DNA of 64,000 nt, taken from NCBI GenBank assembly GCA_015056365.1, contig SVGM01000002.1:124001-188000 (forward strand), written 5' to 3'. The notes below the pieces were generated by a model. The model saw only the letters and a program-made list of their open reading frames with translations. It did no database searches and was not told the DNA's origin. The position numbers and the translations under genes were made by a program. The DNA comes from Clostridiales bacterium. Lineage in GTDB: Bacteria > Bacillota > Clostridia > Christensenellales > Aristaeellaceae. Position 1 is the first letter of the stretch; each line of letters begins with the position of its first letter. This document shows positions 1 to 64,000 of the stretch, one piece after another.

Positions 1-2260
1 CCTGCAGGGCGATCTCCACCTCGGTGTCCTTGCACTTTTCCTCAGAATAGGTAGGCCAGGGCTCGTAGGCGATGGTATTGTCGTGACCCATCAGCTGCCA
101 GATTTCCTCGCCCACATGGGGAGTGATGCAGCTCATCATTTTGATGAAGCCCTCGGCGTACTCCCTGGGACAGGTGCCGTTCTTGTACACTTCGTTGACG
201 AAGGTCATCATCTGGGCGATGGCGGTGTTGAAACCCAGCGTCTCAAAGTCGGAAGTGATCTTCTTAACGGACTGATGATAGATCTTGGTCAGCTTGCCGT
301 CATCGGTATCGGTCAGGTTGGCAGGCACGGTGAAGAAGTTCCACACGCGGTTGATGAACTTCTTGGCGCCAGCGACAGCAGTGGAGGACCAGGGCTTGGA
401 GACCTCCAGCGGACCCATGAACATTTCGTACAGGCGCAGGGTGTCCGCACCGTATTCACGAACGATGTCGCTGGGATTGACCACGAATTCGGGGAAACGC
501 TTGCCCATTTTGATGCCGTTTTCGCCCAGGATCATGCCCTGATGCACCAGCTTCTGGAAGGGCTCCTTAACGGGAGACAAGCCCTGATCGTACAGGAAGC
601 GGTTCCAGATACGGGAGTAGATCAGATGACCCACCGCGTGCTCGGGGCCGCCCACGTACAGGTCAACGGGCATCCAGTGCTTGAGCAGTTCCGGATCGCA
701 GAAGGCCTGCTCGTTCTTGGGGTCGATGTAGCGCATGTAATACCAAGAGGAACCGGCAGAACCGGGCATGGTGGAGGTTTCACGTAGACCCTTGATGCCA
801 TTCTGGTCGTAGTGCTTCCACTCCTCGGCATTCTCCAGCGGAGCCTTACCGCCGCGGCCCTTGTAGTCCTCCAATACGGGCAGAACCACAGGCAGCTCTT
901 CGTCAGGCAGGAACACGGTCTGGCCGTCTTCGGTGTAAACGCAGGGAACGGGCTCGCCCCAGTAGCGCTGGCGCGCAAAAATCCACTCGCGGAAGTGGTA
1001 GTTGGTCTTTCTGCGGGCAACGCCCATCTCTTCCAGCTTACAGGTGATGGCTTCCTTGGCCTCTTCCACGGTCAGGCCGGTGAACTCCTCGGAGTTGATC
1101 AGCTTGCAGCCCTTGCCCAGATAATCCTGCTTCTCAAAGGCGCACTCAGAAACATCGCGGCCTTCGATGACCTGCAGCATGGGGATGTTGTGGGCGATTG
1201 CGTATTCAAAGTCGCGCTGGTCATGGCTGGGAACGGCCATGACGGCACCGGTACCGTAGTTGCCCAGCACGAAGTCGCCGATGAACACGGGGACTTCCTT
1301 ACCGTTAACGGGGTTGATGGCGTACACGCCCTTGAGGGGGCAGCCGGTCTTGGTCTTGGTGGCGTCGGTACGGTCAATCTCGCTCTTGCTGGCAGCTGCC
1401 TTGATGTAGGCTTCCACCTCTTCACGGTTTTCCACACGGTCCAGCAGGGACGCGGTGATCTTGCCGTCGGGAGCCAGCACCATGAAGGTGATGCCGTAGA
1501 TGGTCTCAATGCAGGTGGTGTAGATGGAGAATTCGCCGCCGCCCACCAGCTTGAAGTCCACTTCCACACCGGTGGACTTGCCGATCCAGTTGCGCTGGAT
1601 CTCCTTGGTGGATTCGGGCCAGTCGATATCCTCCAGCCCCTCCAGCAGCTTCTCAGCAAAGGCAGGCTGGTCGATGACCCACTGCATCATCATCTTCTTG
1701 ACCACAGGATAGCCGCCGCGCTCGGACTTGCCGTCGATAACCTCGTCGTTGGCCAAAACAGTACCCAGCGCTTCGCACCAGTTGACGGGCATCTCAATGC
1801 GCTTGGCATAGCCAGCTTCCCACAGCTTCTTGAAGATCCACTGGGTCCACTTGTAGAATTCGGGATCGGTGGTGGCGATCACCTTGGACCAGTCGTAGTC
1901 AAAGCCCAGTTCCTTCAGCTGGCCGGAGAAGGTGGCAATGTTCTTCTGGGTGAAGCCATTGGGATGGTTGCCGGTATCCACGGCGTACTGCTCTGCGGGC
2001 AGACCAAAGGAGTCATATCCCATGGGGTGCAACACGTTGTAGCCCTGCATGCGCTTCATGCGGGACATGATGTCCGTGGCCGTATAGCCTTCGGGATGGC
2101 CGGCATGGAGACCCACGCCGGAGGGATAAGGAAACATATCCAGCACATAGTACTTGGGCTTGGAGAAATCCCACACATCGGTAGCGAAGGTGTTGTGTTC
2201 TTCCCAGTACTTCTGCCATTTCTTTTCAATCGTTGCCGGGGTGTAGATGGGGTTTTCCAT
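1..2260 (-). CDS. leuS: Leucyl-tRNA synthetase, 3' end cut by window edge
   Basis: Charges tRNA-Leu with leucine in the cytoplasm. The reading frame stays open to base 1, giving 753 residues, so perhaps the last 50-80 residues are missing. The class I signature HAGH lies at residues 52-55. The second signature reads KMGKR (residues 584-588) rather than KMSKS, followed by FPEFVVNPSDIV and GADTLRLYEMFMGPLE, a variant I recall from other clostridial LeuRS. The editing (CP1) region lies between. The start ATG at 2260 follows an AGGAGG site. No T-box leader is visible upstream. It lies downstream of gltX on the same strand. Confidence 0.97.
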   Translation of the reverse strand, partial: MENPIYTPATIEKKWQKYWEEHNTFATDVWDFSKPKYYVLDMFPYPSGVGLHAGHPEGYTATDIMSRMKRMQGYNVLHPMGYDSFGLPAEQYAVDTGNHPNGFTQKNIATFSGQLKELGFDYDWSKVIATTDPEFYKWTQWIFKKLWEAGYAKRIEMPVNWCEALGTVLANDEVIDGKSERGGYPVVKKMMMQWVIDQPAFAEKLLEGLEDIDWPESTKEIQRNWIGKSTGVEVDFKLVGGGEFSIYTTCIETIYGITFMVLAPDGKITASLLDRVENREEVEAYIKAAASKSEIDRTDATKTKTGCPLKGVYAINPVNGKEVPVFIGDFVLGNYGTGAVMAVPSHDQRDFEYAIAHNIPMLQVIEGRDVSECAFEKQDYLGKGCKLINSEEFTGLTVEEAKEAITCKLEEMGVARRKTNYHFREWIFARQRYWGEPVPCVYTEDGQTVFLPDEELPVVLPVLEDYKGRGGKAPLENAEEWKHYDQNGIKGLRETSTMPGSAGSSWYYMRYIDPKNEQAFCDPELLKHWMPVDLYVGGPEHAVGHLIYSRIWNRFLYDQGLSPVKEPFQKLVHQGMILGENGIKMGKRFPEFVVNPSDIVREYGADTLRLYEMFMGPLEVSKPWSSTAVAGAKKFINRVWNFFTVPANLTDTDDGKLTKIYHQSVKKITSDFETLGFNTAIAQMMTFVNEVYKNGTCPREYAEGFIKMMSCITPHVGEEIWQLMGHDNTIAYEPWPTYSEEKCKDTEVEIALQ

Positions 2261-2282
2261 ATGTATAACCTCCTTGTTGGGG

Positions 2283-2556
2283 GCGGGAGAATGCAGGGGG
2301 GCCACCCCTGCACCCGGCCAAGGGCTCTGCCCTTGGATCCCGCAAGGGGCAATGCCCCTTGACCCTTCGCCGTGCATTTCATGCACGGGGGAATAAGTGA
2401 TTTGTTTGGTTGGTTTTTTCTGTTTGGGGCGAATATCGCTACGCCTTTTGATCCAACCGTTGACATAAGCTCCTGACCGCAATTCATGCGGTCAGGAATG
2501 GGATTCTTAAGGGATGAAATCCCTTAAGCGGATTTCCTAAGGGCAGCGCCCTTTGG
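2283..2556. repeat. Cluster of intergenic palindromes (REP-like)
   Basis: The gap between gltX and leuS holds a chain of short inverted repeats: TGCAGGGG/CCCCTGCA, CCAAGGGC-TCT-GCCCTTGG, CAAGGGG-CAATG-CCCCTTG, CCGTGCAT-TTC-ATGCACGG, CCTGACCGC/GCGGTCAGG near 2472-2496, CTTAAGGGAT-GAA-ATCCCTTAAG and AAGGGC-AGC-GCCCTT. None is followed by a clear T-tract, so they are not simple terminators. The CCAAGGGC module recurs near 43.9 kb with identical flanks. I see no gene here. Confidence 0.7.
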
Positions 2557-2558
2557 CC

Positions 2559-4019
2559 TTACGCCTTCAGCATCTCGATACCCTTGTCCATGCGGCGCAA
2601 AGTTTCGTCCTTGCCCAGCAGATAGGCGATCTCGGTAGCGCCGCCGGGGGTGGAGGCCAGGCCGGAGATAGCGATGCGGACGGGCCACATGATCTGGCCG
2701 TTCTTCATTTCGTTCTGGGCGGCAAGGTTCATCAGGACTTCCTTGACGGCCTCCTCGGAGAAGTTGTCCAGAGCAGCAAGAGCGGGGCGGGCCAGCTCAA
2801 GGGCCTTGAGGGCGATCTCCGGGTTGGTCTTCATCTTCTTGTGGGTGTAGATCTCGGGATCGTACTCCGGCAGCTCGGCAAGGAATTTGACCTGATCGGG
2901 CACCTGAGAGAAGATCTCGGTGCGTGTGTGCATCAGGCTGGCCAACATGCGGTAGTCGATGTTCTTGCCAGCAAGAACCTTGTCGAACCACGGAGTCGCC
3001 ATTTGCAGGTACTCCTCAAAGTCCATCTTGCTGATGTACTCGTGGTTGAACCAGTTGAGCTTCTCGGTGTTGAAGATGGCGGGGGACTTGCTCAGGCCGG
3101 AGAGGTCGAAGGCCTCGATCAGCTCGTCCATGGTGAAGAATTCCTTCTCGCCGTAGGTCTTCACATCGGGGCACCAGCCCAGCAGAGCGATAAAGTTGAT
3201 GATGGCATCCCGTACATAGCCCTGCTCCAGCAGATCCTCAAAGGAGGGGTCGCCGTAGCGCTTGGAAAGCTTGCGGGTGGAGTCCTTCATCACGGGGCTC
3301 ATGTGGATGTAGACCGGCGGAGTCCAGCCAAGGGCCTCGTAAAGCAGGTTGTACTTGGGGGTGGAGGAAAGGTACTCGGTGCCGCGCATCACATGGGTGA
3401 TGCCCATCAGATGGTCATCGATGACATTGGCGAAGTTATAGGTGGGCAGGCCGTCCTGCTTGATGAGCACATTGTCATCCAGCGTGTCGCAGGGGGCTTC
3501 CACGTGGCCGTAGAGGGCATCCTCGAAGCTGGCCACACCGGTGGTGGGAATATTCTGACGAATGACGAAGGGCTCGCCGCTCTGCATACGCTTGAGGGCT
3601 TCCTCCTTGGGAATAGAGAGGCAGTGCTTGTCGTACTTCCACTGCTCGCCCTTGGCGGTAGCAGCGTCCCGGCGCTCCTGCAGCTCCTCCTTGGTGCAGA
3701 AACAGGGGTAAGCAGCGCCGCTCTCCACCAGCTGCATGGCGTAGGGCAGGTAAGTATCCTTGCGCTGGGACTGGATGTAGGGGCCGTACTCGCCGCCTAC
3801 GTCGGGGCCTTCATCGTACTCCAGACCCGCCTGATGCATGCTGGCGTAAATCTTTTCAACAGCGCCCGGCACTTCGCGTTCCTGATCCGTATCCTCAATA
3901 CGCAGGATGAACTTGCCGCCGTTCTTCTTGGCGAACAGATAGGTGTACAGGGCGGAACGCAAGCCGCCCAGATGCAGGTAGCCCGTGGGGCTGGGTGCGA
4001 ACCGGGTGCGAACAGTCAT
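2559..4019 (-). CDS. gltX: Glutamyl-tRNA synthetase
   Basis: Class I synthetase that charges tRNA-Glu, 486 residues, the usual length. HIGH-type motif HLGG is at residues 16-19 within FAPSPTGYLHLGG, and the KMSKS-type motif is KLSKR near residue 250. An upstream in-frame start exists, but ATG 4019 has AGGAGG just before it and begins the conserved TVRTRFAPSPTG. A glnS gene lies directly upstream, so this enzyme may be of the discriminating kind; that is inference, since gatCAB could be elsewhere in the genome. Confidence 0.97.
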   Translation of the reverse strand: MTVRTRFAPSPTGYLHLGGLRSALYTYLFAKKNGGKFILRIEDTDQEREVPGAVEKIYASMHQAGLEYDEGPDVGGEYGPYIQSQRKDTYLPYAMQLVESGAAYPCFCTKEELQERRDAATAKGEQWKYDKHCLSIPKEEALKRMQSGEPFVIRQNIPTTGVASFEDALYGHVEAPCDTLDDNVLIKQDGLPTYNFANVIDDHLMGITHVMRGTEYLSSTPKYNLLYEALGWTPPVYIHMSPVMKDSTRKLSKRYGDPSFEDLLEQGYVRDAIINFIALLGWCPDVKTYGEKEFFTMDELIEAFDLSGLSKSPAIFNTEKLNWFNHEYISKMDFEEYLQMATPWFDKVLAGKNIDYRMLASLMHTRTEIFSQVPDQVKFLAELPEYDPEIYTHKKMKTNPEIALKALELARPALAALDNFSEEAVKEVLMNLAAQNEMKNGQIMWPVRIAISGLASTPGGATEIAYLLGKDETLRRMDKGIEMLKA

Positions 4020-4044
4020 AAGGCGCCTCCTAAGTAAAAGAAAT

Positions 4045-4071
4045 GAGGTCGAAGGATATACCTTCAACCTC
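4045..4071. promoter_or_regulatory. Palindrome at the gltX transcription start
   Basis: Inverted repeat GAGGTCGAAGG-ATATA-CCTTCAACCTC, with 10 of 11 arm positions pairing. It sits just downstream of the gltX -10 box and overlaps the expected start point. It could be an operator or a 5' leader hairpin; the sequence does not decide which. Confidence 0.4.
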
Positions 4072-4073
4072 GT

Positions 4074-4102
4074 ATTATAACCGAAATATGGCTATCTGCC
4101 AA
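4074..4102 (-). promoter_or_regulatory. Promoter for gltX
   Basis: On the minus strand, TTGGCA (4097-4102), 17 bases, TATAAT (4074-4079), placed about 55 bases before the gltX start codon. Confidence 0.7.
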
Positions 4103-4210
4103 CTGTTTTTCCTGTAATGCAGTGAAAAAACGTTTTTGGAGGAAGGACAGCATACCCTGTGTACGATTGCCTTACTGTACAATTCATGAACGCCCCATTC
4201 CTTCCGGAAC

Positions 4211-4250
4211 AGAAAGAACCGCTCCCGGACTGTACCGGAAGCGGTTTTGA
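4211..4250 (-). terminator. Terminator-like hairpin after glnS
   Basis: AACCGCTCCCGG pairs with CCGGAAGCGGTT around a 6-base loop. It lies just past the glnS stop. The T-run on the minus side is short (CTTTCT); on the plus side there are four Ts. Confidence 0.6.
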
Positions 4251-4258
4251 TCATCTCT

Positions 4259-5977
4259 TTACTTCTTGATCTGCTTGGCGAAGGTATCCTTCAGACCCAC
4301 CACACGGTTGAAGACAAACTTGTCAGCGGTGGAGTCGGTATCCTTGCAGAAGTAGCCCACGCGGGGGAACTGGAAGGTGGCGCCGGCTTCGGCGTCTGCC
4401 AGGGACTTCTCAGCATAGCCGCAGCAGGTTTCCAGGCTGTTGAAATTGAGGCGAGTGAGGAAATCGTCCTTCAGGGGCAGCTGCTTGCGCAGTTCTTCCA
4501 AAGCCTCTCCCTCAATGCCGTTGGTTTCATCATCTTCCAGCAGGATAGGCTCGAACATACGGGCTTCCACCGGCACGTTCTCCGTTGCACTGACCCAGTG
4601 CAGGGTGCCCTTCACCTTACGGTTGGCGCCCTCGCTGCCGTTGCGGCTGTCCATGTCCACGGTGCACAGCACGGCGGTCACGTTGCCGGTTTCGTCCTTC
4701 TCGCAGCCCTCGCACTTGATGATGTACGCGCCCATCAGGCGGACTTCATTGCCGGGGAACAGGCGGAAATACTTCTTGGGCGGTTCTTCCATGAAGTCTT
4801 CCTGCTCCACGTAGATCTCACGGGTCATGACTACCTTGTGGCTGCCCATTTCGGGGTGCTTGGGATGGTTCTCGATCTCCAGCTCGTCCCGCTTGTCCTC
4901 GGGCCAGTTGGTCAGAATGACCTTGAGCGGCCGTACAACCGCCATGGCGCGGGGCACCTTGTCGCCCAGGTCATCGCGGACGCAGCTTTCCAACAGCGCC
5001 ATATCCACGGTGCTGTCCGCCTTGGCAAGACCGATGCGGTCGATGAAATCGCGGATGGCTTCAGGGGTGAAGCCGCGGCGACGCATAGCGCACAGGGTAG
5101 GCATGCGGGGATCGTCCCAGCCAGTGACGAAGCCGCCCTCCACCAGCGCGCGCAGGTAGCGCTTGCTCATCACGGTGCGGGTCAGGTTCAGACGGCTGAA
5201 CTCGATCTGACGGGGACGGCCGGGCAGCATGGCTGCGGACTTCTCCACCACCCAGTCGTACAGGGGGCGGTGATCCTCATACTCCAGGGAGCACAGGCTG
5301 TGGGTGATGCCCTCCAGCGCGTCGCCGATGGGATGGGCGAAGTCGTACATGGGATAGATGCACCATTCCTTGCCGGTACGGTGATGTTCCTTGTACAGGA
5401 TGCGGTACATGGCGGGGTCGCGCATGTTGATGTTGGGGGAGGCCATGTCGATCTTCATGCGAAGGATCATACTGCCCTCGGGATGTTTGCCAGCCTTCAT
5501 TTCCTCAAACAGGCGCAGGTTTTCCTCCATGGGGCGGTCGCGATAGGGGCTGTTCTTGCCCGGCTCGGTGAGGGTGCCACGGTATTCGCGCATCTGCTCC
5601 TGGGTCAGCTCGTCCACATAGGCCAGGTCGCGCTTGATCCAGTCCACAGCAATGTCGTAACACTTCTGATAGTACTCGCTGGCGAAGAACAGGCCGCCCT
5701 TCCAATCGAAGCCCAGCCAGCGGATGTCATCCATGATGCCGTCCACGTACTCGGTCTCTTCCTTGGCGGGATTGGTGTCGTCAAAGCGCAGATTGGTCAC
5801 GCCGCCGTAGCGCTCAGCGGTCAAAAAGTCCGCCACCAGGGCCTTGCAGTGACCGATATGCAGATATCCGTTGGGTTCCGGGGGAAAACGGGTATGCACG
5901 CTTTGGCAGCGCCCGCTCCGTAAATCTTCTTCTACGGCTTCCCAGATGAAATTGCTTTTCGTTGCGGGGTTCTCCAT
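4259..5977 (-). CDS. glnS: Glutaminyl-tRNA synthetase
   Basis: Charges tRNA-Gln directly with glutamine, 572 residues (E. coli GlnRS is 554). Motifs seen: FPPEPNGYLHIGHCKA with HIGH at residues 40-43, and the KMSKS equivalent VMSKRYL in the middle. The long C-terminal anticodon-binding beta-barrel region is present (KYFRLFPGNEVRLMGAYIIK). Start ATG 5977 was chosen over an upstream in-frame ATG because MENPATKSNF fits the family start and it lies downstream of a good promoter. Most Firmicutes lack GlnRS and use GatCAB amidation, so this is probably an acquired gene (established distribution plus inference). Confidence 0.96.
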   Translation of the reverse strand: MENPATKSNFIWEAVEEDLRSGRCQSVHTRFPPEPNGYLHIGHCKALVADFLTAERYGGVTNLRFDDTNPAKEETEYVDGIMDDIRWLGFDWKGGLFFASEYYQKCYDIAVDWIKRDLAYVDELTQEQMREYRGTLTEPGKNSPYRDRPMEENLRLFEEMKAGKHPEGSMILRMKIDMASPNINMRDPAMYRILYKEHHRTGKEWCIYPMYDFAHPIGDALEGITHSLCSLEYEDHRPLYDWVVEKSAAMLPGRPRQIEFSRLNLTRTVMSKRYLRALVEGGFVTGWDDPRMPTLCAMRRRGFTPEAIRDFIDRIGLAKADSTVDMALLESCVRDDLGDKVPRAMAVVRPLKVILTNWPEDKRDELEIENHPKHPEMGSHKVVMTREIYVEQEDFMEEPPKKYFRLFPGNEVRLMGAYIIKCEGCEKDETGNVTAVLCTVDMDSRNGSEGANRKVKGTLHWVSATENVPVEARMFEPILLEDDETNGIEGEALEELRKQLPLKDDFLTRLNFNSLETCCGYAEKSLADAEAGATFQFPRVGYFCKDTDSTADKFVFNRVVGLKDTFAKQIKK

Positions 5978-6026
5978 TGCAGTGCCTTCTTTCTTACATA
6001 TTAACGGTACAAAACCGTTGGGAATC

Positions 6027-6055
6027 ATTATATAGCGAAAGGCGGGGTTTGGCAA
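6027..6055 (-). promoter_or_regulatory. Promoter for glnS
   Basis: On the minus strand, TTGCCA (6050-6055), 17 bases, TATAAT (6027-6032), about 50 bases upstream of the glnS start. Confidence 0.7.
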
Positions 6056-6080
6056 GAAAAGATTGCGCGGATACGCGAAA

Positions 6081-6141
6081 CAGGGAGGCGCTGCCTCCCC
6101 GCACCCACCGCCAAAGGGCCAATAGCCCTTTGGAATCCCTT
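6081..6141. repeat. Intergenic palindromes (REP-like)
   Basis: Two adjacent inverted repeats, GGGAGGC-GCT-GCCTCCC and CCAAAGGGC-CAATA-GCCCTTTGG, followed by AATCCC. They have the same plan as the elements at 2.3, 31.8 and 43.9 kb. Confidence 0.65.
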
Positions 6142-6164
6142 TATTGATGCCGCTTTACGCCATC

Positions 6165-6206
6165 AAAAAACAAACCGCTTCCTGCATATCGAAAGCGGCT
6201 CTTTTT
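6165..6206. terminator. Terminator after the 2H phosphoesterase gene
   Basis: AACCGCTT pairs with AAGCGGCT (one G-U) around a 12-base loop. On the minus strand it is followed by GTTTTTTG, so it suits the gene ending at 6220. The plus strand also has a T-run. Confidence 0.75.
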
Positions 6207-6219
6207 CAATCTTGCAAAC

Positions 6220-6726
6220 TCAAATGCCGGTCAGTTCTACGGTGATGATTTCTCTCGTCGGCCAAAAGGCGCACAAACGAAGGCGGTCGATCTTTGCCAA
6301 AATGGGCGTGAAGTGCTGCATCAGCGTAGGCAGGGCAGCCGCGATGGTTTCCGGAACATCGATAAGCATGGTGGTATGAGGCAGCCACGGGTAGCCGTTC
6401 ACAACGTTCTCACCACAGGCCTGCTGAAGGGCAATCAATGCCTGGGTCATATCCGGTGCAGCGAAAAGTATTTTGCCGCCGGGCATCACACCGATATGCC
6501 GAATGGCTACCTCCACCGGAGCGAAGCGGGCAGCCACCTGTTTGGTGATCTCGATGGCCTCGGCTTCCTTCTCCAGCGGGAAGGTGGCCAAACTGATGTG
6601 ATGATTGAGCCCCGGCGTCTGGTTGCCGGTGAAGCCCGCCTGTTGCAGGGCATCGTACCACACAGAAATGCGCCGCTGATCCTCCTCGCAATAGTCTGCC
6701 ATCAGGGTGAGAAAGGATTCTGCCAT
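6220..6726 (-). CDS. 2H phosphoesterase superfamily protein (2'-5' RNA ligase-like)
   Basis: 168 residues with the two family histidine motifs: H-I-S at residues 43-45 and H-T-T at residues 117-119, each in a beta-strand context. 2H enzymes act on 2',3'-cyclic phosphate or 2'-5' linked RNA ends and related nucleotides; the substrate here is unknown. Start ATG 6726 follows AGAGG and gives MAESFLTLMADYC; a much longer in-frame upstream extension has no ribosome site. It is divergent from the SPOUT methyltransferase gene, which may hint at a shared RNA role (inference). Confidence 0.85.
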   Translation of the reverse strand: MAESFLTLMADYCEEDQRRISVWYDALQQAGFTGNQTPGLNHHISLATFPLEKEAEAIEITKQVAARFAPVEVAIRHIGVMPGGKILFAAPDMTQALIALQQACGENVVNGYPWLPHTTMLIDVPETIAAALPTLMQHFTPILAKIDRLRLCAFWPTREIITVELTGI

Positions 6727-6756
6727 GTAAATCGCCTCTTTTCGCAGGTTTTCGGG

Positions 6757-6786
6757 ATGATAGCACAGGTTGCGGAGAACTGTCAA
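6757..6786 (-). promoter_or_regulatory. Promoter for the 2H phosphoesterase gene
   Basis: On the minus strand, TTGACA (6781-6786), 18 bases, TATCAT (6757-6762), about 30 bases upstream of the start codon. Confidence 0.65.
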
Positions 6787-6896
6787 GAGATGGAACATCA
6801 TCAAGCCAAGCAAGCCTGAATATCTGCCCAAACCGTTTCCGTAGTGCACAAGATGTGGTACACTGTTGAAGAACAAAATCGCAAACGGAGTGCATT

Positions 6897-7682
6897 ATGG
6901 CTGAGATCATCGAAATCACCTCTCTGGACGACCCCAAACTGGCCCCCTATCGCAACCTGACCGGCAGACAGCTGCAAAGCAGCCATCTTTTCATTGCCGA
7001 AAGCGAAAATGTGATTCTGGCCGGATTGGAGGCAGGCTGCCGTCCCCTGTCGCTGCTGATGGAGCGGCAGCACATCACCGGCAAGGGCAAAGCCTTGGTG
7101 GAAGCCTGCGCTGTGCCGGTTTTCACCGGGGAGGATGACCTGCTGGAAAGCCTGACCGGATTCAAGCTGAGCCGGGGCATCCTGTGTGCCATGGAGCGCC
7201 CTGCGCCGCTTTCGGCTGGGCAGGTGCTGAAAAATACCCAGCGCATTGTCGTGCTGGAAAACGTGGTGGACGGCACCAATGTGGGTGCGTTGCTCCGTTC
7301 CGCTGCCGCCTTGGGTGCGGACGGTGTGCTGCTGACCCCGGATTGCTGCGACCCATTGCAGCGACGGGCAGCCCGGGTGAGCATGGGCGCAGCCCTGCGC
7401 ATTCCGTGGGCGGTGTGCGAAAACCCGCTGGCATGCTTAAAGGAAGCAGGATTTGTCACTGCTGCCCTCGCCCTGCGGGACAATGCAGTGTCCATCCGGG
7501 AAGAGCGGCTGAAAGAAGCCGACAAGCTGGCCCTGTTTCTGGGGGCTGAAGGGGATGGCCTTCGGCAGGAGACCATTGATGGTTGTGACTATGCGGTGGT
7601 GATTCCCATGTACCATCAGGTGAACTCGCTGAATGTGGCGGCTGCCGGGGCAGTGGCGTTCTGGGAATTGTTTGGGAAATAG
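6897..7682 (+). CDS. TrmH/SpoU-family RNA 2'-O-methyltransferase
   Basis: 261 residues. The N-terminal part (about 1-100) resembles the SpoU substrate-binding domain. The C-terminal SPOUT knot shows all three motifs: NVVDGTNVGALLRSA, LFLGAEGDGL and IPMYHQVNSLNVAAAGAVAFWE. It uses SAM to methylate a ribose in tRNA or rRNA; the target base cannot be read from sequence. ATG 6897 is preceded by GGAG at good spacing, and a strong terminator closes the gene at 7685. A weak TACACT -10 box lies at 6859-6864. Confidence 0.92.
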   Translation: MAEIIEITSLDDPKLAPYRNLTGRQLQSSHLFIAESENVILAGLEAGCRPLSLLMERQHITGKGKALVEACAVPVFTGEDDLLESLTGFKLSRGILCAMERPAPLSAGQVLKNTQRIVVLENVVDGTNVGALLRSAAALGADGVLLTPDCCDPLQRRAARVSMGAALRIPWAVCENPLACLKEAGFVTAALALRDNAVSIREERLKEADKLALFLGAEGDGLRQETIDGCDYAVVIPMYHQVNSLNVAAAGAVAFWELFGK

Positions 7683-7684
7683 TG

Positions 7685-7727
7685 CAAACGGACAGACTGC
7701 ATTGCTTGTCTGTCCGTTTGTTTTTCC
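7685..7727 (+). terminator. Rho-independent terminator
   Basis: A perfect 13-bp stem CAAACGGACAGAC / GTCTGTCCGTTTG with a 10-base loop and TTTTTCCTTTT after it. It ends the SPOUT methyltransferase transcript. Confidence 0.95.
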
Positions 7728-7733
7728 TTTTAC

Positions 7734-7793
7734 TTGACAAACATATGAATATGTGTTTAAATGTTCATATAACATGTGAGCATTGATTCATAT
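7734..7793 (+). promoter_or_regulatory. Promoter with operator-like repeats
   Basis: TTGACA (7734-7739) is followed 16 bases later by TTTAAA (7756-7761). An interrupted palindrome ATATGAA-N14-TTCATAT (7743-7770) covers the -10 box, and a further TTCATAT lies at 7787-7793. The ATATGAA/TTCATAT half-sites resemble ArsR/SmtB-family operators. No such regulator gene is in the window. Confidence 0.5.
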
Positions 7794-7817
7794 GTTGCTC
7801 CAAGGAGGGTACAAGCC

Positions 7818-8399
7818 ATGCTTCAAGCCATCGCCGTTTTCATCCAGTTCTCATTCTACAGTTTTTATGTAGCCAAAATCCTTATCCAACGGCGGCAAGC
7901 CATACAGACCAACCAGATGGGTCGTGGCAACAAACCAAAAAAAGTATTGCGGATTGAGCGCATCACCCTATGCGCAACCGTTTTGGCTCTTCTGGGCAGT
8001 GTTGGCAGCATTTTCTTTACAAAACCGCAGCCTTCCCCGGCTATCGCAACCATCGGGGTGGCTGTAGGCGTGTTTAGCGTCGTTTTTTTCGCTGCCGCCA
8101 CCCTGACCATGAAAACCAGCTGGCGGGTAGGGATTCCGCAGGAAAAGACTGAATTGGTTACAGAGGGCGTCTACCGCATCAGCCGCAACCCAGCCTTTGT
8201 GGGCTTTGACCTTTTGTATCTGTCCACCTGCCTGTTGTTTCCCAACCTGACGCTGATCCTGATCTCCCTTTGGGCGGCAGTGATGCTGCATCTGCAAATC
8301 CTGCAAGAGGAAGCGCATCTGCGAAACACTTTCGGAGAGGAATATGATGCCTATGTCCGGCAAGCGTTGCGATACCTTGGCAGAAGGCGGGGTGCATAG
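7818..8399 (+). CDS. Isoprenylcysteine carboxyl methyltransferase-family membrane protein
   Basis: 193 residues with about four hydrophobic segments and the C-terminal signature of the ICMT/PEMT family: VTEGVYRISRNPAFVGF, then EEAHLRNTFGEEYDAYVRQALRYL. Members bind SAM in the membrane; the substrate in bacteria is mostly unknown. Start ATG 7818 is set by AAGGAGGG eight bases upstream; an in-frame GTG at 7776 is too close to the promoter. I recall such genes paired with ArsR regulators in Clostridia, which agrees with the operator-like repeats upstream, though no regulator is adjacent. Confidence 0.85.
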   Translation: MLQAIAVFIQFSFYSFYVAKILIQRRQAIQTNQMGRGNKPKKVLRIERITLCATVLALLGSVGSIFFTKPQPSPAIATIGVAVGVFSVVFFAAATLTMKTSWRVGIPQEKTELVTEGVYRISRNPAFVGFDLLYLSTCLLFPNLTLILISLWAAVMLHLQILQEEAHLRNTFGEEYDAYVRQALRYLGRRRGA

Positions 8400-8412
8400 G
8401 TCTGTTGCGCAT

Positions 8413-8449
8413 AAAAGGGGCTTTTGCAAACCAAAGCAAAAGCCCTTTT
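8413..8449. terminator. Bidirectional terminator
   Basis: AAAAGGGGCTTTTGC / GCAAAAGCCCTTTT hairpin, flanked by A- and T-runs, between two converging genes. Confidence 0.9.
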
Positions 8450-8458
8450 CGTATGCAA

Positions 8459-9388
8459 TTACCGCTCCTCCAGCTCAGCGAACACCGCCGCCATAACCCC
8501 GTCATAGTCCCGGTAGCGGTCGCATTTGCGGATTTTCTTGAGCAGCTTGTCTCCGATCTCATAGCCCACGCCCAGATAAGCCCACAGTTCCTTCATTTTC
8601 ATCATGACAAATGCCTCGGTGCCCAGCAGTTCCCGGTAGGCCTGATACATCCGCTCATGGAAGCGGCGCAGCTGTTCCACCGTGGGTTCCTGACCCCGCA
8701 GTTGCCCCACCATACCCGGCCGCATCAGAAAACCGCGGCCCATCATCACCCGCTCCACATCGGGATGGGCGACTTCAAAGGCGCGCACATCGTCTGCTGT
8801 GTACAAGTCGCCGTTGTAGCACAGGGTAAAGTTCGTGTGCTGCTTGGCAAAAGCGAACCATTCCGGGCGCACCGGCGCACGGTACAAGTCCTCTCGGATG
8901 CGGGGATGAACGATCAGCTCCGAAACCGGATAGCGGTTGTAAATGTCCAGAATCCGCTCGAATTCCGCCGGATCCTTCATGCCCAGACGGGTCTTGATGG
9001 AGATGCGCACCGGACAGCGATTGAAGATCTCGAACAGGAAACGATCCAGCTCCTCCGGCTTCCCCAGAAAACCGGAGCCCTTGCCCTTGGAGACCACCGT
9101 GCCGGACGGGCAGCCCAGATTCAGATTGATCTCATCGTAGCCCATGGCGATCAGCTCGCCCGCCACCCACATAAAGGAGTCCGCGTCGTTGCTCATCACC
9201 TGGGGCACTGCATGGATCCCCTGATTGTTCTCCGGAAGAATGTCCCTGAGCTCGCGGCCGGTAAAACCCTTGCCCTTGGCGGACACAAAGGGGATGAAGT
9301 ACCGGTCCGCCGGGGTGAAGCATTCCTTGTGGGCGTTGCGGTAGAGGTAGTTGGTGATGCCTTCCATGGGCGCAAAGGTGTATTGCAT
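8459..9388 (-). CDS. dus: tRNA-dihydrouridine synthase
   Basis: 309 residues. FMN-dependent enzyme that reduces uridine in tRNA D-loops. Seen: N-terminal APMEGITNYLYR, the catalytic Cys93 in NLNLGCPSGTVVSKGKGSG, SIKTRLGM, LIVHPR and the FMN-binding CYNGD...MMGRGFL. It is of the shorter Dus type, lacking the usual long C-terminal extension. The start follows AAAGGAGAA. It sits 25 bases downstream of the LCP gene, probably in one transcript. Confidence 0.93.
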   Translation of the reverse strand: MQYTFAPMEGITNYLYRNAHKECFTPADRYFIPFVSAKGKGFTGRELRDILPENNQGIHAVPQVMSNDADSFMWVAGELIAMGYDEINLNLGCPSGTVVSKGKGSGFLGKPEELDRFLFEIFNRCPVRISIKTRLGMKDPAEFERILDIYNRYPVSELIVHPRIREDLYRAPVRPEWFAFAKQHTNFTLCYNGDLYTADDVRAFEVAHPDVERVMMGRGFLMRPGMVGQLRGQEPTVEQLRRFHERMYQAYRELLGTEAFVMMKMKELWAYLGVGYEIGDKLLKKIRKCDRYRDYDGVMAAVFAELEER

Positions 9389-9413
9389 GGTTTCTCCTTT
9401 TGTATCGATTGAC

Positions 9414-10283
9414 TTACGGGGTTTGGAGGAATTCTTGAATCAGGCGGGTGTTGACAGGCAGATCCGCCTCCAGCACCCACATGTTATTGATCAAAGCGTC
9501 CCGGTACGCGCCGTCAAAGGGCACATGAGCTGTCCGCAGACGAAGGTTGGAGCCGTTGGTAACCAGCGGAGCGAGCGCTCTGATATCGCCCAGGGTCAGG
9601 TCTGTATCCAGCTTGCCAAGATTGGTGATGGCAAGCCCCATCAGGCGGAAGAGATCCAGCGTGGTCAGCTGCCGAAGGATGCCCAGCAGCACCTGCTGCT
9701 GCCGTCCGGTGCGGCCAAAGTCGCTGTCCAGGCTGCGGATACGGCTGAAACTCAGCGCCTGAACGCCGCTGAGGCGTACCAGTCCGCTTTCTTCCAACAG
9801 GCCGTCCATCTCCGGGATTCCCATGTGCTGATTATACCTGACCAGATTGTCGTTCAGCTCCCGGAGTTCTTCCTTGGTGATCTCCACTTCGATGCCGCCG
9901 ATCTGATCGATCATATTGGCCATCTCGGAAAAATTCACCGCCGCGGTACGGTCAATCCGCACGTGAAAATTTTCCTCCAGCGTTCGTTTCAAAAGCTCCG
10001 CGCCGCCGTACACATAGGCGGCATTCAGCCTTGTCCTGCCATGGCCGGGGATGGACACATACAGATCCCTGAGAAAGGAAATCAGCTTCACATCGCCGGT
10101 GGACGGAGTGATCTGCGCCAGCATCATGGCGTCGCTGCGGCCGGTTTCCTCCGCATCATAGGCGTCCAGACCAATGAGCAAAAGATTGAAAGTTTCTGCG
10201 TCCTCTGCCGCAGCGCCGGAAGCGCCTGTAAGGCAGCATGCCATCAGCAGCAGCGCAATGATCCTCCTCAATGTGCGGTTCAT
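9414..10283 (-). CDS. LytR-CpsA-Psr (LCP) family cell-wall glycopolymer ligase
   Basis: 289 residues. LCP enzymes move teichoic acid or polysaccharide from a polyprenyl carrier to peptidoglycan outside the membrane. An N-terminal hydrophobic segment (residues 8-25) is an anchor or signal; LMAC at 13-16 could act as a lipobox. Conserved charged residues fit the family: Arg49/Asp51 (GRSDAMML), Arg72/Asp73 (FLRDLYVSIPG), Arg83/Arg85, and later FSRIRSLDSDFGRTGRQQQVL. Start ATG 10283 has AGGAGGGG upstream; the in-frame extension lacks one. Confidence 0.93.
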   Translation of the reverse strand: MNRTLRRIIALLLMACCLTGASGAAAEDAETFNLLLIGLDAYDAEETGRSDAMMLAQITPSTGDVKLISFLRDLYVSIPGHGRTRLNAAYVYGGAELLKRTLEENFHVRIDRTAAVNFSEMANMIDQIGGIEVEITKEELRELNDNLVRYNQHMGIPEMDGLLEESGLVRLSGVQALSFSRIRSLDSDFGRTGRQQQVLLGILRQLTTLDLFRLMGLAITNLGKLDTDLTLGDIRALAPLVTNGSNLRLRTAHVPFDGAYRDALINNMWVLEADLPVNTRLIQEFLQTP

Positions 10284-10355
10284 AGTGATCCCCTCCTGTG
10301 GGTCAGTATTCCGCAAATCATAACGCGCCATGCACCGGCTTTATTGCAGGAGATT

Positions 10356-11519
10356 TCAGGTATAGTCGGTATCGTATTCCACCACCAGCTGGTAGCGCTC
10401 ATCCAGCGACGAGGCATAGGCGCAAAGAGCCTGATGGAGTTCCTGCCGCCCCTTGTAACCCGCAGGCAGCACGCAGTCGAAAATTAGGTTGGTATGCCCT
10501 TGCCCGGGCACCATACGAAAGTCATGCATGCTCAAACTGGCGTCGGTGTGCATCAGGAATTCCTCCATCTGGCGGCGCACCTGATTGATATTCTCGTCAT
10601 CGGTGACGATGGGATCCATGTGGATGCAGATGGGCATATTCAGCTCCCGGCTGATCTTGCGCTCCGCGTCGTCGATCATCTCGTGGATGGCCAGAATATC
10701 CCCCTTGGCGCTGACCTCCGCGTGGGCAGAGGCAAAGCAGCGCCCCGGGCCATAGTCGTGCAGCACCAGATCATGAATGCCCAGAATGCCCTCATTGCTC
10801 ATCAGCATCTGACGAATCTGCTGAATCTTCTCCGGATCAGGCTTGCCGCCCAGCAGGCTGTCCACCGTATCCCGGCACACTTCATAACCTGCCTTGAGCA
10901 CCAGCAGCGCCACCACAACGCCGATGTATCCGTCAATCATCCAGCCAAAGAGCGTAAACAGCAGCATGCTCAGCAGCACTGCACCGGTGGCAATGGCGTC
11001 ACTGAGGCTGTCCTTGGAGGTTGCCAGCAGGGTTCCGTTCTGGGTCTGTTTGCCCAGCTTGCGATAGAACAAATACAGCCACAGCTTGAATCCCACCGAC
11101 AGCACCATGACGATCACCACCACAAGGCTGACGGTCAGGGGCTGGGGATTGAAAATGGCGGCGACGCCGTCCCTGAGCAAGGAGACGGCCATCACCACGA
11201 TCAGCGCGCCTACAGCCAGGGAACCCAGATATTCCATGCGTCCGTGGCCAAAGGGATGATCCGCATCCACCGGCTTTTGCGCCATGCGGGTGGTGATCAG
11301 CGCCACAATGCTGCCTGCCGCGTCGGACAGATTATTGGCCGCGTCCGCCGTTACCGCCAGCGAGCCGCTGAGGACGCCCATGAGGAACTTGGCAGCAGCC
11401 AGCAGCACGTTCACCGCGATGCCCACGGTGGCGCCCAGCGTCGCATAGGCGGTGCGTACCTTTCCATCCCCGGTATTCTCACAATTAGGAACAAAACGTT
11501 TGATCAGCCAGGAAGTCAT
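10356..11519 (-). CDS. CDF-family cation exporter, predicted Mn2+ type
   Basis: 387 residues with about six membrane helices and a C-terminal cytosolic domain (residues ~210-387). The metal site in TM2 reads N62-x-x-x-D66 (ADAANNLSDAAGS) and that in TM5 reads D170-x-x-x-D174 (DSLSD). Zinc CDFs usually have His in TM2; N/DxxxD pairs are typical of manganese exporters such as pneumococcal MntE, so manganese is the best guess. HPFGHGRMEY is also present. Start ATG 11519 follows AGGAGG; a TTG directly before it is less likely. Confidence 0.9.
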   Translation of the reverse strand: MTSWLIKRFVPNCENTGDGKVRTAYATLGATVGIAVNVLLAAAKFLMGVLSGSLAVTADAANNLSDAAGSIVALITTRMAQKPVDADHPFGHGRMEYLGSLAVGALIVVMAVSLLRDGVAAIFNPQPLTVSLVVVIVMVLSVGFKLWLYLFYRKLGKQTQNGTLLATSKDSLSDAIATGAVLLSMLLFTLFGWMIDGYIGVVVALLVLKAGYEVCRDTVDSLLGGKPDPEKIQQIRQMLMSNEGILGIHDLVLHDYGPGRCFASAHAEVSAKGDILAIHEMIDDAERKISRELNMPICIHMDPIVTDDENINQVRRQMEEFLMHTDASLSMHDFRMVPGQGHTNLIFDCVLPAGYKGRQELHQALCAYASSLDERYQLVVEYDTDYT

Positions 11520-11555
11520 CAAGACTGCCTCCTTTTGTCAATGCTTTACATCTTG

Positions 11556-11587
11556 GAAAAATCAGGGAAGCCCACAGGCTTCCCTGA
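11556..11587 (-). terminator. Terminator after secF
   Basis: A perfect 11-bp stem TCAGGGAAGCC / GGCTTCCCTGA with a 4-base loop and five Ts on the minus strand. It separates secDF from the CDF gene. Confidence 0.92.
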
Positions 11588-11632
11588 CTGTCATCAATGG
11601 TATATACGCCGCTGGAGCCTTTTGCTTGCGTC

Positions 11633-12532
11633 TCAAGCCTTGCCCTTACCGCGGCGCTCCTCCAGAAACGCCCATACATAGCCGTTGATCAGGTTGGCGC
11701 TGTACACGCCCGCCACGATGCCCACGATGATGGGAAGGCTGAACTCGCGGATCGCACTGACGCCCAGCACATACAGGGTCACGATGGTCACCAGCGTGGT
11801 CAGAGTGGTGTTGATGGTTCGTCCAAGGCTCTCGCGCACAGAGATATCCACCACTTCCACACGGCTAAGGCCGGCGTAGGCAGGCTTCTTGTTGTTCTCG
11901 CGGATGCGGTCGAAGATAACGATGGTGTTGTTGATGGAATAACCCACGATGGTCAGCATGGCTGCGATGAAGGAGGAGTTCATCTGAATCACGTTGCGCA
12001 GGATGACCATGAAGCTGAGCATGATCAGCACGTCATGCAACAGGCCGATGACCGCTGCCAGACCGCTACTGAAGTCAAAGCGGAAGGCAATGTAAATCAG
12101 CATCAGCGCAGCAGCCAGCAGCACGCTGAGGATGGCGTTCTTCACCAGCGTTCTGCCCGCAATGGGGCCTACATAGCTGGCGGTGGCATTGCTTACGTCC
12201 ATATTGGGATAGGTTTCGATCAGCGCAGTTTCCAGCTGGCTCTGCATCTGTTGGATTTCCGTATCGTCTCCCAGGGAGGGGATACGGGCCTGCATGGTGG
12301 TGCCTTCCTGGCCCACGGTGCTCACAGCATGCTCGCTCAGACCGATGGAACGCAGCGCTTCTTCCACGTCAGCCTGCTCAAAGGGCTGACCCATTTCATA
12401 CTGGATGCTCAGGCCGCCGGCAAAGTCCAGGCCGAAATTGATGCCCAGACCGCACAGAGTCAGGATCAGCGCAACCAGCATGACGGCAACAGAAATTCCG
12501 ATACAAATCAGCGCACGATTCTTGCTCTTCAT
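11633..12532 (-). CDS. secF: Protein translocase subunit SecF
   Basis: 299 residues, six-helix RND-fold partner of SecD that uses the proton gradient to pull secreted proteins through SecYEG. Seen: TM1, then FGLDFAGGLSIQYEMG, the periplasmic P1-like domain, and the TM4-TM6 block with VGYSINNTIVIFDRIREN. It starts one base after the secD stop (TGA-C-ATG), so the two are translationally coupled. The basic C-terminal tail ends EERRGKGKA. Confidence 0.96.
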   Translation of the reverse strand: MKSKNRALICIGISVAVMLVALILTLCGLGINFGLDFAGGLSIQYEMGQPFEQADVEEALRSIGLSEHAVSTVGQEGTTMQARIPSLGDDTEIQQMQSQLETALIETYPNMDVSNATASYVGPIAGRTLVKNAILSVLLAAALMLIYIAFRFDFSSGLAAVIGLLHDVLIMLSFMVILRNVIQMNSSFIAAMLTIVGYSINNTIVIFDRIRENNKKPAYAGLSRVEVVDISVRESLGRTINTTLTTLVTIVTLYVLGVSAIREFSLPIIVGIVAGVYSANLINGYVWAFLEERRGKGKA

Positions 12533-12533
12533 G

Positions 12534-13874
12534 TCAGTTCGCCTCCTTCTGGGACTCGTCCTGCGCAGCCGTACCGCTGATAAACAGCGACGGTTTATGG
12601 ACCACACGGGCAAAGCGGGTCAGCAGGAAACGGGAGACCGAAATGGCAGAAATCATGCTGGTAATCACGCCCAGCAGCAGCGTGGTGGCAAAGCCGCGAA
12701 CCGAACCGGTACCAAAGGCCAGCAGTACGATGGCAGCGATAATGGTGGTCACATTGGCGTCCAGAACGGCACTCATGGCGTTTTTGAAGCCGATGCGCAC
12801 AGCATGGATCAGAGGACGGCCGGCACGAATCTCCTCCCGGACGCGCTCGAAAATAATCACGTTGGCGTCCACGGCCATGCCAATGCCCAGGATAACGCCG
12901 GCAATGCCGGGCAGGGTCAGCTGAATACCGGGCACGACAGCGATGAGCATAAACAGAATCAGCACGTAGATCACCAGCGCCCAAGAGGCAACAACGCCGC
13001 ACAGGCGATAGCGGATGATCATGATCAGCATGACCAGCGCAATGCCGATCATAGCGGCAAGAACGCTGGTACTCAGCGCATCCTGACCCAGCGTAGCCGA
13101 GATGGTGTCCAGCTTATCCTGGCGCAGCTCCATGGGCAGAGCGCCACTCTGCAGCTGCAGGGCTACGTCGGAGGCGGTTTCGGTGGTATAGTCTCCGGTG
13201 ATCTGCACGGTTCCGTAGATGGCGCTTTCCACCATAGGATTCATCAGCAGTTCTCCGTCCAGATAGATCGGCATCGTCCGGCCGATGTTCTTGGAGGTCA
13301 TGTCGCCAAAGAGCTTCTGGCCTTCCGCCGTCAGGTTCAGCTGGATGCAGGGCAGCATCCGCTCGTCATAGGCGGGGCTGGCGGACTGCACATAGCTGCC
13401 GTCCATAAACAGATTGCCGTCAGCGTCGTAGAACTCCAGCCTGGCAGGCGTACCGATGAGATCCAGCACGGCCTGGGGATCTGTCACTTCGGGGATCTCC
13501 ACACGGATACCCGCAGAACCGATCTGGCTTACCGTTGCTTCTGCAAAGCCCTTGTCGGTCAGGCGTCTGCCCATCACGTCCATGGTAGAGCTGAGCAGGG
13601 TGTTGAAATCCGCTTCGCCAGCGACCTGCTCCGGACTCAGGCTGGCTTCATATTCCACATACACGCCGCCCTTGAGGTCAAGGCCCAGCGCGATGCTCTC
13701 GGGCCAGGCATTGGGACGGGGTACCCAGGGGCGAATCAACGGATTGCTGCCTGTGCCCAGGCCATAAACGGCCACAGCGCCCAGCAGCAGCGTAACCACC
13801 AGCGCTGCACACAGCGCAATGACAGCCGACGTCTTCTTCTTCAATTTGACGCTTCGGCGATTGTTGACTTTCAT
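12534..13874 (-). CDS. secD: Protein translocase subunit SecD
   Basis: 446 residues. Seen in order: an N-terminal helix, GLDLKGGVYVEYEAS, the large extracytoplasmic domain (about 60-260), and a six-helix region with GIGMAVDANVIIFERVREEIR. An ATG four codons further upstream (13886) has GGAAGG directly touching it, so the start at 13874 (MKVNNRR) is preferred, though spacing is a little long. It lies upstream of secF in one operon driven by a near-consensus promoter. Confidence 0.95.
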   Translation of the reverse strand: MKVNNRRSVKLKKKTSAVIALCAALVVTLLLGAVAVYGLGTGSNPLIRPWVPRPNAWPESIALGLDLKGGVYVEYEASLSPEQVAGEADFNTLLSSTMDVMGRRLTDKGFAEATVSQIGSAGIRVEIPEVTDPQAVLDLIGTPARLEFYDADGNLFMDGSYVQSASPAYDERMLPCIQLNLTAEGQKLFGDMTSKNIGRTMPIYLDGELLMNPMVESAIYGTVQITGDYTTETASDVALQLQSGALPMELRQDKLDTISATLGQDALSTSVLAAMIGIALVMLIMIIRYRLCGVVASWALVIYVLILFMLIAVVPGIQLTLPGIAGVILGIGMAVDANVIIFERVREEIRAGRPLIHAVRIGFKNAMSAVLDANVTTIIAAIVLLAFGTGSVRGFATTLLLGVITSMISAISVSRFLLTRFARVVHKPSLFISGTAAQDESQKEAN

Positions 13875-13966
13875 TTGGTCAACCATCCTTCCGGTTCATG
13901 ATTGATGTATCTGCCGCGGAACCGCTGAAAAAACAAACGCCCCTCCGGCAGAATACACATAATGGC

Positions 13967-13995
13967 ATTATACCGTTGGGGCGGTGTATGGTCAA
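13967..13995 (-). promoter_or_regulatory. Promoter for secDF
   Basis: On the minus strand, TTGACC (13990-13995), 17 bases, TATAAT (13967-13972), about 90 bases before secD. Confidence 0.8.
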
Positions 13996-14055
13996 GGGAA
14001 GGTAAGAACCAGCTTGGGGAAAAATCAAAAACTGCAAAATCAGCAGAAAATTAAT

Positions 14056-14076
14056 CATTTCTTTAGAAAAGAAATG
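14056..14076. promoter_or_regulatory. Palindrome upstream of hsp20
   Basis: CATTTCTTT-TAG-AAAAGAAATG-type inverted repeat in an AT-rich stretch between the divergent secDF and hsp20 promoters. Its role is unknown; it is not a standard CIRCE element. Confidence 0.3.
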
Positions 14077-14100
14077 AAAATCATTGATTCCCTTCTTTAG

Positions 14101-14166
14101 CTTGACCTTCTTTGACCTTTATTATCGATTTTTATTTTTGACCTTCTTTGACCTTGATGATACAAT
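14101..14166 (+). promoter_or_regulatory. hsp20 promoter with two CtsR operators
   Basis: The promoter is TTGACC (14138-14143), 17 bases, TACAAT (14161-14166). Two copies of the CtsR heptad repeat, read on the minus strand as GGTCAAA-GAA-GGTCAAA, lie at 14137-14153 (exact) and 14101-14117 (one mismatch at its end). The downstream copy covers the -35 box, the normal position for CtsR repression of class III heat-shock genes. Confidence 0.85.
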
Positions 14167-14232
14167 TGGATCGTACCCAGGGAGCACTCTCCCGCATCCA
14201 TTGTTTTTTTCAATCAAGAAGGAGGTTTTTTG

Positions 14233-14673
14233 ATGTATAAGATGATGTCCTACCGTCCTGTCCCCCCCATGTTTGCCGATCCCTTTTTTCAGGATTTCTT
14301 CGGTGCACCCCGGCCCCGCCGTCCCCGCGGCATGCACGTTCGCGTAAGCGAAGAACAGAATGCCTACATCATGGAAGCGGATCTGCCTGGTGTTGGCAGA
14401 GAGAACATCCGCCTGAGCGTGGAGGATAACGTACTGACCATTGCCGCAGACCGCGGCACCGGCAAAGCAGAGGCCGACGCTTCCGCCCAGCACACCAGCC
14501 ATGTGGAGCGAAGTTTCACCCTGGAAGGCATCAACGTTCAGGGAATCACCGCCGATTATGTGGACGGTGTTCTGAAGGTGCTGCTGCCCAAGGAACAGCC
14601 CGCCGAAAAGCCGGAAGTGATCACGATCGCCATCGGCGGCGGAGAGCAGCCTGCGCTGACAGACGGCGAATAA
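14233..14673 (+). CDS. Small heat-shock protein (Hsp20/alpha-crystallin)
   Basis: 146-residue ATP-independent holdase chaperone that keeps unfolded proteins soluble. The alpha-crystallin domain spans about residues 35-130: VRVSEEQNAYIMEADLPGV, NVLTIAADR, SFTLEGINVQGITADYVDGVLKVLLPK. The short N-terminal arm is rich in Phe and Pro. ATG 14233 follows AAGGAGG; the TTG just before it is not needed. Its promoter carries two CtsR boxes, so heat induction by CtsR release is expected. Confidence 0.95.
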   Translation: MYKMMSYRPVPPMFADPFFQDFFGAPRPRRPRGMHVRVSEEQNAYIMEADLPGVGRENIRLSVEDNVLTIAADRGTGKAEADASAQHTSHVERSFTLEGINVQGITADYVDGVLKVLLPKEQPAEKPEVITIAIGGGEQPALTDGE

Positions 14674-14821
14674 CACACCGTACTGCTTTGCAGCAGGCTG
14701 ACAAACCCGTGGCTTTTCGCCAAAGCGTACATCTTGCAATTGCTGCGGCACAAGCTTTTGGGATCTGCCCTATGCCCCGGCAGGGGAAAATGATCCCCCT
14801 GCGTCCCGTTTTTTTCACAAT

Positions 14822-14870
14822 CAAAATCCCCCGAAACGCTCCTGTGTGTTTCGGGGGATTTCTTCATTTT
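14822..14870. terminator. Bidirectional terminator
   Basis: AAATCCCCCGAAAC / GTTTCGGGGGATTT stem (14 bp) with a 10-base loop between the converging hsp20 and ypeB genes. Confidence 0.9.
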
Positions 14871-14877
14871 GACAACA

Positions 14878-16239
14878 TCATCCCAAAAGTCTGGGGCCTG
14901 ACCGACCGCTGAGGGTTCCCTCGCTGTCCTGAATCATCATGAGGATCTCTACCTCTTCGCCGCTTTTCGCATCGATGTAGACGCGGTATTCGTTTTCTCC
15001 GTACACCCCGGGGATCTCATAGCAGAGCCGTTCGCCGCCCAAATGCGGAATGACGCATAGTCTGGCGTCCGAAGCGCCCAAATGAGGTGAAACACGCTGG
15101 AGGGCTTCTTCCTTGCTCAGGGTGGGGGTCAGCCCGTCGCGCCGGTGATGATTCATGAGGTAGTTGTTGCTTTCCAGGCCTACCACTTCGCCGGTGTCCA
15201 TGCGCAGCTGCACCTTGACCAGATCCGGATAGAGCAGCACGCCGTCCTGCACGGACACAAAATTCACCACGCACAGGCCATCGTACACGCGTACATGGTT
15301 GGGCTCCATCTCGCCGTACCCATGCTGAACAAGGAACGCACCGCCCCGGCGCACGCATTCCTCCGCCGTCATTTCCTGTGAAAAGGCCGCGTGTTCCGGC
15401 ATCAGCCACAGCAGCTTGCCACCCCTGCGGGTCACCTCTGCGTTGAGCACCACGCCGTCATGCAGGGTCAGGGTAACGCCGTAACCAGCCAGAATACCCT
15501 CTGTTTCGCCGGCGGCTACTGCTTCCCGAACCCGTTCCTCGCCTACGTAGTTCCGGGCGATCTCCACTGCCTGCCGGGCGTCGATCTCCCCCTCCCCCAG
15601 CGCCTTGGGTTCGCCGTAATGGCTGGCGTCGGAGAATGCGCCGTCATAAATCATCGTGGGATAATCCATGCCGTGATCCTGATCAGCCACGGCCTCCAGC
15701 GGCCTAAGTCCCAGCTGGGCAGGTTCATAATACACATCATCCGCCTCCGCCATTCGCAGGCTGCCTGACAGCATGTTTTCCTGCGCCACTGCCAGCTGAC
15801 CCAGCAGCAGGGTGCATTGATCCCGAAGCTGCGAAAGCTGCTCGATGGCTTCGTCGCTCAATCTGCTGCCGGATGCCACCAGCAGTGCTTCCTGCATGGC
15901 GTAATCAGCAAGTTGATTGCAGAATTTGATGGTATCGCTCATGGCCACATGGCTCAGCGGCAGGGACGACAGCCCGGTGACCACGGCGTCCGCCTGACGA
16001 CTCACCTCAGTCAGCAACTGGATCTGCATACGCGCATCCGCTGCCAAAGGCGACTTGCTCAGCTTAAGCGAAATAGCCTGCAAATGTTCCTGGCTTTCAA
16101 GTACCCGCTGGGTGTAGCTGTCCTCCAGCCGCTGTGCCATGCGGCCTGCATACACGCTTCGACTGATGCCAAAGGCGATGGCTCCCACCAGGCACAGCCC
16201 TAGCACCGTGTACAGGACCGTTCTTCTTCTCTTACCCAT
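14878..16239 (-). CDS. ypeB: YpeB-like germination protein
   Basis: 453 residues. In Bacillus, YpeB and the cortex lytic enzyme SleB need each other to be kept in the spore. Seen: an N-terminal membrane helix (residues 8-27), a helical domain (about 30-190), then two to three PepSY-type repeats (about 215-440) such as ALGEGEIDARQAVEIARNYVG and TLSKEEALQRVSPHL. Its start lies 8 bases after sleB, and the sleB stop TAG is part of the ypeB ribosome site (TAGGAGGG), showing tight coupling. Confidence 0.92.
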   Translation of the reverse strand: MGKRRRTVLYTVLGLCLVGAIAFGISRSVYAGRMAQRLEDSYTQRVLESQEHLQAISLKLSKSPLAADARMQIQLLTEVSRQADAVVTGLSSLPLSHVAMSDTIKFCNQLADYAMQEALLVASGSRLSDEAIEQLSQLRDQCTLLLGQLAVAQENMLSGSLRMAEADDVYYEPAQLGLRPLEAVADQDHGMDYPTMIYDGAFSDASHYGEPKALGEGEIDARQAVEIARNYVGEERVREAVAAGETEGILAGYGVTLTLHDGVVLNAEVTRRGGKLLWLMPEHAAFSQEMTAEECVRRGGAFLVQHGYGEMEPNHVRVYDGLCVVNFVSVQDGVLLYPDLVKVQLRMDTGEVVGLESNNYLMNHHRRDGLTPTLSKEEALQRVSPHLGASDARLCVIPHLGGERLCYEIPGVYGENEYRVYIDAKSGEEVEILMMIQDSEGTLSGRSGPRLLG

Positions 16240-16247
16240 ATGCCCTC

Positions 16248-16928
16248 CTAAATGGCGAAGTTATGCTTGCCGATGCTCAGCTGTACCGTTCGGGTCCAGA
16301 TCCATTTGTTGGTGGAGGTCACCGGGTTATAATAGTACAGGCAGCCGCCGGAAGGATCCCAGCCGTTGAGCGCGTCCTTGGCGGCGCGAATGCTGTCGTT
16401 GTCCGGGGTCAGATTGATCTGGCCGTCCTTGACAGCGTCAAAAGCGCCTGCCTGATAAATCACGCCGCTGATGGTATTGGGAAAAAGCGGACTTTTGACC
16501 CGGTTAAGCACCACAGCAGCCACCGCCACCTTACCCACGTAAGGTTCGCCCCGGGCCTCGCCATGCACCAACCGGGCCAGTAGGTAGGTTTCGCTTTCCT
16601 GATACCCTGCTGCTGCCACGCTGCCTGCAAGGCTGATCCCCAGCGCAGCGGCAGTCTTCTCCCCCACCACGCCGTCCACACGCAGACCGTTCTTTCGCTG
16701 AAACCAGACCACAGCATCGTAGGTTTCCTTCCCGAAGACGCCGTCAGCTGTGCCGTTCATATAGCCGTACTGACGCAGCTTTTCCTGCACCAGCCTGACC
16801 TGCTCGCCCTTGCTGCCCCAGGCCACCACTGCCGCATCTGCCTTTACCACCATCAAAAAGAGAGAAAAGAGCACCAGCACCGTTAACAGCTGAAGCCAGA
16901 ATTCCTTTGTTTTCATTGCTTTGAGCAT
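16248..16928 (-). CDS. sleB: Spore cortex-lytic enzyme SleB
   Basis: 226 residues. Breaks down spore cortex peptidoglycan during germination as a lytic transglycosylase. Seen: signal peptide (1 to about 33, ending KADAA), a peptidoglycan-binding domain (about 38-96, GSKGEQVRLVQEKLRQYGY), and the Hydrolase_2 catalytic domain (about 112-226) with the likely catalytic Glu124 in LVHGEARGEPYVGKVAVAAVVLNR. The start ATG 16928 was chosen for its GGGGAGGA site. I saw no convincing sporulation-sigma promoter directly upstream. Confidence 0.95.
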   Translation of the reverse strand: MLKAMKTKEFWLQLLTVLVLFSLFLMVVKADAAVVAWGSKGEQVRLVQEKLRQYGYMNGTADGVFGKETYDAVVWFQRKNGLRVDGVVGEKTAAALGISLAGSVAAAGYQESETYLLARLVHGEARGEPYVGKVAVAAVVLNRVKSPLFPNTISGVIYQAGAFDAVKDGQINLTPDNDSIRAAKDALNGWDPSGGCLYYYNPVTSTNKWIWTRTVQLSIGKHNFAI

Positions 16929-17023
16929 CAAAAAATCCTCCCCTGTGCAGCTTCCAAAGCCACATAGGGAAGGATTACCATCTATGGGGTAAATCATACG
17001 GATTTTCTGCCGTCACGATGGAT

Positions 17024-18265
17024 TCATTGCTGTACTGCCTGTGCTGCCTCCGCCGGAACGTGGGTTTTCACCGCCACATTGAGCACCGAAAACACCGTCA
17101 GCAGCACGATGGTCACCATAATTGCGCTCATACCACCTGTGAAGCCGAACTTTTCCGCCATCACGCCCACCACGGTAGGCATGGCGATGGCGCCGGAGGA
17201 ACCAATGGCCAGCAGCGCGCCGGTGGCCAGCGGATAGGTGTTGGTGAAGAGGGCGGCGTCGGAATAGATCATGGGACAGATGCCCGCCATGCACAGGCCA
17301 AGCCCGGCCACCGCCAGCGTGACCGCCGTGATGCTTCCGCCAAGGAGCATCAGCGTAAAGAAAATCGCCGCGCCAAAGCTGGATACCAGCATCAGCAGCT
17401 TCTGGGAGACCTTCACCGACAGCGCCGCGCACAGAAGGCGGCCTGCCAGCATCACGGTCCACAGCAGCGTCGCCATGGACTGGCTGTAGGCTGCCACGGC
17501 CTGGGAGAGCGCTTTCCCTTGTACGCCAAAGCTGTTCAGCAGGGATTCCTTGTTCTGGATATAGGTCACCAGCCAGCCGTTGAGGGCATACTCGGAACAA
17601 AGATAACAAAACATCATCATCGCAAGGATGAGAAAGGACGGGTTCCTGAGGAAGCTCAACGAGCGGTTGGACTTGTCGCCCGGATCGGGACGGTCCTTGT
17701 CCAGCTTCATCCGGCGCAGGTTGTTCAGGCTAATGAGCCCGCACACGATGACGAAGCACACGCCTGCCTGCCAGCCGATCCAGGTACGGAGCAGCAAAAA
17801 TGCCATAGGGGTAATGATGGCGCCAATGGCAAAGGATGCATGGAGCATGTTGGACGCTGCCGGGTTCCCGCCGGAGAGCACATTGACCATTCGATTGGTG
17901 AAGTTGGTGACGCTGCCCCGGCTGAGACCGGTCAGCAGAAACGCCATCAGCAGCCAAACCGGATTGCCCCAGAGAGTCATCATGATAAAGCCGATGAACG
18001 CCAGCACCGACAGCATCATGATGGATCGCTTTTCCCCCAGATACAGCGGAATAACGCCGCTGAGGAAACCTGCGATCAGATTACCGGCGGAATGCGCCGA
18101 CAAAAACAGACCGCTCACCGAATCATTCAGACCGTAGACCGCCTTCAGGTCAGGCAGCACCGAGCCCAGGGTCATGGAAAGCGACCCGTTGCAGAAAAAA
18201 GCAAAAAAACAGGTGAATAGAACGGTACGACGCTTTTGATCCATTTGGCGGATAAATGAGAACAT
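17024..18265 (-). CDS. Major facilitator superfamily transporter
   Basis: 413 residues with 12 predicted membrane helices and a central cytosolic loop (about 186-210, MKLDKDRPDPGDKSNRS). It is a secondary carrier in the cell membrane; the substrate cannot be told from sequence. It lies between mnmG and sleB on the same strand with gaps of 63 and 95 bases, and nothing in the neighbours points to a substrate. ATG 18265 follows AAAGGAG. Confidence 0.85.
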   Translation of the reverse strand: MFSFIRQMDQKRRTVLFTCFFAFFCNGSLSMTLGSVLPDLKAVYGLNDSVSGLFLSAHSAGNLIAGFLSGVIPLYLGEKRSIMMLSVLAFIGFIMMTLWGNPVWLLMAFLLTGLSRGSVTNFTNRMVNVLSGGNPAASNMLHASFAIGAIITPMAFLLLRTWIGWQAGVCFVIVCGLISLNNLRRMKLDKDRPDPGDKSNRSLSFLRNPSFLILAMMMFCYLCSEYALNGWLVTYIQNKESLLNSFGVQGKALSQAVAAYSQSMATLLWTVMLAGRLLCAALSVKVSQKLLMLVSSFGAAIFFTLMLLGGSITAVTLAVAGLGLCMAGICPMIYSDAALFTNTYPLATGALLAIGSSGAIAMPTVVGVMAEKFGFTGGMSAIMVTIVLLTVFSVLNVAVKTHVPAEAAQAVQQ

Positions 18266-18328
18266 GATGATCGTACTCCTTTGGTAAACGGATACGTAGC
18301 TTGCTGTGTCCGTAGGACGCGCGAGGAA

Positions 18329-20218
18329 TCACTCCCGGCTTCCCTTCTGCCGCTTGAGCCACACCATCAGAACAGCGATCTCCGCAGGGTTCACACCGGG
18401 GATGCGGCCTGCCTGACTGAGGCTGCGGGGCTTGTGCTGCTTGAGCTTCTGGCGGGCTTCGATGCGCAGGCTCTCGATGGAATCATAGTCGATGTCCTCG
18501 GGCAGAAGCCAGTCCTCCATCGCACGCGCTCGCTGCACCTGCGCCTGCTGCTTTTTCAAATAGCCTTCGTACTTGACATGGAGCTCGGCCTGTACGCAGG
18601 CGTCGGACTGATAGCCTGAAAGGTCAGGGCAGAGATCCGTCAGGTTGTCAAAGGTCACGTCAGGACGGCGCAGCAGTTCCTCCGCCGTGAGGGTGGCGGT
18701 GGTTTCCGGCTGGTTGTTGGCATTCAGCCATGCGCTGCGCTCCGGGGAAGCAGGAACCTTGCAGGTATGGATCTTTGCCAGCAGCGCATCGGTCTGGGCA
18801 CGCTTGTTCTCCATGATGGCCATGCGCCGGTCGTCCGCAAGGCCGCGGGCGTGACTGAGAGCCGTCAGGCGCAGATCCGCGTTGTCCTGCCGGAGCAAAA
18901 GCCTGTATTCCGAGCGGCTGGTCATCATGCGGTAGGGCTCGTCGGTACCCTTGGTGCACAGGTCGTCCACCATCACGCCGATGTAGCCCATATCCCGGGT
19001 GATAATGAGCGGTTCCTTCTCCTGCAGCCAGCAGGCAGCATTGATACCGGCGAGAATACCCTGCGCGGCAGCCTCCTCATAGCCGGAGGTGCCGTTGACC
19101 TGCCCGGCAAAATACAGGCCGGGGATGCGCTTGGAGCCAAGGGTCAGGTTCAGCTCAGTAGCGTCGATGCAGTCATACTCGATGGCGTAGGCCAGTCGGG
19201 TCAGGATGGCACGCTCCAGACCGGGCACAGTGCGGTACATGGCCCACTGTACGTGTTCCGGCAGGCTGGAGGACATGCCCTGCACATACCATTCCGGGCT
19301 GTCCAGCCCTTCCGGCTCAAGGAACAGCTGATGGCGGTCCTTGTCGGCAAAGCGGCGCACCTTATCCTCGATGCTGGGGCAGTAGCGGGCGCCGGTTCCC
19401 TTGATGTCACCCCGGAACATGGGGCTCAGATGCATATTCTCCTGGATGATGCGGTGGGTTTCCGGATTGGTGTAGGTCAGGTAGCACATGCAGCGGTTTT
19501 CCAGCGGATAGCGCACGCCGATATCCGGCTGCTGCGCCACGGTCAGGAAGGAAAACGGCACAATGGGATCGTCTCCGGGCTGGGGCTCCATCTTGTCAAA
19601 ATCGATGCTGCGCACATCCACACGAGCGGGGGTGCCTGTTTTAAAGCGGCGCAGCTGAAAGCCCAACTCCTCCAGCGACCCGGAGAGACCCTCAGCACGG
19701 CAAAGGCCCTGGGGGCCGGTATTGCGGCTGTAATCGCCAATGATGATGCGGCTCTTCAAATACACGCCGCCGCAGATGATCACCGCACGGCAGGCGAGGG
19801 TCTCGCCGGTCATCAGGCGAACGCCGCTGATGTGGCCGCCCTCGGTGAGCAGTTCGGTCACCTCGCCCTGACGAACGGTCAGGTTGGGGGTCTCAAAGAG
19901 CGTTTTGAGCATATCCTCGTGGTAGCGGCGCTTGTCCGCCTGCGCACGCAGGCTGTGGACGGCAGGCCCTTTGCCGCGATTGAGCATGCGGCTTTGCAGG
20001 AAGGTACGGTCGATGGCGACGCCCATCTGGCCACCCAGGGCGTCTACCTCGCGCACCAGATGCCCCTTGCCCGTGCCGCCGATGGCCGGGTTGCAGGGCA
20101 TCAGCGCTACGGAGCCGATATCAAGGGTCATCAGCAGGGTGGAAATGCCCATCCGGGCAGCCGCCAGCGCTGCTTCGCAGCCAGCGTGGCCCGCGCCGAT
20201 GACGATCAGATCCTGCAT
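18329..20218 (-). CDS. mnmG: tRNA uridine-5-carboxymethylaminomethyl modification enzyme MnmG
   Basis: 629 residues. FAD enzyme that with MnmE builds the cmnm5 group on U34 of tRNAs. Seen: N-terminal dinucleotide fold [40 protein letters not shown], the [11 protein letters not shown] strand, [11 protein letters not shown], and the C-terminal helical domain ([38 protein letters not shown]). mnmE, often its neighbour, is not in this window. GAGGTGA precedes the ATG. Confidence 0.97.
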
Positions 20219-20304
20219 ATTGGTTTCACCTCAATTGAAATCTTGCGTTTGTAATGGCAGGCCATTGCAGGCCCTTTCTCATGTTCCATGGCCAAAGAAG
20301 ACGG

Positions 20305-21162
20305 TTACGCTTCCTTCGCCTCCCGGAGGATCACCCGGCATTCAGTCGGGCGCACCGGGTTTTCGATGATGATCTCATCTACTTCGTCCACCACGATGGT
20401 ACCTGCCATGGGGTTCTTGATGGAGAGGATGCGGCCGTGCACGTCTGCGTCCACTTCGGAGCATTCAAAGGCCAGGTCGGCGTCCTCCATGGTGCAGTTG
20501 ACCAGCACCAGGTTTTTGCAGTAGCAGAAGGGCTGCGTGCCGATGATACGGCAGTTTTCCAGCCGCAGGTTTTCGCTGTACCATGCCAGATACTCGCCCT
20601 TCACCACGGAGTTGCGCACCGTGACATTGCGGCAGTGCCAGAAGGCGTCCTTGGTATCCAGGTAGGAATCCTCGATGGTCAAATTTTCGACATACTGGAA
20701 AGAATACTTGCCCTTGAACTGCCAATTGTGGATGGTCACGTTCCGGCTGCCCATGAAGACATACTCGCTCTCCAGGCTGCCGCCCTTGACGGTCACGTCG
20801 GTACAGTTCCAGCCGAATTCGGTGGACTGAATGCGGCAATTGTCCAGCTGGATCTGACGGCATTCCCGGAGCGCCTTCACGCCGCCCAGCACGCAGTCCC
20901 GGATCACGCCCCGCTCCGCATACCACAAGGCGGCACGGGCTGTATCGGTGCTCTCACAGCGGGACATGGAAAAATCGGTGGTGTGCCACAGCGGATAGCG
21001 CAAAAGAAAGCGGCAATCTTCCACATCCACCTGATGGCATTCCTTCAGCGCAGATTCACCATCGGCCTCACCTGCAAAAATACAATTTTTGACCAGTGCA
21101 TCGGTCACATGGTACAGCGCGCGTTCCTGATCCATGGTCTGATTCACAATCATTTGTTTCAT
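20305..21162 (-). CDS. DUF3737 family right-handed beta-helix protein
   Basis: 285 residues with regular short strands of the form xxVxVxxCxx, each repeat of about 18-22 residues (NCIFAGEADGESALKEC, DCRFLLRYPLWHT, NCRIIGTQPFCYCKNL). This is the layout of the DUF3737 family, whose job is unknown. There is no signal peptide, so it is probably cytosolic. The C-terminal 45 residues form a non-helix cap (KNPMAGTIVVDEVDEIIIE). Start ATG 21162 follows AGGAGA. Confidence 0.85.
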   Translation of the reverse strand: MKQMIVNQTMDQERALYHVTDALVKNCIFAGEADGESALKECHQVDVEDCRFLLRYPLWHTTDFSMSRCESTDTARAALWYAERGVIRDCVLGGVKALRECRQIQLDNCRIQSTEFGWNCTDVTVKGGSLESEYVFMGSRNVTIHNWQFKGKYSFQYVENLTIEDSYLDTKDAFWHCRNVTVRNSVVKGEYLAWYSENLRLENCRIIGTQPFCYCKNLVLVNCTMEDADLAFECSEVDADVHGRILSIKNPMAGTIVVDEVDEIIIENPVRPTECRVILREAKEA

Positions 21163-21339
21163 CGGTCACGATCTCCTAAAACTGCTTTATTTCCTTGGTA
21201 TTGCATGTTTATGACATCATTACACGCCTTCAGGCGCAACTTATATCATATGTTTTTTCTCAGCGTCTGACAAGAGTGAATTTCAATTTACGGCCCCTTT
21301 TCCAATTTTTCCATCCACCCATCATTTCTGGTAAAATCC

Positions 21340-21368
21340 TTCCCTTTTTGGATAAAACATGCTATAAT
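21340..21368 (+). promoter_or_regulatory. Extended -10 promoter
   Basis: TGC-TATAAT (TATAAT 21363-21368) with only a weak -35 (TTCCCT at 21340-21345, 17-base spacer), 38 bases before the coiled-coil gene. Confidence 0.6.
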
Positions 21369-21406
21369 CATCTCACCTTAAAATTGTATACAAGGAGGTA
21401 CCTTCC

Positions 21407-22048
21407 ATGACCCAGACCACTACCGAAACCAAGAAAAAGGGCTTTTCTCTTGCCAGCCTGATGGCGATCCTGCTGTTGGTTGCCGTTGTGCTCGCTGTTT
21501 TCGGCTTTATGGGCAAGAATGACGCGCTCAAGGCCAATACCGATCTGACCGCTCAGGTGGAAGAACTGACCACCAATCTGGACACTGCCAACGGCACCAT
21601 CGAAACCCTGACCGCCGATCTGGAAACTGCCAACGGCAGCCTGACCACCCTCACTGCTGATCTGGAGACCGCCCAGGGCACCATCGATACCCTGACTGCC
21701 AATCTGGAGACCGCTCAGGGCACCATCGATACCCTGACTGCTGATCTGGAAACCGCCAATGGCGCCGTCGACACCCTGACTGCTGATCTGGAAACCGCCA
21801 ATGGCGCCGTCGACACCCTGACCGCTGATCTGGAAACTGCTCAGGGCACCATCGATACCCTGACCGCCGATCTGGAAACTGCCAACGGCAGCCTGACCAC
21901 CCTGACCGCCGATCTGGAAACTGCCAACGGCGCCGTCGATACCCTGACCGCCGATCTGGAAACTGCCAACGAAACCATCACCCTCCTGCAGGAGGAGCTG
22001 GATGCTCTCAAGGATGCACCTGCTGCTGTGCCTGCTGCCAATCCGTAA
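21407..22048 (+). CDS. Membrane-anchored coiled-coil protein of 14-residue repeats
   Basis: 213 residues, no recognised family. A basic N-terminus (KKKG) and one membrane helix (about 14-36) are followed by nine contiguous 14-residue units (residues 67-192) of the type TLTADLETANGxxx, plus a degenerate unit before them. Hydrophobic residues fall at L2, L6, A9 and I/V13 of each unit, an exact 4-3 spacing, so each unit is two heptads of a coiled coil. The tail ends with an Ala/Pro-rich stretch. It probably projects about 19 nm from the membrane (inference). It has its own promoter and terminator. Confidence 0.8.
   Translation: MTQTTTETKKKGFSLASLMAILLLVAVVLAVFGFMGKNDALKANTDLTAQVEELTTNLDTANGTIETLTADLETANGSLTTLTADLETAQGTIDTLTANLETAQGTIDTLTADLETANGAVDTLTADLETANGAVDTLTADLETAQGTIDTLTADLETANGSLTTLTADLETANGAVDTLTADLETANETITLLQEELDALKDAPAAVPAANP
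21605..21982 (+). repeat. Nine tandem 42-bp repeats inside the coiled-coil gene
   Basis: Exact 42-base periodicity, nine units. The variable last three codons take only a few forms (SLT, TID, AVD), with neighbouring units sharing the same form, as expected from unequal recombination. The last unit diverges. Confidence 0.9.
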
Positions 22049-22061
22049 GATTTCCTTACTT

Positions 22062-22105
22062 TGCAAAAAACACGCTCCGCTGTGATGGCGGGGCGTGTTT
22101 TTGCA
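22062..22105 (+). terminator. Rho-independent terminator
   Basis: TGCAAAAAACACGC pairs with GCGTGTTTTTGCA, with CCGC/GCGG extending the stem. It closes the coiled-coil gene. Confidence 0.85.
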
Positions 22106-22136
22106 CGGGATGCATCATATTCAGGAGAAAAACAGC

Positions 22137-23042
22137 ATGGAAAAACGCACCCTTCGCCACACAGACCTATCCGTATCAAAGCTGTGCATGGGAACCGCAA
22201 ACTTCGGCGTCACCCTTGACCGGCATCAGGTCAACGCTCATCTGGACCGTTTCCTGGAACACGGCGGAAACTTTCTGGATACTGCCCATGTATACAGCGA
22301 CTGGATCCCAGGCGAAAAAAGCCGTTCCGAAAAAATGATCGGGCATTGGCTGAAACATAACAGGCGCTCGGATGTGATCCTATGTACCAAGGGCGGACAT
22401 TATGACTTTGCAGCGCCGGACGTATGCAGGGTCACCCCCGATCAGCTGACTCTGGATCTGGCCGAAAGCCTTGATTTTCTGCAAACAGACTATATTGATC
22501 TCTATATGCTGCACCGCGACAATCCCGCCATGCCGGTCAGCGAGATCATTGATTGTCTGGACGGCTTCGTACAAAGCGGCCGTGTGCGCTATCTGGCCTG
22601 TTCCAACTGGAGCGCCAGCCGTACGGCCGAGGCAAACACCTATGCGAAGCAAACCGGCAAGCACGGCTTTGTGGTCAACGAACTCATGTGGAGCATGGCC
22701 AAGATCAACCAGGACGCGCTTCCGCCCGCGTATGTAGCGATGAGTGATGAAATGATGCAGCTGGGACAGGAAACCGGTCTGAATTTCATGTGCTTCTCCG
22801 CACTGGCCAAGGGCTACTTCACCCGCCGCTATGCAGGCAAACCGCTGTCCGACGAATTGCACCGTACCTACGACAACGCCTGCAACGATCGGCAATTTCA
22901 AGCACTGTGCAAGCTAAAAAGCAGCCAACAAGTCACCCGCCGATGCCTCCGCTATTTCGACCAGCAGGAGGTCACCGCGATCCCTATCGTATCCTTCTCC
23001 AGCATGGATCAGCTAATGGAATGCATACAAGCTTTTGAATAA
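22137..23042 (+). CDS. Aldo/keto reductase
   Basis: 301 residues. NADPH-dependent carbonyl reductase of the (beta/alpha)8 fold. The catalytic tetrad is visible: Asp48 and Tyr53 (FLDTAHVYSDW), Lys85 (CTKGG) and His126 (YMLHRDNP). The substrate is unknown. ATG 22137 follows AGGAGA; an in-frame ATG upstream overlaps the preceding terminator. A GC-rich hairpin follows the stop. Confidence 0.9.
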   Translation: MEKRTLRHTDLSVSKLCMGTANFGVTLDRHQVNAHLDRFLEHGGNFLDTAHVYSDWIPGEKSRSEKMIGHWLKHNRRSDVILCTKGGHYDFAAPDVCRVTPDQLTLDLAESLDFLQTDYIDLYMLHRDNPAMPVSEIIDCLDGFVQSGRVRYLACSNWSASRTAEANTYAKQTGKHGFVVNELMWSMAKINQDALPPAYVAMSDEMMQLGQETGLNFMCFSALAKGYFTRRYAGKPLSDELHRTYDNACNDRQFQALCKLKSSQQVTRRCLRYFDQQEVTAIPIVSFSSMDQLMECIQAFE

Positions 23043-23050
23043 GCGTACAG

Positions 23051-23091
23051 CATCCCCCGGAGCCGCTTGTGGTCAGGCGCTCTGGGGGATG
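23051..23091 (+). terminator. Hairpin after the aldo/keto reductase gene
   Basis: CATCCCCCGGAG / CTCTGGGGGATG stem directly after the stop, without a good T-run. Confidence 0.5.
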
Positions 23092-23131
23092 TTGTGGCTG
23101 CGTTCTCTTTCCCTTGTTTGAATCAAAAAAA

Positions 23132-23225
23132 GAAAGCCTTGATTCTTCAAGGCTTTCTTAAGTGGTAGCGGCGATCGGATTCGAACCAATGACACTCCGG
23201 GTATGAAGCGGGCTGCGCCCGCTTC
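23132..23225 (-). repeat. tRNA-Met 3'-half copy with terminator and hairpin (att-like, distal)
   Basis: Bases 23163-23207 repeat exactly the last 45 nt of tRNA-Met (27025-27069), from the anticodon loop through CCA. To its left, 23132-23157 repeats the same terminator stem found beyond the real tRNA. To its right the 5' half of a tRNA is absent; instead a perfect hairpin GAAGCGGGC-TGC-GCCCGCTTC (23205-23225) begins within the last bases of the copy. The copied segment fits the attB site used by many tRNA-targeting integrases. Confidence 0.75.
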
Positions 23226-23294
23226 GGGAAGGCTTATTACACAACAAAAAACGTGAAATGTGGCTGTGGTTTTGGGTGGCGGAATCAAATCAGT

Positions 23295-24122
23295 TCATAA
23301 AAAGCGCTTCAGGCTTTCCAAAACGCTCAGCATGTGATACTTGATCAGAAAAGCAGCGTTGTAATACTGGGGATACCGTTCTTTGATATCTACCAATAGC
23401 GGAAGTACAAACTGTTCCGTTTCCTGAATGTACTCAACCATTCTTTCCTTTTCAAATCCGTTTGCCATGGAAGAGATGTTATTGCAGCGATCCAATACCT
23501 TTATGATTGCAGCAAGTGGATTTTCACGGATTATGCTGTAATAGCGCTGCTTTGCCGCCTCTTTTGATTCACCCATTCCAATTCTGAAGGAGAGCAACGA
23601 TACGATTTTCTGAACGGTTTTGCTTACCGGAAGCTGTTCAGGGGAGACACTGCAATCTTCTACCACATCATGAAGCAGAGCTGCAGCCAGCAGTTCATCA
23701 TCGTCCAAACCCATGGCCAAGGCGTGACAGGTGATCATCAACGGATGGATCATATAGGGTACTTCTTCTATCCCCTTTCGCTTCTGTCCCTTATGCATCT
23801 GAGAGGCAAAGGAAAGCGCCCTCGCTGTCTGCATCAGTTGCTTTGCATTAGCAGCCGCTCTCACCTGCGTATACATCCGCTCCACATCAAAGAATCTTAC
23901 AGTTCCTCCGTTGGGAAAAGAGGTTTCTTTCTCTCCCAGCAAGAATCCAACTGAGGTTTTCAGGCATTCTGCCAGCCTGATCATCTTTTCTGTATCGGGT
24001 AGATAATCATCCCGTTCCCAGCCGCTCACGGCCTGAAAAGAGACCCTCATCCGTTCTGCAAGCTGCGTTTGAGACAAATGCTGTGCTTTTCTGCTGGCCG
24101 CAATTCTTTCACCAATCGTCAC
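23295..24122 (-). CDS. XRE-family HTH fused to RelA/SpoT-type HD hydrolase domain
   Basis: 275 residues from a GTG start that has GGAGG upstream; longer in-frame starts run into the promoter. Residues 3-58 form an XRE helix-turn-helix (LSQTQLAERMRVSFQAVSGWERD). Residues ~90-240 carry the (p)ppGpp hydrolase HD motifs: His110 (FASQMHKGQKRKG), His126 (YMIHP), His151-Asp152 (LLHDVVED) and K208-x-x-D211-R-x-x-N215. All look intact, so an alarmone hydrolase under or with DNA binding is predicted. No synthetase domain is present. It is visibly richer in A+T than its neighbours and lies between two tRNA-Met 3'-half copies, so it was probably acquired. Confidence 0.82.
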   Translation of the reverse strand: MTIGERIAASRKAQHLSQTQLAERMRVSFQAVSGWERDDYLPDTEKMIRLAECLKTSVGFLLGEKETSFPNGGTVRFFDVERMYTQVRAAANAKQLMQTARALSFASQMHKGQKRKGIEEVPYMIHPLMITCHALAMGLDDDELLAAALLHDVVEDCSVSPEQLPVSKTVQKIVSLLSFRIGMGESKEAAKQRYYSIIRENPLAAIIKVLDRCNNISSMANGFEKERMVEYIQETEQFVLPLLVDIKERYPQYYNAAFLIKYHMLSVLESLKRFL

Positions 24123-24158
24123 GACCTCACCCTCCGTTTCATTCTTATATGCATGTTG

Positions 24159-24187
24159 ATTATATAGCCAAAGCACTGTTTGTGCAA
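24159..24187 (-). promoter_or_regulatory. Promoter for the XRE-HD gene
   Basis: On the minus strand, TTGCAC (24182-24187), 17 bases, TATAAT (24159-24164), 37 bases before the GTG start. Confidence 0.75.
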
Positions 24188-24211
24188 ACAAGTGGCACAG
24201 GAATCTAGGAT

Positions 24212-24241
24212 GACTTTTTTCAAGTATTGCTTGAAAAAGTC
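24212..24241. promoter_or_regulatory. Large palindrome upstream of the XRE-HD gene
   Basis: GACTTTTTTCAAG-TATTG-CTTGAAAAAGTC inverted repeat about 25 bases upstream of the -35 box. It could be an operator for the encoded HTH or the end of a mobile unit. Confidence 0.4.
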
Positions 24242-24270
24242 AAATGATTTTGCGCGAATAACAAAAAAGA

Positions 24271-24360
24271 ACACCCTGATTTCTCAAGGTGTTTTTGATG
24301 GTAGCGGCGATCGGATTCGAACCAATGACACTCCGGGTATGAAGCGGCCTTTGGCCGCTT
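24271..24360 (-). repeat. tRNA-Met 3'-half copy with terminator and hairpin (att-like, internal)
   Basis: Bases 24299-24343 are a second exact 45-nt copy of the tRNA-Met 3' half. On its left is a terminator-like stem (ACACC...GGTGT, 24271-24292) of different sequence from the tRNA's own; on its right is the hairpin AAGCGGCC-TTT-GGCCGCTT (24342-24360). The layout matches the copy at 23.2 kb. Confidence 0.75.
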
Positions 24361-24383
24361 GGGAAAACTGCAAAAACTCATTA

Positions 24384-24414
24384 GAAAAGGCCCACCGCAG
24401 CAGTGCGGCAGGCC
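24384..24414 (-). terminator. Terminator after the membrane hydrolase gene
   Basis: On the minus strand, GGCCTGCCGCA / TGCGGTGGGCC stem followed by TTTTCT. Confidence 0.8.
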
Positions 24415-24466
24415 CTGAGTTCTCATCTGGCTGGGAAAGCTGAAGCCAAGCCATGCCGGATGATTT

Positions 24467-26500
24467 TTACTTGAAGGCGACCATGGTGTTGGCGATGGTC
24501 ATGACAGTCATCAGAACAGCGTTGAGGAACGCGGGGGTCCAGATGTTGCCGGTCTTCTTGTACAGATTGCGGGAGATGATCGCAGCAATGGACAGCGTAG
24601 GCACCATTGCAACCATCATGATGCCGCTCAACGCAGAACCAGGATTGGCAGCCACACCGGTAGCAAACAGAGTGCCGTACTGGCAAATCAGCCACAGCAG
24701 GGGACCGCCGGCATTGAGCACCATGGCCAGCAGATAGCCTTTGATGCCGGTCTGCTTGTCGGTGTTGGTATTGATGGTGATGGCGGCGGAGGACACGATG
24801 TAGTACAGCAGGAAGGTAGGCAGGTAACGCAGCACCGCAGGCAGGATATTCGCATCAAAGGTCTTGAAGGCGAAAGTCCAGATACGGAAGTCGGCCACGA
24901 ACAGGGCATCCATCAGCCACAGTACAGCGTAGGCGATCACAACGCTCACCAGCGCGGCAAGCAGGCTGGCCACGATAGCCACAGGCTTGAACACCAGACC
25001 ATAGGAGGAGAAGGTAGCGCCTTCCTTGGCCTTGAGAATCAGGAACATCAGACCCATGATGGTGGCGGAAATCAGCGCGCATGCCAGCGTCCAGTAGACG
25101 ATGGAGTTGATGCCGATGGCGGTCCACACCGCATTGTCCTGGTACATGGGGGTCTTGGCGACCAGCGCAAGGGCAGCGCCGGTAACGACGGTCACGATAC
25201 CGCCCACAAGGCTCTTCTTGCAGCACTTCTTCACGAGGAAGGCAATGATGGCGGCGACGCCCACAGCAGCGGCCGCGATGCCGGCGTAGAACAGGATGTT
25301 GACCGTGGTGGTGCCCGCGCCTTCATCCATCAGAGGCGTGAAGAAGATGGCAGGCAGCAGCACTGCGATGGTCAGCACCACGATGGTGATGATCTTTGCC
25401 TTGCCCTTCGCGCCTGCAGCGGGGGTCAGCGTACCGGTCTTGGCCTTGTTGAAGAAGGGCAACTCCAACACGATGGAGGCTACGGCGATGATCAGCATCA
25501 CAAAGCCGACCAGAGCCACGCACTCGGCGATCTCCTTCCACAGCCACACCTGCTGATCGGCAGGGATGGCGGTGATGCCGGCCTGATAATCCTTGAACGC
25601 CTCGGTGTAGAACTCGATAGCATAACCGGTGGTGGTGGTGGAGAAGTGGTTCCAGGGATGGGTCTCAGCAGGCTGATAGATGATGCGCTTGCCGCCATCG
25701 CTGGTTTCGTACCAGGTATTGGCCTGCGCAGGCTCGGTCTGCTGCAGGAAGGTCATGCCGTCAGGAGTGGATACATAGTCTTTGTGGCGCACGGTGCCGC
25801 CCTGCTCGGCGGGATCGTTGAAGAAGAACTCGTCGTACTGGGCAGCGACCTTTCCCAGCACGCGCCCGCCGCTGAGAGACTCAGCCGTGGCAGCATCGAA
25901 GCCTACAAAGGCGGTATACATGAAGTCGGAGCCTTCGGTCAGGCTGCAGTAGATCTTGCGGATGCCGGTAGCGGCAGCATCCAGCTCATCACGGGCGATG
26001 GCAGTGGTGGAGCCGAAGCCGCCCATGGAGTGACCAGTCACGCCGATGATGCCGTTGCCGGCCTCATCCTTAAGCACGTAGGGCTGCTCATACATGTAGG
26101 CCACAGCGTCGTACATGGAGTTGTACCAGAAGGGCAGCCATACGCCGAAGAACGAGGCGTCGGAGTAGACTTCGTCGTTGATGTCGGAGTGACCGTGATC
26201 GTACTGGTCCAGAGCCAGCACCACGTAGCCGCGGCGGCTGAGCTCGATGGCGTTGGCATCCTGCATCTCAGCGGAGTTCAGATAGCCATGGGTGACGATG
26301 ACGGTGGGCTTGGGATTGCTTTCGGACGCATCCTTGGGCATATAGAGCAGGCCGCTCAAATTGCCGTTGGCGGTGTCGAAGTTGATGCGGGAAACCTTCA
26401 CGCCATTACTGCCATTGATTGCACAGGCCACGATGCTGCCGACGAGCACGATGACCAATGCGATACAAAGCAGTACGAGGGAACGCTTGCAGTTTTTCAT
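24467..26500 (-). CDS. Alpha/beta hydrolase with C-terminal polytopic membrane domain
   Basis: 677 residues, no named function. An N-terminal helix (8-28) anchors an alpha/beta-hydrolase domain (about 45-335) that should face outward, with HG at 71-72 and the nucleophile elbow GHSMGG (Ser158). About nine hydrophobic helices follow (about 350-677). The start ATG 26500 follows AGGAGG. It is GC-rich like the host. It has its own promoter and terminator, and lies between tRNA-Met and a copy of the tRNA 3' half, so it may be island cargo. A lipid or peptidoglycan-precursor substrate is possible but not shown. Confidence 0.8.
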   Translation of the reverse strand: MKNCKRSLVLLCIALVIVLVGSIVACAINGSNGVKVSRINFDTANGNLSGLLYMPKDASESNPKPTVIVTHGYLNSAEMQDANAIELSRRGYVVLALDQYDHGHSDINDEVYSDASFFGVWLPFWYNSMYDAVAYMYEQPYVLKDEAGNGIIGVTGHSMGGFGSTTAIARDELDAAATGIRKIYCSLTEGSDFMYTAFVGFDAATAESLSGGRVLGKVAAQYDEFFFNDPAEQGGTVRHKDYVSTPDGMTFLQQTEPAQANTWYETSDGGKRIIYQPAETHPWNHFSTTTTGYAIEFYTEAFKDYQAGITAIPADQQVWLWKEIAECVALVGFVMLIIAVASIVLELPFFNKAKTGTLTPAAGAKGKAKIITIVVLTIAVLLPAIFFTPLMDEGAGTTTVNILFYAGIAAAAVGVAAIIAFLVKKCCKKSLVGGIVTVVTGAALALVAKTPMYQDNAVWTAIGINSIVYWTLACALISATIMGLMFLILKAKEGATFSSYGLVFKPVAIVASLLAALVSVVIAYAVLWLMDALFVADFRIWTFAFKTFDANILPAVLRYLPTFLLYYIVSSAAITINTNTDKQTGIKGYLLAMVLNAGGPLLWLICQYGTLFATGVAANPGSALSGIMMVAMVPTLSIAAIISRNLYKKTGNIWTPAFLNAVLMTVMTIANTMVAFK

Positions 26501-26551
26501 TAGTAATTCCTCCTTCGTAATTTTGTTGTGCGCAGAAAAAGTGTTATAGTA

Positions 26552-26580
26552 ATTATACAGCAAAAGAAGGGAACCAGCAA
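26552..26580 (-). promoter_or_regulatory. Promoter for the membrane hydrolase gene
   Basis: On the minus strand, TTGCTG (26575-26580), 17 bases, TATAAT (26552-26557), about 50 bases before the start codon. Confidence 0.65.
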
Positions 26581-26599
26581 TCGTCAAATGCAAACGATG

Positions 26600-26856
26600 T
26601 CAAAAAAAGTTCAGATACCCTACGAAGCTCGATACCGCAATTTGGGGCGGTATTTCAACCAGCATGTGTATATGATCTGCACATATCTCTGCCTCGAAAT
26701 ATTCACCTTTTTCCATTTGCACAATTGCCTCAAGATTTTTCCTATCTCTCTTTTCTTCTCTCCAAAGAATGCCTTTCTATGGTACTTGGGCGCAAATACT
26801 ATGTGATATTTACAATTCTATTTCGTATATGATAAACTGTGCACGTCATTAGGCAT
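26600..26856 (-). pseudogene. Decayed IS200/IS605-type transposase (tnpA) fragment
   Basis: Translation of the minus strand from ATG 26856 (GGAGG upstream) gives MPNDVHSLSYTK, an in-frame TAG, then NCKYHIVFAPKYHRKAFF and ILRQLCKWKKVNI. After a frameshift it continues EAEICADHIHMLVEIPPQ and IAVSSFVGYL, and then ends early. These are the N-terminal two thirds of an IS200-type HUH transposase, with the His-x-His pair in DHIHML. The C-terminal part with the catalytic Tyr is missing. The stretch is AT-rich. Confidence 0.88.
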
Positions 26857-26955
26857 ATTCTTTTGACCTCCTTTTGCTTTTGGTGCAGTTGCCAGACCGC
26901 TCCTCTATATAACAAAAGAAGTTTTTTGTGCTTCCCTATCGGTTAGCCTTTCCCG

Positions 26956-26978
26956 AACCACAGGCCAGGCCTGTGGTT
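26956..26978. repeat. Perfect hairpin, possible IS200-type end structure
   Basis: AACCACAGGCC-A-GGCCTGTGGTT, an 11-bp perfect stem about 100 bases upstream of the tnpA remnant, followed by TTTTACTT. IS200/IS605 elements carry subterminal hairpins at their ends, so this may be the left end. It could also be an ordinary terminator. Confidence 0.45.
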
Positions 26979-26985
26979 TTACTTA

Positions 26986-27020
26986 TACAAAAAAGAAAGC
27001 CTTGATTCTTCAAGGCTTTC
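26986..27020 (-). terminator. Terminator of the tRNA operon
   Basis: GAAAGCCTTGA / TCAAGGCTTTC 11-bp stem with a 4-base loop and six Ts on the minus strand, just after tRNA-Met. The same stem is copied at 23132-23157. Confidence 0.92.
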
Positions 27021-27024
27021 TTGA

Positions 27025-27101
27025 TGGTAGCGGCGATCGGATTCGAACCAATGACACTCCGGGTATGAACCGAATGCTCTAGCCAGCTGAGCTACGCCGC
27101 C
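27025..27101 (-). tRNA. tRNA-Met (CAU), elongator type
   Basis: 77 nt with encoded CCA. Acceptor GGCGGCG pairs with CGCCGCT (one G-U), D-arm GCTC/GAGC, anticodon loop TTCATAC, T-loop TTCGAAT. Position 1 pairs, unlike an initiator. A lysidine-modified tRNA-Ile with CAU anticodon cannot be wholly excluded, but the sequence looks like clostridial elongator tRNA-Met. Its 3' 45 nt are duplicated twice to the left. Confidence 0.9.
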
Positions 27102-27105
27102 ACGA

Positions 27106-27182
<77 letters not shown>

Positions 27183-27209
27183 ATGCTTAGCGCTCACGCG
27201 ACGCTACTT

Positions 27210-27238
27210 ATCATATATCATGGCGGCGGTTTTGTCAA
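27210..27238 (-). promoter_or_regulatory. Promoter of the tRNA pair
   Basis: On the minus strand, TTGACA (27233-27238), 17 bases, TATGAT (27210-27215), 27 bases before tRNA-fMet. Confidence 0.85.
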
Positions 27239-27311
27239 TGTCTTTTTTCAGAATTTTACGAAAAAAATTCTCGTGCCTCTATGCTCCGGAGACAAGCGGT
27301 TGATCAGCATT

Positions 27312-28448
27312 TCATCGGCGGCTGAGGATCTTTTCCATGGCATCGAGCAGGCCGTCCACATCATCCTCGGTATTGTAGATGCCCATGCTGGCGCGGCAGG
27401 CGCCGGTATGCAGCGTCCCCAGCCAGCGATGCACCGCAGGCGCGCAATGCAGCCCGGCACGCAGGGCATATCCTGCATCGGCCAACGCATCCGCCAGCTC
27501 GCCGGGATCCATGGCAGCCGGTATAAAGCTAACCACACCTACCTTGGGGGTTCCAGGGTGCCCCAATACCCGCACTCCCCGCATCCGGTTCAAACCGGCG
27601 CGCAACCTTTGCGCCAGTCCATCCTCATATGCCTGGATCTCATCCCGGTGCGCAAGAGCGAATCGTGCCCCGGTCAGCAGTCCGGCGATACCCGGCAGAT
27701 TGGGCGTACCGCTTTCGTAGCGATCCGGCAGCTGGACAGGCTGATCCAGGCTCTCACTCTGCGAACCTGTGCCGCCGGTGACGATAGGCCTTGGCAGCAT
27801 CCCCCTGCCAAGCACCAATACGCCTGTGCCATGGGGCCCCAGCAGTCCCTTGTGTCCCGGCATGGCGATCATATCCGCGCCCAATTCCTGCAGGGAGACC
27901 GGTAGCACACCCGCTGTCTGCGCGGCGTCCACCAAAAGCGGGATGCCGCTGGCTCTCAGCACTGGCGACAGTTCCTTCACCGGCTGTACCACACCGGTGA
28001 CGTTGCTGGCATGGCAAAGAATGCACAGCGCGGTACGTGGCGTAATGGCTGCGCACACACTCTCCCGGGTGATCACACCCAGGCTGTTGGGTTCAAGAAC
28101 CCGCACCCGGATCTGACCGTTTCGCTCCAACAGATGCAACGGCCGCATCACGGCATTATGCTCCGCATGAGAAACGATCACCTCGTCGCCCTGACACAGC
28201 ATACCGCGGATGGCCAGATTCAATGCCTCTGTGCAGCCGGAGGTAAAGATCACTTGTTCCGGCGCCGGAGCGCCGAACGCCTGGGCCAGCAGCTCACGGC
28301 AGCGCTGGATCACCCGTCCGCCGCACAGCGACAGCGAATGCCCCGCGCGGCCCGGATTCCCTCCGATTTTGTTCAGCGTTCCTGCCATCGCCTTTGCAAC
28401 CATCGACGGCTTAGGAAACGATGTAGCCGCGTTGTCCAAATAGATCAT
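27312..28448 (-). CDS. Cysteine desulfurase-family PLP enzyme (EF2568-like)
   Basis: 378 residues. Class V aminotransferase fold that releases sulfur or selenium from cysteine or selenocysteine. MIYLDNAATSFPKP starts the protein, the PLP lysine is Lys200 in MPGHKGLLGPHGTG, and the catalytic Cys is Cys335 in GLHCAPAVHRWLG. This subfamily often sits next to DUF3343 genes, as here (divergent, 79 bases apart), and has been linked to selenium handling for molybdo-enzymes. The start 28448 has AAGGGG upstream; longer in-frame starts overlap the neighbour's promoter. Confidence 0.9.
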   Translation of the reverse strand: MIYLDNAATSFPKPSMVAKAMAGTLNKIGGNPGRAGHSLSLCGGRVIQRCRELLAQAFGAPAPEQVIFTSGCTEALNLAIRGMLCQGDEVIVSHAEHNAVMRPLHLLERNGQIRVRVLEPNSLGVITRESVCAAITPRTALCILCHASNVTGVVQPVKELSPVLRASGIPLLVDAAQTAGVLPVSLQELGADMIAMPGHKGLLGPHGTGVLVLGRGMLPRPIVTGGTGSQSESLDQPVQLPDRYESGTPNLPGIAGLLTGARFALAHRDEIQAYEDGLAQRLRAGLNRMRGVRVLGHPGTPKVGVVSFIPAAMDPGELADALADAGYALRAGLHCAPAVHRWLGTLHTGACRASMGIYNTEDDVDGLLDAMEKILSRR

Positions 28449-28527
28449 CTTCCATTCCCCTTCCATTTGCACACGCCCGATTTCACTCTGCGTATACTGT
28501 ATGTGGAAGAAAGGGGGATATGAACCC

Positions 28528-28794
28528 ATGACGGAAACTTTTGGCATCGCGTCCTTCCGCTCCCGCCAGCAGGTGCTGAAATTCGAAGGAGCGCTTCGGC
28601 GTGCAGGCATAAGGGTATCAGTGATCACCACACCCAGAGACGTGTCCATGGGCTGCGGCCTGAGCATCCGTTTTGAATTGGAGGACTATGATCAGGTACG
28701 GGACGTATACAACCAGCTTCGCCCCTCTAATCTGATCGGGTTTTACCGCATCACCCGTGAAAACGGACGGCATACGGGGACGCAGGCGATGTAA
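28528..28794 (+). CDS. DUF3343 Se/S carrier-like small protein
   Basis: 88 residues. Matches the DUF3343 plan: N-terminal FGIASFRSRQQVLKFEGALRRAGI, then a central Ser-Met-Gly-Cys-Gly-Leu with Cys43, the likely carrier residue. The family is described as putative Se/S carrier-like. It lies divergently from the cysteine desulfurase gene, a natural partner. The -10-like TATACT at 28493-28498 excludes the upstream ATG at 28501. The codon for Cys43 is an ordinary Cys codon, not TGA. Confidence 0.85.
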   Translation: MTETFGIASFRSRQQVLKFEGALRRAGIRVSVITTPRDVSMGCGLSIRFELEDYDQVRDVYNQLRPSNLIGFYRITRENGRHTGTQAM

Positions 28795-28808
28795 AGCATT
28801 GCCCGCCA

Positions 28809-28837
28809 TTGCCGCGCCTGTGAGGATATGGTACAAT
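28809..28837 (+). promoter_or_regulatory. Promoter for the downstream acetyltransferase
   Basis: TTGCCG (28809-28814), 17 bases, TACAAT (28832-28837), 32 bases before the ATG. Confidence 0.65.
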
Positions 28838-28869
28838 CGCCATAGCTCAAGCGGATCGGAGGGCTGAGA

Positions 28870-29454
28870 ATGCTTATCGTAGAAACAGAACGCCTGATTC
28901 TCAGAGACTTTGAAAAATCTGATATCGCGAAGCGAATCTACTGGGAGACTGTTGAAACCGAATGGCAAAAGTGGGATGCTCCATGGGAACATCAAAGCTT
29001 TACGGAAGAGCAAAAACGTGCGGAATCCGCTTCTTTCATCACCGGTCTGGAAGCCTTCGCTGAACGAATCGCCGCCAAAAGTGATGCGGATATGCGCTAT
29101 TCCTTTCAGATCGATCTCAAAGAAACCGGCGAGTATATCGGCTGGATCAGCTGTTACTGCATCGATGCCGAATACAATTACACGGACGGCGACGGGCATT
29201 ATGCCTTCGGGATCGATATACCCGGCATGGCACACCGGGGCAAGGGCTACGGAAAAGAAGCCTTTGCGGCAGCTATACAGTATCTGTTTTCTTGCGGAAT
29301 GACGGAGGTATACACGCAAACCTGGTCCGGCAATAAACCCATGGTGGCGCTGGCCGCATCCATCGGTTTTCAGGAAGTAATGCGCAAAAAGGATTTTCGC
29401 ACCGTTGACAATACAAAATACGACGCTATAACCTTTGTACTCAGAAACGAATAA
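28870..29454 (+). CDS. GNAT acetyltransferase (RimJ/RimL-like)
   Basis: 194 residues. Uses acetyl-CoA to acetylate an amino group. It begins with the RimJ/RimL start ETERLILRDFEKSDI and has the CoA-binding stretch GMAHRGKGYGKEAFAAAIQYLF and the C-terminal ALAASIGFQEVMRKKDFR. The substrate is unknown. GGAGG precedes the start and a terminator follows the stop. Confidence 0.88.
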   Translation: MLIVETERLILRDFEKSDIAKRIYWETVETEWQKWDAPWEHQSFTEEQKRAESASFITGLEAFAERIAAKSDADMRYSFQIDLKETGEYIGWISCYCIDAEYNYTDGDGHYAFGIDIPGMAHRGKGYGKEAFAAAIQYLFSCGMTEVYTQTWSGNKPMVALAASIGFQEVMRKKDFRTVDNTKYDAITFVLRNE

Positions 29455-29463
29455 GCGCCGGCA

Positions 29464-29490
29464 GGACCGCCCTTCTACGGGCGGTTTTTG
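29464..29490 (+). terminator. Rho-independent terminator
   Basis: ACCGCCC / GGGCGGT stem with a 6-base loop and TTTTTG after it. Confidence 0.88.
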
Positions 29491-29510
29491 CGTGCCATGA
29501 CGAAAAGGAT

Positions 29511-29542
29511 AAAAAAACGCTCCGTGCCATCAGACACGGAGC
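29511..29542 (-). terminator. Terminator of rpmB
   Basis: On the minus strand, GCTCCGTG / CACGGAGC stem, then GTTTTTTT. Confidence 0.9.
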
Positions 29543-29561
29543 ATATTCAAGCCAACAAAGA

Positions 29562-29777
29562 TTATTCCTCCACGTTGGACTTGGTGGGCAGCGCGCGCTG
29601 CACGTTGCCGCTGCGCAGGCAACGGGTGCACACATTCATGCGCTGAGGACGACCATCCACGAGCACACGCACATTCTGCACGTTGGGAGCCCACACGCGA
29701 TTGGTTTTGCGGTTGGAGTGGCTCACGTTGTGGCCGCTCATCGCGCCCTTCTCGCATACTTCACAAAACTTGCCCAT
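29562..29777 (-). CDS. rpmB: 50S ribosomal protein L28
   Basis: 71-residue large-subunit protein. It is the zinc-binding form: Cys5/Cys8 (CEVCEKG) and Cys50/Cys53 (CTRC) make a ribbon. GHNVSHSNRKTNRVWAPN is the family core. ATG 29777 follows AGGAGG; the TTG before it is not used. It is a single-gene unit with its own promoter and terminator. Confidence 0.97.
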   Translation of the reverse strand: MGKFCEVCEKGAMSGHNVSHSNRKTNRVWAPNVQNVRVLVDGRPQRMNVCTRCLRSGNVQRALPTKSNVEE

Positions 29778-29822
29778 CAATTACACCTCCTAACGGGAGT
29801 TTGCATGCATAACAGCCTGACT

Positions 29823-29851
29823 ATTTTATCACGGCTTTTTCTGTTTGGCAA
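29823..29851 (-). promoter_or_regulatory. Promoter of rpmB
   Basis: On the minus strand, TTGCCA (29846-29851), 17 bases, TAAAAT (29823-29828). Confidence 0.7.
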
Positions 29852-29963
29852 GAGTGAATCTTGAAAAATCCGTGACATTTTTTCCATTCACATAACAAAA
29901 TGTGCAAATGCAACGTTTCCCGGCCTTCCGCCGATGTTCAGGCAGCCTGCCAATCTCAGGCTC

Positions 29964-30752
29964 TTACCTGGTGGCCTTTGGCTGGGTACAAATAAACAGC
30001 CCGTACTCCTTTGGAATAGCGATCACGCCCTCTTCCGCCTGCCGGGAGAGCAATGCCGTCAGTTTCTCCCTGGGCCAGTCCTTCAAGCCGCTGAAGCTGG
30101 CCATGGACAGCACGTAGTCTGTCAGATCCTCCACGTCTGTCACCCGGAGGCCATCCTCCCGATTCCTGCATTCCACCTGGCCAAAATAACGGGACAACGA
30201 TACCTTTCCGTTTTGCAGGGAGAAGGGATAGGCATTTCCATCCTGATGACCCAGCGTCTTCGCCAGCCAGAAGGCCACGCCCTGCTCCCCCACTGTGGCG
30301 CAGAAGAAGCGGCCGTCCGGCTTCAGCACCCGGGCCACCTCGGACAGCGCCTTGTCCAGATCCGGCACGTGATACAGCATCATATTGGCGATGACCACAT
30401 CGAAAGCATTGTCCTCGTAGGGAATCTGCTGAATATCCACTTGCCGGAAGCTGATATTGGGCAGCGGCGGCACATTGCCTTTTGCTACGTCCAGCATGCC
30501 TTCAGAGAAATCCGTCAGGATCAGGGACGCATCCTCCGGCAACCACTGGGGCGCATCATGCCACATATTCCCCGTGCCGCAGCCCAGCTCCAGCACCCGC
30601 ATGCCGGGTTTCAGCTCATAATGGGACAGGATCCAGTCGCCAAAGGGTTCCTTATTCAGCGAGTATTTCTGATGCAGCGCTATGCGGATATCCAGTTTTT
30701 CGGCGTTGGCGTACTGGGCTTGAATCAGCTGGGAGTTGTTGACCAAGGGCAT
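29964..30752 (-). CDS. Class I SAM-dependent methyltransferase
   Basis: 262 residues of the Methyltransf_11/25 type. SAM motif I is VLELGCGTGN (residues 53-62), acidic motif II LILTDFSEGML, then FDVVIANMMLYHV and the post-motif VLKPDGRFF. The substrate is unknown. Its ATG follows AAGGAGG, and the stop of the upstream membrane-protein gene lies 13 bases before it, so both are in one transcript. Confidence 0.88.
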   Translation of the reverse strand: MPLVNNSQLIQAQYANAEKLDIRIALHQKYSLNKEPFGDWILSHYELKPGMRVLELGCGTGNMWHDAPQWLPEDASLILTDFSEGMLDVAKGNVPPLPNISFRQVDIQQIPYEDNAFDVVIANMMLYHVPDLDKALSEVARVLKPDGRFFCATVGEQGVAFWLAKTLGHQDGNAYPFSLQNGKVSLSRYFGQVECRNREDGLRVTDVEDLTDYVLSMASFSGLKDWPREKLTALLSRQAEEGVIAIPKEYGLFICTQPKATR

Positions 30753-30765
30753 GGGGGTCGCCTCC

Positions 30766-31632
30766 TTACCATTTCACCTTATTCGGATAGGGAGCTGCTT
30801 TCTTTTCAACCAGCCGTTGTAAGTCTCTGAAAGTTTTATTCTCCTTACCCGTCAGATGCTGGTAAAACAGTTGTCTGAGGCGCACATAGCGGAGCGCATC
30901 TCGATAAGCCTGCCAGTATGCCTTTCTACGCTTTCTGCGCTTTCCCGTCGAAAAGATCAGTCCCAGTAGCTGTAGCAGCTGAATGAGCGAATACAGCAAA
31001 AGCCCCACTGCACCGATACCGCCTGCGATCATCAACGCCCAGCTGAGCAACGGGATAGTCCCTATCAGCAGACCGAACAGAAAGCCTGCCCCACGGCCCC
31101 AGGAGGCCGAGATACCAATGAGCTTATACAGCCCGAAAGCAGCCAGTGCGCACAGCACTGCCAGTCCCAGAGAACCCAAGAGAGAAAGGAACTTCCCACC
31201 TACGGTATCCCGTACCGCTTCCTCGTTGGCATCCATCTGATCGAGCTGCGACCGGATGCCCGGCAGAAGACTGGGCTTGTCCTTCATATCGCTGTTTATG
31301 CTCTGCCACAACATGTCCATTTCCTTGAAGTAGCCGTCCAGATAAAACGCATCCGTCAGATGAATATGGCCTTTCTCAGTCTTCTGAACGATGGTCTCCT
31401 CCGGGTCAGGAAAACGAAAGATGCCCTGTTCCTCAGGCAGCCTCGTTTTTTCATAACCCAGAATATGCAAATCCACAATATCCACATACCAAACCATTTT
31501 ATCGATCAGAAGCCAGCTGTCAGCGATATGTTCGGCCATATAGTCATGAAAGGTAACCTGACCCTCTGCGGGGGATGGACAGTTGGGGGGAATGTTCTTA
31601 AACAGTTTTCGATCCAGCTCTGTGCTATGCAT
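30766..31632 (-). CDS. Membrane protein of unknown function
   Basis: 288 residues, not recognised. The N-terminal 140 residues are soluble, with motifs such as FHDYMAEHIADSWLLIDKMVWYVDIVDLHILGYE. Then come two or three hydrophobic segments (about 145-172 and 180-225) and a basic C-terminal tail (STGKRRKRRKAYWQAYRDALRY). The start follows GGGAGGT and a strong extended -10 promoter. It is cotranscribed with the downstream methyltransferase. Confidence 0.75.
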   Translation of the reverse strand: MHSTELDRKLFKNIPPNCPSPAEGQVTFHDYMAEHIADSWLLIDKMVWYVDIVDLHILGYEKTRLPEEQGIFRFPDPEETIVQKTEKGHIHLTDAFYLDGYFKEMDMLWQSINSDMKDKPSLLPGIRSQLDQMDANEEAVRDTVGGKFLSLLGSLGLAVLCALAAFGLYKLIGISASWGRGAGFLFGLLIGTIPLLSWALMIAGGIGAVGLLLYSLIQLLQLLGLIFSTGKRRKRRKAYWQAYRDALRYVRLRQLFYQHLTGKENKTFRDLQRLVEKKAAPYPNKVKW

Positions 31633-31676
31633 TTGTGTACCTCCCTATGTCTTCTCAAACAAATGAAAGTGTTGGT

Positions 31677-31705
31677 ATTATAGCATGCAACCTTTTGGGT
31701 GGCAA
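31677..31705 (-). promoter_or_regulatory. Promoter of the membrane protein-methyltransferase pair
   Basis: On the minus strand, TTGCCA (31700-31705), 17 bases, TATAAT (31677-31682), with TGC directly before the -10 box. Confidence 0.8.
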
Positions 31706-31765
31706 GTTGTCTTCTCCCTGTCCAGCAAACGCAAAATCCCACTCCCTGTGCCGTGAAACGGCGAA

Positions 31766-31837
31766 GAGAGCGGGATTCTTAAGGGGCAGTGCCCCTTAGG
31801 CGGTGGGTGTGGGAGGCAGCGCCTCCCACCGTTCCGC
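31766..31837. repeat. Intergenic palindromes (REP-like)
   Basis: AAGGGGC-AGT-GCCCCTT and GGGAGGC-AGC-GCCTCCC inverted repeats joined by GGCGGTGGGTGTG, just after the lepA stop. Same family as the elements at 2.3, 6.1 and 43.9 kb. Confidence 0.65.
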
Positions 31838-31838
31838 A

Positions 31839-33650
31839 TCACTTATCATCATTCATCTTGAGCACAGCCAGGAACGCTTCGCTGGGCACTTCCACGGTGC
31901 CGAACTGGCGCATACGCTTCTTGCCTTCCTTCTGCTTTTCAAGCAGTTTCTTCTTACGGGTGATGTCGCCGCCGTAACACTTGGCCAAAACGTCCTTGCG
32001 CATGGCTTTGACGGTCTCGCGGGCAATGACCTTGCCGCCGATGGCAGCCTGAATGGGAATTTCGAACATCTGGCGCGGAATGACTTCCTTGAGCTTTTCA
32101 GCGATGGAACGGCCGCGGGCATAGGCCTTGTCCTTGTGGACGATGATGGAGAAGGCGTCGCAGATGTCACCGTTGAGCAGGATGTCCATCTTAACCAGCT
32201 CGGAGGGCATGTAGCCCTTCAGTTCGTAGTCGAAGCTGGCATAGCCGCGGCTGCGGCTCTTCACCTGATCGAAGAATTCGTAGATGATCTCGTTCAAGGG
32301 CATTTCGTAGATCAGCTTGACGCGGCTGCCCTCGTACTGCATATCAATGAAAATGCCGCGTTTATCCACGCAGATATCCATCATGGCGCCCACATAATCC
32401 TGCGGGGTGTAGATGGTGGCGGTGACGTAGGGCTCCTCCATGTGCTCGATCTCGCCGATCCCGGGCAGGTTGGAGGGGTTGTCGATGTCGATCTCGGTGC
32501 CGTCGGTCTTGAACACGTGATAGATAACACTGGGAGCGGTGGTGACCAGATCCAGATCGAACTCCCGCTCCAGCCGCTGCTGGATGATCTCCATATGGAG
32601 CAGACCAAGGAAGCCACAACGGAAGCCATAGCCCAGCGCCACGGAGGTTTCCGGGTCAAAGGTGAGGGAAGCGTCGTTCATGCGGAGTTTTTCGAGAGCA
32701 TCCCGCAGGTTATCGTAATCCGCGCCATCGGCGGGATAGATGCCGCAGAACACCATGGGAGTCACCTGGCGGTAGCCGGGCAGGGGTTCGGGGGCAGGAT
32801 TGGCGGCGTCGGTAATGGTGTCGCCCACACGGGTGTCGCCCAAGTCCTTGATGCTGGCAGCGATATAACCTACGTCGCCGGGACGCAGCTCGTCGCAGGG
32901 CACGTAGCCGGGTCGGAAGGTGCCCACCTCCACGATGTCAAACTCGCTGCCGGACTGCATCAGCCGCATGCGCATGCCGGGACGTACGCTGCCGTGCATC
33001 ACGCGCACAAAGCAAATGGCTCCCTTGTAATTATCGTAGTAAGCGTCAAAAATCAACGCCTGCAAGGGCGCATCCTCGTTGCCCTTGGGCGGCGGCACAA
33101 ACTTAACGATGGCCTCCAGCACGTCCTCGCAGTTGAGACCGGTTTTGGCGGAGATCATGGGCGCTTCGGAAGCGTCCAAACCGATCACGTCCTCGATCTC
33201 CTGCTTCACCTCTTCCGGACGCGCAGAGATCAGATCGATCTTGTTGATGACAGGCACGGTCTCCAGATCGTGCTCCAGCGCCATGTATACATTGGCAAGG
33301 GTCTGGGCTTCGATGCCCTGCGTGGCGTCCACCACCAGCAGCGCGCCCTCGCAGGCCGCCAGCGCGCGGCTGACCTCGTAGCTGAAGTCCACGTGACCGG
33401 GGGTGTCGATCAGGTTCAGGGTATAGGTCTCGCCGTCCTTGGCCTTGTACTGCATGCGCACGGCCTTGGACTTGATGGTGATACCGCGCTCCCGCTCCAG
33501 CTCCATGGAGTCCAGGATCTGCTCCACCATCTGCCGCTGCTCAAAAACGCCGGTCATCTCCAAAAGACGGTCGGCCAGCGTGCTCTTGCCGTGGTCAATA
33601 TGGGCGATGATACAAAAATTTCGAATATGGGAAAGGCGTTCGTTGCTCAT
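31839..33650 (-). CDS. lepA: Elongation factor 4 (LepA) GTPase
   Basis: 603 residues, full family length. A ribosome-associated GTPase that acts on stalled or misplaced ribosomes and affects initiation-phase assembly. G1 is AHIDHGKST, the switch region [14 protein letters not shown]3 DTPGHVDF and G4 NKIDL. The LepA-specific C-terminal domain carries YPLN-type [40 protein letters not shown] (given in part). Start ATG 33650 ([12 protein letters not shown]) is preferred over an upstream ATG for its AGGAGG. Confidence 0.97.
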
Positions 33651-33688
33651 CAGCGCCGCCCCCTCCTTGCTTTTTGGATTCATCCTTC

Positions 33689-33717
33689 ATCATAACGAAA
33701 AGCGGGAGAAAATGCAA
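33689..33717 (-). promoter_or_regulatory. Promoter of lepA
   Basis: On the minus strand, TTGCAT (33712-33717), 17 bases, TATGAT (33689-33694). Confidence 0.7.
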
Positions 33718-33742
33718 GGGTTGCAGGGAGGAATCGTGGAGT

Positions 33743-33771
33743 TTGCTGTTTGGGACGGGGTGTGGTACAAT
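33743..33771 (+). promoter_or_regulatory. Promoter of the AT-rich acetyltransferase gene
   Basis: TTGCTG (33743-33748), 17 bases, TACAAT (33766-33771), divergent from lepA. Confidence 0.7.
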
Positions 33772-33804
33772 AAACACACAAAACTTGAATTTGACGAGGT
33801 AACT

Positions 33805-34245
33805 ATGAACTATAAAGCTATTACATCATCAGACGAATTGTGGTGCAAAGTGCGTAATTATGCAAAAAGTTGTTCGTGGAGAGCAGGAAAGACTTTGGCT
33901 AACGCCATTGATAACAATGTCTTTCAAGATTGGGAAAGAGTTGTTGTTGCCATAGATAATGAGAGAATATGTGGATACTGTACTATTGCAAAAACAGATT
34001 GTATTCCTAATGTTTCATATACACCTTATATTGGTTTTCTGTTTGTTGACGAGGCGTACAGAGGAAATAGACTAAGCCAGCAAATAATCTGTTATGCAAT
34101 GGACTATCTTAAAAGTGTTGGTTTTGATAAAGTGTATTTAGTAAGTGACCATGAGAATTTATATGAAAAATATGGTTTTCGTGTAATAGACCGTAAAATG
34201 GCGCCATGGGGTTCTGAAGAAAAAATATATATGCAAGAATTATGA
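33805..34245 (+). CDS. GNAT acetyltransferase in an AT-rich insert
   Basis: 146 residues with the acetyl-CoA site FVDEAYRGNRLSQQIICYAMDYL (given in part) and the C-terminal YLVSDHENLYEKYGFRVIDR. The substrate is unknown. Start ATG 33805 has GAGGT upstream. Its codons are strongly A+T-rich, in contrast with lepA beside it, which suggests recent transfer together with the next gene. Confidence 0.88.
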   Translation: MNYKAITSSDELWCKVRNYAKSCSWRAGKTLANAIDNNVFQDWERVVVAIDNERICGYCTIAKTDCIPNVSYTPYIGFLFVDEAYRGNRLSQQIICYAMDYLKSVGFDKVYLVSDHENLYEKYGFRVIDRKMAPWGSEEKIYMQEL

Positions 34246-34311
34246 TGCAGACAAATTCCAATTTTGCGGTGAGACGTAATTAGATTCAGAATGACAGGAG
34301 TTGATAAATCA

Positions 34312-35133
34312 ATGAGTAAGATTCAAATAGATAGAGATTATGTTGAATTAAGCTTTCTACGCTATATTGACAATTTGCTTAGCCTTCCAGAGATAGAAGG
34401 GGTGAAGTTGTGTGATATTGTAATACAAAACAACGAAAGTAAGGAAGCAAATGTAAAGGAAGCTTTGAGCCAAAGTTATCATGATTGTTACAGCGATTCA
34501 GACATAAGTATAATAGTTAACCTACCGACGAATAGTAAAATAACACCTTTGGAATACATGAAGCATCCAAGTAGGTTCGGCATAACGCCTGATAAATATC
34601 TTGGATTTTTTTTAACTGTTGATTCTGGTATTTATCGAATTATTTTCAAAGATGGCACAAGATATGATTTTGGGTTTGAATTTAGATATGATGATTCATT
34701 TAAGGATGTCGAATTACAGGCTGAACCTGAAAGATATAGCAATCCTAAATGGCCGACAGAGAAGATAGATGAGTTCTGGTTTATTATGATTCAGGCCTTA
34801 GGAAAGCTGTATAGGCGAGATTATCTGATTAGCAGTCATTTGGCTAATATAAATATTAATGAGACTCTTGTTCAACAGATGATTTTGCGTGATGTTGAGC
34901 ATGGTACAAATCATCATCGTTATGGTTATAGTGAGGAACTGATATATCGTAAATATGAAGGTCAGAATAAATTTGTGACGGGTGATGATACATTTGACAT
35001 GATAGCGGATAAGCTTTATGCTGCTGCATTGGCTTATGATGAGCTGACAAAACATTTTTACCCAGAATATGAGGCGAGAAGTGAAATTTTATTTGAGATC
35101 TGGAAATGTTACGATGAGCATAGAAGTATATAG
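34312..35133 (+). CDS. Pol-beta-type nucleotidyltransferase (aminoglycoside adenylyltransferase-like)
   Basis: 273 residues. The catalytic acid pair is Asp62-x-Asp64 in YSDSDISIIV, with a further acid in RYDFGFEF, and the C-terminal helical region FWFIMIQALGKLYRRDYLISSHL resembles AadE/ANT-type enzymes. Such enzymes add AMP to a drug hydroxyl, but many homologues have no known drug. Start ATG 34312 has GGAG 11 bases upstream; ATG 34291 is a weaker choice. It is as A+T-rich as the preceding acetyltransferase and lies 66 bases after it. Confidence 0.7.
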   Translation: MSKIQIDRDYVELSFLRYIDNLLSLPEIEGVKLCDIVIQNNESKEANVKEALSQSYHDCYSDSDISIIVNLPTNSKITPLEYMKHPSRFGITPDKYLGFFLTVDSGIYRIIFKDGTRYDFGFEFRYDDSFKDVELQAEPERYSNPKWPTEKIDEFWFIMIQALGKLYRRDYLISSHLANININETLVQQMILRDVEHGTNHHRYGYSEELIYRKYEGQNKFVTGDDTFDMIADKLYAAALAYDELTKHFYPEYEARSEILFEIWKCYDEHRSI

Positions 35134-35215
35134 TAGATAAGAAAATATATCTCGATTCTCAAGAAACTTTCAGTTTGACTGAGCGACAAATTTCAATTTA
35201 TCGAGCCGGCCTTCC

Positions 35216-35803
35216 CTATAGGCCAAACGTCTCCTTCTCCACCACCTGATACAGATCCATCCCCATCTTTTCTTCAAAATACGCTTTCAACTGAATATTC
35301 TTATCCCACTTGGCCTGCGGGTACATCCCATACCGGGCTTTCACATCGCCCATGCGGGCCTCCATGTCCAGTACGCCCTCTGCGCCAGCCAGCGAATCGC
35401 ATAGCTGGATGAGGCGGTCGTAGTCGTCCATTTCTATGCTGGCCAGCCCATCAACAATCAATCGCCGTTCTTCCTCCGATACATCCTGCTTGCCGATGTA
35501 TTCCTCCAACCGTCCATTGTTGAAGGAATGGGTCAGACAGATGCGGGCGGCTTCGTCATAGCCAAGGGACAGCATGTAGGAATACCCGTCGCTCACGTGC
35601 CCCAGATGCCGCACGCCGAACTTCCGCCCAATGTCATGGAGCAGGCCGAGCACATAGGCTTTCTCCCCATCCATACCGGGGCTGCGGCTGGCGATGGCAC
35701 GGGCGCAATGGGCCGCCACCCGGCTGTGGTTGCCCCATGGGCCGGGATTGCAGGCTTCCGCTTCGCCAAGCAGACGCTGGGCTTCTTCTTTGGTAGGCAG
35801 CAT
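35216..35803 (-). CDS. HD-domain phosphohydrolase
   Basis: 195 residues. HD metal-site residues: His26 (WGNHSRVAAHC), His56-Asp57 (LLHDIGRKFG), a further His in THSFNNG, and Asp in LIQLCDSLAG. The closest look is to small HD proteins of Firmicutes with unknown phosphate-ester substrates. ATG 35803 follows AAGGAGG. Confidence 0.85.
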   Translation of the reverse strand: MLPTKEEAQRLLGEAEACNPGPWGNHSRVAAHCARAIASRSPGMDGEKAYVLGLLHDIGRKFGVRHLGHVSDGYSYMLSLGYDEAARICLTHSFNNGRLEEYIGKQDVSEEERRLIVDGLASIEMDDYDRLIQLCDSLAGAEGVLDMEARMGDVKARYGMYPQAKWDKNIQLKAYFEEKMGMDLYQVVEKETFGL

Positions 35804-35844
35804 ATTCGTTTCCTCCTTAGTTCTCGGATGCTTATCAAACGAAA

Positions 35845-35878
35845 ATCGCCCCCGGAAGCATCCCTCCGGGAGCGATCA
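35845..35878 (-). terminator. Terminator after the DUF1294 gene
   Basis: On the minus strand, CGCTCCCGGA / TCCGGGGGCG stem followed by ATTTTCGTTT. Confidence 0.7.
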
Positions 35879-35912
35879 GCGGACGGTTTCAGCGCAACCG
35901 CCAAAATCAGGC

Positions 35913-36206
35913 TTACTTGATGAACAGGAAATAAGCGCCCACAGCCAAAATGGCGATCTGTACAATCAGCATCAGCGGGAAGAACACGGCGAAATACCAG
36001 TGCTTGGTCTTGTGGCGAAGGAGCTTCATACCCAGCACGCCGCCCAGACCGCCGAAGCAGGCCGTGGCAATGAACAGGGTGGCTTCCGGCACACGCCAGC
36101 TGCCCTTCTTGGCGCAGTTTTTGTCGTGCATCATCAGGAAAAAGGAAACCAGATTGGTGATCACCAGAATCACAAGGGCGATCAGGACGATAACGGTATG
36201 ATTCAT
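35913..36206 (-). CDS. DUF1294 membrane protein
   Basis: 97 residues with three or four membrane helices and the family signature MMHDKNCAKKGSWRVPEATLF, then FGGLGGVLGMKLLRHKTKHWYF. Role unknown; members are small inner-membrane proteins. The start has GAGGAA upstream. Confidence 0.88.
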   Translation of the reverse strand: MNHTVIVLIALVILVITNLVSFFLMMHDKNCAKKGSWRVPEATLFIATACFGGLGGVLGMKLLRHKTKHWYFAVFFPLMLIVQIAILAVGAYFLFIK

Positions 36207-36237
36207 GGGGCATTCCTCGCTTTCGTATTTTCACCTT

Positions 36238-36266
36238 ATTGTATCGGATTGTGGTAGATTTGTCAC
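36238..36266 (-). promoter_or_regulatory. Promoter of the DUF1294 gene
   Basis: On the minus strand, GTGACA (36261-36266), 17 bases, TACAAT (36238-36243). Confidence 0.6.
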
Positions 36267-36320
36267 CGGTGAGGATTGTACCGGTTGTGTATTTGGCCGG
36301 CGTTTTGGCAGCCCGACGGA

Positions 36321-37199
36321 TCACAGGTCGTCTTCCTCTTCCTCCTCCGGCTCCTCAGCCTTGGGCACAACAGGCGGCGCTTCGAACAGATGATCCATCT
36401 CCTCGTTTGTAAGTCCGGTCTTGATGAGAAAGCGATCCTCCAGCCGGATGCTTCGGTCTGCCATGGTCAGGGTTTCCCGGCTGACCACGCTCATGCCCCA
36501 AGGCCACTGCCCGGTGCGGGAGGCATCCATCATCATGCCGATGGCGTTGTTGATGGATGCGTCATTCATATTGGAAAAAAAGCCGTACTGGCGCAGCGCT
36601 TGACGCAGGGGGCCGATATCGCCGTTGTTCAGCAGCACCCGGTGGGGCTGTACCGCAGACGCGATGCACCCCAGCGTATACTGGGAATTCGAGCCTTCGG
36701 TGGCCTGACAGTGCTGGACATACACTTCCTTGATATCTGCCAGCGACCGGGCATAGGTGCGCAGTACGCTAAGCATGCCCTCCACTTCGCCGTCGGCCTC
36801 GTTACGTGCGTCCACCAGATCGGAGTATTCCTCCCGGTCGTACAGGTCGTAGTCGTATTCCTCGTAGTAACCCTCATGATAGGCTTCGTCGTACTCATCG
36901 TAGAGCCACAGGTCATCCTCCGCGCCGATGAATTCGTCCACGCCCTCGTCAATTACATCCACGTCCGCCGTCACCCGGAAGGAATGCTTGAGCAGTTTCA
37001 GCAACTGGGCCAAATCCTTAACCCCAGCGGCCTTTTTCAGGTCGAGGTACACCTCGCCCTCCGCGTCCAGATAGCCGAACAGGCCGTGCGCTGTGGAATA
37101 AATGCTGCACTGGGTACGCACGCCGTTGTGCAGCACAACTCCCACGGTCATGGTGTGGCGGCTGGCGGGCAGGTTGGGATAGACGGGCTGCTGATTCAT
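36321..37199 (-). CDS. Acidic protein of unknown function with a Tyr/Asp/Glu-rich segment
   Basis: 292 residues, not recognised. After a beta-rich N-terminal domain (about 10-90) comes a striking Tyr/Asp/Glu-rich stretch (about 95-135; WLYDEYDEAYHEGYYEEY begins it). A helical region follows (about 140-270; SVLRTYARSLADIKEVYVQH), then an all-acidic tail (EEPEEEEEDDL). No signal or membrane helix. Start ATG 37199 has AAGGAGG. It is probably cytosolic; no partner is evident. Confidence 0.7.
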   Translation of the reverse strand: MNQQPVYPNLPASRHTMTVGVVLHNGVRTQCSIYSTAHGLFGYLDAEGEVYLDLKKAAGVKDLAQLLKLLKHSFRVTADVDVIDEGVDEFIGAEDDLWLYDEYDEAYHEGYYEEYDYDLYDREEYSDLVDARNEADGEVEGMLSVLRTYARSLADIKEVYVQHCQATEGSNSQYTLGCIASAVQPHRVLLNNGDIGPLRQALRQYGFFSNMNDASINNAIGMMMDASRTGQWPWGMSVVSRETLTMADRSIRLEDRFLIKTGLTNEEMDHLFEAPPVVPKAEEPEEEEEDDL

Positions 37200-37292
37200 A
37201 GGCGTGCCTCCTTGGGATGATGACAAATGGGGCTTATGGTCCTTCCTGATAATGATTCGACAAAACAGGGAAAAGCCCTGCCATGTTCCGGC

Positions 37293-37321
37293 TTGGATTG
37301 ATGAGGAAAGCATGCTATACT
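37293..37321 (+). promoter_or_regulatory. Promoter of the leader-kinase unit
   Basis: TTGGAT (37293-37298), 17 bases, TATACT (37316-37321), with TGC before the -10 box. Confidence 0.75.
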
Positions 37322-37352
37322 GGTATTACCAAACAAAAAGGAGGCGGTCGGC

Positions 37353-37424
37353 ATGAAACGTGTACGCCGTGATGAAAACCAGTCTGCTCTGATCAATATC
37401 CAAAAGGAAAACAGTAATCGCTGA
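37353..37424 (+). CDS. 23-residue putative leader peptide
   Basis: MKRVRRDENQSALIN then IQKENSNR and TGA. It has an excellent AAAGGAGG site 9 bases before the ATG and follows a strong promoter by about 30 bases. A perfect hairpin begins at the base after its stop codon and the kinase gene starts 37 bases after the stop. It is too short to identify by homology; the position suggests a regulatory leader. Confidence 0.6.
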   Translation: MKRVRRDENQSALINIQKENSNR

Positions 37425-37449
37425 GCAGACACGGAAGCATCGTGTCTGC
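37425..37449 (+). promoter_or_regulatory. Perfect hairpin between leader ORF and kinase gene
   Basis: GCAGACACG-GAAGCAT-CGTGTCTGC, a 9-bp perfect stem immediately after the leader stop and directly before the ribosome site (GGAAAGGA) of the kinase gene. There is no T-run, so it is not a terminator. A ribosome at the leader stop would cover its left arm. Confidence 0.6.
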
Positions 37450-37461
37450 GGAAAGGACACC

Positions 37462-38457
37462 ATGCTCAAACTGAAATATCTTTTTGAAAACTTTGATTTG
37501 GCGAAAAATTGCATAGAACTGTGGGATCACGACCCCGAACATCTGGAAGAAACCCTTGGATGGTTCCGGATTTCCTCCAATGCGGTCTACCCCTTCCGCC
37601 AGAAGGATGGGCTGTGTTTCCTGCGTCTTTGTCCCGCAGAAGAAAAACCGCTGGCTGATGTTGAAAGCGAAATCGCCATCATCCAGTGGCTGAGGGCTGA
37701 GGGGTTTCCCGCCATGGAGCCCGTCCCCATGAAGGATGGACGGCTGTGCGCCCGGCTGGCCACTCCATGGGGCGGCCATGTGGCTTCCTGCTTCCGGCAG
37801 GTGGCGGGAAAACCGCTGGAGGACATCCCTGCTGCCCCTGCGCTGGTGGAGGGATATGGCCGCTGTCTGGGACAGCTCCATCGGCTGATGCAGGCCTGCC
37901 CGTATGGAAACCAACGTCGGAGCCACCGGGAATTGCTGAGGGAAACGGAACAGCGGCTCGCAACACACCAAGCCCCGCCAGCCCTGTTGGACTGCTGCCG
38001 CAGCGTTGAACATCAATTGAGCCTCCTGCCCATCACAAAGGACAACTACGGCCTCATCCATTATGACTTTGAACCGGACAATGTGTTCTGCGACCCGCAA
38101 ACCGGCTTATTTGCTGTGATCGACTTCGATGACATGCTCCGCTGCTGGTATGCGCTGGATGTGGTGCGTGCGCTGGATGGGCTTTGCGATGTGGGTGGCG
38201 ATACGGATACCCCCTGCCAGCTGCCCGACTACGACCCGGCTGCGCTGTTTCTCAGGGGCTACCGTACCGTGCGTTCCTTCACCGATGCGGATGAAGCGGC
38301 GCTGCCCGTGATGCGCAGACTGGTGCAGCTCGTGGAGTATGCAGGGCTTTTACATGTACTCAGCGAGGAGGTACAGCATCCGCCGGAATGGATGGTGCAG
38401 CTGCGGTGGCGGCTGGAGGAAAAGATGCGTTGGTTGGCGGGTGAATTGGAGATGTGA
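37462..38457 (+). CDS. APH/choline-kinase-fold phosphotransferase
   Basis: 331 residues. Kinase-fold enzyme with the Brenner motif His200-Tyr-Asp202-Phe-x-x-x-Asn207 (GLIHYDFEPDN) and the metal-binding Asp221 in VIDFDDML. An N-lobe with CFLRLCP and ESEIAIIQWLRAEG precedes it. It phosphorylates a small-molecule hydroxyl; candidates include an antibiotic or a metabolite such as an amino alcohol. A leader ORF and hairpin upstream suggest translational control, as seen for some drug-modifying genes (inference). Confidence 0.82.
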   Translation: MLKLKYLFENFDLAKNCIELWDHDPEHLEETLGWFRISSNAVYPFRQKDGLCFLRLCPAEEKPLADVESEIAIIQWLRAEGFPAMEPVPMKDGRLCARLATPWGGHVASCFRQVAGKPLEDIPAAPALVEGYGRCLGQLHRLMQACPYGNQRRSHRELLRETEQRLATHQAPPALLDCCRSVEHQLSLLPITKDNYGLIHYDFEPDNVFCDPQTGLFAVIDFDDMLRCWYALDVVRALDGLCDVGGDTDTPCQLPDYDPAALFLRGYRTVRSFTDADEAALPVMRRLVQLVEYAGLLHVLSEEVQHPPEWMVQLRWRLEEKMRWLAGELEM

Positions 38458-38462
38458 ACGTG

Positions 38463-38519
38463 GCAGTCCCTCACTCAGTCCTGCGGGCTGCCAGCCCTCC
38501 TTAAGCAGGGGAGCCTTTC
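38463..38519. repeat. Intergenic repeat element of the CTCACTCAGTC type
   Basis: GGCAGTCCCTCACTCAGTC, then CTGCGGGCTGCC and AGCCCTCCTTAAGCAGGG. Sequences beginning CCCTCACTCAGTC and ending in a GGAGGG/CCCTCC pair occur between genes in many Clostridia genomes (from memory). Only one copy is in this window. Confidence 0.45.
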
Positions 38520-38530
38520 AGATCACCCTT

Positions 38531-38545
38531 TGTATACTGTATACA
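38531..38545. promoter_or_regulatory. Perfect palindrome upstream of livK
   Basis: TGTATAC-T-GTATACA, 15 bp, typical in size and symmetry of a GntR- or TetR-type operator. The regulator is unknown. Confidence 0.45.
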
Positions 38546-38552
38546 TTCGCTT

Positions 38553-38566
38553 TGCAAACGCTTTCA
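38553..38566 (+). promoter_or_regulatory. Predicted cre site (CcpA) upstream of livK
   Basis: TGCAAACGCTTTCA fits the Bacillus cre consensus TGWNANCGNTNWCA at all but one position. It lies 23 bases upstream of the -35 box, a position where CcpA often activates. Confidence 0.55.
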
Positions 38567-38588
38567 TTGCATTTCCTTTGTACTTTGC

Positions 38589-38618
38589 TTGCATATAGGA
38601 ATCAAACAACAGTATACT
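38589..38618 (+). promoter_or_regulatory. Promoter of livKHMGF
   Basis: TTGCAT (38589-38594), 18 bases, TATACT (38613-38618). Confidence 0.7.
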
Positions 38619-38678
38619 ATCAGTACTTTCCATACGTCTCAATGTATGATTGAGAAAACCTACAGGAGGGACAAGACA

Positions 38679-39833
38679 ATGAAAAAGATTCTGGCTATCA
38701 TTCTTGCAGTTATGATGCTCATCCCCAGCTTTGCCATGGCTGAGAACGTTGTGAAGATCGGCGTGTTCGAGCCCGCTTCCGGCGACAGCGGTGCTGGCGG
38801 CAAGCAGGAAATGCTGGGCATGGAGTATGCCAACAAGGTGCAGCCCACCGTCATGATCGGCGACACCGAGTACACCGTTCAGCTGGTCTACGCTGACAAC
38901 GCCTCCTCCACCGACAAGGCTCCCAGCGCTGCTTCCGAGCTGGTCAACCAGGGCGTGAGCGTTGTGCTGGGCTCCTACGGCTCCGGCGTGTCCATGGCTG
39001 GCTCTCCTCTGTTTGCTGAGGCTGGCATCCCCGCCATCGGCGTCACCTGCACCAATCCTCAGGTTACCGCCGGTAATACCCACTACTTCCGCATCTGCTT
39101 CCTGGATCCCTTCCAGGGCACTGTTCTGGCCAACTACGCTTACAAGACCCTGGGCGTGACCACCGCCTACACCCTGGGCGAGCTGGGCAATGACTACGAT
39201 CAGGGCCTGATCAAGTACTTCACCGAAGCTTTCCAGGCTCTGGGCGGCACCGTCATGGGCGACAGCTTCCCCAACGGCACTGCTGACTTCACCCCCTACA
39301 TCACCAATGCTCAGATGTACGGCGCTGGCGTTATGTTTGCTCCTTGCTCCATCGCTTATGATACTCTGATCATCGACCAGGCCGCCGGTCAGAACGCTGA
39401 GTTCGCTCTGCTGGGCAGCGACACCTGGGACAGCAACAAGATCCTTGAAGCCGCTACCGGCAAGAACCTGAACATCGTCATCAGCACCTTCTATCAGGAA
39501 GGCGGCAACGTGGAGTTCGACGAAGGCTTCAAGGCCTGGCTGAACGCTGATGCCGACGCCATGACCAACAACGGCGGCAACGACATCATCGCTGCTCCCA
39601 GCGCCATGGGTTACGATGCTTACTTCGTAGCTCTGGAGGCCCTGAAGGCTGCCGGTTCTACCGATTCCAAGGCTGTGAACGATGCTCTGTGGACCGTCAC
39701 TTATGAAGGCGTTTCCGGCGCTATCGCTTTCGACGCCGTGAACGGCGACGCTATGCGCGACACCGCTTACATCAAGGCTATTGACACCGCTACCGGCACT
39801 TGGCAGTTCGTGGGTGTGCAGGGCGTCAACTAA
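38679..39833 (+). CDS. livK: Branched-chain amino-acid ABC transporter, substrate-binding protein
   Basis: 384 residues. Captures the substrate (leucine, isoleucine, valine or a related amino acid) outside the cell. The signal peptide ends near residue 21 (PSFAMA); no lipobox Cys is seen, so anchoring in this Gram-positive is unclear. The mature part has the type I binding fold: VVKIGVFEPASGDSGAGGKQ, GVSVVLGSYGSGVSMAGSPL, FRICFLDPFQGTV. Codon choice is strongly biased (GCT, GGC, AAG), suggesting high expression. First gene of a five-gene operon. Confidence 0.93.
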   Translation: MKKILAIILAVMMLIPSFAMAENVVKIGVFEPASGDSGAGGKQEMLGMEYANKVQPTVMIGDTEYTVQLVYADNASSTDKAPSAASELVNQGVSVVLGSYGSGVSMAGSPLFAEAGIPAIGVTCTNPQVTAGNTHYFRICFLDPFQGTVLANYAYKTLGVTTAYTLGELGNDYDQGLIKYFTEAFQALGGTVMGDSFPNGTADFTPYITNAQMYGAGVMFAPCSIAYDTLIIDQAAGQNAEFALLGSDTWDSNKILEAATGKNLNIVISTFYQEGGNVEFDEGFKAWLNADADAMTNNGGNDIIAAPSAMGYDAYFVALEALKAAGSTDSKAVNDALWTVTYEGVSGAIAFDAVNGDAMRDTAYIKAIDTATGTWQFVGVQGVN

Positions 39834-39926
39834 TCCTGACATACGCCGCAAGGCTTATCAAATCCCTGATTTGTGGCGTGGGCACTATCGCCCACGCCAC
39901 ATCCTTTATACAGGAGGCTTCCTCTC

Positions 39927-40850
39927 ATGTTCAAAACCGTACTTCCCTACCTGCTGACCGGCATCGCCGTCGGCGGTCAGTACGCCCTGATCGCCATTGG
40001 CTACACCATGGTGTACGGCATCCTGCGCCTGATCAACTTCGCCCACGGCGACGTGTTCATGGTGTCTGGTATCCTGATGGTGTACATCACCGCCAGCGGT
40101 CTGCCGCTGTACATTTCCCTTCCGCTGGTATTGCTGCTCACCGCCGCCATTGGCTTCTTTATTGAGCGCGTCGCCTATAAGCCCCTGCGCACCGCGCCCC
40201 GTATGTCCATCATGATCTCTGCCATCGGTGTCAGCTACACGCTGCAGAATCTGGTGCTGTACATCACCGGCGGTCTGAATCAGTTCTATCCCAAGATCCC
40301 CTTCATTTCCGATTCCGTGTCCGTTTTTGGCGTCAACACCAAAATGGTCACCCTCATCACCCCCGTGCTGACCATCGTGCTGGTGATTGCGCTGGTTCTG
40401 CTCATCAACAAAACCAAGATCGGCATGGCCATGCGCGCCGTCAGCAAGGACTTTGAGACCTCCCAGCTGATGGGTATCAAGATCAACAACGTCATCTCCG
40501 TCACCTTCATCATCGGCTCCTTCCTGGCCGGTGTGGGTTCCGTCCTGTACTTTACCAACTACAACACCGTTATCCAGACCTCCGGCGCCATGCCCGGTCT
40601 GAAAGCTTTCGTTGCAGCCGTATTTGGCGGCATCGGTTCCATTCCCGGTGCTGTAATCGGCGCGTTCATTATCGGCATCTGCGAAAACCTGATCAAGGGT
40701 CTGGACATCATCCTGTTCAAGGCGGGCATCACCACCACCAGCTACGGTCTTGCCACCTTCTCCGATGCGTTCACGTTTGCACTGCTGATTATCATCCTGA
40801 TCGTCAAACCCACCGGCCTGTTCGGTGAGAAGATCACGGACAAGGTGTGA
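39927..40850 (+). CDS. livH: Branched-chain amino-acid ABC transporter permease LivH
   Basis: 307 residues, about eight membrane helices. Forms half of the channel. LivH hallmarks: GGQYALIAIGYTMVYGILRLINFAHGDVFM (given whole only in parts), RAVSKDFETSQLMGI in the cytosolic loop, and FGGIGSIPGAVIGAFIIGICENL. Start ATG 39927 has AGGAGG. It lies 93 bases after livK and 10 before livM. Confidence 0.94.
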   Translation: MFKTVLPYLLTGIAVGGQYALIAIGYTMVYGILRLINFAHGDVFMVSGILMVYITASGLPLYISLPLVLLLTAAIGFFIERVAYKPLRTAPRMSIMISAIGVSYTLQNLVLYITGGLNQFYPKIPFISDSVSVFGVNTKMVTLITPVLTIVLVIALVLLINKTKIGMAMRAVSKDFETSQLMGIKINNVISVTFIIGSFLAGVGSVLYFTNYNTVIQTSGAMPGLKAFVAAVFGGIGSIPGAVIGAFIIGICENLIKGLDIILFKAGITTTSYGLATFSDAFTFALLIIILIVKPTGLFGEKITDKV

Positions 40851-40860
40851 GGTGAGCAAC

Positions 40861-42291
40861 ATGATGAGAAATATGCAATCGGGTACCTATGCACAGCCTC
40901 AGGAAAAAACTGTGAAGCTGTCCACTGTGATCTCTGCCTTTATCATCCTTGCGGTGTATGCAGCGGTGTTCGTGGCTGAGCAGACCTTGCCCTCCACCTC
41001 CATCCTCTTCACCGTGCTCAAAAAAGGCGCCACCTATGCGCTGGTGGCGGTTTCCATGAACCTGCTTAACGGCTTTACCGGCCTGTTCAGCCTTGGTCAG
41101 GCTGGCTTTATGTTGATCGGCGCTTATGCCTACGGTATCCTGACCATCCCGGTGGAGCAGCGCGCCAATGTATACCAGTACTATAACGGCGGCATTGTGC
41201 AGTTTGCCCTGCCTGTGGTTCCTGCGCTGATCATTGCCGGTCTGGTAGCGGCAGCCTTCGCTTTCCTGATCGGTCTGCCGGTTCTGCGCCTCAAGAGCGA
41301 CTATCTGGCCATTGCCACCCTTGGTTTTGCCGAGATCATCCGTACCATTTTCCAGTGGGACAAGCTGGGCGTCCTGACCAACGGCTCCAACCTGCTCCGC
41401 GAATATCCCACCTTCTCCGACTTCAACATCCGGGGTGCAGATGGCGAAGTGACCCTGTACCTGTCCACGCTGGTGCCGTTCATCATTGCCGGTGTGTGCA
41501 TCGCGCTGATCGTGCTGCTGCTGCGCTCCAGCTACGGCCGCGCCTTCATGGCCATCCGTGACGACGAAATCGCCGCCGAAGCCATGGGTATCAACCTGGC
41601 CAAGCACAAGCAGATCGCTTTCTGCACCAGTTCCTTCTTTGCCGGCATTGGCGGCGCTATGCTGGCCATGTACCAGAACACCGTGCAGGCCAAAGCCTTC
41701 ACCTCTGCTATGACCTATGAGATTTTGCTCATCGTGGTCATCGGCGGTATCGGTTCCGTTACCGGCAGCTGCATCGGTTCCTTCCTGTTCGTGGCTTGTT
41801 CCGAGTGGTGGCTGCGCTTCCTGGATCAGAAGCAGATGATCGGCAACTTTGAAGTTCCCCTGCTGCGCAACGGTTTCCGTCTGGTGGTGTTCTCCATCAT
41901 CATCATGATCGTGGTACTGTTCTTCCGCCAAGGCATCATGGGCACCAAGGAACTGCCTGATCTGTTCAAGCCCAAAAAGGGCGGCGGAAAGAAGGCGGCC
42001 AAGCGCTCCGTGAAGGAAAAGGCTGAAGCCGCCAAGGAAGCCGTGAAGGCCGACAATCCCGACGCTGCTGAGGCGATTGAGGAAGCTGCACAAGATGCAG
42101 CACAGGCCATGACCGACGGAATCGCCAATGTGTGCGATGCTGTGCAGGCTGCTGCGCAAGAAGCCGCTGAACAAGCGCCCACTACCCTGCAGGAGAAGGC
42201 AGAAGCTGTCAAAGAAGAATTGAAGGCCGAGCTGGCCGGAGACATCCCCGCCGCCGCGGAGGCGGACGCTGAGGAAGGAGGCGAAGCCTGA
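40861..42291 (+). CDS. livM: Branched-chain amino-acid ABC transporter permease LivM with long Ala/Glu/Lys tail
   Basis: 476 residues, longer than usual for LivM. The channel part (about 1-365) has LLNGFTGLFSLGQAGFMLIG, LRLKSDYLAIATLGFAEIIR and IGGIGSVTGSCIGSFLF. From about residue 370 to the end runs a cytosolic tail of roughly 105 residues rich in Ala, Glu and Lys, starting KPKKGGGKKAAKRSVKEK, predicted helical and of low complexity. The tail is in frame and ends just at the livG start (TGATG overlap), so it is real coding sequence. Its role is unknown. Confidence 0.93.
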   Translation: MMRNMQSGTYAQPQEKTVKLSTVISAFIILAVYAAVFVAEQTLPSTSILFTVLKKGATYALVAVSMNLLNGFTGLFSLGQAGFMLIGAYAYGILTIPVEQRANVYQYYNGGIVQFALPVVPALIIAGLVAAAFAFLIGLPVLRLKSDYLAIATLGFAEIIRTIFQWDKLGVLTNGSNLLREYPTFSDFNIRGADGEVTLYLSTLVPFIIAGVCIALIVLLLRSSYGRAFMAIRDDEIAAEAMGINLAKHKQIAFCTSSFFAGIGGAMLAMYQNTVQAKAFTSAMTYEILLIVVIGGIGSVTGSCIGSFLFVACSEWWLRFLDQKQMIGNFEVPLLRNGFRLVVFSIIIMIVVLFFRQGIMGTKELPDLFKPKKGGGKKAAKRSVKEKAEAAKEAVKADNPDAAEAIEEAAQDAAQAMTDGIANVCDAVQAAAQEAAEQAPTTLQEKAEAVKEELKAELAGDIPAAAEADAEEGGEA

Positions 42292-43130
42292 TGCGTGAAA
42301 TCGTTATGCAAATGGACAACGTGACCATGCAGTTCGGCGGCGTTGTGGCCGTGGACAGCCTGAGCCTCGATATTTACAAGGACGAAATCGTCGCCCTGAT
42401 CGGCCCCAACGGTGCCGGTAAGACTACCGCCTTCAACGTGGCCACCGGCGTGTACGCCCCCACCAATGGCCGGGTGCTGCTGCGCGGCAAGATCATCGCT
42501 CAGGGTCACCCCACGGGCAAGATGCGCTCCATGTACGCCGGCACCCACATCGGCGAGTATGGCAAGCTCATCAGCCACACCCCTGACAAGATCTGCAAAA
42601 TGGGCATGGCCCGTACGTTCCAGAACATCCGCCTGTTCAAAAACATGACGGTGCTGGAGAACGTGCTGGTTGCCCGCCACATGCGCCTGAACGCAGGCTT
42701 TTTCCAGTCTGCACTGAATCTGAATCTGCACGAGGAACGCCGCCTGCGCCGTGAGTGTTCCGACCTTTTGGATATGCTGGGCCTCAGTGACCTGATGTAC
42801 GAAAACGCCGCCTCCCTGCCCTACGGCAAGCAGCGTTATCTGGAAATCGCCCGCGCGCTGGCCACCGATCCCCGACTGCTGCTTTTGGACGAGCCCGCCG
42901 CCGGTATGAACCCGCAGGAGACCGACGAGCTGAGCGACTTCATCCGCAAGATCAAGGAAGACTTCAAGCTGACAGTGTTCCTCATCGAGCACCATATGAA
43001 TCTGGTCATGGACATCAGCGACCGCATCTACGTGTTGGACTTCGGTAAGCTGATCGCCGAGGGTACACCCGAGGAAATCCAGAAGAATCCTGCGGTTATC
43101 GCCGCTTACCTGGGGGTGGAAGAAGAATGA
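42291..43130 (+). CDS. livG: Branched-chain amino-acid ABC transporter ATPase LivG
   Basis: 279 residues. Walker A GPNGAGKTT, Q-loop RTFQNIRLF, signature LPYGKQRYLEIARAL (LSGGQ variant normal for LivG), Walker B LLLLDEPAAGMN, and the switch His in LIEHHMN. There is a short family-typical insertion between the Walker A strand and the Q-loop (about 60-95). Start overlaps the livM stop by one base. Confidence 0.95.
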   Translation: MREIVMQMDNVTMQFGGVVAVDSLSLDIYKDEIVALIGPNGAGKTTAFNVATGVYAPTNGRVLLRGKIIAQGHPTGKMRSMYAGTHIGEYGKLISHTPDKICKMGMARTFQNIRLFKNMTVLENVLVARHMRLNAGFFQSALNLNLHEERRLRRECSDLLDMLGLSDLMYENAASLPYGKQRYLEIARALATDPRLLLLDEPAAGMNPQETDELSDFIRKIKEDFKLTVFLIEHHMNLVMDISDRIYVLDFGKLIAEGTPEEIQKNPAVIAAYLGVEEE

Positions 43131-43849
43131 GCATGCTGGAAGTAAGAGACCTGGTCGTCAGCTACGGCGGTATCGAAGCCCTCAAAGGCATCTCCTTTGA
43201 CGTGGAAGAAGGCAGCATCGTTACTCTCATCGGCGCAAACGGCGCCGGCAAATCCACCACCCTGCGTTCCATCACTGGCATCGTGCCCATCCAGAGCGGT
43301 TCCATCACCTTCCGCGGTGAGGACATCACCCGTATGGACACCCAGAAGATCGTCTCCAAAGGCATTGCCCTGGTACCGGAAGGCCGCCGTGTATTTGCCA
43401 ACCTGACGGTTCTGGAGAACCTGAAGATCGGTGCCTACCTGCGCAGCGACAAGGCCGGCATCGCCGAGGATATCGAGTATATCTACTCCCTGTTCCCCCG
43501 CCTGAAGGAGCGCAACTGGCAGTTGGCCGGCACCCTGTCCGGCGGCGAGCAGCAGATGCTGGCCGTAGGCCGTGCCATGATGACCCGCCCCAAGCTGATC
43601 ATGATGGACGAGCCCAGCCTTGGTCTGGCGCCCCTGGTGGTCAAGGACATCTTCTCCATCATCAAGACCCTGAAGGAAACCGGCATCACCGTACTGCTCA
43701 TCGAGCAGAACGCCAACGCCGCCCTGCATGCCGCCGATATCGGCTACGTCATGGAAACCGGCAACATCACCCTCACCGGCACAGGCGAGGAGCTGCTGGC
43801 CTCCAAGGACGTGCAGGAAGCCTATCTGGGCAAGAGCAACAAGGATTGA
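43127..43849 (+). CDS. livF: Branched-chain amino-acid ABC transporter ATPase LivF
   Basis: 240 residues. Walker A GANGAGKST, Q-loop region LVPEGRRVFANLTV, signature LSGGEQQMLAVGRAMM, Walker B LIMMDEPSLGLAP and switch LLIEQNAN. It overlaps livG by four bases (ATGA). Last gene of the operon; a terminator follows after a repeat element. Confidence 0.95.
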   Translation: MSMLEVRDLVVSYGGIEALKGISFDVEEGSIVTLIGANGAGKSTTLRSITGIVPIQSGSITFRGEDITRMDTQKIVSKGIALVPEGRRVFANLTVLENLKIGAYLRSDKAGIAEDIEYIYSLFPRLKERNWQLAGTLSGGEQQMLAVGRAMMTRPKLIMMDEPSLGLAPLVVKDIFSIIKTLKETGITVLLIEQNANAALHAADIGYVMETGNITLTGTGEELLASKDVQEAYLGKSNKD

Positions 43850-43885
43850 TCGGAACGAAGGAGCCGGGACACTGCACCGGACCTT

Positions 43886-43938
43886 GCCAAGGGCTCTGCC
43901 CTTGGATCCCGCCAAAGAGGCTGAGCTCCTTTGGAATC
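43886..43938. repeat. Intergenic palindromes (REP-like)
   Basis: CCAAGGGC-TCT-GCCCTTGG followed by ATCCCGC, identical over 27 bases to the element near 2318-2344, then CCAAAG...CTTTGG and AATCCCG. Confidence 0.7.
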
Positions 43939-43941
43939 CCG

Positions 43942-43979
43942 CTCCCTGCACCCATTTACAGGTGCAGGGAGTGTTTTTA
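43942..43979 (+). terminator. Terminator of the liv operon
   Basis: A perfect 11-bp stem CTCCCTGCACC / GGTGCAGGGAG with an 8-base loop and TGTTTTTAT after it. Confidence 0.92.
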
Positions 43980-43985
43980 TGTAAC

Positions 43986-44026
43986 AAAAAATACCGCATG
44001 AACAAAGCATCATGCGGTATTTTTCA
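43986..44026. terminator. Bidirectional terminator
   Basis: ATACCGCATGA / TCATGCGGTAT 11-bp stem, A-run on the left and T-run on the right. It serves the acetyltransferase gene on the minus strand. Confidence 0.88.
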
Positions 44027-44055
44027 TTTTGTGAATACTACCTACTTTTATCGCT

Positions 44056-44616
44056 TCAGCTTTCCCAGTCCTCCCGAAGTAACCCGTAGATGGCATAATC
44101 GCAATACACCGATACCATCTTGCCCTGCCGAACGATGCCTTCCTTCACGAAGCCGCACTTCTCCAGCACCCGCAGGGATCCGGTATTGCGCACATCGGCG
44201 GTGGCCTGAAGCCGCTGCAGTTCGGTTTTTCCAAAGACAAAATCAACCGCCTGCCGGAGGGCTTCGGTGGCGATGCCGCGTTTCCAGAAGGCCGGATGGA
44301 GGCGGTATCCCACATACGCCATGCGCTGGTTTTGTACGTCGAAAATCTCCAGCATGCCGATCGCCTTTCCGGTCTCCTTCCATACGACGCCCCATTTGAA
44401 ATCCTGGCTGGGCTTGCGCTTCACCCAAGGACGCGCGTCGAAAAACAGCAGTTCCGGCTCCTTTTCATTCTTGCTGGCCTTACGTCCCCAGTAGGTGTAG
44501 ATCTCGTCCAGCCCCAGCCATTCTTTCAGGTCGGACGCATCCTCTGGCACAAGCGGGCGCAGGATCAGTCGTTCCGTTTCAAGCGTGGGCTTGTCCAGTT
44601 CGTAGTCTTTCAGCAT
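44056..44616 (-). CDS. GNAT acetyltransferase (RimJ/RimL-like)
   Basis: 186 residues. Starts with the typical TLETERLILRPLVPEDASDLKEWL, then the CoA site LHPAFWKRGIATEALRQAVDFVF and the C-terminal NTGSLRVLEKCGFVKEGIVR. The substrate is unknown. Start ATG 44616 has AAGGAGA; it lies 74 bases after the DUF2441-like gene on the same strand. Confidence 0.88.
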   Translation of the reverse strand: MLKDYELDKPTLETERLILRPLVPEDASDLKEWLGLDEIYTYWGRKASKNEKEPELLFFDARPWVKRKPSQDFKWGVVWKETGKAIGMLEIFDVQNQRMAYVGYRLHPAFWKRGIATEALRQAVDFVFGKTELQRLQATADVRNTGSLRVLEKCGFVKEGIVRQGKMVSVYCDYAIYGLLREDWES

Positions 44617-44690
44617 AAGGGGTCTCCTTTTGTACAATCGGGCGTAGTCTGCCTGGGCAGCGCTGCCGGACGCCTGCTGTCGATGCAGCC

Positions 44691-45248
44691 TCAGCCGTTT
44701 TCGCTGCAGCCCGATTCCTCGTGGAGGATCTCCACCACTTCAATGCGGCCATCCACCAGCGTTTCCCAAATAGGCCGTTCACCGTCTGGATCCTCGCCTA
44801 CGCGCCAGTACCGCTCTGCCAGCGAGCGGTTGAGCGTCTGATCGGGCGTACCATCAAAGCACAGGTTGGCGTTGCCGGTAAAGCTGCGGCCATCTACCCG
44901 CAGACGAACGATCTGCAACGTGGGTCTGCCCCAGTCCTTGAACCACTGGAACCAGCATTTCGCGTTCTCCAGCGTGCGGGAGGTGTACAGGCTGTGCAGG
45001 CGGGAGGGATACTGGGGAAATTGTTCCCGGCGCACTTCTTCCATCGCCAGTTCCCGAAGCGCAACATCGGTATGATGCTCCAGCGTGACGCCTGCGTATC
45101 GCTGGGGTTCGGCCAGGATTTCTTCCGTCAGGCTCTTTTTGTCCATTACCCGCTGATATACGCCGGTGGAAAAGGTCTCATCCATCTGGATGATCTGCCC
45201 CAGCTCCATCCTGCGGCCGGTGACCACATGAAAAACCTCCAAAGCCAT
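44691..45248 (-). CDS. DUF2441-like protein
   Basis: 185 residues. The N-terminus FHVVTGRRMELGQIIQMDE and STGVYQRVMDKK recall DUF2441 proteins of Firmicutes, whose role is unknown; the match is from memory and not certain. The remainder has a RLHSLYTSRTLENAKCWFQW motif and an acidic end. No membrane helix. GGAGG precedes ATG 45248. Confidence 0.6.
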   Translation of the reverse strand: MALEVFHVVTGRRMELGQIIQMDETFSTGVYQRVMDKKSLTEEILAEPQRYAGVTLEHHTDVALRELAMEEVRREQFPQYPSRLHSLYTSRTLENAKCWFQWFKDWGRPTLQIVRLRVDGRSFTGNANLCFDGTPDQTLNRSLAERYWRVGEDPDGERPIWETLVDGRIEVVEILHEESGCSENG

Positions 45249-45272
45249 GGTATTTCCTCCTTCTCCTACGAC

Positions 45273-45304
45273 AACCGCCGCCACAGTTGTGAGGCGGCGG
45301 TCGA
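45273..45304. other. GC-rich stem-loop
   Basis: CGACAACCGCCGCC / GGCGGCGGTCG around a 9- to 10-base loop, between the YczE-like gene and the DUF2441-like gene. There is no T-run, so termination is uncertain. Confidence 0.4.
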
Positions 45305-45367
45305 TGCTCATTGATGATCCAGCATGGTACAACCTGACGCAAGATCGTTTCCGTCGTCAGACAATAC

Positions 45368-46012
45368 TTATGCTTTCTTTTTTGCCAGAAGCGGTCTGGC
45401 GACTGTGCGGTTGAAGAACTCGATCAGCGGCCCCATAAAGAAGGCGGTGATGATGGTGCCCACACCGGCGATGGTGGGAATAGCGCCCCACTGGCCGCCT
45501 GCGATCAGGAAGGTGGCAACGCCAGCCACGACGCAGATCACGTCCGTGATGATGCGGCAATACTGGAACTTGGCCACCTTCCACTTACCGGCCATGGCAA
45601 TGGCGATGGCATCATAAGTGGACACGCCCAGATCGGCGGTCATATACAGGGCCGAACCGAAGCAGATCACCACGATGCCCACCAGCAGGCACGCACCGCG
45701 CACCACCATGGAGGGATCCACGATAACCGTCTGCAGCAGCTGGTAGGTGAAGTCCGTGATATAGCCCAGCAGGAACAGGTTGATGAAGGTGGCGATACCG
45801 ATCTTGGTGCGATCCACAATCAGGCTGAACAGAAGCAGCAGCAAGTTAACGATCACATACAACGTACCAAAATCAATAGGAATCAGCTTGTCAAGACCGC
45901 TCATCAAAGACTGGAAGGGGTCCACGCCCAGCGCCGCGATTTTGAACACGCCCACACTGATGGCGCAGATGATCACACCGCACAGGGACATCAGAATTCT
46001 TCTGGCTTTCAT
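45368..46012 (-). CDS. YczE/YyaS/YitT-family membrane protein
   Basis: 214 residues with five or six membrane helices. The family pattern is clear: FKIAALGVDPFQSLMSGLD and, in the second half, YMTADLGVSTYDAIAIAMAG, a twofold repeated motif (ALGVDPF / DLGVSTYD). The substrate is unknown. ATG 46012 has AAAGGAGAA. It has its own strong promoter. Confidence 0.85.
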   Translation of the reverse strand: MKARRILMSLCGVIICAISVGVFKIAALGVDPFQSLMSGLDKLIPIDFGTLYVIVNLLLLLFSLIVDRTKIGIATFINLFLLGYITDFTYQLLQTVIVDPSMVVRGACLLVGIVVICFGSALYMTADLGVSTYDAIAIAMAGKWKVAKFQYCRIITDVICVVAGVATFLIAGGQWGAIPTIAGVGTIITAFFMGPLIEFFNRTVARPLLAKKKA

Positions 46013-46056
46013 TATAGGTTCTCCTTTGCATTGCAAGTGATAGCACAACGCCGTCG

Positions 46057-46085
46057 ATTATAGCATTGAACAGAAAAGAATACAA
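46057..46085 (-). promoter_or_regulatory. Promoter of the YczE-like gene
   Basis: On the minus strand, TTGTAT (46080-46085), 17 bases, TATAAT (46057-46062), with TGC before the -10 box. Confidence 0.8.
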
Positions 46086-46158
46086 TCGAAACCGTCCGAA
46101 AATGACAAATTTTGTTTGGCCTTCTTCTCAGCGACGCTGAATGCCTTGCGCAGCTTCA

Positions 46159-47874
46159 TCATTCCATGCTGCCGCCCTTCATGGGCGATCCGGCGCGGTC
46201 GCTGAACCATTTCAGCACCCCGTGATGGTAACGGCTGGGGCGCTTGTGCCACTGTGCCCTGCGCACCGCGAGAATCTGCTCCATCTCCTGCGGGGTTTTG
46301 CGTTCCCCCTGCACCCCCACGATCTCCAGCCGGCGCGCAGGAATATCGATGAGGATCAGGTCATCTTCCTCCACCAAAGCAATGGGGCCGCCTTCCGCAG
46401 CCTCCGGGGACACATGCCCGATGGAGGGGCCGGTGGAAGCGCCTGAGAAACGTCCGTCGGTGATCAATGCGATGCTTCGTCCCAGCTGAGGATCGGAAGA
46501 AATGGCCTCTGAGGTATAGAACATTTCCGGCATACCCGATCCCTTGGGGCCTTCATAGCGGATGAACACCGCGTCCCCCGCCTGGATGTCATGGCGCAGC
46601 ACCGCATTGAGCGCGTCCTCCTCGCAATCGAAAGGACGGGCGCGGAGCACCGCGGTAAACATCTCCTTGGGACAGGCGGTGTGCTTGATCACTGCACCGT
46701 CGGGAGCCAGATTTCCCTTGAGGATGGCAATGGCGCCATCCTTTCCCAACGCGTCGCCGTAGGGGCGAATCACGTCCTGCCAACTGAGGCCCAGGCGGCG
46801 GCAGGTTTCGTCGCTGCGGTCATAGAAGCCGCTGCGCTTCAAGTCTTCCAGGTTTTCACCCAGCGTTTTGCCGGTAACGGTCATCACATCCAGATGCAGC
46901 ACGTGCTTGATTTGTTCCATCACCCGAGGCACGCCGCCGGCATAGGTGAAATACTGCGCAGGCCACCGCCCGGCAGGACGGATATCCAGCAGATAATGCG
47001 CGCCGCGGTGGAGCCGGTCAAACATCTCCGCATCCAACTCAATGCCGAATTCTCTGGCGATGGCGGGAATATGCAGCAGGCTGTTGGTGGAGCCGGAGAT
47101 GGCAGCATGCACCATCACGGCATTCTCGAACGATTCCGGGGTCACGATGTCTCTGGGGCGCAGGTTCATGGCTGCCAGCGTCATCACCTGCCTGCCGGCG
47201 CGCACAGCCGCATCCCTGAGGGCTTCGCTGGTGGCGGGCAGCAGCGCTGTGCCGGGAAGCATCAGCCCCAATGCCTCGCCCATGACCTGCATGGTGGACG
47301 CCGTGCCCATAAACGAGCAGGCGCCGCAGCTGGGACAGGCGTGCTGCTTGTACCATTGCAGCTTTTCTTCGGTGATCTCGCCCCGGGCACATTGAGCAGC
47401 ATAGATGCCGATCTGCTCCAGGGTCAGCAGGTCAGGACCAGCGTCCATCACGCCGCCGGTGACCAGGATGGACGGCATATTCACCCGTCCAATGCCCATC
47501 AGATGGGCAGGCACGGCCTTATCGCAGCTGGAAATGAACACACCGCCGTCAAAGGGCGTCGCACCGGCATGCAGTTCGATCATTCCGGCGATCATGTCCC
47601 GGCTGACAAGGGAGTAATTCATGCCGTCATGCCCCTGAGCCATGCCATCGCAGATATCCGTGGCGAAATACCGGGCAGCTTTGCCGCCAGCCTGGGCCAC
47701 GGTACGGACCACATCTTCCACCAGTTCCAGCAGATGGGCGCTGCCGGGGTGGCTGTCGCCAAAGGTGCTTTCCACCATGATCTGCGGCTTGCTCAGATCT
47801 TCCTCCGTCCAGCCCATGCCCATGCGAAGGGGATCCTGTTCCGGCGCAATGGCGCGAATTTGCTGACTGATCAT
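46159..47874 (-). CDS. IlvD/Edd-family dehydratase, probably sugar-acid dehydratase
   Basis: 571 residues. Iron-sulfur dehydratase with the three cluster cysteines Cys75 (DICDGMAQGHDGMNYSL), Cys117 (SSCDKAVPAH) and Cys186 (PSCGACSFMGTAST), and the C-terminal SGASTGPSIGHVSPEAAEGGP. In this family the same fold dehydrates either dihydroxy acids (branched-chain amino-acid synthesis) or aldonic acids such as xylonate and arabinonate. It sits 13 bases after a GH3 glycosidase and downstream of a GH120 xylosidase, so a sugar acid is the likelier substrate (inference). Confidence 0.85.
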   Translation of the reverse strand: MISQQIRAIAPEQDPLRMGMGWTEEDLSKPQIMVESTFGDSHPGSAHLLELVEDVVRTVAQAGGKAARYFATDICDGMAQGHDGMNYSLVSRDMIAGMIELHAGATPFDGGVFISSCDKAVPAHLMGIGRVNMPSILVTGGVMDAGPDLLTLEQIGIYAAQCARGEITEEKLQWYKQHACPSCGACSFMGTASTMQVMGEALGLMLPGTALLPATSEALRDAAVRAGRQVMTLAAMNLRPRDIVTPESFENAVMVHAAISGSTNSLLHIPAIAREFGIELDAEMFDRLHRGAHYLLDIRPAGRWPAQYFTYAGGVPRVMEQIKHVLHLDVMTVTGKTLGENLEDLKRSGFYDRSDETCRRLGLSWQDVIRPYGDALGKDGAIAILKGNLAPDGAVIKHTACPKEMFTAVLRARPFDCEEDALNAVLRHDIQAGDAVFIRYEGPKGSGMPEMFYTSEAISSDPQLGRSIALITDGRFSGASTGPSIGHVSPEAAEGGPIALVEEDDLILIDIPARRLEIVGVQGERKTPQEMEQILAVRRAQWHKRPSRYHHGVLKWFSDRAGSPMKGGSME

Positions 47875-47887
47875 GGCTGTATCCCCC

Positions 47888-50656
47888 TTATTCAAAGGTT
47901 TGGATGCGAGTGATGCGAATATCGCGGATCTCCAGGCCGCCCACCGCCACATAACACTTCATGTAGAAGATAAGCCGCCTGCGGATCTCGGGCGTATCCG
48001 TGCTAAAGGTCTGCCATTCCTTATCCGCGCCGGTGAGCACCTTCGAAACCACCAGCTGGGAATCCAGGAAGAGGGACACCGGCAGCTGTGCCGTATCCGG
48101 CAGCGCCTCAGCGGCACGACAGGTCACCTCAATGCGGTACTGACCGCGCTTTTGCAGCTTCATCTGGAACTGGGTGCTCTCGCCGCCTGCGGTGTTGATC
48201 TGGCTGCCGTCAATGAGGGTATCCTCCGTGAGCAGCACCTCGGGAATATGCAGGACCACGCCACCATCCTCGTCTCGCAGCTGCTGCAGCTGACGGTCCA
48301 GCTCGGTCACCTCGCCGATACTGCGGCGGAAGGCAGGGCTGTTCATCACGAAACGGCAGATGTTCATGGCGCTGCGCTGGTACTCGCCGCGGGTAACCCT
48401 GCCAGCCTTAAGGCTTTCGGCGGAATCGTCGTTTCCGCTGTTCGCAGCGGGATCATTGGTGACCATGAACAGATCGTTCTGAGCGCGCACCATGGACGCC
48501 ACGTTGGCAGGAGAAGCTTTCTTGCCTTCTTCGGAGCCGCAGGCCCACCAGTCGGTCATGACCATTCCCTCAAAGCCCCACTCGCCGCGGAGCAGCGTGG
48601 TCACCAGGTCGTAGTGGCTGGCAGTCCAGCAGCCGTTGAGGGGATTGTAGGAGGTCATTACGCTGGTGGCGTTTCCCTCCTTCACAGCGATCTCGAAGCC
48701 CTTGAGATAAATCTGGCGCAGGGCGCGCTCGGATACCACCGCGTTGACGAAGCTGCGGCGCTTTTCCTGATTGTTGCAGGCGTAGTGCTTGATGGTGCCA
48801 GTCACGCCGCCCTGGGCAAGGCCCTTGAGCTGCGCCACGGCCATGCGTCCGGTGAGGATCGGATCCTCAGAGAAATACTCGAAATTGCGTCCGCACAGGG
48901 GATGGCGGTGAATGTTCATGCCAGGTCCCAGCAGGGTATCCACCTGATACTTACGCATCTCCAAGCCTTCCAGCACGTAGAGCTCCTCAATCAGCTGCTC
49001 GTTCCAGGTACATGCCTGGCAGGTTCCGTTGGGCATGGCGAATGCCTTGTTGCCGCAGTCCATGCGAATGCCGCTGGGACCATCGGCGCAGCAGGTTGCA
49101 GGAATGCCGAAATGCTGCTGGAGCCTGTCCGTCACGCCACCGAAGGCGCCGGCTGTGCCCGGGGTCACCCTGGGCGAGCTCATGCCCTGACCGCGCACGA
49201 TGCAGCACAGGTCGTCATCCGTCAGCTGTCCGATGAAAGCTTCCAGGGTGCAGCGACCCTCCTCCACGTCCGCAAGACGCCAGCCCTGATCCTCTGTCTG
49301 TGGGATCTGGGCAGGCAGCCGGGAAAGCCTGCGTTCAGCAGGATCAACCGTTCTGAGGGGCGCAGGTTCGTAGGCAACGGCACCGTCCACAGGATGAAAC
49401 CGCTGGAAGGGTTCCACAGGGGCGCAGGCTTCCTCCAGCCGGGCAAGAACCACCGTCTCCTCCAACCGGAACGCGCCTGCGTAGGCATTGTCGCGTACGT
49501 CATGACCACAGAAGAAGCTGTACTCGCCCGCTTCCATCACATAGCAGGAGCGGTTTCCGGTGACACCGCTGTCGTCATAGGACGCGAGACGGTCAGCCGA
49601 GATGCGCAGCTCCACTTCTTCCGCCCCGCCGGGCTGCAGCATGCCGGTCTTGGCATAGCCGCACAGCACCAGACTGGGCTGTCCCAGCTTGCCCTGAGGC
49701 AGCCGGGCATAGACCTGCACCACTTCCTTGGCGGCGCAGGAACCGATATTCTCCACCCGGTGGCGCAGGGTAACTGCGCTACCGTCCCACTGCATGCCGA
49801 TGGACATATGACGGAAGGTGGTGTAGGACAGGCCGCTGCCAAAGGGATAGAGGACCTTCTCCTTGGCAAAGGATTCAAAATAGCGGTAGCCTACATAGAT
49901 ATCTTCGGTATACAAGAGGCGGTCTTCATTGCCGAAGCCGGTATGGGAGGGGTAATCCTCCACGTGGCGAGCGATGGTGTCTGTCAGACGTCCGCTGGGG
50001 GATACCCGGCCCGTGAGCACATCCACCACGCCGGGGCCGCCGTCCTGACCGCCCTGCCAGGCATACAGCACCGCTGCAGGCTGGTATTTCTCCACCCAGT
50101 TCATGTCGATGATGTTGCCGGTATTCAGCAGCACGATGCTGCGGCGGAAATGGCGGCAGACCAGCGCCAGCATGTTCTCTTCCTCATCGGTGAGCAGCCA
50201 GCTGCCGGGGGCGTCGCCGTTGTCCCGGTCCTCGCCGGCGGTGCGCCCGATGATCACCAGTGCTGCATCCGTACGCCGGGAAGCGTCCTCAACCAGCGCT
50301 TCCTCCAGCGGCATCTCCTGCTGGAACCAGGGGAAGGCCGCCCAGCCGTCGCCCCGGTCAAAGGGGTGCCCGGCCGTCCACTGCTCATAGGTCTGGCGAA
50401 CCGCAGTGTCAAGGACATAGTCGCCGCTTTCCGTCAGCGCCTCCCATATGCCCTTTACATAGGGCGCATTCACCAGACCGCCGGAACCCAGACCGCTCTT
50501 GAAATAGTTCATCTGTGCGCGGCCGAACACGGCCACCCGGCTGCCGGGCAAAAGGGGCAGCGCCTGCGCCTGGTTATGCAGCAGCACACAGCCCTCCGCG
50601 GCCACCTCGCGGGCCTTGGCGGCAAAAGCTTCCATGGACAAAATGGATGGATTCAT
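47888..50656 (-). CDS. GH3 beta-glycosidase with permuted domain order
   Basis: 922 residues. It cleaves beta-linked glucose or xylose from non-reducing ends. The order is unusual: the alpha/beta sandwich domain comes first (about 15-235, AAEGCVLLHNQAQALPLLPGS), then a fibronectin-III-like domain (about 260-400), then the catalytic barrel (about 475-800) with ADGPSGIR, the KHYACNNQEKRR motif and the nucleophile Asp702 in MVMTDWWACG, then a beta-sandwich (about 815-922). Usual GH3 enzymes begin with the barrel. The same permutation is known in Ruminococcus albus and Butyrivibrio enzymes. No signal peptide, so it is probably cytosolic. Start has GGGAGG. Confidence 0.93.
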   Translation of the reverse strand: MNPSILSMEAFAAKAREVAAEGCVLLHNQAQALPLLPGSRVAVFGRAQMNYFKSGLGSGGLVNAPYVKGIWEALTESGDYVLDTAVRQTYEQWTAGHPFDRGDGWAAFPWFQQEMPLEEALVEDASRRTDAALVIIGRTAGEDRDNGDAPGSWLLTDEEENMLALVCRHFRRSIVLLNTGNIIDMNWVEKYQPAAVLYAWQGGQDGGPGVVDVLTGRVSPSGRLTDTIARHVEDYPSHTGFGNEDRLLYTEDIYVGYRYFESFAKEKVLYPFGSGLSYTTFRHMSIGMQWDGSAVTLRHRVENIGSCAAKEVVQVYARLPQGKLGQPSLVLCGYAKTGMLQPGGAEEVELRISADRLASYDDSGVTGNRSCYVMEAGEYSFFCGHDVRDNAYAGAFRLEETVVLARLEEACAPVEPFQRFHPVDGAVAYEPAPLRTVDPAERRLSRLPAQIPQTEDQGWRLADVEEGRCTLEAFIGQLTDDDLCCIVRGQGMSSPRVTPGTAGAFGGVTDRLQQHFGIPATCCADGPSGIRMDCGNKAFAMPNGTCQACTWNEQLIEELYVLEGLEMRKYQVDTLLGPGMNIHRHPLCGRNFEYFSEDPILTGRMAVAQLKGLAQGGVTGTIKHYACNNQEKRRSFVNAVVSERALRQIYLKGFEIAVKEGNATSVMTSYNPLNGCWTASHYDLVTTLLRGEWGFEGMVMTDWWACGSEEGKKASPANVASMVRAQNDLFMVTNDPAANSGNDDSAESLKAGRVTRGEYQRSAMNICRFVMNSPAFRRSIGEVTELDRQLQQLRDEDGGVVLHIPEVLLTEDTLIDGSQINTAGGESTQFQMKLQKRGQYRIEVTCRAAEALPDTAQLPVSLFLDSQLVVSKVLTGADKEWQTFSTDTPEIRRRLIFYMKCYVAVGGLEIRDIRITRIQTFE

Positions 50657-50810
50657 ACGGTATTCCTCCCGATGATCATAGATGTTTTCACAGAGTATAA
50701 CACGGGCTTTAAGCAACCTCAATATGTTTCCTGGCGCGGATGCAGAAAACCGTCTCATGGAAATGCCCCCGCAAAAGCGCGGGGGCACAGGCGAGTCTTC
50801 TCCGGCAGAC

Positions 50811-52784
50811 TTACCAGAGGTTCTCCTTCAGCGCCTGGGCACAGGTGAAGGGGCCGGGGAGGGGGCTGACGCCGCGGGCGTTGCCGTAGTAGTCCCGGTC
50901 GAAGGTGATAGCGGAACCGTCGTTGTTTTCAAAGCGCTGCTCCGGCTCGAAGGCGCAGCCCAAAATGTCGCTGTTGATGATGCCGCAGCGGAAGTCGCCG
51001 ATCAGGTCGTACAGATTGGTCTGGAGGGTATACTTGCCGTCTTTTTCCACCAGTTCCACAACGGGCTTGGCTTCCTCATTGACCAGGTTGGACTTTTCGT
51101 TCTTCCAAGGCTTGGCGCCGGCCAGGTAGACATTGCCGTCCACCCATACAGGCAGGTGGCTGCGGTGATACTTCTCCAGCTTACCCATGTCAGGACGCTT
51201 CACATCCAGATCGAACCAGCTGATCCACTCGTCATAGGTGGGATACTCGTCAAAGCACCAGGTGCCTACCACGCGCTCATGCTCGGCAGGGCCGCCGCGC
51301 TTGACGGGCGCATCCGCCGGATGATTCTGCACGAAGATATTGTTGTAGAAGCGATCGTCGCCGTGAAGGATGGTCATGAAGCCGGCCACCTCGGTACGGT
51401 GACGGATGTGGTAGGGAGTGTAACGGTCGCCGGTGCCGCCGCCCACAAAGGTCATGGTGCCCATCACCAGGTTGTGCACCATGGCGACGCCCTCGGTGGC
51501 GATACGCAGGGAAACCTCGGAAAGCAGGATGTTGTTGTCGATCAGCGTGGGGCCATGACCCACTTCCACAAACAGATCCTGGCTTTCCATACCGCCCTCT
51601 GCCCAGTCGCAGAATTCGGGGCGCTCGTTATGGTGCAGCAGGTTCTGGGAGATACGGGTGCCCTGGGGCTGCCAGTCGCACCAGATACCCATGGTGCAGT
51701 GGTGGATGTGATTGCGGCGCATGGTCACGTCGATGGCGGCGTGCAGCTTGATGCCGGAGATCTCAGCGCCGCCCAGCTCCTGCATGTTGTTGATGTGGTG
51801 GATGTGGTTGTTCTCAATGAGGGAGAACACAGCGCCCATGCGGCCCACGATACCGGTCTGCTCGCAATGATGGATATGATTGCGGCGGATGATGTGGGAA
51901 CCCACTTTTTCCTTGAGCCAGCCGTGATACTGACCGCGGCACACCGCGTCGCGTTCCATCTGAGTAGGGCTCTTGAGATGCTTGGTGGTGAAGTAATGAT
52001 CGTTCTCCGGATCGTAATACTTGCCCAGAGAGATACCGCAGCACTTGCTGTTGGAAATGTCGCAGTCCTCAATGATCCAGCCCTTGCTCCAATGGGGGCC
52101 GACCATACCGTCCTGGAAGGCAGCGGGAGGCGCCCAGGTGGTGGCAGCCTTCTCTACCTTGAAGCCGGAGAAGGTGATATATCCGCGGCCAGTCTCCTCA
52201 GGGAAGAAGCAGCGGCGGCGCACATTGATCTCGATCTTCTGGGTGTTGGGGTCAACATCCTGGAAGTTGGCGTAAAAGACGGTCTCGTCCGCTTCCTGCA
52301 CGGCAAACCACTTGTAGATGGAGTACTCCGGCTCCCAGGAGGGCTTGTAGACCTCGCCGGCAATCAGTTCTTCCATGGTCTGGGCTTCGTACATCATGCG
52401 GTCGTTGAGATACACTGCGCCAGCATGGCGTACGCTGGGTGCAAAGTACCAGTCGCCGTACACTTCGGTGGTGTAGGGGTTGTAGCTGCCGAACACGCCG
52501 TTATTGACCCTGTTGGTCCATACATTGCCCTGCCAGCGGGTCCAGCCGGTCAGTTCCTCCGCGCCGGTGATCACCGCGCCCAGGGGCTCGATGGAACGGT
52601 AAGTGATGCGGTTTTCTTCCGTACCGCCGTTGAGGGGATTCACATTCTCACGGTACAGGCCGGGATAGACCAGCACTTCATCGCCCGGCTTGGCCAGCCT
52701 GGCGGCGTCGTTGATGCTGCGGAACGGGCGGCTCTGGGAACCATCGCCTTCGCGCGGGGCGGATTGATTGACGTAATAAATCAT
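50811..52784 (-). CDS. GH120-type beta-xylosidase (right-handed beta-helix)
   Basis: 657 residues. Releases xylose from xylo-oligosaccharides. It closely follows Thermoanaerobacterium XylC as I remember it: VFGSYNPYTTEVYGDW, DVDPNTQKIEINVRRRCFFP, TTWAPPAAFQDGMVGPHWSK and EVAGFMTILHGDDRFYNNIF. The catalytic pair aligns as Asp370 (GIWCDWQPQGTR) and Glu407 (LFVEVGHGP). About 15 extra residues lie between them. There is no signal peptide, so intracellular action on imported xylo-oligosaccharides is likely. It is the first gene of the operon with GH3 and the dehydratase; ATG 52784 follows AAGGAGG. Confidence 0.9.
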   Translation of the reverse strand: MIYYVNQSAPREGDGSQSRPFRSINDAARLAKPGDEVLVYPGLYRENVNPLNGGTEENRITYRSIEPLGAVITGAEELTGWTRWQGNVWTNRVNNGVFGSYNPYTTEVYGDWYFAPSVRHAGAVYLNDRMMYEAQTMEELIAGEVYKPSWEPEYSIYKWFAVQEADETVFYANFQDVDPNTQKIEINVRRRCFFPEETGRGYITFSGFKVEKAATTWAPPAAFQDGMVGPHWSKGWIIEDCDISNSKCCGISLGKYYDPENDHYFTTKHLKSPTQMERDAVCRGQYHGWLKEKVGSHIIRRNHIHHCEQTGIVGRMGAVFSLIENNHIHHINNMQELGGAEISGIKLHAAIDVTMRRNHIHHCTMGIWCDWQPQGTRISQNLLHHNERPEFCDWAEGGMESQDLFVEVGHGPTLIDNNILLSEVSLRIATEGVAMVHNLVMGTMTFVGGGTGDRYTPYHIRHRTEVAGFMTILHGDDRFYNNIFVQNHPADAPVKRGGPAEHERVVGTWCFDEYPTYDEWISWFDLDVKRPDMGKLEKYHRSHLPVWVDGNVYLAGAKPWKNEKSNLVNEEAKPVVELVEKDGKYTLQTNLYDLIGDFRCGIINSDILGCAFEPEQRFENNDGSAITFDRDYYGNARGVSPLPGPFTCAQALKENLW

Positions 52785-52910
52785 GATGATTTCCTCCTTC
52801 GACCCAAATGCACCTGACAAACGGGCAGCACGGTATCAGCCCATGGCTGTACCCTGGAAAACAGCAATAATACGTAATGGATCCTGTGCATTCGGCCTTG
52901 ATTTGGCATG

Positions 52911-52939
52911 ATTATACAATGAAACCCTCTCGCTGTCCA
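52911..52939 (-). promoter_or_regulatory. Promoter of the xylosidase operon
   Basis: On the minus strand, TGGACA (52934-52939), 17 bases, TATAAT (52911-52916). No cre-like site was found near it. Confidence 0.75.
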
Positions 52940-52944
52940 GATGG

Positions 52945-52977
52945 AAAAACCGGTCCCGGGAAATACCGGAACCGGTT
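52945..52977 (-). terminator. Terminator of the exporter operon
   Basis: On the minus strand, AACCGGTTCCGG / CCGGGACCGGTT stem and TTTCC. It lies between the exporter operon and the xylosidase operon. The rest of the gap to 53097 (52978-53097) shows no gene. Confidence 0.75.
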
Positions 52978-53097
52978 GATCAAAAACGAAGGATGCAGGA
53001 GGGTGATCCCCCTTGCCGGCTTGGGGCAGACCCCCGAAAACCTTACGCTGCAGCGCATATACGTAAGCACAGCGAGCCCTAAAGGCTGTTGATGATC

Positions 53098-54204
53098 TTA
53101 TTTTGCGCTGCCGCCCTCCACTGTGGCGTGCATACCCAGCAGTACGCCCTGAGGCGCGTCAAAGGTCAGGTAGACCGGATAGGTGCTTACATCGCCGCCA
53201 CTGCCCAGCGCGCCGATGCTGACGATGGTGGCCTCCACGGGCTCCATGTCCAGTTCTTCAAAGGTGACGCGCATGGTGCCGCCTACCGTGAACCGGCCGA
53301 TGTCGCATTCCTCAGCACTGGCCACCAGCTGGTAGTCTCCCGCATAGCACACAGTGGCAAGCACTTGGCCTTCCTGCACGGAACCGCCCTGCTGGGCAGT
53401 GACCGTCAGCACTACCAGATCCGCCTCAGCGGTAACACGGGTGGCCTTCTCCGCTGTTCGCATCTCCGGTGCCAGAACATCCGGCACAAAGGTAAGCAGC
53501 ACGTCCCCTGCCTTGACCGTGTCGCCGGGCTTGACCGCCACGCTGAGCACCGTGCCCGCCGCGCTGACGGAGTAGGGTGCAAGGGCTGAAAGCCGTCCTT
53601 CGGTAAGCTTAGTGGTATCGTCGTAATCGCTCTGGCGATACACATTCACTCGCTCGGTGAAATCCAGATCGCCGCCGATGACCTTCACCGTAAAGTTGCG
53701 GCCGTCCACCTGGGTGATCACGCCGTCTGCGGACTCTTCCTTGTCCATGGAGCGCAGATAGACCGGCAGACCCACATGGAGGTCGCGGTTTTCCACGGTG
53801 TTGCGGCTGTTGCCATTGTTACCGCTGATCACATAGCGGTCGGTATAGTCGATGTGCATGACTGCACCATAGCGGTTCATAGCGCCATCCGCCACATCGC
53901 CCTGTGCCACATACACGTCGGCGACTACGCCATCCGCCTCAGCGTAAACCACCTGAGGTTCGATGGCAAACAGCGTCTCTCCGCCGGCAAACACATCGCC
54001 TGCGCGAACGGTGAAGGCTTCCAGCTCGCCGCTGGCAGGGGCTTTCAATGCCCACTCATGGGCAGGCTCCACCGTGGCGGTGAACATCAACCCGTCCAGC
54101 AGGTCGACGGCGGTAGCCTCCGCTGCGGGCACTTCCTCAGCAAGGGTGGTGAAGGGAATCATCAGCGCCAAAAGCAGGCTGATCCATACCATGTTTCGCT
54201 TCAT
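53098..54204 (-). CDS. Secreted HlyD/MacA-like adaptor protein
   Basis: 368 residues. A signal peptide (1 to about 22, LALMIPFTTLAE) leads to a mature protein with two lipoyl/biotinyl-type hairpin pairs (APASGELEAFTVRAGDVFAGG with GVVADVYVAQGD; SVSAAGTVLSVAVKPGDTVKAG with VTAQQGGSVQEGQVL) and a beta-barrel region at the C-terminus (TFEELDMEPVEATIVSIGA). It is the last gene of the operon and the second adaptor-like protein in it. Start ATG 54204 has AGGAGG. Confidence 0.82.
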   Translation of the reverse strand: MKRNMVWISLLLALMIPFTTLAEEVPAAEATAVDLLDGLMFTATVEPAHEWALKAPASGELEAFTVRAGDVFAGGETLFAIEPQVVYAEADGVVADVYVAQGDVADGAMNRYGAVMHIDYTDRYVISGNNGNSRNTVENRDLHVGLPVYLRSMDKEESADGVITQVDGRNFTVKVIGGDLDFTERVNVYRQSDYDDTTKLTEGRLSALAPYSVSAAGTVLSVAVKPGDTVKAGDVLLTFVPDVLAPEMRTAEKATRVTAEADLVVLTVTAQQGGSVQEGQVLATVCYAGDYQLVASAEECDIGRFTVGGTMRVTFEELDMEPVEATIVSIGALGSGGDVSTYPVYLTFDAPQGVLLGMHATVEGGSAK

Positions 54205-54232
54205 GTTCGTTACGCCTCCTGTCATGTTGTGA

Positions 54233-55415
54233 TTAAACGCTTCTGAGTGCATCGATGGGGTTCAGGTTGCTGGCCTTGCGGGCAGGCGCCCAGCCGAAGA
54301 TGACGCCCACTGCCAGCGAGAAGCACACGCCCAGCGCCACCGCGCCCGGCGAGAACACAAATGCGATATTCATCATATTGCTGAGCACCTTGCTGACCGC
54401 AAGGCCCAGCGCCACGCCAATGATACCGCCCAACAACGAAAGGATCACGCTTTCCATGAGGAACTGCACCTGAATGCTGCGGGGCTTGGCACCCAGCGCC
54501 TTGCGCAGGCCGATCTCGCCAGTGCGCTCGGTAACGCTGACCAGCATCATGTTCATGATACCGATGCCGCCTACCAGCAGGGCGATGCTGGCAATGCCCA
54601 CCAGCAGATTGGTCATCAGACTCATCATGGTATCCATCACGTCCAGCAGGCTTTCCATATTGATCACGTTGTAGCTGTTGTCGTGATAGTTAAAGCTTTC
54701 ATCCAGTACGGCTTCGATGTCCTCCACCGTTTGATTGGTGAGGTCCGAATCCGTCACATAAACCTCCAGGCCGGTGACGCCCTTGACGCCAAACAGCCGC
54801 ATGTAGGTGGTGTACGGCATGATCAGGGTGCCGTTTTCGCTGCCGGCCTGCAGCTGGCTCATCACGTCGTCCACATCCGGGTCTGCCAGCAGGCCGATAA
54901 TGGTAAAGCGGGTACCTTTGATGAGCAGCTGCTTGCCAAGGGGTTCCTCTCCGGAAAACAGGGCATGGGCCAGATCGCTGTCGATCAGGCAGACACGGGA
55001 GCGCTGCTCACAGTCGATGGGCAGAAGAGGCCTGCCCTTCTCCACCGCGTCCAGTGTCCGCTGGAAGTACGCGTAGCCGTTTCCTTTTACCGCCACATCC
55101 TCCAGCATCTCGCCGCTGTAGACCACGCTGAGGGTCTGGCTCAGGCTGGGGGAAATGCCGCTCACATTGGGCAGATCCTCGATCTTTGCCAGATCGGTCT
55201 CTCGCAGGCCGCTTTTAAGAGCCGTTCCATTGGCCTGCACGGTGAGCTTGCCGGTGCCCAGGTTTTCAAACTGCGCCGTCACCTCGCCGGTGGCGCTCTC
55301 CATCACAGTGATCAATGCGATGATCGCCATAACGCCGATGATGATGCCAAGAATGGTCAGGAACGAGCGCATCTTATTGGCCACGATGTTGCTGATGGAC
55401 ATTCTGAGGCTTTCT

Positions 55416-55423
<8 letters not shown>
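54233..55423 (-). CDS. MacB-type ABC transporter permease
   Basis: 396 residues. One N-terminal helix (about 17-40, MRSFLTILGIIIGVMAIIAL), a large extracytoplasmic MacB core domain (about 45-265), and three C-terminal helices with the FtsX-type ending (GIGIMNMMLVSVTERTGEIGLRKALGA; parts shown). Such systems move substrates such as peptides or lipids outward by mechanotransmission. It overlaps the upstream ATPase gene by 8 bases. Confidence 0.92.
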
Positions 55424-56120
<697 letters not shown>

Positions 56121-56121
56121 T

Positions 56122-57012
56122 TTATCGCCCGCCCATCATCTGATTGCGCATGGCAAAGAACCGTGCCAGATCGTTGCTGAGATAGAAGACGCTCTCGCCG
56201 TCCTCAACGCCGCTGACGATCTCCACATTCTTGCCGTCGCTGACGCCAAGGGTGATCTCCGCCTTGAGCAGGTTTCCTTCCGCATCCTTCTTCAGCACAT
56301 AGGGCTTGTTGTACTCATCGTAACTGATAGCGTCCAGCGGCAGGCTGACCACGGAAAGGGCCTGCTGATTCAGCACCTGAACCTCCACGCTCATGCCGCT
56401 GCGCACGTCGTTGAGCGCTTCCACACCGAACTTCACCTCGTAGAAGCTGACGCCGCCCTCGCTGATGGCGTCCCGAGCAATGTCGGTCACCTTGCCGGGG
56501 ATCTGCTTCTCCAGCGCGTTGAGGTACACCATGCCCTCCTTGCCTTCGGTCAATGCGCCGATGTCGTATTCATCCACGTCCACGCTGACCTCCAGGTTCT
56601 GATAATCCACGATGCGGGCCAGCTGGCTGCCGGGCTGGAGGGTATCATCCAGCTCCACATAAAGAGTATCCACCGTGCCAGTATAGGCGGCATAAATACG
56701 GCTGCCGTCCGTACCGCGGAGCAGCGCCTGGCCTTCCTCTACCCGGTCACCCTCGGCAACGTAGAGTTCCTTGACCTTCAGGCTTTCCTTGGCCGTCTGG
56801 ATCTCATCCACCTGCGGGGTCAAATTGCCCTCGAAGCTATAATAGGTGACGATATCCCGACGGGCTGCCACCTCTTCGGTCAGGCTCTGCTGTGCTACCT
56901 GCGCCGTGGAGGCATACAGCCATACGGCTGCCGCGATCAGCAGCAGCAATACCAGCCACGGCCATATCTTATGTTTCTTTTTCTTTCGTACAGGATTCTG
57001 ATGCTGTGTCAT
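56122..57012 (-). CDS. HlyD/RND-type periplasmic adaptor, membrane-anchored
   Basis: 296 residues. A very basic start (RKKKKHK), one membrane helix (about 17-35), then a single lipoyl-type hairpin (VKELYVAEGDRVEEGQALL with AAYTGTVDTLYVELDD) and beta-barrel segments (NLEVSVDVDEYDIGAL, SGMSVEVQVLN). The coiled-coil hairpin is very short, as expected for a Gram-positive MacA-like protein. First gene of the four-gene exporter operon. Confidence 0.9.
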   Translation of the reverse strand: MTQHQNPVRKKKKHKIWPWLVLLLLIAAAVWLYASTAQVAQQSLTEEVAARRDIVTYYSFEGNLTPQVDEIQTAKESLKVKELYVAEGDRVEEGQALLRGTDGSRIYAAYTGTVDTLYVELDDTLQPGSQLARIVDYQNLEVSVDVDEYDIGALTEGKEGMVYLNALEKQIPGKVTDIARDAISEGGVSFYEVKFGVEALNDVRSGMSVEVQVLNQQALSVVSLPLDAISYDEYNKPYVLKKDAEGNLLKAEITLGVSDGKNVEIVSGVEDGESVFYLSNDLARFFAMRNQMMGGR

Positions 57013-57061
57013 CTGCCTGCTCCTTCCTATTCATCCGCCGATAAGTTCCGGCGCCTTCATG

Positions 57062-57090
57062 ATGATAAGTCGACCAACTGTGCAAGTCAA
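57062..57090 (-). promoter_or_regulatory. Promoter of the exporter operon
   Basis: On the minus strand, TTGACT (57085-57090), 17 bases, TATCAT (57062-57067), 50 bases before the adaptor start. Confidence 0.75.
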
Positions 57091-57172
57091 CCCTTTCCCG
57101 GATGAAATGCGGTTTTTTTCCACAACATTTACAGTTTCGTCACGCGCTGTGTGCCGAATCGGTTGTATGAGA

Positions 57173-57201
57173 TTGACATCCCCAAAAGAACAGGCTATGA
57201 T
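57173..57201 (+). promoter_or_regulatory. Promoter of the pseudo-sortase gene
   Basis: TTGACA (57173-57178), 17 bases, TATGAT (57196-57201), 29 bases before the ATG. Confidence 0.85.
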
Positions 57202-57229
57202 GGAGAAAAGTGTTTAGGAGGTGGCCCGG

Positions 57230-60200
57230 ATGGATCAGTGGTGGAACGACGCCGATGACGCCCCTGCGTCCGAACCGGCAGCCAACCCCTTCAAACCGAT
57301 CTCCGTTTCCGAACGCTTCGAAAAGATGGAGAAAAAACCGCATCACAGCAGCAATATGCTCATCCCGCCCAGGCCGGGACAGCTCTACGGCGAAGCCTAT
57401 CCCTTTGCTGCGCCCCTGACGCCGCCCCGTCCGTTTCCCACGGCACAGCCCAACCCCTTTGCTTCTGCGGGCGCGACAGCGATTCCCCCGCATGTGGAGG
57501 ATGGGCCTTTTTCCCTTTCCAAGCCGTCCCCCATCCGACAGGGCAGCCTGATTCCCTCTGCGCAGGTTTCTGAGCCCGCCTCAACCGAGCCGCCTGCCAG
57601 CGTACCCGTGTCCATCTGGTCCATCGACGATGATCCCATTTCTCCGGCTGCAGAGCCTTTCAGCTCATGGCAGTCGCCTTTACAGCCCTCCGTTTCCGCT
57701 ACCCAGCCAGACAAGGCAGCAGGCGAGTCTTTTGACACAATCAAAGAAGAAGCGCCAGCCATGGTCAGGGATGAACGGAATGTTCCCGCATACCTGCGGA
57801 GCCGTCCCCTGCCTGCAAAGCCCCTGATGCCTTCCGAACCCTTTCCTGAGCAGGACGAAATGCCGGAAACAGCCTCCGCTGAACCCGCCAAAGAAGAAAC
57901 AGAGGCGGTCAGTCCGGCTGTGGTGGAGCTTCCCTCCCGCAGGCGCAGAAGCCGCACCAAGACCGCTGATACACCTGCACAAACCGCTGGGATTGAGCCC
58001 ACGCCCTCGGAAGCATCCGAAACGGATACTTCTCAGCAGCAAGGAGAACCTGCCGCGGCTTCCATTCAGCCGGACGCCGCAGCGGCCAGTGAACAGGCAG
58101 AAGTGTTTTTCCCGCTGGAAACGGACGACAGTGATGATCCGGCTGCTGTTTTGCAGCCTTCCGTAGAGGATCAGGATCTTCCCCGGCGCAGAAGCCGCCG
58201 ACAAGCAAGCGAAACCGCCGAATTCCCAAATGACCAACCGGCTGCTAAGCCTTCTTCTGTGTCCCCGCCCATCGAACCGCTGCCGGAAATGCCGGTCAGC
58301 CCCTGGGGTCCGAATCCCTTTGCAAACGAGTACCCTGCCCATATGGCCGACCAGCCCGGATTAGAGCTGCCTCAGGTACCCTTGTGGACGCCGCCCAGCG
58401 ACATGGCCTATAAGCAGGGATTCACGGATGAGGAAAACGATCCTGACGCAACTGGTTATCCGACAGGCAACGACACCCCCTTCGGACAGCCGCTTTTCGG
58501 CAGCGATCCCGCGCCCATGGCTACGGAGCTGCCTCAGGTACCCCTGTGGACGCCGCCCAGCGGCATGGCCTATGAGCAGGGATTCACGGATGAGGAAAAC
58601 GATCCTGACGCAACTGGTTATCCGACAGGCAACGACACTCCCTTCGGACAGCCGCTTTTCGGCAGCGATCCCGCACCTATGGCTGCGGAACTGCCTCAAG
58701 CCCCCCTGTGGACGCCGCCCAGCGTCATGGCCTATGAGCAGGGATTCACGGATGAGGAAAACGATCCTGACGCAACTGGTTATCCGACAGGCAACGACAC
58801 CCCCTTCGGACAGCCGCTTTTCGGCAGCGATCCCGCACCTATGGCTGCGGAACTGCCTCAAGCCCCCCTGTGGACGCACCCCAGCGGCATGGCCTATGAG
58901 CAGGGGTTCGCGGATGAGGAAAACGATCCTGACGCAATTGGTTATCCGACAGGTAACGACACTCCCTTCGGAAAGCCGCTTTTCGGCAGCGATCCCGCAC
59001 CTATGGCTGCGGAACTGCCTCAAGCCCCCCTGTGGACGCCGCCCAGCGTCATGGCCTATGAGCAGGGGTTCGCGGACGGGGAAAACGATTCTGGCGAACG
59101 AAACGACAATGATGAAGCGTTCTTCCCGCCAGAAGACTCTTCCGCCGGCTATCCGCCCATTCCCGAACTGGTACAGCCGCCTTTCGCACAGCCGCTGAAC
59201 AGTATGGTGCAGCCGGATTTCATGTCCGACTTGCCTCTGCCAGACGAAGAACCCTATGACGGACTGAGCTTCGGCATGAATAACGACCCGCTGCCGGAAA
59301 ATGACATCTATACCGCTGCACCAATGCAGCCGTGGAATCCTGCGGATTTCCAGCAGCCCATCGGCCAGCCCGTGTCGACGGTGCCCAGGCAGCCGATCCG
59401 TCAAGGACCGGCACAACAGCCCCAGCCTGCACCAGTTGCAGCTGACAAGCCGCCCATCCAACCCATGCGTGTGGTCGCACTGGTCTGTATGGTACTGATG
59501 GTGCTGTTTATCCTGCTTGTGGGCGGCAGAATGCTCTTCCTTTATACCAGCAATAGTGCTCGGGAAGGCATCACTGCCAGCGGCAAAGGAACCTTGGTGC
59601 ATCTCAAGCAGCCCGGCGTTACCTACGAAGCCACTGTAATGCCCGCCACAGCAGCGACTCCTGCGCCCACCGCCATTATCAACATCAATGATCCAGCTGC
59701 AGACACCCTGAAAAAGCAGGCCTTGGATGAACAGACAGGCGAAGAAAACGCTGCTGGTATGCAGCAGGACGCGCCTGTCCAGCTGCGCACCCGTCAGGAA
59801 GTCTATCCAGACAATCCACTGCTGAATATTCTGCCCGGCATGGAAGAACTCCATAAGGAATACCCTGAAGTGGTGGGCAAGCTGGTGATTCCCGGCCTGA
59901 TGGAGGAAATCGTCGTCCAGCGCAACAACACTTTCTACCTGACCCACAACTACCGGGGAACCGCCTCGGAAGGCGGCGCAGTGTTCGTTGACGAAAGCTG
60001 CAACCTGAAAGCGCCCCCGGAGAACCTGCAGCTGCGCGGCAACGGTAGTATTGCAGGAAAAGGCTTCCAGCCCCTGTGGCAGTATCGGGACAGCGAAGCC
60101 TTTGCTGCTGATTATGGCGTGGTCACCCTGACCACCCTGTATGAGGAGCGGCAGTTCGTGCTGGTAGCGGTGATCGTCACCAGCAACGACCCAGCATCCT

Positions 60201-60400
60201 CTGATTACTTCAACTATAAGAGCTATCTCAGCTTTGATACCGATCAGGAAATGCTGGACTACGTAGCCAAGGCACGGCAGCACAGCCTGTACCCCATTAC
60301 CACGGACGTACAGCCCGGCGATCGGCTGATGACCCTTTCCACCGTCTCCAGTACCGGCGAAAGTGAAAGCTTGGTGCTGCTCCTGCGCATGATCCGTTGA
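57230..60400 (+). CDS. Large Pro-rich repeat protein with an inactive sortase-B-like domain
   Basis: 1056 residues, start ATG with AGGAGG. Residues 1-745 are low in order, rich in Pro, Glu, Ala and Ser, and contain five 54-residue repeats (379 to about 620). One membrane helix (about 748-770, VVALVCMVLMVLFILLVGG) makes the N-terminal part cytosolic. The outer domain (about 850-1056) follows class B sortases: NTFYLTHNYRGTASEGGAVF, then GNG...FQPLWQYRD, SYLSFDTDQEMLDY and LMTLSTVSSTGE. The catalytic His is Asn938 or a neighbour (GNG instead of GHN), and the Cys of TLSTC is Val1039, while the late Arg1053 remains. It should be enzymatically dead; a binding role is inferred. Confidence 0.85.
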   Translation: MDQWWNDADDAPASEPAANPFKPISVSERFEKMEKKPHHSSNMLIPPRPGQLYGEAYPFAAPLTPPRPFPTAQPNPFASAGATAIPPHVEDGPFSLSKPSPIRQGSLIPSAQVSEPASTEPPASVPVSIWSIDDDPISPAAEPFSSWQSPLQPSVSATQPDKAAGESFDTIKEEAPAMVRDERNVPAYLRSRPLPAKPLMPSEPFPEQDEMPETASAEPAKEETEAVSPAVVELPSRRRRSRTKTADTPAQTAGIEPTPSEASETDTSQQQGEPAAASIQPDAAAASEQAEVFFPLETDDSDDPAAVLQPSVEDQDLPRRRSRRQASETAEFPNDQPAAKPSSVSPPIEPLPEMPVSPWGPNPFANEYPAHMADQPGLELPQVPLWTPPSDMAYKQGFTDEENDPDATGYPTGNDTPFGQPLFGSDPAPMATELPQVPLWTPPSGMAYEQGFTDEENDPDATGYPTGNDTPFGQPLFGSDPAPMAAELPQAPLWTPPSVMAYEQGFTDEENDPDATGYPTGNDTPFGQPLFGSDPAPMAAELPQAPLWTHPSGMAYEQGFADEENDPDAIGYPTGNDTPFGKPLFGSDPAPMAAELPQAPLWTPPSVMAYEQGFADGENDSGERNDNDEAFFPPEDSSAGYPPIPELVQPPFAQPLNSMVQPDFMSDLPLPDEEPYDGLSFGMNNDPLPENDIYTAAPMQPWNPADFQQPIGQPVSTVPRQPIRQGPAQQPQPAPVAADKPPIQPMRVVALVCMVLMVLFILLVGGRMLFLYTSNSAREGITASGKGTLVHLKQPGVTYEATVMPATAATPAPTAIININDPAADTLKKQALDEQTGEENAAGMQQDAPVQLRTRQEVYPDNPLLNILPGMEELHKEYPEVVGKLVIPGLMEEIVVQRNNTFYLTHNYRGTASEGGAVFVDESCNLKAPPENLQLRGNGSIAGKGFQPLWQYRDSEAFAADYGVVTLTTLYEERQFVLVAVIVTSNDPASSDYFNYKSYLSFDTDQEMLDYVAKARQHSLYPITTDVQPGDRLMTLSTVSSTGESESLVLLLRMIR
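58364..59085 (+). repeat. Tandem 162-bp repeats (54 residues) in the pseudo-sortase gene
   Basis: Units start at 58364, 58526, 58688, 58850 and 59012, exactly 162 bases apart. Four are complete, the fifth diverges after about 75 bases. Each encodes ELPQxPLWTPPSxMAYEQGF, then TDEENDPDATGYPTGND and TPFGQPLFGSDPAPMAA. Unit-to-unit identity at the DNA level is very high, so the array expanded recently. Confidence 0.93.
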
Positions 60401-60439
60401 TCTGCGCCATCATCTGTCATTCATAAGGAGGAACGCCTC

Positions 60440-61696
60440 ATGAACAATCCTGTTATCTATCCCGCCCAATGGCTGATGCCCGCCCCGGAAACCAACCTGA
60501 CCGCATGGGCATGCGTGGCCTGCGACCAGTACACCTCTCAGCCCGCCTACTGGCAGGAGGCTGATCTGCTGGTGGGCGAACAGCCCTCTACCCTGCGCTT
60601 CATCCTGCCGGAATGCTACCTGAGCGAGTCTGCTCAGCGCATCCCCCAGATCCAGCAGGCCATGCAGAATGCCATCGCCACCGGCGCGGTTCAGCCTACC
60701 CCGTGGCAGGGCTTCATCCTCACCGAACGCACCACCCAGACCGGCGCACGCCTTGGTCTGGTGGCGGTGATCGATCTGGAGTGCTACGACTACCACAAGG
60801 GCTCCAAGAGCCTTGTGCGCGCCACCGAGGAGACCATCGAAAGCCGCATTCCGCCCCGGGTACAGGTGCGCAAGGATGCCCTGCTGGAAACCAGCCACGT
60901 GCTCATGCTGCTGGACGATCCCATGCACAGCGTGGTGGAACCCCTCCACGAAAAGCGGGACGAGCTGGAGAAGCTCTACGACTTCCCCCTGATGATGGGC
61001 GGCGGTCACCTGACCGGCTACGCCGTCAAGGATCCTGCCGATATCCAGGCGGTCTACAGCGCGCTGGATCAGCTCCACGCCCGTCTGGATCCCAACAATC
61101 CCCTGCTGTTCGCCGTGGGTGACGGCAACCACAGCTTGGCTACCGCCAAGGCCATCTGGGAGAGCGTCAAGCCCACCCTCACCTACGAGCAGACCGCCAA
61201 TCACCCCGCCCGCTTCGCCATGGTGGAAGTGGAAAACATCCATGACGACGCGCTGGTCTTTGAGCCCATCCACCGGGTGCTCTTCGGCTACGACGGCGAC
61301 GACCTGCTGGACGAGATCGCCCGTTTCGCTGCTGAGAAGGGCGCTGCTATTGCATCTGATGAAAATGCTCAGGAAATCACCGTGGTCTTTGAGGGCAAGG
61401 AAGTAGAACTGTCCATCAGCGGTTCTCCCTATACCATGGCTGTGGGCACCCTGCAGGCCTTCCTGGACCAGTGGATGAAGCAGCACCCCGAAACCAAGCT
61501 GGACTACATCCACGGCGAAACTGCCGTGCAGGAGCTGGTCAAGGGCGAAGGCGCTATCGGCTTCCTGCTGCCCGCCCCCGACAAGAGCGATCTGTTCACC
61601 ACCGTCATCCGCGAGGGTGCCATGCCCCGCAAGAGCTTCTCCATGGGCGAAGCCCACGAGAAGCGGTACTATATGGAGTGCCGGAAGCTCCGGTAA
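60440..61696 (+). CDS. DUF1015 family protein
   Basis: 418 residues. Starts YPAQWLMPAPETNLTAWACVACDQYTSQ (in part), with central FAVGDGNHSLATAKAIWE and ARFAMVEVENIHDDALVFEPIHR, the hallmarks of DUF1015 (COG4198). The biochemical role is unknown; the gene is often beside serine-synthesis genes, which are not present here. AAGGAGG precedes the ATG. Confidence 0.9.
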   Translation: MNNPVIYPAQWLMPAPETNLTAWACVACDQYTSQPAYWQEADLLVGEQPSTLRFILPECYLSESAQRIPQIQQAMQNAIATGAVQPTPWQGFILTERTTQTGARLGLVAVIDLECYDYHKGSKSLVRATEETIESRIPPRVQVRKDALLETSHVLMLLDDPMHSVVEPLHEKRDELEKLYDFPLMMGGGHLTGYAVKDPADIQAVYSALDQLHARLDPNNPLLFAVGDGNHSLATAKAIWESVKPTLTYEQTANHPARFAMVEVENIHDDALVFEPIHRVLFGYDGDDLLDEIARFAAEKGAAIASDENAQEITVVFEGKEVELSISGSPYTMAVGTLQAFLDQWMKQHPETKLDYIHGETAVQELVKGEGAIGFLLPAPDKSDLFTTVIREGAMPRKSFSMGEAHEKRYYMECRKLR

Positions 61697-61699
61697 GCG

Positions 61700-61762
61700 G
61701 GAGCAGTGGGGCATCATGCCCCTGTACCCCGCATTTTGCTCCGTTTCACGGCGCAAGGGGAA
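61700..61762. repeat. Intergenic palindrome (REP-like, degenerate)
   Basis: GGGGC-ATCAT-GCCCC followed by TGTACCCCGC, then TTTCACGGCGCAAGGGG. Similar plan to the other intergenic elements but less complete. Confidence 0.4.
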
Positions 61763-61777
61763 GAAAATGCAAACGAA

Positions 61778-61827
61778 AACACGCCGGGCTGTTCTGTGAT
61801 GGCATAGAACAGCCCGGTGTTTGTTTT
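61778..61827 (+). terminator. Rho-independent terminator
   Basis: AACACGCCGGGCTGTTCT / AGAACAGCCCGGTGTT stem with one bulge, then TGTTTTGCC. Confidence 0.85.
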
Positions 61828-61896
61828 GCCGATGCAAACCGGTCTTCGGCAGGGAATGAATGCCTTGGGCAGGAATTCGCCCTGCAAACAGAGAAA

Positions 61897-61925
61897 TTGA
61901 TAAGATATGCTTATTTTGCTATCAT
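61897..61925 (+). promoter_or_regulatory. Promoter of the GtrA-like gene
   Basis: TTGATA (61897-61902), 17 bases, TATCAT (61920-61925), 29 bases before the ATG. Confidence 0.7.
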
Positions 61926-61954
61926 TCAACACCCCATCGAAAGGAGACCTCCCC

Positions 61955-62419
61955 ATGCAGAATCAGAAAAAGACCCGCGCCGAAGCCTGGCAGGCGCTCA
62001 AATTCACCCTGTTCTCCGCCAGCGCAGGCATCATCCAGATCGGCTCATTCGAGCTGTTCTCCAAAGCCTTTGGCTGGGAATACCTGCCCGCCTACCTGAG
62101 CTCGCTGGTGCTGAGCGTTTTGTGGAACTTCACCTTCAACCGCCGCTACACCTTCCGCAGCGACGCCAACGTGCCCCGTGCCATGCTGCTGGTGGCGCTG
62201 TTCTATGTGGTGTTCACGCCGCTCAGCGGCTGGTGGGGCAAGGCGTTGACCGACATCGGCTGGAACGAGGATCTGGTGATGATCGGCACCATGCTGATCA
62301 ACTTCGTAACCGAGTTCCTGTACCAGAAATTCGTGGTGTACCGCGGCATGATCGATACCAACGACGTGGCAAAGCGCGCCATGGAAAAGGAAGCGGCTGC
62401 GGACGTTCAGGCCGAATAA
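61955..62419 (+). CDS. GtrA-like membrane protein
   Basis: 154 residues with four membrane helices. The layout KFTLFSASAGIIQIGSFELF, then SLVLSVLWNFTFNRRYTFRS and a final helix pair ending LYQKFVVYRG, matches GtrA proteins, which help move lipid-linked sugars across the membrane. ATG 61955 has AAAGGAG. It is followed after 67 bases by another polytopic membrane protein. Confidence 0.8.
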   Translation: MQNQKKTRAEAWQALKFTLFSASAGIIQIGSFELFSKAFGWEYLPAYLSSLVLSVLWNFTFNRRYTFRSDANVPRAMLLVALFYVVFTPLSGWWGKALTDIGWNEDLVMIGTMLINFVTEFLYQKFVVYRGMIDTNDVAKRAMEKEAAADVQAE

Positions 62420-62486
62420 ACCTGACGTCATACCCATCCACCCCCGCTATGCCCTCATCACTTCAAATGCAAGGAAGCCTGATATT

Positions 62487-63482
62487 ATGACAGCAAACAC
62501 CTCCGCCAAGCGCAAGCCCAACTGGAAAAAAACGATCACCATGGGTCTGTTTGTTTTGCTGATCGCCCTCCTCGGCTGGTATGTGTGGCAGAACCGGGAG
62601 GACATGGCCCAACTTTTGAGCCTTGATGCAGGCACCGTTGCCCTGATGCTGCTATTTGCCCTGGGCGGCTGCGTGATGAACTGCGTGTACCACCGCATTA
62701 TTCTCAGCCCCTTCAAGGTGCCGTTAGGGCTTACGGACTGGATGGGCGTGGTGATGGTCTCCAATGCCATGGCCTATGTGCTCCCTCTTCGGGCCGATCT
62801 GGTTTTTTCCGCCGCCTACTACAAAAAGGTGAAGGGTCTGGCGTACACCAAAAGCGTGTCGATCGCCGCGGGCAACATCGTTTTCGGCGTTACGTTCTCG
62901 CTTTTGGAGATCTTGGTGGCGCTGGCGTGCTGCGGCCTCATCGACGGACAATGGCCGCTGCCCCTGTGGCTGATTTTAATCGCTGGGCTTTTGTTCGTGA
63001 CCGCTTTCATGGTGGTGGCGCTGGTATTGGGGGATCGTCAGCCTGCCTTCGTGCGCAAGTACCGCATCGTGCAGGAGGCCATCGACGGCTTTGTGCAGCT
63101 GCTCCGAGACCGGCGCATGCTGCTTGAACTGCTGGGCTGCCTCATCGTCAACCACTGCTGCCACCTGCTGCTCTACATGGTCTGCTTCCACGCCATCGGC
63201 ATGGAGGTGACGGTTTATCAGGCGCTGCTTTACAACAGCATGAGCTGGCTGAGCAGTATTCTGACCATCGTTCCCGGGAATATTGGCATCAAGGAGGCCG
63301 CCATGGGCTTTGCCACCGGACTGATGGGCGCCATGTTCCAAAGCGGCGTGATGGTCTCCCTTTTGCAGCGGGTAACGGTGATGATCGTCTACATCGTTGC
63401 CGGCGCAGCCTTTGCATGGCCTGTTTTCCGCAAAATGAAGCTGGCCGGTGAACAAACGGAGGAATCCCATGCCCATGAATGA
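62487..63482 (+). CDS. UPF0104/LPG-synthase transmembrane-domain family protein
   Basis: 331 residues with about eight membrane helices. The family features are present: LPLRADLVFSAAYYKK, and near the end LLYNSMSWLSSILTIVPGNIGIKEAAMG. This fold is the flippase part of MprF and related proteins; here it stands alone with no synthase domain. The gene pairs with a GtrA-like gene, so a lipid or glycolipid transfer role is plausible. Its last 14 bases overlap the uvrC start. Confidence 0.82.
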   Translation: MTANTSAKRKPNWKKTITMGLFVLLIALLGWYVWQNREDMAQLLSLDAGTVALMLLFALGGCVMNCVYHRIILSPFKVPLGLTDWMGVVMVSNAMAYVLPLRADLVFSAAYYKKVKGLAYTKSVSIAAGNIVFGVTFSLLEILVALACCGLIDGQWPLPLWLILIAGLLFVTAFMVVALVLGDRQPAFVRKYRIVQEAIDGFVQLLRDRRMLLELLGCLIVNHCCHLLLYMVCFHAIGMEVTVYQALLYNSMSWLSSILTIVPGNIGIKEAAMGFATGLMGAMFQSGVMVSLLQRVTVMIVYIVAGAAFAWPVFRKMKLAGEQTEESHAHE

Positions 63483-64000
63483 CCGACTCAGGGAAAAAAT
63501 CGCCATGCTGCCTGAAAGCCCCGGCTGCTACATCATGAAAAGCCAGGGCGAGATCATCTATATCGGCAAGGCGGTCAACCTGAAAAACCGCGTCCGGCAG
63601 TACTTCCATGGCTCACATACCCCCAAGGTGGCCGCCATGGCCGCCCGGGTAGACGACTTTGAATTGATGCTCTGTGAGACCAACTTTGAAGCCCTGACGC
63701 TGGAATGCAATCTCATCAAAAAACACAAGCCCTTCTACAACATCCTGCTCAAGGACGACAAGCACTATCCCTACCTGCGCATCGACCTGAGCGAAAGCTA
63801 TCCACGACTGACGCTGGCGCGGCGTATGAACGCCAAGGACGGGGCAAAATACTTCGGCCCCTACATCGGTGCAACGGCGGTGCGACAGGTAATGGAGGAA
63901 GTGCGCCGGTTCTTTCCCCTGCGCACCTGCAAGCAAAGCCTGCCCCTGAAAACGCCCCGCCGCCCCTGCATGAACCATCAGATCGGCAAATGTCTTGCGC
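63469..64000 (+). CDS. uvrC: Excinuclease ABC subunit C, 3' end cut by window edge
   Basis: First 177 residues of UvrC, which makes both cuts around DNA lesions with UvrA and UvrB. The GIY-YIG nuclease domain is clear: PESPGCYIMKSQGEIIYIGKA, NRVRQYF, LTLECNLIKKHKPFYNILLKD and YFGPYIGA. ATG 63469 has GGAGG six bases upstream; ATG 63475 is a second option. It overlaps the preceding gene by 14 bases. Confidence 0.97.
   Translation, partial: MPMNDRLREKIAMLPESPGCYIMKSQGEIIYIGKAVNLKNRVRQYFHGSHTPKVAAMAARVDDFELMLCETNFEALTLECNLIKKHKPFYNILLKDDKHYPYLRIDLSESYPRLTLARRMNAKDGAKYFGPYIGATAVRQVMEEVRRFFPLRTCKQSLPLKTPRRPCMNHQIGKCLA

Follow-up and report, generated by a model that had tools for sequence, protein, structure and literature searches.

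Two small integrase-less intervals stacked behind tRNA-Met in a member of the Aristaeellaceae: a probable serial array

Introduction

Accounts of integration at tRNA genes usually deal with large islands that carry an integrase. In a tycheposon, a complete tRNA lies at one end of the element.

Several described systems come close to the locus reported here. CIMEs, in the passages of PMC5704250 that treat them, are bounded by attachment sites, lack integration and transfer genes, accrete in tandem at tRNA or gene ends, and are described as decayed ICEs or IMEs. The Dehalococcoides ssrA islands, as outlined in part of PMC3146451, occur many in tandem, each bounded by a copy of the 3' end; 15 are without an integration module, the recombinase is of the serine type, and the repeat is 20 bp long and comes from the T-loop of the tmRNA. 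Integron cassettes and CALINs are described, in the relevant portion of PMC11389934, as arrays of small units that end in a shared recombination site with no adjacent integrase. KpGI-5, at the met56 tRNA, is reported as an integrative element at a tRNA-Met gene (PMC3419637).

The window, by which we mean the whole 64,000-nt stretch of DNA that was analysed, belongs to a Clostridiales bacterium. It holds two units, each about one gene long and without an integrase, stacked behind a tRNA-Met that is left whole with a terminator behind it. The displaced copies of the tRNA are 45-nt halves, unlike the complete tRNA of a tycheposon. Temperate phages and integrative elements at tRNA-Met use the same kind of target gene, but the window elements have no integrase. 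Like CIMEs, so far as the cited passages describe them, the units are bounded by attachment sites, have no integration or transfer genes and lie in tandem at one chromosomal site; unlike those decayed ICEs or IMEs, they measure 1.1 and 2.7 kb and hold one intact frame each. With the ssrA islands, on the part of that account cited, they share a tandem arrangement behind one tRNA-like gene and a bounding 3'-end copy for each unit, whereas the repeat here is 45 nt long, begins in the anticodon loop and has a border used elsewhere by tyrosine recombinases. They resemble integron cassettes and CALINs, as sketched in the portion cited, in being an array of small units with a shared end site and no integrase beside it, and differ from them in that the ends are tRNA-derived. 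In the literature searched, with coverage mostly outside subscription papers, related precedents were found and no earlier description of such arrays.

The array behind tRNA-Met

The array and its flanks comprise the following features (window coordinates).

27106-27182, minus strand, second tRNA-Met (CAT), upstream of the intact one (ARAGORN)
27025-27101, minus strand, intact tRNA-Met (CAT), putative landing site (ARAGORN; Rfam RF00005; elongator-type by reading)
27025-27069, minus strand, tRNA-Met 3' half within the intact tRNA (exact match search)
26993-27022, minus strand, terminator A, immediately 3' of the intact tRNA, forming the left end of E1
24344-27024, minus strand, interval E1, 2681 nt, with an IS200-type remnant and a hydrolase
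24342-24360, minus strand, hairpin at the outer end of E1, perfect, 8-bp stem and 3-nt loop, sharing 2 nt with the start of the tRNA half
24299-24343, minus strand, displaced tRNA-Met 3' half, copy 2 (45/45)
24270-24293 (about), minus strand, terminator B, 3' of copy 2, forming the left end of E2
23208-24298, minus strand, interval E2, 1091 nt
23205-23225, minus strand, hairpin at the outer end of E2, perfect, overlapping the tRNA half
23163-23207, minus strand, displaced tRNA-Met 3' half, copy 3 (45/45)
23130-23159, minus strand, terminator A', after copy 3, presumably the original tRNA terminator
22095-23042, plus strand, flanking aldo/keto reductase, outside the array (PF00248)

The half, which runs from the anticodon loop to CCA, is present in three copies with 0 mismatches, all on the minus strand, as the earlier note had reported for 24299-24343 and 23163-23207. 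No further copy was found at up to 3 mismatches, and 100 dinucleotide shuffles gave 0 occurrences. The direct repeats of the target gene end, of the attL/attR kind, are retained as these three exact halves, and they start in the anticodon loop as in autonomous tyrosine-integrase elements. The terminator stem that had been placed on the same side of each copy is there too: a terminator-like stem lies 3' of each, and repeat and terminator together form an 86-nt family with 76-100% identity. Stems A and A' agree at all of 30 nt, and the middle stem, B, differs; it resembles the tRNA-Met terminators of the sister species G007, G010 and G014. The identity of A and A' is not required if E1 is foreign, and it counts against the main reading given below. 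tRNA-Met pairs are also present in the relatives' stretches L198 and L199.

On the 5' side of each displaced copy, where the tRNA 5' half is missing, there is a perfect G+C hairpin. E1 and E2 resemble each other at their outer ends, with a score that is reached by 19 of 20,000 random 32-mers of the window. Within 538 kb of sequence from the same genome, CCC(R)AAGCGG alone has 6 further occurrences and a loose AAGCGG...CCGCTT pair is found at 3 other places. Motif and hairpin together are confined to the two half copies in this sequence, so that a common repeat was rejected as an account of the hairpin end.

Contents of the two intervals

24467-26503, minus strand, alpha/beta hydrolase, 678 aa, cargo of E1 (PF12146, PF00561; hydrophobic C-terminal part by reading)
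26614-26880 (about), minus strand, IS200-type TnpA remnant in E1 (by reading)
24159-24187, minus strand, sigma-70-like promoter of the E2 gene (TTGCAC, 17 nt, TATAAT; by reading)
23295-24122, minus strand, 275-aa fusion of an XRE HTH with a SpoT/MESH1-type HD hydrolase domain, cargo of E2 (PF01381, PF13328)

The intervals hold only these frames, and no integration or conjugation genes are among them. An integrase scan of the window frames of at least 90 aa, together with the frame lists of both intervals, yielded none in E1 or E2, which bears out the earlier statement that no integrase remains there. One gene had been assigned to each interval; this is so for the 1.1-kb interval, but the 2.7-kb interval also has the TnpA remnant. 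Three Phage_integrase genes are present in this genome, none of them located at tRNA-Met, and this counts against the main reading. Internal tRNA-Met-like pieces in E1 and E2 were rejected, their scores not exceeding the best of 100 shuffles.

An IS200-type element was rejected as the mover, since only a remnant is present and this family is not known to duplicate its target. A stretch of contig C12 is 69% identical to the remnant region of E1, and an STnc490-like match at 26871-26978 lies under the Rfam gathering score.

The XRE-HD protein matches RelA/SpoT and small alarmone hydrolase chains. Its motifs H-x-GQ-x-R, HD..ED and D..N align with a RelA/SpoT HD domain, and, by HD motifs aligned to solved hydrolases, the E2 cargo is a predicted SpoT/MESH1-type alarmone hydrolase. 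E2 has a G+C content of 45.6%, against 56.8% for the window. That of the E1 hydrolase is about equal to the window (0.586 vs 0.568), which counts against the main reading. Both genes are patchy in the family, the hydrolase being found in 28 and the XRE-HD gene in 55 of 308 genomes, with this genome included in each count. In the 16 other genomes of the genus, the hydrolase was not found at E 1e-60, nor the XRE-HD protein at the thresholds used. A protein collection lists 26 contigs for the XRE-HD protein and likewise 26 for the flanking reductase, with the same longest contig. This equal listing suggests that the 1.1-kb piece is fixed among the sampled strains, again a point against the main reading.

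That the XRE-HD gene came from a phage or plasmid was rejected, because 80% of it is covered by 0 of 10 matching phage records and 0 of 18 matching plasmid records. All 10 phage matches lie in the HTH part, as do most of the 10 plasmid matches listed; one listed plasmid match covers the HD part.

The border in related genomes and viral stretches

At up to 3 mismatches the half is matched in 8 of 17 genomes of the genus, and only this genome has more than one copy; the seven same-genus genomes with a readable tRNA have a single copy each. The search for an empty site in relatives, proposed in the earlier note, gave no syntenic empty-site allele: 3-16 kb stretches from the seven single-copy genomes share no synteny with the window, and no sequence beyond tRNA and terminator is common to E1 or E2 and these stretches.

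Sixty viral stretches contain a detached tRNA-Met 3' half that starts at the same base. An integrase is present within the fetched DNA of 58, and in 52 a tyrosine integrase lies on the same strand no more than 200 nt upstream of the half. Related Clostridia also have integrase-bearing elements at tRNA-Met, of 15.2 kb in G314 (which corresponds to family member G229 by contig coordinates) and 14.2 kb in G313. In G309, a 19.7-kb element has behind it a second integrase, with a left end like that of the G314 and G313 elements; tandem integrase-bearing elements at tRNA-Met were found this once among the related Clostridia (element sizes 14-20 kb). The element types at tRNA-Met carry their own terminator, likewise in the window. 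The viral stretches and the clostridial elements agree with the proposed role of this tRNA segment: the border of the 45-nt repeat is an attachment border, one that tyrosine integrases use.

The border is common to all 60 viral stretches, whereas a hairpin of the window's type, with a perfect stem of at least 7 bp at the junction (GCGGGC..GCCCGC next to TTCAT), occurs in seven. Shuffled flanks gave a mean of 0.37 such hairpins and a maximum of 4 in 200 runs. The seven look like one related group. The other 53 are without such a hairpin, which counts against the main reading. No comparable hairpin was found in 11 species-genome stretches, and a clostridial tRNA-Met half with precisely the end GCTTCAT is absent from the other genomes among the 308 of the family and from the viral contigs; both results likewise speak against the main reading.

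Small pieces behind tRNA-Ala(CGC)

Pieces of 0.3-1.7 kb lie behind tRNA-Ala(CGC) in 8 of the 308 family genomes, several of them in tandem. Their ends are alike across two genera, and their cargo is unrelated. A similarity of 84% over 341 nt at these loci includes the intact tRNA. This persistence of ends with varying cargo is unlike CIMEs as portrayed in the passages cited above. Unlike integron cassettes, as far as the cited portion describes them, most of the units begin with a terminator. Integron attC sites fold as single strands. Of the 21 tRNA-Ala right ends, the 5 that were folded as RNA gave z values of -1.0 to 0.8, none clearly better than shuffles, and on this sample RNA structure in the ends was rejected.

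No integrase for the pieces was found in the fetched stretches. The one match, in stretch L213 of G001, was set aside as a close homologue of the C4 recombinase of the present genome (E 6e-181); G001 has a single tRNA-Ala copy. Three exact patterns of the tRNA-Ala ends had 0 matches among viral sequences. E1 and E2 differ from the tRNA-Ala pieces in having no internal tRNA-Met-like piece that scores above shuffles; this counts against the main reading, and the two systems may not be the same.

The tRNA-Ala pieces have the look of a compact design that recurs, more than of decay by itself. The earlier note had described the window intervals as non-autonomous islands or remnants. The first description agrees with the missing integrase and with cargo that was not found in the other 16 genomes of the genus at the thresholds used; the second is weakened by kept ends and varied cargo at tRNA-Ala.

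Interpretation of the array

The locus is probably, at roughly 0.7, a serial array: two small elements, neither with an integrase, inserted by a trans-acting tyrosine recombinase. E1 (2.7 kb) and E2 (1.1 kb) would have been inserted successively into the anticodon loop of tRNA-Met by a recombinase acting in trans. Each element would bring a tRNA-Met 3' half and a terminator of its own at one end, rebuilding a working tRNA, and the hairpin at the other. Each insertion would move the previous 3' half outward, and the element nearest the tRNA would be the newest. We infer the recombinase, which element came first, movement in trans and that the elements were once mobile. Given a tRNA-Ala(CGC) family with conserved ends and different cargo, small integrase-less insertion is likely something that these bacteria do repeatedly, and the array more than an isolated relic.

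A wider proposal is tentative: in integron-like fashion, a recombinase encoded elsewhere might capture, stack and exchange single genes between tRNA-derived ends, with tRNA genes serving as the landing pad. That the tRNA-Met pair of the window and the tRNA-Ala arrays would be two instances of such cassette systems, with different ends, is an equally guarded suggestion. If each tRNA-Ala piece does move as a unit, Clostridia would exchange genes by a route that has been overlooked, that of small tRNA-bounded cassettes. Such cassettes are hard to detect for tools that seek integrases or large islands; their conserved ends offer a direct search handle.

The alternative that survives best, although we think it unlikely, is that two former prophages or integrative elements at tRNA-Met were deleted down to one-gene stubs bounded by attachment sites, as in CIMEs. 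The cited part of PMC5704250 describes decayed elements that accrete in tandem at tRNA 3' ends, the family has integrase-bearing elements at the same site, the window's hairpin type occurs beside viral integrases, and E1 contains the IS200-type remnant. Against such decay, E2 is compact, with a promoter-like site, one gene and both ends inside 1.1 kb, and at tRNA-Ala in this lineage both ends of the pieces are kept although the cargo varies, a pattern not expected from deletion alone.

Tandem duplication or illegitimate recombination, copying the tRNA 3' half and terminator without a site-specific recombinase, is improbable. The copies do run in the same direction and adjoin the intact gene, and terminators A and A' are identical. 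The exact anticodon-loop border, however, is that of the integrase-bearing elements and the 60 viral stretches, a repeat scan over 6.5 kb found no long similarity between the intervals, and neither cargo gene was found in the other genomes of the genus.

That hairpin, half tRNA and terminator are retained because they regulate or process the two mRNAs at their 3' ends is very improbable, since a tRNA motif is present in the fetched flanks (up to 1.5 kb) of 0 of 29 XRE-HD relatives, the missing acceptor 5' strand makes a full tRNA fold impossible, and a terminator-like stem of the hydrolase's own (about 24389-24420, by reading) precedes the hairpin, which also led us to reject an ordinary gene terminator for E1, even though both cargo genes are read toward these elements and the folds beat shuffles, with z values of -6.3 and -4.4 that come mostly from hairpin and terminator.

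The tRNA-Met array

Behind the intact tRNA-Met gene of the window lie two intervals, E1 and E2, each closed by a displaced copy of the tRNA 3' half, an arrangement that we read as probable serial insertion of integrase-less elements by a recombinase acting in trans. The features are:

27025-27101, minus strand: intact tRNA-Met, 3' half at 27025-27069, followed by terminator A
24344-27024: E1, alpha/beta hydrolase gene (PF12146) and broken IS200-type TnpA (TnpA by reading)
24299-24343: displaced 45-nt tRNA-Met 3' half, followed by terminator B
23208-24298: E2, single gene; promoter sigma-70-like (by reading)
23163-23207: displaced 45-nt tRNA-Met 3' half, followed by terminator A'

A repeat search of the window found the three 45-nt copies identical and in one orientation, running from the first base of the anticodon loop (placed by reading of the tRNA) to CCA, with a terminator-like stem behind each; sequence comparison confirms the earlier note on these points. 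At both displaced halves a perfect hairpin occupies the place of the tRNA 5' half. On the coding strand one reads TTTTCCC-AAGCGGCC-AAA-GGCCGCTT and the other CTTCCCG-AAGCGGGC-GCA-GCCCGCTT, each continuing into the anticodon CAT; AAGCGGGC and GCCCGCTT are the hairpin arms of E2. The outer ends of E1 and E2 are alike, and only 19 of 20,000 random 32-mers from the window match the E1 end as well as the E2 end does.

The earlier note had assigned one gene and no integrase to each interval. No integrase was found among the frames of either, and E2 does hold a single gene; E1 departs from the description in also carrying the broken TnpA. The C-terminal part of the E1 hydrolase is hydrophobic (by reading). 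A segment resembling Rfam STnc490, scoring below the gathering threshold, adjoins the broken TnpA; STnc490 is linked to IS200. The IS200-type remnant (26596-26985) adjoins the tRNA terminator, and contig C12 has a stretch of 69% identity. The E2 protein is predicted to be an alarmone hydrolase because a domain search shows an XRE domain fused to a SpoT/MESH1-type HD domain, with matches to solved alarmone hydrolases. Elsewhere in the window, 21407-22048 encodes a 213-aa coiled-coil protein built of repeated LTADLETAxG units.

Proposed mechanism

A recombinase would pair the anticodon-loop site of tRNA-Met with an identical site carried by a circular element, whose own half and terminator would then make the tRNA whole again. 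The old half would be displaced outward, so that repeated rounds of insertion would yield the array. Terminator B is similar to those of tRNA-Met in sister species, one of which may for this reason be the origin of E2; terminators A and A' are identical, and the left end of E1 may accordingly derive from within the window's own species. The three Phage_integrase genes of the window's genome (G000, 87.9% complete) lie, by reading of neighbouring frames, near lexA, within an 8-kb tRNA-Ser element and near a serine recombinase. Because none of the three is at tRNA-Met, we assume a helper that acts in trans or one that acted in the past.

The attachment border in viral contigs and related genomes

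Detached halves were sought with a pattern requiring a non-G before the anticodon loop, which selects 3' halves that lack the 5' half, and were found in 60 viral stretches and 11 stretches of species genomes. A tyrosine integrase is present within the fetched DNA of 58 of the viral stretches, and in 52 it lies on the same strand no more than 200 nt upstream of the half; of the 11 species-genome stretches, 4 have an integrase in the DNA fetched. The anticodon-loop border of the tRNA-Met half is an attachment border, and the 52 closely placed integrases bear out the earlier note's claim that tyrosine recombinases use this tRNA segment as attachment site.

Seven viral stretches (L126, L128, L136, L145, L164, L178 and L182) carry a perfect 7-10 bp stem of the window type at the junction, versus a mean of 0.37 and a maximum of 4 in 200 runs with shuffled flanks; none of the 11 species-genome stretches has one. 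In these seven the hairpin stands between the integrase and the tRNA-Met half, the integrase being upstream on the same strand in all and within 200 nt in five, and the arms of E2 (AAGCGGGC/GCCCGCTT) recur in two. Their flanks are distinct yet similar, so the seven represent few independent cases. They are candidates for the helper family.

The tRNA-Met 3' part was matched in 6 of 10 genomes reached through detached-half loci. G314 and G313 show, in order, intact tRNA-Met, an element terminator, an integrase, 15.2 or 14.2 kb, and a half tRNA with a different terminator; in G309 a 19.7-kb element is followed by a half tRNA and a second integrase, the latter with the left end of G313 and G314. 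These arrangements show that elements bringing their own terminators integrate serially at the tRNA-Met site. The contig coordinates of G314 are those of G229, which belongs to the same family as the window, and in the order sample the detached-half pattern is confined to G000 and G229 (2/396 genomes). Integrase-bearing tRNA-Met elements occur in rumen Clostridiales genomes (L198, L199, L200 and L201; in tandem in G309, contig C25, L200 and L201), and the three compared integrases of these elements are 75-96% identical.

Distribution in the genus and family

The tRNA-Met half was matched (up to 3 mismatches) in 8 of 17 genus genomes, more than once only in G000; in the other nine tRNA-Met may be diverged or unassembled. 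Convincing similarity to the window in the 3-16 kb around tRNA-Met of seven same-genus genomes is limited to the paired tRNAs, their terminator and some 90 nt on the far side. Homologs of the XRE-HD protein (threshold E 1e-25) were found in 55 of the 308 family genomes and those of the hydrolase (threshold E 1e-60) in 28, both counts including G000; at these thresholds neither was found in the 16 other genus genomes. Thirty XRE-HD loci were fetched, and the flanks (up to 1.5 kb) of the 29 from outside the window contain no tRNA motif. In a protein collection that carries no gene context, the entries for the window XRE-HD protein and the flanking reductase comprise 26 contigs each and share their longest contig. 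Read indirectly, this suggests that E2 is present wherever the reductase flank is, which counts against recent mobility. The nearest hydrolase entry is 96% identical, its contig count not being comparable with those two.

Small pieces behind tRNA-Ala

Additional copies of tRNA 3' ends (33 nt, at most 2 mismatches) were sought in 538 kb around the tRNAs of G000, which gave one further case, at tRNA-Ala(CGC):

L104 7982-9594, contig C18: RibD_C gene plus a frame of 142 aa; beyond these, a tRNA-Ala 3' part whose terminator differs

A looser scan also picked up an ordinary integrase-bearing element at tRNA-Ser(CGA), 8 kb long (L084 14-8352, contig C10), through the 23-nt repeat of the tRNA 3' end that closes it on the far side. 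The tRNA-Ala part was matched in 6 of 17 genus genomes, twice only in G000 at the stringency used. Same-genus G011 has two tandem pieces at tRNA-Ala, of which the middle copy equals the tRNA-Ala 3' sequence of G000, G001, G010 and G014 and the outer copy is the native sequence, as expected if one piece arrived from another host.

A pattern built for the right ends occurs in 8 of 308 family genomes, namely G000, G011 and six of another genus of the family (g47), with up to three matches per genome. Piece ends were located by profile. Between successive ends lie 20 intervals, of which L235 7912-10068, chromosomal, was left out before alignment; two gaps of less than 60 nt were set aside. A terminator of the type CCTTCTC...GAGAAGG starts 15 of the remaining 19 (one with a mismatch). 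L238_858 (2.9 kb), which has an enolase-like frame, is a questionable cassette, and the other 18 range from 333 to 1704 nt. The left ends resemble one another across genera: G000 and G286 (g47) are 84% identical over 341 nt, the 76-nt intact tRNA included, and G000 and G011 73% over 157 nt with the tRNA excluded. Mean column identity of the right ends (n=21) is 88%. Ten cargo frames scanned gave HTH with zinc ribbon, HTH, phosphoesterase, methyltransferase, HNH, PAP2, weak Cass2, weak SH3 and two without a match, and the fetched tRNA-Ala array stretches yielded no integrase. Across the two genera the pieces (L104 7982-9594, L212 8931-10951 and L234-L244) are small and integrase-less, with conserved left and right ends and unrelated cargo. 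G288, G286 and G289 have kilobases of upstream flank in common and differ in the cassettes behind the tRNA.

Since 16 of 18 g47 right ends have an altered T-arm, the tRNA-Ala crossover is likely closer to the 3' end than that at tRNA-Met. Many tRNA-Ala units contain a tRNA-Ala-like piece inside the left end; E1 and E2 have none, so the two systems need not share one mover enzyme.

Two precedents for stacked elements that lack an integrase and have gene-end repeats at their borders are the CIMEs (PMC5704250) and the elements at ssrA in Dehalococcoides (PMC3146451). The window array has in common with both the stacking, the lack of an integrase and the gene-end repeat borders. New here are the one-gene unit size and the tRNA-Ala piece family, with its conserved ends and different cargo; a literature search found no published description of the tRNA-Met or tRNA-Ala arrays.

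In four species of the genus, tRNA-Ala is preceded by a copy of its 5' part (GGGGCATTAGCACAGTTGGTAG or close), then a short stem and a CCCC end, which together form a putative tRNA-like leader:

L104, about 9647-9668 and the next 30 nt: tRNA-Ala 5'-part copy; likewise upstream of tRNA-Ala in L213, L215 and L216
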